20,098 bases of DNA from a virus. The notes beneath the pieces are model-generated. The model saw only the letters and a list, made by a program, of their open reading frames with translations. It was not told the DNA's origin and ran no database searches. How positions within the stretch are numbered: position 1 is the first letter of the stretch; every line of letters begins with the position of its first letter. Both the position numbers and the translations under genes were made by a program. Location: IMG/VR virus record IMGVR_UViG_3300001349_000135, positions 1 through 20,098 of that record, one strand, 5' to 3'. Positions 1 to 20,098 of this stretch are shown piece by piece.

Positions 1-3000
1 TTTGTTGCCCTGTCTCTTAAATGACCAAGGCGCATTTCTATTTCGCTCCAATGCTTGCCAAATCCATCTTCGCTAGAAAATCTACTAAACCAATCTAATG
101 CTAAATCGTTAATGTCGTTTTCATATGCAGCTTTATGCTCTGGAGAAAGAGGTCGAGAATATCCTAGATCTTCTGCTTTTTTTAAAGTGTGCATAATTTC
201 GTGGATCTTAACAAAGTTGATCCAATCTTGCGGACTGCGAATTACTCCGTCAGGCAAAGGCCGAACACCTTCAACTCTTGGGTTTAACCAAGGTTTGTCA
301 TTGTAGCTTCTCGCAAAGAAATCTTCGTCAATGTAGATTGTTCCGTTTGGCCCTTCGTCGCGTCTATAAAAAGCTGGCATATAACGACCATCTGCTGTCC
401 TGCTATTTGTAAAACCTTTTACTATTCTGGCATTGGTTTGTGGAAAGCTTACGTTCTCATTAGCCCACTTACCTAACTCAGAATTTCTAAGCTTGTTCAT
501 GGCTTCTTCAAAGCCTTTGACCCAGCTTACTCCATCAGCAGGTCGAGCAAATCTTTTAGACATTTCAATAGCTGGACCCATTCTCTCAGAATAAAGGTTC
601 ATAATTATTGCGTAATCTGTGCTGATAAAGTCATCGATGCCGTTGCCATTCGGCCCGTCTTTAAGAAGGTAACTGTTGGGAATATTAAACTGGCGATGCC
701 TACCAAATGACGGTCTGTTTGGATCACGATACGTTGCCATATCTGCTGGCTCTGCTTCTTGCAGAATAGTATCAATTAAATCGTCAGCACGTTTTGAAAC
801 TGCTTCTTCTGTTACATCAGCTTTAATCCACTCAAAGCGAGATTCTTCTGGGGCTTTTTGTATTCTTTGATTAAGTTTGTTTACTTTATCGGACGCAGCA
901 TTTCTTGCTCTGCTAAATGTTCTGTTAAGATCTGGATTAGTGTTATCTGCTTGCCGCACCGTAATTCTGTCTAATTCTGCAAGTGCTTCATCTAACAGCT
1001 TGCCTATTTCCATTTGGCCTTCTTGCCATATTTGGATCATTGGCTGTTGACGCATAAACGGCATAACTACTTGACGTTTAAAAGCCTCTCGGTTTTGCTG
1101 AATTTTGTTAATGCTGTAGACGCGAGTAAAGTAATCACCATCAGGCTCAAAATCTGCATCGTCTAATGCTCTTTGAGCTCTTTCTCTTATTTGACCCAGC
1201 CTATCTATCTCAGAAACATTTGCATGAAATACATGCTGGTCAGGCATTTCTACAAAGTTGTCTGGATCAAGTTCTGCAATCTGCTGATCTATATTTCTGA
1301 TTTGTGCAGCAAGATTTGCTTTAGTTGTAATGATGCCATGTTCTTCAGCTGCATCCCCAAAAGTTTTGTAAGTGCCGCGCAACACTTCAACCATTTCGTT
1401 TATTTCTGAAATGGGGCTAACTTCGCCAGTTATAAGTGCTTTGGAAGTAGCATCACGCCATTCTTCCATGCTCATGGCTCTTTGACCATTAGCTCTTGCT
1501 GTTCTTAGAGATTTGTTAAGCGGGACATTTGCAATAGCTGGATTGCTGTCATATCCAAGATAGCGTTCGTAAAGCTCAGTTTCTTTTCTGAGCATAGTAT
1601 CAATGTACCCTGTCCATACTCTTTTACCAGAATACACGGACGTTCCGATGTTTTGTCCACTTCCATCAGATGCTCTAAGTAACCCACCATCGCTGGCTAG
1701 TATGTCGGCTAAATCACGAACGTCAGGATGCAACGACATTCTGTGAATATATTTGTAGGGGCTATCAACCAGCTTACCCAGCATTTCCATATTAGGGCTA
1801 CTAAGGATCTTGTTGTTTTCCTGCCTGTAGCGTTCGGCTGCTGTTACTGCATCTTCTTCTGCTTCTCTTGAAATACGTTGAGCATCGTCAAAAGGAAGTT
1901 CATCCAAATCATCACTTACTTGTTTGTGATAAGGTGCTGTGTTCATGCCTTTACGGTCATACACTCTGGCATTGCTTGGATCTTTAGTATTCGCCTGGGC
2001 GCTTTTTAAATCTTCTGCTTCCTGCGCTTTTCTAGCCGCAGTCTTTTGATTAAGTTGCTCTGCTTTTTTATTAGCAAGTAACCTATTAAAAATATCTAAT
2101 TCTTTTTCGGCTTTCTTGCCTTTTTTAGCTTGTAAGCTTCCCCTAATCTGACCAGCTGCATTGTTACTGTTTGCTGCTGTTTCAGCATATTCTTCTAGCT
2201 TTGCATAACGCTGTTTGCTTATCCCTCTGGGTCGCTTAACTTCTGATACTGTTCTTGCTGCTCTTGTCTTGCGATGAATAGACGCTGCTTTGGCAAGTTC
2301 ATATTCAAGCAATTCATTATAGCTTACTTCGTCACCAAACAGTTTTGGCAATGCCTGTTTTGCTTTGACACGCGCAGATAATATTTGCTCGTTTACAACA
2401 AGTTCATCGCCCATTCTGTAAACGCCAGATGGAGACTTTGACCAATCTATTTGATCATTTGTTTGAACCATTCTTACTACTAGGCTTTGTCCGTTACCTG
2501 CATCAAAAACGCTAGTGTTTGGCTTTGTTGCAGCTATCTCCATCATCATATCATCAAGGAGATTTTTACGCATATTTCGAGCAACTAAACCGCCAATAGT
2601 TCCTACTAACATTCCAGAAAACAGTGTTGTTGCGCCAATGCGTAACATGCTTTCTTCTGGTGTAGACATAGGATCAGTGTCAGCACGATTAAGCTCAATA
2701 GCTGTTTCTGTTGCTAAACCAATTGCTGATCCACCAACAAATGAGCGAGCCGCGTTTACGCCAGTTTTCATAGAAGCTGAAACAATCATTCCAGCTGGAA
2801 GTAACATTGTTGCAAGACTATCAGGGTTTGCCATGCCACCCATAAAAGCTGAGGCGGTGTGATTGCTTACTGCGCGTCTTCTGTTTTTTGCAATGCCTTC
2901 TGCAATAACTTCTTCAAGCGCAGTGTAATGTTCTTCGTTTCTAGCTTGGTTTAAAAAACCAGCGTACTTTGTATGACCGCGATCTATTGCCGTTTGTATC

Positions 3001-3980
3001 GGATCAAACTTAGGATCTAAATCGTAATTACTTGCTTTTGGGCCTGTAATTAAATTGGTTAACAAGCTGTCGTAAAACTCGTCATTAAACGCTGATAGTC
3101 TGCCAGAACTTGCTTGCGCTCCACCGCCTTCTCCTTCGATGCGTTTATAATCAGGATCTATTCTGTTTCCCTCAGCAGCCTCTTTAAGCAAAAGCTTTTT
3201 GCTATCGTCATATGATGGGGCTGAGTAAGGAACTGGCTTAACTACGTTCGTTTCAACTTTATCTGTAGGCAAATATCTATTTGTAGAATATTGCCGTGCT
3301 GTTTTATCTGTGTTGTCTTCAACAACTTGTCCATAACCACTTGCAAGCTTGTTTGATTGTGAGCTTACTTCTGGCTCTCCTTGAGGACTTAATGCTGTTT
3401 TTATTTTATTTTCGTTGTGAGGGCTTTCTGTCTTTTGAAATGGTTGTCCATTTCCTTGAATTGCACCTAAGAAAGCAGAAACCGAAGTGCCTTCTTTGTT
3501 AGATCCAACGCCGTTGTAATAACCAGTGCCTTTAGGAACAAATGTTCTTTTGCCCTTATAAATTCTATAAGTGTCTTGCAGTACAGGAAGTGCAGCCCAT
3601 TCCATTGCAACATTGTTGCCAAACTTTTCGTCCGAGATTAGGCCCATATCCCATTTGTCCAAGCCTCTGTATTTCAGTCTGGAAAGAGCCAGCTTGTCTT
3701 GAGTTTCCTGATTAAACAAATCGCTTTGTTTAACCCCAGAAGTAACTTTGTTAACTTCTTCAAGCAGGGTTCGATAGGTCATTTGATAAACGCCAGCCGC
3801 AGTAAATTGCTGTGCTTTAGGAAGCTTAAAGTTTTCTCTTTGCTGAGCTAAAACTTCTGCAACAGTCATTTGCGTTAAAGGCTTATTGCCTCTAAATTTA
3901 GTTTGATCATTCCAAGTGTCGTAGCTATTTCGACCCTCAAGATTGCGGATCATTTCTAACAAAGGGCCTATATTTTTCAT
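1..3980 (-). CDS. Giant internal virion/ejection protein with N-terminal muramidase and HExxH metallopeptidase-like motif (gp16-like, partial)
   Basis: Open from ATG at 3980 (AGGGG 6 nt upstream) to the window edge; 1326 residues visible and the C-terminus is missing. Residues 7-133 follow the lambda R lysozyme pattern: the LEG with candidate catalytic Glu15, AAGVYQM (61-67), QDKLAL...RG (94-106), and EWAALP (127-132). A linker follows. Residues about 373-470 are hydrophobic and rich in Gly, Ala and Met, plausibly membrane-active. Residues 594-659 are Lys/Glu/Gln-rich and look like coiled coil. Near the visible end, IHEIMH (H1260, E1261, H1264) with YEND 23 residues later (E1287) looks like a zinc metallopeptidase site. 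It is last in the run TerS to gp15-like, the place of T7 gp16, the ejected protein with a peptidoglycan-cutting domain (family knowledge). The role in wall penetration is inferred; peptidase activity is a hypothesis. The Val in AAGVYQ replaces the usual Arg of AGRYQ. Confidence 0.85.
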   Translation of the reverse strand, partial: MKNIGPLLEMIRNLEGRNSYDTWNDQTKFRGNKPLTQMTVAEVLAQQRENFKLPKAQQFTAAGVYQMTYRTLLEEVNKVTSGVKQSDLFNQETQDKLALSRLKYRGLDKWDMGLISDEKFGNNVAMEWAALPVLQDTYRIYKGKRTFVPKGTGYYNGVGSNKEGTSVSAFLGAIQGNGQPFQKTESPHNENKIKTALSPQGEPEVSSQSNKLASGYGQVVEDNTDKTARQYSTNRYLPTDKVETNVVKPVPYSAPSYDDSKKLLLKEAAEGNRIDPDYKRIEGEGGGAQASSGRLSAFNDEFYDSLLTNLITGPKASNYDLDPKFDPIQTAIDRGHTKYAGFLNQARNEEHYTALEEVIAEGIAKNRRRAVSNHTASAFMGGMANPDSLATMLLPAGMIVSASMKTGVNAARSFVGGSAIGLATETAIELNRADTDPMSTPEESMLRIGATTLFSGMLVGTIGGLVARNMRKNLLDDMMMEIAATKPNTSVFDAGNGQSLVVRMVQTNDQIDWSKSPSGVYRMGDELVVNEQILSARVKAKQALPKLFGDEVSYNELLEYELAKAASIHRKTRAARTVSEVKRPRGISKQRYAKLEEYAETAANSNNAAGQIRGSLQAKKGKKAEKELDIFNRLLANKKAEQLNQKTAARKAQEAEDLKSAQANTKDPSNARVYDRKGMNTAPYHKQVSDDLDELPFDDAQRISREAEEDAVTAAERYRQENNKILSSPNMEMLGKLVDSPYKYIHRMSLHPDVRDLADILASDGGLLRASDGSGQNIGTSVYSGKRVWTGYIDTMLRKETELYERYLGYDSNPAIANVPLNKSLRTARANGQRAMSMEEWRDATSKALITGEVSPISEINEMVEVLRGTYKTFGDAAEEHGIITTKANLAAQIRNIDQQIAELDPDNFVEMPDQHVFHANVSEIDRLGQIRERAQRALDDADFEPDGDYFTRVYSINKIQQNREAFKRQVVMPFMRQQPMIQIWQEGQMEIGKLLDEALAELDRITVRQADNTNPDLNRTFSRARNAASDKVNKLNQRIQKAPEESRFEWIKADVTEEAVSKRADDLIDTILQEAEPADMATYRDPNRPSFGRHRQFNIPNSYLLKDGPNGNGIDDFISTDYAIIMNLYSERMGPAIEMSKRFARPADGVSWVKGFEEAMNKLRNSELGKWANENVSFPQTNARIVKGFTNSRTADGRYMPAFYRRDEGPNGTIYIDEDFFARSYNDKPWLNPRVEGVRPLPDGVIRSPQDWINFVKIHEIMHTLKKAEDLGYSRPLSPEHKAAYENDINDLALDWFSRFSSEDGFGKHWSEIEMRLGHLRDRAT

Positions 3981-3989
3981 GTCTTGCCC

Positions 3990-6611
3990 CTATGTTTCTG
4001 GTTTATTTAAACTGGGAGCATTTGGAAGGAGTTTTATACCGTTTTTATCTATGCCCATTTCATATCCAAGCTTAAGAAAATAATCATAAAGCTGTAGTTC
4101 CGCAGACAAAGGCTCGTCTCCGTTTTCTATGTCTGCGGTGCTTTGTTGCTGTGCAGCTTGCTCAGCATATGCCAAACCTAATTTGGCTTCTTCATATGCT
4201 TTGTTCATTGCGTCAAACTCAGGACGAACATCTAAAACGTACGGCTGGTCTGTATTTGGATCTACAACAAATTGAAGACCGCGTTCACCGTTATCCATCA
4301 TAACTCTGTAAGTTGGTCTTGTGTCATTTTTGCCTGTATCTGGATTAGGAACTAAAATGTAATCTTTGCCGCCTCTTAAAAATTCTCTGTTAAATCTGTT
4401 TAATCCAGCATCTAAATTTAGAGAAAACGCTCCACCCTTCATACCCACTGGATATGCGCCATTGGCTAATAATTCGTTTATTTTTTCATTTGCAATTAAA
4501 GCAAACGGATCTTGCGTTGAAGCAATGTATTTATCTGCTCCAAGTTCCATAGTTGCCCAATTGCTATTTGGATTTGGCCCTGTGCCAAAGAAGTTTAGAA
4601 ATCTAAACACTCCTGCTGGGTTTGCTATTTCTAATCCTTTAAAGCCAAGGCCTTTAGCCATTTTCCCCCATTTAGTTATTGTCTCCATGTAAGTTAACGG
4701 AGGTACGGCTCTATAATGTTTTTCTGGCGCGGCAGCGCTTCTGCCATTCATGTATTCAGTATCTACAAAACGACCACTCATAGACGCTTCTGTTAATTCC
4801 ATTGCTGTCTTAAACGGGTTGTCCCAGTTTGGGTTCATTCCTTGCAACTGATCTCGTAAGTGAACTTCGAATATTCTAGTTGCGTCATCCAGTTCTTTCA
4901 TTCCTACATTAACATCATCATCCGAAAACAATTCGTTTCTAACAATAAGCTTCATTGCTTTGTTTGGATTTGCTCTTACCCAATCTGGGTCTGATAATTG
5001 CTCAGAATACAAACTTGGTTTGTAACCTAATGGTCCGTTGAAAACGGTTGCCATTACACTTTTTAAGAAAGTGCTACTATCACTGTTTATGCTGTCGTTA
5101 ATTAACTTTGAAAGCTGACTTTTATTATCAAGTTCCCACGCTTCTTGAGTTTCATCTAATGTAGTCATACGGATTGCAGCTTGATCTACAGCGTCACGGA
5201 ATTGAGTTCCATCCTCAGAAAAGTCATTAATTAATTCAAACATTTTTCGTGAACGATCAGACATTACTTCAGTCATATCAACAAAATTACCAGAACTACC
5301 AACTGGTCCGTTTGCAAGATAATGATAGCTGTCATAAAGCGCTTCAAACATTTCTGGCGTTTGTTGCTTGTCTAACTGCCTGTAAGCTTTTCTTAAACTA
5401 GACGGTAAAAAACCAGATTGTTTGGCTTGCGCCATAATGCTAATTAAATCTGCTTCATTTATATTATTGCCCCTACCCAGCCAATCATCAGGGGTAAGCC
5501 CTAATCTGCCTGTAGCACTTGCCACAACCTGATTAAGTATTTCGCTGTTTTCGTCTGTACTGTTTACATTGCCAGCAATAACGTCTGAAACTTTTGTTCC
5601 GTATTTAGTAGTTTTTAATTGCGCTGCTGCTTGCGTTCTTTTTTGATTTAACAAAGGATAAAGCGAGTTTACAAATTTTGCGGATGCTTCCCAATCAACT
5701 TCATTTTTGCCATTTTTGCCCTTTATTGGCAGTCCTGTTTGACTATCTATTTTTGGAAAATATTCTTCTACAAAAGGCCGATAGTTTACTGTTGGCGAGG
5801 CGTCTTCTAAATTAACCTCAACAATCATTTCGTTTATTGCATCTGCGGTCCAACTATCAAACCGATTATTGTCGTTTAATGCGCGAGAAGTTCCAAATTC
5901 ATAGTAAAGATTGCTGATGTATTTTTGCTGGTCTGCAAGCGGTACAACTGTTGTTTTCTGGCCTCTAATCATTGAGACAGCATTAGCAACAAGTTGTGGC
6001 GCAAGAGGATTATTTGTTAAAACTGCTTCTTTAATTGAGGTTGTCCAATTACCAACCATGCCTTCAAAACTTTGTGCACTGTCAGCCTTTTCTTGAACAG
6101 CTTTTCTATGCCCAATTTTTGCAGCGTGACCAACAATTGCATTAGACCAAGCGTTAGAAAATGCGCCTTCCATTTCTGGTGGTAGATCTTTTCTTAGTAA
6201 TTGTTCGCGTCGATTAACATCAGCAACAAATCCAAGCAAATCATCTTGGTTATCGTTTCCAGCTACGTTTATTTGGTTTGTTACTGCTGTGTTTAATAGC
6301 TGGGCTGTTCTGTCGTATATGTTGGCGTCCCAAGTTCTACGCGCAATACTGCCCATTTCTTCTGTGACGTTATCAGGCGGTTTAGGCATTCCAAGTATGT
6401 CTACAGGAATAATTGCAGCTTTTGCTAATGCTACTGCTTTATCTTCTGCAACAACTGCCATAGCTGCTGCGTTTTGCGCCGCTTTTTCAGCCAGCTTTCC
6501 AGCTTGCCATTGCATTAATTGACCAGGGCTTTGTGAGGATAACCCTTCAACTGGTTCTATCTGGCGAGTGTCTTTAACTTGAGCTGCAACATATGTTCTT
6601 TGAACTGGCAT
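3990..6611 (-). CDS. Internal virion protein, gp15-like
   Basis: An 873-residue protein, somewhat longer than T7 gp15 (about 750). The assignment comes mainly from position: it lies between a gp14-like and a gp16-like gene in an otherwise colinear T7-type late module. The sequence is soluble and mostly helical in character. An Ala/Gln-rich N-terminal stretch (about residues 30-70) is followed by alternating charged and aromatic segments. No signal peptide, clear membrane helix or catalytic motif was seen. The ATG is separated from the upstream stop by nothing more than TAAATG, and CGGAGA lies about 9 nt before it, supporting this start. In T7 the gp15 protein forms part of the inner core and is ejected into the cell to build the trans-envelope tube; the same role is inferred here. 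The sequence itself does not prove homology. Confidence 0.75.
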   Translation of the reverse strand: MPVQRTYVAAQVKDTRQIEPVEGLSSQSPGQLMQWQAGKLAEKAAQNAAAMAVVAEDKAVALAKAAIIPVDILGMPKPPDNVTEEMGSIARRTWDANIYDRTAQLLNTAVTNQINVAGNDNQDDLLGFVADVNRREQLLRKDLPPEMEGAFSNAWSNAIVGHAAKIGHRKAVQEKADSAQSFEGMVGNWTTSIKEAVLTNNPLAPQLVANAVSMIRGQKTTVVPLADQQKYISNLYYEFGTSRALNDNNRFDSWTADAINEMIVEVNLEDASPTVNYRPFVEEYFPKIDSQTGLPIKGKNGKNEVDWEASAKFVNSLYPLLNQKRTQAAAQLKTTKYGTKVSDVIAGNVNSTDENSEILNQVVASATGRLGLTPDDWLGRGNNINEADLISIMAQAKQSGFLPSSLRKAYRQLDKQQTPEMFEALYDSYHYLANGPVGSSGNFVDMTEVMSDRSRKMFELINDFSEDGTQFRDAVDQAAIRMTTLDETQEAWELDNKSQLSKLINDSINSDSSTFLKSVMATVFNGPLGYKPSLYSEQLSDPDWVRANPNKAMKLIVRNELFSDDDVNVGMKELDDATRIFEVHLRDQLQGMNPNWDNPFKTAMELTEASMSGRFVDTEYMNGRSAAAPEKHYRAVPPLTYMETITKWGKMAKGLGFKGLEIANPAGVFRFLNFFGTGPNPNSNWATMELGADKYIASTQDPFALIANEKINELLANGAYPVGMKGGAFSLNLDAGLNRFNREFLRGGKDYILVPNPDTGKNDTRPTYRVMMDNGERGLQFVVDPNTDQPYVLDVRPEFDAMNKAYEEAKLGLAYAEQAAQQQSTADIENGDEPLSAELQLYDYFLKLGYEMGIDKNGIKLLPNAPSLNKPET

Positions 6612-7232
6612 TTAATTATCTCCGTCGAAAAAGCTTTTAAAGCGCCGTTCAATAGGCTGACCTATTTTTCCGTCTAGGAATTTAGATGCTCGTTTGCCAA
6701 TTACATCGTCCATCATGCGACCACTTTTTTCGTATGTTTTTCCCATCTTTTTAAGACTAGCGTTTTTGCTATTTAGCTTGGGATTAGTGTTGTTTTTCTG
6801 GTAATCTGAATAAGCATCAGCAAGCGTGTTTGCCGCAGACATCCAGCCAGCTTGTTTTGCCATAGACGCTTCAAGCTTAGCTGCAATATTTGTAACTGCC
6901 ATTTTGGTTGAAAGATTACCTTGCTGAGATTTTGTATTGGCTTCCATTTTGCCAATGCCTTTATTCATATCTTTAACTTGTGCGTTGCTGATTGAGTCGA
7001 AGCTGTTATTGCCAAATCCACTTAACGCCATTGCAGCCGTATTAGTTTGCCAAGCATTGGCAATGCTATTGCGTACTTCACTTTCTTGGGAGCTTTGCTG
7101 TGCTGATGCCATAACTTTCATTGCTCCAAGTTGAGCAACTTCAAAGTTTGCTTTAGTTTTAATGGCGTCTGCTTTTAAATAGCCACCAAGTATATCAGAG
7201 CCACCAGATACAAAGCTTTGCGGATCACACAT
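6612..7232 (-). CDS. Internal virion protein, gp14-like (MCxP type)
   Basis: A 206-residue protein, close to T7 gp14 (196). It begins MCDPQSF, the Met-Cys start common among gp14-like internal virion proteins, followed by a Gly-rich segment (SGGSDILGGY) and a long Ala/Gln/Ser/Lys-rich helical body (about residues 20-140), ending in a basic tail. T7 gp14 is ejected first and is thought to form the pore in the outer membrane; that role is inferred from family and position. The start is well supported by AAGGAA about 8 nt upstream of the ATG. It follows the tail tubular B gene by 11 nt and abuts the gp15-like gene, so the three ejection genes are one translational block. Its N-terminus resembles that of the short protein at 14696-14974. 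Confidence 0.8.
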   Translation of the reverse strand: MCDPQSFVSGGSDILGGYLKADAIKTKANFEVAQLGAMKVMASAQQSSQESEVRNSIANAWQTNTAAMALSGFGNNSFDSISNAQVKDMNKGIGKMEANTKSQQGNLSTKMAVTNIAAKLEASMAKQAGWMSAANTLADAYSDYQKNNTNPKLNSKNASLKKMGKTYEKSGRMMDDVIGKRASKFLDGKIGQPIERRFKSFFDGDN

Positions 7233-7243
7233 TTTTAGTTTCC

Positions 7244-9559
7244 TTAGAAATAAACATTTAACACCACAGCTCTCATTCCAAACTGGCCGATTTTGTTTCC
7301 GCTTAAAGTAAGGTTTGGTTCTCTATCCCAAATGCCAACATAATATTGACGCCACTCGTCCACTGGGATTGCGGAGAAATCTATTGAACTAAAATCGCTT
7401 TGAAGCATCACTTCTTGGTTTTGCACAAACCCAGTAGTTGCCCCGTCCCAGTTAATTTCTACTGAAACCAATCTTTGTTTTTTGCCTATTTGAGATCCAG
7501 ATTGAGTGTTGGCTATAGGAGCGTGCATAATCACGTTCCAAGACATTTGATCGCCAATGCTAATGGAAGTTAACGCACTGTCTGTAGTAAACGTGTTATC
7601 CGCTGCAATTGTTTGGTTTTGATGTGTTCGATAACCATCGCCAATTTGCACAGTTCTGTTAGGAATAAACAAACTTGTCCAAGAAGACGTTGCTGTTCCA
7701 GAAGTTAACTTTTCACTAAAGTCTGTTGTAATATAGTTTTCTGACTGGCTATCAAATTCCAGCAAATAATATGTATTGTTGTGAGTGCATTTAGCTACAG
7801 CAAATAGCCGAGAGTTAATTGACGCAACACTTTCAAATGTTCCGTAATCTAACTTCCATTGCATCCATCCAAAACTATCATCGGATCTTGTTGCATGTAG
7901 GCACAACATCGATCCGTCAGTTTGTTTTGTAAAAAACATATAAGGTGTAAAACCAAACACACTTGATCCTGCGTATGTCGCAGTGTGTTTAGGCGATTTA
8001 ATCCAATCAGTAATTACTGTTGAAACTGGAAGGGATGTATATTCGGTTTCTTTGCTTTCTGAGCTAAATTCACGAATGCTTGATCCAATTTTATCGACAT
8101 AAAAAGTACCGCCATCAAATCTAAATGGCTGTGTGTACGAGCATCCGTTTTCTGTTGCTGTAATTGCCCTAAGTGACGCTTGGCTAATTGCAGCATTATC
8201 ACTGCCAGCAACATATATTTCAGAGGTGTCAGTATAGACCTGCAAGTCGTAGCCACTAATCATGTGCCTTACACGCGCTTGTTTACCAATTCCATAACCA
8301 GCAATAGCATCTGCTATTCCGCCATCACCTGTATCAAAATTCCTAAAGTCAGAAAACTGAGAGGCCCATATTGCATCTGGTAGTGTTTGAGAGCCGCCCA
8401 GCCATAGCCTACGTTCGTGAATGCAGCATGAGGTGGGCCATCCCCTAGCATCAGAGAATGCTGGCTCTAAAATCGACGTAAAACCGTTAAACTTAAAACA
8501 CAGAACATCTGACCCGCCAGTAATAATGTCATTTGTTGGCGTGTGAGAGCCATTGGCTTCTATTTCAAAAAAATCTAGGTCAATAATTCGTTTAATTGTG
8601 TAGGCAGTTGGCGAACCAGCGCAAGTTGCACTTGTTGAACTAGTTGCTTGCTTTGGTGCGCCAGTAAGCATTGAAGGCAAACTGTCTTTGTCAGCAATGC
8701 CAACAAAAAATACGCTATCGCCAACTTTCATTCTATGATCGAAATAACTGACTTCAAGCAACTTAGAAGATTTGCGTTGCAAAAACGGGTTTATATCTAA
8801 CCGTTTTGCCAGATCTTTTTTAACTGTAATTGACGCTGATGTTGCGCTGGCTATTGCCGTTATTTCAACTTCTCCGTCTAGCAGCCGCAATCTTGATCCT
8901 ACGTGTGCCGCTAAAAAAAAGTCTTGATCTGTTGTTAAGGTTCCTGTTCCGTTTGCCAGATCCCCACTGCCGCCACTAGCTTGGTTTACAAAGGTAGCAT
9001 ATCCTGTTGATAAACCTGCCGCTGTATAAATTGACGTAGTAGCTGTTATTCCCCCGCCAACATGATCAAAAAACGGGGCATACATTCTTGACCCGTCATC
9101 TGATATTTTAAAGGCAAAATCTGATATTGCAAAACTTGCTGTAACAGTGTCGTAGCTTACAATTTTAGTAATAAAACTTTCGTCTGTAATTACAAGCGAA
9201 GTTCGTTCTGCTGTTACTGACAGAAAATCTTTTGTTGAAGCCGTCCAAGGCTGACTTGTAAATGTCGCTCTTAGCGAAAAATTAGCATCAAATATTTTAA
9301 GTTCTGCATCTGAAAACAATAGCAAAAACTGCGTAAGATTGCCCTCGGCAAAATCCCAAGTTTCAAGCCTTGTGTCTGCTGAAAGACCTAATTGTATTTC
9401 TGTTCCCCATCTGCGGCCTATTCTGCCGTCAGATAAAACCATCATGTTTAAAGCTTCTTTAACCGATGATGAATAAGCCTTAACGTCTTGGCGAACTCTA
9501 AGACCAGTTCCTGTGCGGCCTTTTCTAAAATCAGACCGAAAGTCTTGAAGTTTTGCCAT
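7244..9559 (-). CDS. Tail tubular protein B (nozzle), gp12-like
   Basis: 771 residues, close to T7 gp12 (794), directly downstream of the gp11-like gene (stop TAA, 2 nt, ATG). Near the N-terminus (about residues 36-56), the segment with LNMMVLSDGRIGRRWGTE matches the N...GxxxRRxGTE element typical of podophage tail tube/nozzle proteins, which usually reads RRPGT; here Pro is Trp. The rest is beta-rich, with many Thr/Ser/Gly repeats and aromatic turns, as expected for the beta-propeller nozzle. It would sit below the gp11-like ring, form the tail tip channel and hold back the DNA. There is no good Shine-Dalgarno before the ATG, which suggests translational coupling to the upstream gene. No enzymatic motif was noticed. 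Confidence 0.88.
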   Translation of the reverse strand: MAKLQDFRSDFRKGRTGTGLRVRQDVKAYSSSVKEALNMMVLSDGRIGRRWGTEIQLGLSADTRLETWDFAEGNLTQFLLLFSDAELKIFDANFSLRATFTSQPWTASTKDFLSVTAERTSLVITDESFITKIVSYDTVTASFAISDFAFKISDDGSRMYAPFFDHVGGGITATTSIYTAAGLSTGYATFVNQASGGSGDLANGTGTLTTDQDFFLAAHVGSRLRLLDGEVEITAIASATSASITVKKDLAKRLDINPFLQRKSSKLLEVSYFDHRMKVGDSVFFVGIADKDSLPSMLTGAPKQATSSTSATCAGSPTAYTIKRIIDLDFFEIEANGSHTPTNDIITGGSDVLCFKFNGFTSILEPAFSDARGWPTSCCIHERRLWLGGSQTLPDAIWASQFSDFRNFDTGDGGIADAIAGYGIGKQARVRHMISGYDLQVYTDTSEIYVAGSDNAAISQASLRAITATENGCSYTQPFRFDGGTFYVDKIGSSIREFSSESKETEYTSLPVSTVITDWIKSPKHTATYAGSSVFGFTPYMFFTKQTDGSMLCLHATRSDDSFGWMQWKLDYGTFESVASINSRLFAVAKCTHNNTYYLLEFDSQSENYITTDFSEKLTSGTATSSWTSLFIPNRTVQIGDGYRTHQNQTIAADNTFTTDSALTSISIGDQMSWNVIMHAPIANTQSGSQIGKKQRLVSVEINWDGATTGFVQNQEVMLQSDFSSIDFSAIPVDEWRQYYVGIWDREPNLTLSGNKIGQFGMRAVVLNVYF

Positions 9560-9561
9560 TA

Positions 9562-10173
9562 TTACATCCGATGCGTTCTGCGCGCTTTGACAAACATTTT
9601 AGTGTCAAGCCGTGATGGTGTTCTGCCTTGTGCATCTCTTGATCTGGCGCGAAGCATCATGCGCTCTGCTTCTTGGTTTAAGAACCCTGCCGTTTGTTCA
9701 TCTTGTGTAATTGGCATCGCTATTGACGCAGCAAGTTGTAATATAAACGCTCTGCGAAATGCGCCTGACCATAAATCAGGGGTTACACTGGCTGTAATCT
9801 CGGCGGCAAAAACAGATGTTGAATTTGCATCAGCATTTACGACGATGTTTGTTCCGAAACGATCAAAGCTGCATACGTGATCATTTTCATAAACCGTCAA
9901 AAGCGTTACTGTGCTGTTTGGAATTGTGTAGCATCCCGTCCAAGGCGGTGGTGCTGTAGTTACGTTTCTAACAAGAATAACTCTATCTCTGGCAAACCGC
10001 CAAGGATATGAAGCTAACGCGTTTTCTAAAATGTCAGCAAACAATCTATTGCCGACTTTTGCTTGTTGCGTACTGTCTGAGAATGAAGTGATTTCTTCAA
10101 CGCCAATTTGCGCCAATGCGGCATTCATAACTTTTAAAGACGAATTAGAAACTGAAAGTGGAGAAACTGACAT
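9562..10173 (-). CDS. Tail tubular protein A (gatekeeper), gp11-like
   Basis: 203 residues (T7 gp11 is 196). Recognisable family pattern: the N-terminal NAALAQIGVEEI, then A...NRLF, ASYPWRFA (residues about 55-62), a PPPW...YTIP segment, and a C-terminal LAASIAMPITQDEQ followed by an Arg-rich helix. This family forms the ring that attaches the portal to the nozzle. Start choice: ATG preceded by GAGGTG with only a short spacer. The gene lies just after the terminator hairpin that follows the major coat gene, so it is expressed from read-through or from a separate promoter not identified here. Spacing to tubular protein B is 2 nt. Confidence 0.92.
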   Translation of the reverse strand: MSVSPLSVSNSSLKVMNAALAQIGVEEITSFSDSTQQAKVGNRLFADILENALASYPWRFARDRVILVRNVTTAPPPWTGCYTIPNSTVTLLTVYENDHVCSFDRFGTNIVVNADANSTSVFAAEITASVTPDLWSGAFRRAFILQLAASIAMPITQDEQTAGFLNQEAERMMLRARSRDAQGRTPSRLDTKMFVKARRTHRM

Positions 10174-10192
10174 TTACACCTCGTTTTATGAA

Positions 10193-10224
10193 AGGCCGAC
10201 CCTTGGGAGAAAGAGGGTCGGCCT
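10193..10224 (-). terminator. Hairpin terminator after the major coat gene
   Basis: A perfect 10-bp GC-rich stem (AGGCCGACCC / GGGTCGGCCT) with a 12-nt loop sits in the 96-bp gap after the coat stop codon. Read on the minus strand the 3' arm runs into TTTCATAAAA, a broken T-tract. This is the largest perfect hairpin in the late module. Its place directly after the coat gene parallels T7 Tphi, which makes coat mRNA abundant relative to tail mRNA. Partial termination is inferred. Confidence 0.75.
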
Positions 10225-10269
10225 AGTGTTAAGCCAGATTAGTCTGCCACCAAAACTGACCTAAACAAG

Positions 10270-11112
10270 TTAGGAAGGCGCAGGTGACAAGGTAGAAACC
10301 TTGTAACAACCAGTGTCTTCAATAACTGCTGCGCCAAGCGACATGCTTGAAACCGCTGAGTAAGCCGAACGGGTGTTTTCGTAATCCCAGATTGTATTAA
10401 TTTCTGAGTTTACACCGTGGCCTACAGCAGAACGGTGCCATGCCATGTTGGTCGCAATGTTAGTGCCAGCCGTACCGTGCTCAATATTTGGCATTGGCAT
10501 CCAAAGCGTTCCCATCCAAAACTTAGCCGTAATCGGGCCTTTGAATGGCAAGTTTTCAGCACTGACATAATCAGCATTGGCAAACTCAGGAACTTTAAGG
10601 AACTCAGCCCAAGCATACGGGTGCATTGCACAGAAACGGTTTCCGTCATCTGGCACTTCGTTGACTGTGAAAGTTGTCATCACAGACATTGCAGTGTCAA
10701 AATCCCAAACCCCAGTATTGTCACCAAGATCTGTTGCGTTTGCGCCAGAAGTCATAGCGGCCAAAAGAACTTCATCTGTCTTTTTGCCAAGCGCAGCAAC
10801 ATGTGCAGCCGAATGTGCGCGTTTCTCGTCAATGTTTAGCTTGAGCAAATCAAGATCATCAACAAGGGTTGGCACGTAGTAATCAGTCATGTTGGCTGTT
10901 ACTTTTGTGTGTGTCGGGTCGATGAACGTGTGTTCAGCATTCCGAGTTTTGCTTTGCGCTGCCAGCGATCCAAATACTTGGAAAATTACTGATTTAGCTT
11001 GCACTGTCCCTTTGCGGGTTGTGCTTGCAAGACGCGATCCCATTTGACGGTATTGCAGGTGAACATCGGCATTATATTCTTCAATAAATGCTACGTCGAT
11101 TGTTGAAGCCAT
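10270..11112 (-). CDS. Major capsid (coat) protein
   Basis: 280 residues. The N-terminus (MASTIDVAFIEEYNADV) and the spacing of TFIDPTHTKV, YYVPTLVDDLDLLKLNID and the Ala-rich helix after it match the Phage_capsid_2-type coat proteins, which have the HK97 fold and are usually about 280-330 residues; this is recognition by pattern, not a search. T7 gp10 is longer and different, so the coat belongs to another HK97 branch although the surrounding genes are T7-like. It lies downstream of the scaffold and gp13-like genes and upstream of a strong terminator, as expected for the most highly expressed protein. The ATG has TGGAG about 8 nt upstream. No delta domain or protease motif is seen, consistent with use of a separate scaffold. 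Confidence 0.9.
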   Translation of the reverse strand: MASTIDVAFIEEYNADVHLQYRQMGSRLASTTRKGTVQAKSVIFQVFGSLAAQSKTRNAEHTFIDPTHTKVTANMTDYYVPTLVDDLDLLKLNIDEKRAHSAAHVAALGKKTDEVLLAAMTSGANATDLGDNTGVWDFDTAMSVMTTFTVNEVPDDGNRFCAMHPYAWAEFLKVPEFANADYVSAENLPFKGPITAKFWMGTLWMPMPNIEHGTAGTNIATNMAWHRSAVGHGVNSEINTIWDYENTRSAYSAVSSMSLGAAVIEDTGCYKVSTLSPAPS

Positions 11113-11139
11113 TTTGACTACTCCATGAGTTTAAATTAG

Positions 11140-11156
11140 GGAACATCGGTTGTTCC
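11140..11156 (-). promoter_or_regulatory. Small hairpin in the leader of the coat gene
   Basis: GGAACA / TGTTCC, a 6-bp perfect stem with a 5-nt loop, lies 28 nt upstream of the coat start codon and just after the gp13-like stop codon. It could be an RNA processing or stabilising site for the coat mRNA. No promoter could be identified with confidence around it. Confidence 0.35.
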
Positions 11157-11167
11157 TCCAACTTAAA

Positions 11168-11680
11168 TCACGGGTATTCCATTACGGAGCCATGTTCAGT
11201 CTTTGGGGCCGCATCTGGACAGAGCATTTCGAAACGCACATAATCCACGCCGCTAAACTCTGCTTTTTCAGGCGCTATGTCAAATCCTAGATGCAATAAC
11301 CATTTCATTCGTTTTTTTTCTGTACTGGGCAGTATATTTCCAATAACTAGATACGTCCGATTAAGATCTATAAATCTTCTGCAAAATCGTGTCATTTCTC
11401 GCCAATAAATATCTGCCAGCTTAGTTCCAAGAAGCCAAATCACGCCGCATCTAGGATCTATTGGGTGTGGAGCAATGCCTCCAAGACAAGCAATTTCGTC
11501 ATTAATCCATAGCGTCCAGCAATCATTCTGATCAAAGTCAGCCATCATTGCCATACGAATATCCGACTTAAAGCTTAATTCGTTTATGTGCATTTCTCGA
11601 ATGTCACTAGGGCGCATGTGTCGAAACAGATTTCGAAGATCGGCCCTAGTGCTGGGTAGTAATTCAACCTTGTTCAACAA
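11168..11680 (-). CDS. gp13-like internal virion protein, GNAT-like fold
   Basis: About 170 residues. The core (RADLRNLFRHMRPSDIREM near the start, then a WTLWINDEIACLGGI strand pair, an R-rich helix, and LHLGFDIAPE near the end) has the layout of gp13-type proteins, which look like degenerate N-acetyltransferases (T7 gp13 is 138 residues). T7 gp13 is needed for head assembly/core formation but is not retained in the mature virion. The reading frame opens upstream to an ATG at 11767, but that would overlap the scaffold gene by 104 bp with non-domain residues. A TTG at 11680, which gives a 17-bp overlap and places the start just before VELLPSTRADL, is preferred. No clear Shine-Dalgarno supports either, so coupling to the scaffold is likely. 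The acetyl-CoA loop is not evident, so enzymatic activity is doubtful. Confidence 0.75.
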   Translation of the reverse strand: MLNKVELLPSTRADLRNLFRHMRPSDIREMHINELSFKSDIRMAMMADFDQNDCWTLWINDEIACLGGIAPHPIDPRCGVIWLLGTKLADIYWREMTRFCRRFIDLNRTYLVIGNILPSTEKKRMKWLLHLGFDIAPEKAEFSGVDYVRFEMLCPDAAPKTEHGSVMEYP

Positions 11681-12404
11681 ATTGCTGCCATTGCTTGCGA
11701 ACCATAGCTGTATATTCCGAGTTTTCGCCAAACCGCGGATCTGATTGCAATTCCCGTATAGCTTCACGACTAAGAGGACTATTGCTTGTAGTTATTCCAT
11801 TAGTTTCTGGCGCAAATCCAGCGGATCTTGTTTTGTTCATTATAGTTTCAAAAAACTCTACGCCTTGGGCTGTCTGCATAAGCTTAGAAACTTCACCATA
11901 ATGCTTTTCGTCTACGTTTTTATTAACCCAATTGTTAACTGAGTTAATTCGAACGTCCGCGCTTTCGCCCAGTTTGCCATATTCAACTTCAAAGTTAGCT
12001 TGAGTTTTGCCATAAACGTCTTTGACTAAACTTTCAAAAGCGCTTGTCCCGACATTGTTTTGTTTGGCCCAATCACGAAACGCAGTATCTGTTACTTCAT
12101 CGGGGGCCTCAAAGCCTTCTGGATACGCATAATCCCCTGCGCTTTCTGGAACACCGACCGACTCACCGTAACTAGCCAAACTCTCGGCTTTGATTTCCTC
12201 ACGTAAGTCTTCTGTCTTTTTGCTATATGCACCATATAGCTCGTTGTACGCTTTGGCTTGGTCATCGGCAGAATTGAATTTTTCTAATAGCCAATCGGGT
12301 CTCTCCGTTGTTACTTGTGGTTCCATGCCTTCTTGCGAAGGGCTTTCCCCGCCTTGAAACATTGTTGTTGGCGCTGGTGCATTGGCAGTTGCTTCTTCAC
12401 TCAT
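11664..12404 (-). CDS. Capsid assembly scaffolding protein, gp9-like
   Basis: 246 residues, very acidic and hydrophilic. The Pro/Gln/Glu-rich N-terminus (about 1-35) is disordered. It is followed by long charged helices (about 45-80 and 125-190) and a short basic C-terminal segment (about 225-246), which in scaffolds usually binds the coat. Position between portal and coat is diagnostic in podophages (T7 gp9 is about 307 residues). It guides coat assembly around the portal and leaves the shell before DNA enters. The ATG is 9 nt after the preceding stop codon. There are no cysteines and no enzymatic motifs. Confidence 0.85.
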   Translation of the reverse strand: MSEEATANAPAPTTMFQGGESPSQEGMEPQVTTERPDWLLEKFNSADDQAKAYNELYGAYSKKTEDLREEIKAESLASYGESVGVPESAGDYAYPEGFEAPDEVTDTAFRDWAKQNNVGTSAFESLVKDVYGKTQANFEVEYGKLGESADVRINSVNNWVNKNVDEKHYGEVSKLMQTAQGVEFFETIMNKTRSAGFAPETNGITTSNSPLSREAIRELQSDPRFGENSEYTAMVRKQWQQFVEQG

Positions 12405-12413
12405 GTTTAATCC

Positions 12414-12815
12414 TTAAGTGCTTGGTTTTTTGGGTCGATTGCCAAGAGGTGCTGTTATGTCTTTATACATTTCTCCGGCTTTAACTGCTTTGTGTCGGTG
12501 CATTTTTGTTAATTCGTGATTAGCGCCTAATACTTTTGTGCTAAAATTAGCCATATCTGGGCCAGTAATCATTCCTAAACCTATTTTAGTTCCTATAGTT
12601 TTACCTGTGCGTCGAGCATTAGGTTTTGTTGGTTTTGGCCCAATAGCATCTGGCACTCTAGGTTTTGTTACTAATGCGTTTCCTGTTTTAATAGCTGAGC
12701 TTTGAGCTTTAGCTGGAATTGCTGATATTCTAGCTGCTTTAACAGGATTTTTAGCAACGCCACCCATTACTGCTCTGCCAATTCCCATTACTATTGGTGG
12801 AATAAACCCTGCCAT
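12414..12815 (-). CDS. Small basic Gly/Ala/Lys-rich head-module protein, function unknown
   Basis: About 133 residues. The chosen start is the ATG at 12815 (MAGFIPPIVMG...), one base after the TAA of the upstream gene and with AAAGGG about 8 nt before it. The frame stays open to 12866, but that start would overlap the neighbour by 50 bp. The N-terminal 20 residues are hydrophobic and Gly-rich (GFIPPIVMGIGRAVMGG). The middle is strongly basic (many Lys, Arg and Pro), and the C-terminus ends in RPKKPST. No family was recognised. Its position between portal and scaffold suggests a minor head or head-tail joining protein. The hydrophobic N-terminus also allows a membrane-associated ejected protein. 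Confidence 0.7.
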   Translation of the reverse strand: MAGFIPPIVMGIGRAVMGGVAKNPVKAARISAIPAKAQSSAIKTGNALVTKPRVPDAIGPKPTKPNARRTGKTIGTKIGLGMITGPDMANFSTKVLGANHELTKMHRHKAVKAGEMYKDITAPLGNRPKKPST

Positions 12816-12816
12816 T

Positions 12817-13107
12817 TTAATTGCCCTTTGTGATAGATTTTGAACGTCTGTCGAGTATGCCAACAATGCGTCTTGCGCCTTCTAGCATTCTCAATTCTTG
12901 GTCTGATGCAGTCGGGTGCAGAACTACGTTCGTAGTAATGGACTTTAGATAATCCATCATTTCTTGCCCTTGTTCAGAACCCAACACATTACGGCAGATT
13001 GTGTCTATTCTAGTTTCAGTAATTTGATCTCTAACAAAACCGTCAACACCTGCCCCAGAGGCAGTTTTAAACTCTAGTATTTTTTTGCGTAGAAGATCAT
13101 CTGGCAT
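12817..13107 (-). CDS. Small head-module protein, possibly Bbp19-like
   Basis: 96 residues. The segment LGSEQGQEMMDYLKSITTN followed by a Pro-containing stretch and MLEGARRIVGIL resembles the short Bbp19-type phage proteins (a xxxxGxxxLxxL helix, a loop, then an EGxRxxv helix), which occur beside portal genes in many podophages. This is a weak pattern match. The start ATG overlaps the stop of the 18-codon ORF by one base (TAATG), and the stop is one base from the next start, so its translation is tied to both neighbours. Its role in the virion is unknown. Confidence 0.7.
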   Translation of the reverse strand: MPDDLLRKKILEFKTASGAGVDGFVRDQITETRIDTICRNVLGSEQGQEMMDYLKSITTNVVLHPTASDQELRMLEGARRIVGILDRRSKSITKGN

Positions 13108-13163
13108 TAGTAGCCACCGCCACCTTTGCCGCCTTTTTTAATTGGTTTAGGTTTCTTTTTCAT
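13107..13163 (-). CDS. Micro-ORF of 18 codons, very basic and Gly-rich
   Basis: Encodes MKKKPKPIKKGGKGGGGY. The ATG overlaps the portal stop as TAATG, and its own TAA overlaps the next ATG as TAATG, so it exactly bridges the 55-bp gap. AAGGA lies 8 nt before the start. Eight Lys and seven Gly in 18 residues is an unusual composition. It could be a real minor structural or DNA-contacting peptide, or a coupling device that carries ribosomes from portal to the next gene. Both ideas are inference. Confidence 0.55.
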   Translation of the reverse strand: MKKKPKPIKKGGKGGGGY

Positions 13164-14689
13164 TACATCTGTCCTTGTTGCTGCTGCATTTGCATTTGTT
13201 GCATTTGCTCAGATTGTTCCTGCATAGATTTCATAATTTCCTGCGGGGTTTTGTAGAGTTTGGTTTCCAGACCTACTTTGTCCATTAACCAAGGATGCAA
13301 CTCGTTCATGTCATACATAGACGTTGCTGCTTGTGGCCCATACATCTGCGCTCTAATCTGAAAATCCTGCATAAGCTTTTGCACATCTCGGCCTTTTTGC
13401 GCTTGAGCTAAAGGTGACACTGCTCGGATCTGAATTGCTCTGCCGTTAACAACAGGCAGCTGAATGTCTCCGCGCTTTTCCAAGATATATAACGCTCTGC
13501 GAATGTACGGCTGGATAAACTCATAAAACACACGCGCAAAACCAGAAGATGTTCGATGAGCCAAATCAGCCATGCGTTCTGATACTTCGTATGCTGTTGC
13601 TGGCGTTTTGTTCGGATCTGAAAGCATATCGTTAAACATGGCTTTTTTAATGTTGTTTCTCTGATCTCCCAGCACAACATCTTGCATGTTAAAGTTACCT
13701 GTTGCTCCTGCAACTGGCTCTAGTCCACGCGATCCAATTTCTTTGGTAATTATAGTCCCTGGCAATAATGAAATATTGTCAGAATTAACCGTGCCTTCGT
13801 TGTCTGTTTGATAAACGCCAACAATAGACATAGCTGCGTTTTCTAAGATCATTTCGACCATCAGGTTTGTAGTTCGAATGGCGCCCATTGCATTAAGTAG
13901 TGGGCCGCGCCCCCAAGTCTCGCCAGCGGCTGTTGACCAGCGGAATGCAATGAAAGGATTAGAACCTGCGCCTTCCAGCTTTTGCTGCTGCAAGATTTCT
14001 TTGTGATTTTCACAAACAACTAAATGATAATAGCATTCATTTGGTTTTGAGTAATCCCGATAGGTGTACTCAATAATATCTAGTTCTTTGTCTTCACTAT
14101 CTTTCATATCGGAATATGTCTTGGTCATTTCTGATTGAGACATTTTAGGATAGCGAGTTGATAGGTGTTTGGCTTTTACCTTATTGCAACGATAGACGCC
14201 GCCAACCATATCATCAGAACCGCGCTCAAGGTACACGTCAGTAATAGGAATTGCGCGATGGTGAAAAGCGCTTTCTCCTGTTCCTTCCTCGAAAAGCATA
14301 ACTCCTGTCGAGATTGCCATATCGTGTAGGCTTTCAGCACTTTCTTGGGCGAAGTTACTGTTCCAAATTTCCTCAAAGACGTATTTGTTAATGTCATCAA
14401 GATCTTTGTCTACCGCTACTTTGTCTCTTGGATTTACCAGAGAGCTTGCGTCTAGTTTTACAAATTCAGTAAAGGAAGGCATTAGCCCCGCTTGCATACG
14501 CGATACAAACTCGGCAACAGCGTTGGCCCCTGTTTCGTCGTATATATCGTCTGCATTATCAATCTTTGTGGTGTGAAATCGCTTTCGCGCTGGCATCGTT
14601 AGACGCAAGCAATCGTCATAAAGACTTTCAAGCCTTTGACGTTCAGCTTTTGCAGCATCCCGAAGTTGAATAACTAATCTTGCATCCAT
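13163..14689 (-). CDS. Portal protein (head-tail connector), gp8-like
   Basis: 508 residues (T7 gp8 is 536). The family pattern is clear: an N-terminal charged helix with LRLTMPARKRF, then DIYDETGANAVAEFVSRMQAG, PSFTEFVKL, the GRGPLLNAMGAIRTTN helix (about 265-280), and a C-terminal domain with ATAYEVSERMADL. It forms the dodecameric ring through which TerL pumps DNA and to which the gp11-like ring binds. The C-terminus is a Met/Gln tract (about residues 485-508), low complexity and probably disordered or lining the tunnel barrel. The ATG is 6 nt after the preceding stop with no good ribosome site, so coupling is likely. Confidence 0.95.
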   Translation of the reverse strand: MDARLVIQLRDAAKAERQRLESLYDDCLRLTMPARKRFHTTKIDNADDIYDETGANAVAEFVSRMQAGLMPSFTEFVKLDASSLVNPRDKVAVDKDLDDINKYVFEEIWNSNFAQESAESLHDMAISTGVMLFEEGTGESAFHHRAIPITDVYLERGSDDMVGGVYRCNKVKAKHLSTRYPKMSQSEMTKTYSDMKDSEDKELDIIEYTYRDYSKPNECYYHLVVCENHKEILQQQKLEGAGSNPFIAFRWSTAAGETWGRGPLLNAMGAIRTTNLMVEMILENAAMSIVGVYQTDNEGTVNSDNISLLPGTIITKEIGSRGLEPVAGATGNFNMQDVVLGDQRNNIKKAMFNDMLSDPNKTPATAYEVSERMADLAHRTSSGFARVFYEFIQPYIRRALYILEKRGDIQLPVVNGRAIQIRAVSPLAQAQKGRDVQKLMQDFQIRAQMYGPQAATSMYDMNELHPWLMDKVGLETKLYKTPQEIMKSMQEQSEQMQQMQMQQQQGQM

Positions 14690-14695
14690 ACTAAA

Positions 14696-14974
14696 TCACG
14701 CGAAAAAAGAGCGTGGAGAAAACATGCCGCCGCCACCGCGACCAGCTGATGATCCAGCTACGTTTCCGCTTGCTGATTGCCTGCGCCGTTTGTATTCAGC
14801 TCCGCGATCAGCGATAAGTTGGTTGGAAGTTTCTGCCTGAACATCTGCTGCTTGTTTTTCTATAATTTTAGTTTGTGCAGCCATAGATGCTTGGGCTTTT
14901 TTTTGCCCTTTGTTAGTTTGGTAGGCATTTACTACTCCTACCGCCGCCATTGTCCACGCTACAGGATTACACAT
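14696..14974 (-). CDS. Short MCNP-type virion-associated protein, function unknown
   Basis: About 92 residues starting MCNPVAWTMAAVGV. The frame can begin 9 bases earlier at a GTG, but GAGGTG lies about 6 nt before the ATG at 14974, so that start is preferred. The N-terminal hydrophobic stretch is followed by an Ala/Gln/Lys helix (about residues 20-60), a basic patch and a Ser/Gly-rich tail (SSAGRGGGGMF). The Met-Cys-x-Pro start and the layout repeat those of the gp14-like protein at 6612-7232, as if this were a shortened relative. It lies between terL and portal. A minor head or ejected protein is the best guess. Confidence 0.7.
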   Translation of the reverse strand: MCNPVAWTMAAVGVVNAYQTNKGQKKAQASMAAQTKIIEKQAADVQAETSNQLIADRGAEYKRRRQSASGNVAGSSAGRGGGGMFSPRSFFA

Positions 14975-15025
14975 TGCCAACACCTCATATTGTATGTTGG
15001 CCGCAAAAATCTGCTTTATTTAGTC

Positions 15026-15034
15026 TTCGGTCAA
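15026..15034 (-). repeat. TTGACCGAA motif, copy A
   Basis: One of three exact copies of TTGACCGAA in the window, all on the minus strand. Here the match extends to TTCTTGACCGAA (12 bp shared with the copy at 18223) and to TTGACCGAAGA (shared with the copy at 18609). It contains the stop codon of terL and lies about 50 bases before the MCNP gene. A promoter or protein-binding site is possible. Confidence 0.4.
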
Positions 15035-16584
15035 GAACTACGACCTTTTGACCACAAACTTTCTCTGTTCATTTGTCGCGCTGTCTTTTGACCGCCCCGA
15101 TTAAACAGGTTTTGTTTTTTATAGGCTTGCGTAGAAGCTTTTGCGTTCGGGTTTCTGCCTATTAGTTTTTTGCCATAACCCATGCGAAGAAACATATATT
15201 GTTCTGCGTCACTAATGTGGCTGTAAATACTTTTTTTGTCTATTTCTTCCCTGTCTTTTAAATAACAATACCCACCTTTTTTTGCATTTAACGTATAAGT
15301 GCAATTTGGACTTAAAATGTAGGCGGGTCTGCCTTCAACCATAGTATTTAGCTGTGTCTCAACCGCCCCAACTCTAATAATTGGATCGTTTGACCAAGCT
15401 GGCTGAACATCTAGGTCTGCTGCTTTAAAGATTTGATAAGGCGTAGTGCTATCTGTTGTTGCTCGGTCTTCGCCTCTAGGATCGCCTGTAATAACCACCC
15501 GATGATTGGGATAATGCTCTCTAATATGATTGCCAAGAAGATCAGCAAACTGTTTGGCATTAGTGTCTCTCGTAACCAGTTCATCAAAAACCTTAACTTG
15601 GCCCCGTATATCCTGACCAAATGACGCCGCAGGGGTAAGCCCGAAATCTACACCAATATGTATTGGCTCATTAGGATCTGGCCCAAAATCTTCATCTGCA
15701 ACGTGGGTTTTTTCTGAGAAACCACGATACACAGGACGCCCTGCAAAAATACGCCCAATCTGGTTTTGCAGCATATTCCTAATCCAATCGCGGGTCTGTC
15801 CGTGAATAAGATCGGTATAGTAAGTCTGGTCTGTAAACTTAGCGTTTTCTCTTTGTGGATTTAACTCATAGCCCGTTAGCTCACCGTTAGGTCCAAACTG
15901 ATCTAGCAGGGCAGGGGGCTGTGTTGTAAATTCCCAGTTTTCTGGCTTTATAAGCGTAAGCCTGTCATCTTCTGTCATCCAATCTGGCGGTTCTGATTGA
16001 CCAGACATAATAGACCACCAATGTTCTTCGTGCGGCGCGTTTGTGTCCATAATTACGCAGGATCTTGTAGGTCCACCTTCGATCATGCGCGGAAACCGCT
16101 TAACCCTAGAAATAGCCGCAGTGACAATTTCCCGACTTAACTCTCTAGCCTCATTAATCCAGATAAATGTAAACTCAAAGCTGAGAAGCTTACGAACGTC
16201 TTCATCCCGATCTAGGGCTAAGAACCATATTTCAGCTTCGAGGTCTAACTCAGGAATGTTTATGTCCTGACGAAAGGGCGCTCTCCATCTAACACGCCCA
16301 AAGTCTTTTTCTGGCAACCATTCCAACCACGTTTTCATAGTAGTGGTTTCAAGCTGGGGCGTAGTATTACGAATAACGCCAACTCTCACACGGCGCTTTC
16401 CCGTCCGTTTTCCAGTTTGAGGATCTATTGATCGCTCTTGTCCAAGCATTAGCCTTAGACATTCCATTACACACGCGACAGATTTGCCAGATCCGATTGG
16501 CCCCTGTAATCCCCGAACAAATGCTGGGGAAGACATAAAATCAATTATAGTTTTTCCGTCTGGTGTGTAGTTTACGCTAACCAA
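15031..16584 (-). CDS. terL: Terminase large subunit (packaging ATPase and nuclease)
   Basis: 517 residues. Walker A is GPIGSGKS (28-35), with Walker B FIWINEA (140-146) supplying catalytic Glu145. A coupling-type DTNAP segment lies at 180-184. The C-terminal RNase-H-like nuclease shows its three acidic residues in VDFG (Asp313), TGDP (Asp368) and SHISD (Asp459). It powers DNA translocation through the portal and cuts concatemers. The start is unusual: a TTG at 16584 inside the end of the preceding gene (8-bp overlap). The nearby GGAGA is inside a hairpin at 16588-16601, which suggests restricted or coupled translation. Length is normal for podophage TerL (T7 gp19 is 586). The basic C-terminus, ending GRSS, is typical of portal-docking tails. 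Confidence 0.96.
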   Translation of the reverse strand: MVSVNYTPDGKTIIDFMSSPAFVRGLQGPIGSGKSVACVMECLRLMLGQERSIDPQTGKRTGKRRVRVGVIRNTTPQLETTTMKTWLEWLPEKDFGRVRWRAPFRQDINIPELDLEAEIWFLALDRDEDVRKLLSFEFTFIWINEARELSREIVTAAISRVKRFPRMIEGGPTRSCVIMDTNAPHEEHWWSIMSGQSEPPDWMTEDDRLTLIKPENWEFTTQPPALLDQFGPNGELTGYELNPQRENAKFTDQTYYTDLIHGQTRDWIRNMLQNQIGRIFAGRPVYRGFSEKTHVADEDFGPDPNEPIHIGVDFGLTPAASFGQDIRGQVKVFDELVTRDTNAKQFADLLGNHIREHYPNHRVVITGDPRGEDRATTDSTTPYQIFKAADLDVQPAWSNDPIIRVGAVETQLNTMVEGRPAYILSPNCTYTLNAKKGGYCYLKDREEIDKKSIYSHISDAEQYMFLRMGYGKKLIGRNPNAKASTQAYKKQNLFNRGGQKTARQMNRESLWSKGRSS

Positions 16585-16885
16585 TGTGGAGAATTATCTC
16601 CATTGCAATAACAGTAGAACTGCAAAGAATAACAGCCACGCCGCATCCAATTATATACTTTAAGTATTTAGCCATTTTTTTGGAATGATTGCTGTGCATT
16701 TGCTCAACTTCTTTGAGAAGCAATACGTTTTCAGCATCACCTCTGCGTATTCTGGTTTCTCTTAGCTGATCCAGCGCAGCCGCAACCCAAACAACATTGT
16801 CAGGACTAAGATCAAATCCCCCTCCAACAGTTTTGGCAACTTTAAGACGTTCAATAAGTGTAAGTGTATTTGTAGCATCAGGCAT
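16577..16885 (-). CDS. Small protein with one C-terminal transmembrane helix
   Basis: 102 residues. The soluble N-terminal part (about 1-70) is helical and charged. One hydrophobic helix, about residues 74-101 (IIGCGVAVILCSSTVIAMEI at its core), ends at the C-terminus and follows a Lys-rich positively charged stretch, giving a tail-anchored layout. The start is well supported: GGAGG with a short spacer before the ATG. It overlaps the terL start by 8 bp. No family was recognised. A holin or other lysis role is possible because small membrane proteins next to terminase genes often have this role in T7-type phages, but the single helix at the C-terminus and the long soluble domain are not specific. 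Confidence 0.7.
   Translation of the reverse strand: MPDATNTLTLIERLKVAKTVGGGFDLSPDNVVWVAAALDQLRETRIRRGDAENVLLLKEVEQMHSNHSKKMAKYLKYIIGCGVAVILCSSTVIAMEIILHIG
16588..16601 (-). promoter_or_regulatory. Hairpin covering the likely terL ribosome site
   Basis: GGAGA / TCTCC, a 5-bp perfect stem with a 4-nt loop, ends 3 nt before the TTG start of terL. The 5' arm is the only Shine-Dalgarno-like sequence near that start. Ribosomes translating the upstream gene would melt it, so terL translation is probably coupled to the membrane protein. This is inference from sequence layout. Confidence 0.45.
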
Positions 16886-16918
16886 GACAGTGCCTCCATA
16901 TTAAAGTAAAATTACAAA

Positions 16919-16999
16919 CTAAAATATGGCAGTCGGCCCTGTAGGTGGATAGCACCAGCTAGAAACAGGTATTCCAAAAAAACCAACGCTACAATTCAT
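16919..16999 (-). CDS. Possible 26-residue peptide gene
   Basis: ATG at 16999, stop TAG, with AAGGAG and GGGGA in the 21 bases before it, a stronger ribosome-site region than several neighbours have. The product has two Cys and ends PPTGPTAIF; its N-terminal part is mildly hydrophobic (VGFFGIPVSSW). A 7-codon ORF (17001-17024, MKQGERG) overlaps the upstream stop as ATGA and ends one base before this start. It fills the otherwise empty 135-bp gap. It may be a real small gene or only a leader. No homologue is recognised. Confidence 0.4.
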   Translation of the reverse strand: MNCSVGFFGIPVSSWCYPPTGPTAIF

Positions 17000-17020
17000 C
17001 TTATCCCCGCTCTCCTTGCT

Positions 17021-17380
17021 TCATCTTATTCCGTTTCTCTTGGCTCGGTTTCTTACCCGTAGCAGTTCTTCTTTTTGCTCTACACTAAGCAGCTTCATTA
17101 TTCTGCGCGGAGAATTTCTATTGATCTCAACAATATGGTCTGCTTTTCTGCAACACCAATAACCGTCCTTATCAAAAAACCCACCACTAACTCTAAATAA
17201 ACAGCCATTCGGTAATTTATCTACAGTTTTCTGTAAACTTTCAGCGACAGTATTAGCTTCATGTTTAGTACGGTCAATGGAAATTCTATCACCTTTTATC
17301 GAAGAACCAGCCGCAGCATTACTTTTAAATTTAATACCAGACGGTCTTGCTACTGGCGTTTGCTTAGAAAAGAAACTCAT
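17021..17380 (-). CDS. Hypothetical protein, basic, between the terminase genes
   Basis: 119 residues. The N-terminal 50 are polar and probably disordered (MSFFSKQTPVARPSGIKFKS). The middle has a compact segment with FRVSGGFFDKDGYWCCRKAD (about 62-81), and the C-terminus is an Arg/Lys-rich helix (about 93-119). The ATG overlaps the stop of the upstream zinc-knuckle gene as ATGA. It was not recognised. The basic C-terminus and the terminase context would fit nucleic-acid binding, but this is a guess. Confidence 0.75.
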   Translation of the reverse strand: MSFFSKQTPVARPSGIKFKSNAAAGSSIKGDRISIDRTKHEANTVAESLQKTVDKLPNGCLFRVSGGFFDKDGYWCCRKADHIVEINRNSPRRIMKLLSVEQKEELLRVRNRAKRNGIR

Positions 17381-17571
17381 GCTTTCTTCCTTAATCCGAT
17401 GTCTTGCTCTTTGGCTAAATCACGGCGTTCTATCGCCTGGTCTTTATGATCTCGACAAACCCACAAGTACCCACGCCTATTGTGCGGGATCTGATCATAA
17501 AACCCACCGTAACCAATTCCAAAACAGGCTTGCTTAGAGCAGAAGTAACAGAGATAACTTTTTGGCTGCAT
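17377..17571 (-). CDS. Small CxxC/CxxH zinc-knuckle-like protein
   Basis: 64 residues. Four potential zinc ligands are arranged as C8-x2-C11 and C39-x2-H42, with a Gly-rich segment (FGIGYGGFYD) between and a highly charged C-terminal helix. Similar small phage proteins with a paired CxxC...CxxH layout are usually annotated as hypothetical zinc-ribbon proteins. The ATG lies 19 nt after the terS stop without a clear Shine-Dalgarno. It overlaps the downstream 119-residue gene by 4 bp. It may bind DNA or a packaging partner; no direct evidence. Confidence 0.75.
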   Translation of the reverse strand: MQPKSYLCYFCSKQACFGIGYGGFYDQIPHNRRGYLWVCRDHKDQAIERRDLAKEQDIGLRKKA

Positions 17572-17590
17572 TATATACGTGCTAGTCGGG

Positions 17591-18145
17591 TCACAGGGAA
17601 TGCGCTTGCGCTTTTTCCCCAGACCCCCCTATCTCACCCTCTTTAACCTCAATCATTTGCTGCAAATCATTCGAGCTTGCTAGGTTAATTGAGATGTTCA
17701 CGTCCCTATTACCTGTGGTCACTGGTGCCGACACTTCACTTGCTTTGTATCCTGCTCTGTCCAGCAGGTCAGCCGCTGCTAACTGCCTAACGTTCTCTGA
17801 CTTGGCAGATGTAGCCAGCTTAACCATCGCTTGAAGACCCACTCTAGCCCCATCAAGTAGGTGTTGCCTGATTGCGACTTGTAACCCTTGTCTTCCTCTA
17901 TCTGATCTCAGGAACGCAGAACATGTTGATCTTGAACTATAACCTGACTGTGCGGCTATATCATCTATGTGTAATCCTGTTGTTGCGCGGAGTTGGAGAG
18001 CCATAGCTTGTCTGGTGTCTAAAACAGTCCCATCTTGCAGGGTAATCTCTGATACATCATCTGTAGATATAATGTCATTCACGGCGCGTTTTATCCCGAA
18101 TAATAAAGGTATATATGCCGCGTCGGTGTTCCTTATTGGCATCAT
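17591..18145 (-). CDS. terS: Terminase small subunit (DNA recognition)
   Basis: About 184 residues. A predicted helix-turn-helix lies at residues 55-82 (TGLHIDDIAAQSGYSSRSTC), followed by an Ala/Leu-rich helical oligomerisation region with NVRQLAAADLLDRAGYK (about 118-134), a pattern common in phage TerS proteins. The C-terminus is acidic and probably binds TerL. Start choice: two adjacent ATGs at 18145 and 18142 preceded by AAGAAG about 7 nt upstream; a TTG at 18148 is less likely. It is the first gene of the leftward late module. About 1 kb of small genes separates it from terL, where most phages have the two adjacent. Confidence 0.85.
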   Translation of the reverse strand: MMPIRNTDAAYIPLLFGIKRAVNDIISTDDVSEITLQDGTVLDTRQAMALQLRATTGLHIDDIAAQSGYSSRSTCSAFLRSDRGRQGLQVAIRQHLLDGARVGLQAMVKLATSAKSENVRQLAAADLLDRAGYKASEVSAPVTTGNRDVNISINLASSNDLQQMIEVKEGEIGGSGEKAQAHSL

Positions 18146-18212
18146 CAATATTCTTCTTTGAATGTCGATGTGGGCGCTGCCCCCTTACCCCCGATAAAGA
18201 CAGTGATCGCCT

Positions 18213-18241
18213 CTCTTTGATGTTCGGTCAAGAAAAAAGAG
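18213..18241 (-). promoter_or_regulatory. TTGACCGAA motif copy B inside an inverted repeat, upstream of terS
   Basis: The motif (18223-18231) lies between CTCTTT and AAAGAG arms, about 80 bases upstream of the terS start on the same strand. TTGACC also looks like a -35 box, but no good -10 is found at 16-18 bp. It may be a phage-specific promoter or operator for the late genes. This is inferred from position and repetition only. Confidence 0.4.
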
Positions 18242-18300
18242 TGCTATTCATAGTATGCTGAAGGCCATTGATTCATCTAGTGCATGAATGGTCATTAAGC

Positions 18301-18329
18301 TTGACCCGTATTCCTTCATAGCAGACAAT
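18301..18329 (+). promoter_or_regulatory. Candidate sigma70-type promoter, rightward
   Basis: TTGACC and GACAAT are separated by exactly 17 bp (5/6 and 4/6 matches to the consensus boxes). A transcript from here would cross the whole hairpin region before reaching the gene at 19136. This is a weak prediction by eye. Confidence 0.3.
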
Positions 18330-18608
18330 TTACAACGAGAGCTGGCACTTCCTTTCACATCAAGCTACCTGCGTGTTACTGCCCAAGCTGGCTCTCACCA
18401 TTCCCATACGGACGGAATTACGCCCGTTGAAACAACGCCCAACTTCGATGTTCTTCACTTCTGGACTTTTCTTTGAAAAGCTCCTTGAAGCTTGACCCTC
18501 GGAGTAGGCTACCACAAGCCAAAGCCTCGAAACGCATCAAAAGCATTTGCATTCTTGTTTGTCAGCCATTTCAGGCTGACTGTATGCTCGGGGACCCCTT
18601 CCCCGTTC

Positions 18609-18617
18609 TTCGGTCAA
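18609..18617 (-). repeat. TTGACCGAA motif, copy C
   Basis: Third exact copy on the minus strand, reading TTGACCGAAGA as in copy A. It touches the CAATTTC/GAAATTG hairpin at 18615-18633, so the motif and the stem share three bases. Confidence 0.4.
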
Positions 18618-18959
18618 TTTCTCACGGAAATTGAGCTGCAAGATCGGCTCCAAGCCGCAGACAAGGCTCCCTAGAGAAAATCGCTCGAAATGCGATTTGC
18701 ACAGTGTAACCGTAGCCGCTTTGTTTAACTGGGAATTGCTATTAACCGATTAAAATCGGGCAATTCACATACGTGGACCATTTGGGATCTTTCACAACCC
18801 CTTCAGGGTTGATCGGTCCAAATGCGGCATACTAGGTAGACACACACACACATGTTGTAATGCTAACCGCTGGTTGTGCTTCGTACCCATATCCAAAGTC
18901 AAAGTGCCGCGATTTTTTTAAGAACATTTTTACTTGTTTAGATTAAAAATAGCTTGCTG

Positions 18960-18975
18960 AGCCGCAAGGGCGGCT
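18960..18975 (+). terminator. GC-rich hairpin, possible rightward terminator or attenuator
   Basis: AGCCGC / GCGGCT with a 4-nt AAGG loop is a compact 6-bp perfect stem followed by only a short T-run (TTTGAC). It follows an AT-rich tract and lies about 160 bases before the first rightward gene. The short T-run makes termination uncertain; attenuation or RNA stability are alternatives. Confidence 0.35.
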
Positions 18976-19135
18976 TTGACTTACACTATCTAGCATTGCT
19001 GTTCCCAGATGCCGCACAGGTCCAAAAACCTGATTGGCGATCAGGGGCAATGCCATCGTTTGTCTAGCTGCACGAAGGGAGAACCCGCATCGCATCACAA
19101 TTGTGTGTAGCGTTTATCTCAAAGGTACTAAGACA

Positions 19136-19399
19136 ATGAAATCAATCATCCAGATGTTAAATGAGCTTCTTACACCATTCTACGGTAAAAACTTCAAACT
19201 ATCTAAGGAATGGGCATTATTTGAAATCATCCTTACAGGCACTACTGGCATCGTAGCTGCAATCTCTATTGCTGTAATATGCCTTCCAGTTCGGATTACT
19301 ATCTTCATCCTTGACGCACTTATCAGCTTTGTCATCAAGCCACTTGGTAAAAAGACCTGGGCGGTAATTGTCACTAAGTACAACGAGGTTCGCACATGA
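19136..19399 (+). CDS. Small membrane protein with two predicted helices
   Basis: 87 residues, first gene of the rightward set. ATG at 19136 is chosen because AAAGG lies about 10 nt before it; the frame also opens upstream to a TTG at 19034 within a hairpin, which is unlikely. Hydrophobic helices are predicted at about 28-50 (IILTGTTGIVAAISIAVICL) and 52-71, separated by a short Pro/Arg turn, forming a hairpin with both ends basic. Its stop overlaps the next ATG as ATGA. Function was not recognised. A two-helix small protein expressed opposite to the late genes could be an early host-envelope protein or a holin/antiholin; neither can be shown here. Confidence 0.75.
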   Translation: MKSIIQMLNELLTPFYGKNFKLSKEWALFEIILTGTTGIVAAISIAVICLPVRITIFILDALISFVIKPLGKKTWAVIVTKYNEVRT

Positions 19400-19755
19400 A
19401 GCTCGCTCATAGCAACCCGTTCTACTCTGACGTAGCCGTTACATCAGAAGAAGATCCTCAGATCGTAGACTATAACGAGGGCGTACATTATTACGCCAGC
19501 GTTGCCCAAATGGAGGCCGTTGCCGAAGAAATTACTGACGATTGGCAGCGTGATTACATTCGGATGCACGACAAGCATTGGTCACTCATCCAGCAATCTA
19601 ACGATTTACGTTATGCTAGAGACACCGCAATGAACCTCATGGTTCACGAACGTGTTTCTAAGCACTTACGTCAAATTGAGATCAAGCTGATCGCACTTGA
19701 GAACGACATAGACGTTATGCAGCGTAATCAGCCTACTGACACAATTCCTTTCTAG
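19396..19755 (+). CDS. Hypothetical acidic/helical protein
   Basis: 119 residues, overlapping the upstream membrane protein by 4 bp (ATGA), so it is translationally coupled. The N-terminal third is acidic (TSEEDPQIVDYNEG). The C-terminal two thirds are predicted helical with many charged residues and probable coiled coil (about residues 85-112, ending MQRNQPTDTIPF). No catalytic motif, cysteine or membrane segment was seen. Not recognised. Coupling to a membrane protein suggests a shared early function. Confidence 0.75.
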   Translation: MKLAHSNPFYSDVAVTSEEDPQIVDYNEGVHYYASVAQMEAVAEEITDDWQRDYIRMHDKHWSLIQQSNDLRYARDTAMNLMVHERVSKHLRQIEIKLIALENDIDVMQRNQPTDTIPF

Positions 19756-19889
19756 TGATCGTTAGATCTTCTAGCTGGCTGGCGCGGATGCTCGTCAAGT
19801 ATCCCGCCATACTTCCCAGTATCAGCCTCATTCCTATTCGGATGGGGCTGGACACAACATCTCACCTTAAAATTCAATGGAGGCTTTAA
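19755..19889 (+). CDS. Possible 44-residue gene with GTG start, filling the gap
   Basis: An open frame begins at a GTG overlapping the previous stop by one base (TAGTG) and ends in a TAA that overlaps the next ATG by one base (TAATG), so it tiles the 133-bp gap exactly. The product is basic and fairly hydrophobic in the middle (YPAILPSISLIPIRMG). An internal ATG at 19788 gives 33 residues. There is no clear Shine-Dalgarno before the GTG. The exact fit may be chance, so confidence is low. Confidence 0.35.
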   Translation: MIVRSSSWLARMLVKYPAILPSISLIPIRMGLDTTSHLKIQWRL

Positions 19890-20098
19890 TGGCTTATCAG
19901 ATCTCTTATGAAGTTCGTTACTTCAATCAAAATGGCTTTAAATATCACACCAAATCGTTTGACTGCAATCATGCTGCTCAATCGTTTTTCGACATCAATA
20001 CTAAAATAGCTGGCAGGCTTGTTGATAAGATCGCAGATCAACAACACGGCCTACCCACTTACATCGACCTTGTTGCACGTGATGATGGCTTTGGCATT
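19889..20098 (+). CDS. Hypothetical protein, 3' end outside the window
   Basis: 70 codons are visible from the ATG at 19889, open to the edge. The start is strongly supported by GGAGG 5 nt upstream. The visible part begins MAYQISYEVRYFNQNGFKYH and looks like a small soluble alpha/beta domain. It is on the same strand and closely spaced with the two preceding genes. Not recognised. Confidence 0.75.
   Translation, partial: MAYQISYEVRYFNQNGFKYHTKSFDCNHAAQSFFDINTKIAGRLVDKIADQQHGLPTYIDLVARDDGFGI

Follow-up and report, generated by a model that had tools for sequence, protein, structure and literature searches.

Zincins are already known within the proteins that phages inject into their hosts, where they may serve either to process their own protein or to attack the host. 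The matter is raised here by a giant protein encoded at the left edge of the window, i.e., the whole stretch of 20,098 bases that was analysed, since an HExxH motif followed by a glutamate was noticed in it. The initial annotation had read the motif as a zinc metallopeptidase carried in the head and ejected along with a muramidase.

The window is an IMG/VR fragment of a marine bacterial virus, and end repeats are absent from it. It encodes a terminase, a portal, a T7-type capsid assembly protein, a major head protein and two tail proteins, and further a 206-aa protein, an 873-aa protein and the giant protein. The head protein has its closest counterpart in Pelagibacter phage Hodr (34% identity), and no relatives of the window at the DNA level were found in the phage collection. 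Both the 873-aa and the 206-aa proteins lack a match in PHROG and Pfam. Between the head and capsid assembly proteins lies a 199-aa protein (11168-11767, minus strand), which is acetyltransferase-like by eye only and gave no match in a Pfam search. Its ORF overlaps that of the capsid assembly protein (11664-12404) in a different frame.

The gene of the giant protein is completed by a sister contig that is 99.96% identical over 10.9 kb, and a third contig is identical to the sister contig over their 5.7 kb overlap. The full protein of 1753 aa (L002/L004) was thus obtained beyond the left edge, as the initial annotation had advised. Directly downstream of the ejection gene, two collagen-like (Gly-X-Y) proteins are encoded (L002:12252-13616 and 13620-14849), the first of which matches Pfam Collagen with an E-value of 2.5e-29. 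They are probable tail fibres.

As judged from its sequence, the giant protein is an internal virion protein at the position of T7 gp16. It matches PHROG 342, 'internal virion protein with endolysin domain', with an E-value of 1.5e-41 over aa 257-1145, in three stretches. Homologues of the scaffold include Hodr gp057 and proteins of TL-2011b and Vibrio phages. Common to the window and the T7 gp16/PHROG 342 proteins are the gene order, in which the tail proteins, two proteins and the giant protein follow one another, and an N-terminal region like a peptidoglycan hydrolase. The latter is indicated by tblastn of aa 3-229, which found phage 'lysozyme-like' and 'SAR endolysin transglycosylase' genes with E-values down to 6e-16; in Pfam and PDB the region has no match. 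Going by the gene order and the PHROG naming, the giant protein would be packaged in the head and ejected. It differs from the reviewed gp16-like homologues, which are 609-1337 aa long (PMC8954989), in its 1753 aa and in its zincin-like insert. The features are collected in Table 1.

Table 1. Position of the ejection proteins, the zincin-like insert and its key residues in the window (all on the minus strand).
Feature	Window position	Strand	Basis or remark
Large ejection protein	3..3980	-	aa 1-1326 of 1753; ORF open at left contig edge
Lysozyme/transglycosylase-like region, aa 1-200	3381..3980	-	tblastn; phrog_18972
Site-1 stretch in window protein, aa 480-575	2256..2543	-	Hodr-type/L071-type copies sit here
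Conserved scaffold, aa 290-1165, resumes from aa 1304	486..3113	-	homology and PHROG 342
Zincin-like insert, aa ~1170-1303, site 2	~72..473	-	L011-L015 lack it; alignments A4/A7; model
Trp1231	288..290	-	constant in intact copies; dead ones have His
HEIMH (HExxH), aa 1260-1264	189..203	-	kept in all 65 aligned intact copies
Glu1287 of YENDIND, predicted third zinc ligand	120..122	-	invariant; in predicted helix
Asp1292	105..107	-	invariant in intact copies, lost in dead ones
Putative gp15-like ejection protein, 873 aa	3990..6611	-	gene order
Putative gp14-like ejection protein, 206 aa	6612..7232	-	gene order

The insert comprises about 135 residues (window ~72-473) and reaches beyond the stretch 1-400 noted earlier. 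The residues first reported, namely HEIMH at 1260-1264 after NFVKI and Glu1287 in YEND, 23 residues past H1264, are exact in the translation, in which aa 1255-1264 are NFVKI-HEIMH and aa 1286-1292 are YENDIND. HExxH is a short motif, and its shortness is the sole point in favour of a functionless, chance occurrence in a helical region. Against this, HEIMH is the only HExxH in the whole 1753-aa protein, for which the composition predicts just 0.019.

The zincin-like domain is discrete and has been located in some 70 further proteins of marine phages. The family was built stepwise: pairing with L071 (41% identity) in a two-row alignment led to further loci, and a 13-row alignment led to 80 loci. 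Searched with the profile of these loci, the fetched ORFs yielded 80 distinct copies. Across the 65 intact copies that were aligned, the residues W1231, G1238, F1256, H1260, E1261 and H1264 are invariant, and so are Y1286, E1287, N1288, I1290, N1291 and D1292. The domain has a signature of its own, W..P..GV.PL...FV..HExxH...YENxINDxA. The patterns used for scanning were YEN[DR]IND, YEN[RAD]IND or IYIDE-like, and the conservation of YENxIND is therefore partly built in. HExxH was absent from the patterns of both main scans and is yet kept in 65 of the 65 copies, which argues that it is more than chance. Likewise, L091-L094 carry YENAIND, out of reach of the YEN[DR]IND pattern, and still keep both motifs. 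A chance motif is thus rejected by the conservation, its probability being negligible.

The spacing from the second His to the Glu is about 15-32 residues and is greater where a further domain is nested. One such domain, of 254 aa, lies within the zincin of L144 (aa ~905-1159), between HExxH and YENAIND (YFVHYTRKQNIESLLRNGYDV...). It is ADP-ribosyltransferase-like by eye only, and Pfam gave no match for it. Shorter nested inserts are found in L168, L171 and L175-L179. Bacterial relatives of the zincin-like domain were not found in one scan of genome contigs.

The predicted structure is in line with a zincin. When modelled by AlphaFold together with its upstream strand, the domain reached a pLDDT of 89.4 and a pTM of 0.84; an earlier model without this N-terminal strand folded less well. 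The predicted order is strand-strand-strand-helix-helix(HExxH)-helix(Glu). In the model, three strands (18-21, 36-39 and 47-50) would precede the active helix, HEIMH would lie within helix 83-99, and E1287 would be placed on the next helix (113-135), each as expected of a zincin. Foldseek detected relatives among viral models, namely A0A6J5N5Q0 with an E-value of 7e-6 and four others, with a probability of 1.00. The search against PDB with both models retrieved no solved zincin, and nothing at E<=0.001. The ACE2 chains that top the PDB list of the extended model (E 0.83, prob 0.03) are no evidence of kinship.

Profile searches, which had been proposed for finding a metallopeptidase, gave no significant match for the domain in Pfam, PHROG or PDB. 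The cut-off of the Pfam family MPTase-PolyVal (PF18818) was not reached; one of 13 members matched at E 0.093, and the window member gave no match. The metallopeptidase layout claimed initially thus stands as regards the conserved HExxH...E and the zincin-like order of predicted elements, while a match to a profile or a solved zincin is missing.

The lack of a zincin match in Foldseek is one point for reading the insert as a non-protease, i.e., a metal-binding domain (e.g. an alpha-KG HExxH-type hydroxylase) or an insert that stabilises the fold. HExxH is also known in non-peptidases, as has been noted for the C1 domain of the N4 vRNAP, whose activity is unproven. However, the insert is predicted to have three strands, then HExxH and, on the helix that follows, a Glu that never varies, which is the layout described for zincin MPTases (PMC5512222), and we regard the non-protease reading as unlikely.

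A further point that bears on it comes from copies that appear to be dead. Hodr, L017-L022 and relatives carry a homologous domain (hhalign E 4e-18), mostly at aa 260-390. In these Hodr-type copies, H1260 and H1264 are replaced by K or R, W1231 by H, and D1292 by T, N or A. That W, H, H and D disappeared jointly suggests, at the level of sequence, that the four form a functional set. E1261, E1287, N1288 and N1291 are retained, so the conservation of the domain is partly structural, and a non-catalytic use in Hodr-type phages, which keep most of the fold signature, would favour the non-protease reading. The seven dead copies form one clade in the domain tree, which points to a single loss event. 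In Pelagibacter phage EXVC031P Hodr, gp057 (WDQ27578) shares a homologous scaffold and the zincin-like domain with the window protein; it differs in the place of the domain (aa 263-363), in the loss of both His and in lacking an N-terminal lysozyme-like region. The expectation that homologues keep the zinc residues is thus borne out by the 65 of 65 aligned intact copies and fails for the Hodr-type ones, and the nearest scaffold homologues, 57-58% identical, are without the whole domain.

L011-L015 align on both flanks of the insert (34-58% identical in the best segments) and lack it. Opposite window aa ~1170-1303, L011 has only the short linker AERKNFKGSDAQFLNHW. Junctions were mapped on the insert-free L011 protein. 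The window copy occupies site 2, between L011 aa 977 and 992, a point that is empty in Hodr and in the TL-2011b/Vibrio-type proteins. At site 3, the C-side junction falls at L011 aa 1206-1208 in 74 proteins and the N-side junction at aa 1196-1201 in 69 of these 74, as counted by hand from the junction table. The marine contigs with this site (e.g. L091-L095 and L106-L172) thus carry the same domain about 220 scaffold residues further downstream. Site 1, with a less precise junction, lies in the N-terminal part and is used in L071, L097, L099, L100, L102 and L103. When the corresponding window stretch (aa 480-575) was compared with the zincin domain by profile, in search of a degenerate copy, an E-value of 0.054 over 20 columns was obtained. 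In L098, the domain is part of an apparently unrelated 1789-aa protein.

Between the window domain and the site-3 domains the identity amounts to 43-53%, while the scaffolds are just 27-36% identical. Among the site-3 proteins, the C-part of the scaffold is 49-85% identical and the domains are 36-77% identical. In the domain tree, the window copy falls among the site-3 copies (92/92, not starred; on a long branch). The simplest reading of the sequences, though not a proven one, is that the domain was transferred into a new site. Its other insertion places suggest that it is exchangeable cargo and no permanent component of the injection machine. Site 2 can also hold other material: L016 (43% identity) has a longer insert there (aa ~960-1190; L016:8551-9246) with its own HETIH motif, for which neither homology to the window zincin nor a Pfam match was detected. 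Another HExxH motif, LMHEASHWYLDRL, is seen at aa 875 of L033, a scaffold homologue of 1802 aa.

These observations also bear on autoprocessing, by which the zincin would cleave the giant protein that carries it, either inside the head or once ejected, and free segments of it. This has been proposed as a main role of polyvalent-protein MPTases, with the processing of P1 DdrB cited (PMC5512222). However, L011-L015 share the scaffold but are devoid of the domain, and their DNA, as far as it was examined, contains no other ORF with HExxH. Moreover, the domain is found at three scaffold positions, with no common linker or cut site recognised, and the N4 vRNAP, although it has an MPTase, is packaged without being cleaved (PMC5512222). 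Autoprocessing is less likely than optional cargo, though it is the most probable of the alternatives. As an essential role, the processing of ejection proteins that was put forward initially is unlikely, as close homologues lack the domain; the same relatives, together with the three possible places, make any obligatory processing unlikely.

The initial annotation had also offered the cutting of peptide cross-links in the cell wall, here in concert with the N-terminal muramidase. A muramidase-like region is indeed part of the same polypeptide, yet the insert is situated about 1,000 residues away from it. In T7 gp16, the N-terminal transglycosylase is periplasmic while the C-terminal part is presumed cytoplasmic (PMC8954989). 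Furthermore, a small Peptidase_M15_4-like protein is encoded downstream in L003 (6453-6914; Pfam E 2.7e-4, below the curated cut-off), which appears to belong to the same phage as the window. This separate candidate endolysin weakens the case for a partner of the muramidase and makes cross-link cutting quite improbable.

The reading that we consider probable, with reasonable confidence, is that of a swappable zincin-type (gluzincin-like, HExxH + Glu) metallopeptidase, carried as optional cargo in a gp16-like ejection protein. In the model, H1260, H1264 and E1287 would bind Zn, with E1261 as the general base. The domain would be packaged and injected along with the ejection protein and may act as infection begins, in the periplasm or the cytoplasm of the host, where it would cut either a host protein or the ejected protein itself. 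An accessory role, host-facing or self-releasing, is favoured over obligatory processing. More tentatively, the gp16-like ejection protein of marine podophages may have a few fixed loops that serve as cargo ports, at which enzymatic domains would be gained, lost and exchanged between phages, to be injected as early host-directed effectors; the window zincin, the HETIH insert of L016 and the nested domain of L144 would be examples.

The pairing of a peptidase with a muramidase, thought unusual at first, has been published already: Iyer et al. (2017, PMC5512222) document lysozyme together with zincin MPTase domains in polyvalent proteins of phages. The polyvalent MPTases, including N4 vRNAP C1 and P1 DdrB, resemble the model of the window domain in the three-stranded sheet, the HExxH helix and the Glu helix. 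They too reside at varied places within giant injected phage proteins, some being fused with lysozyme. The window domain differs from them in having its own signature and no significant match to PF18818, and no homology beyond the motif was found between its family and the N4 C1 domain. As far as these tools show, the following appear to be new: a domain family that Pfam and PHROGs do not recognise, the three sites at which it is inserted into a single ejection scaffold, and matched empty and dead relatives. The insertion sites mark loops of the ejection protein that tolerate foreign domains. With its three sites, matched empty relatives and a naturally dead lineage, the family allows the role of zincins in injected phage proteins to be approached cleanly, both by comparison and by experiment.
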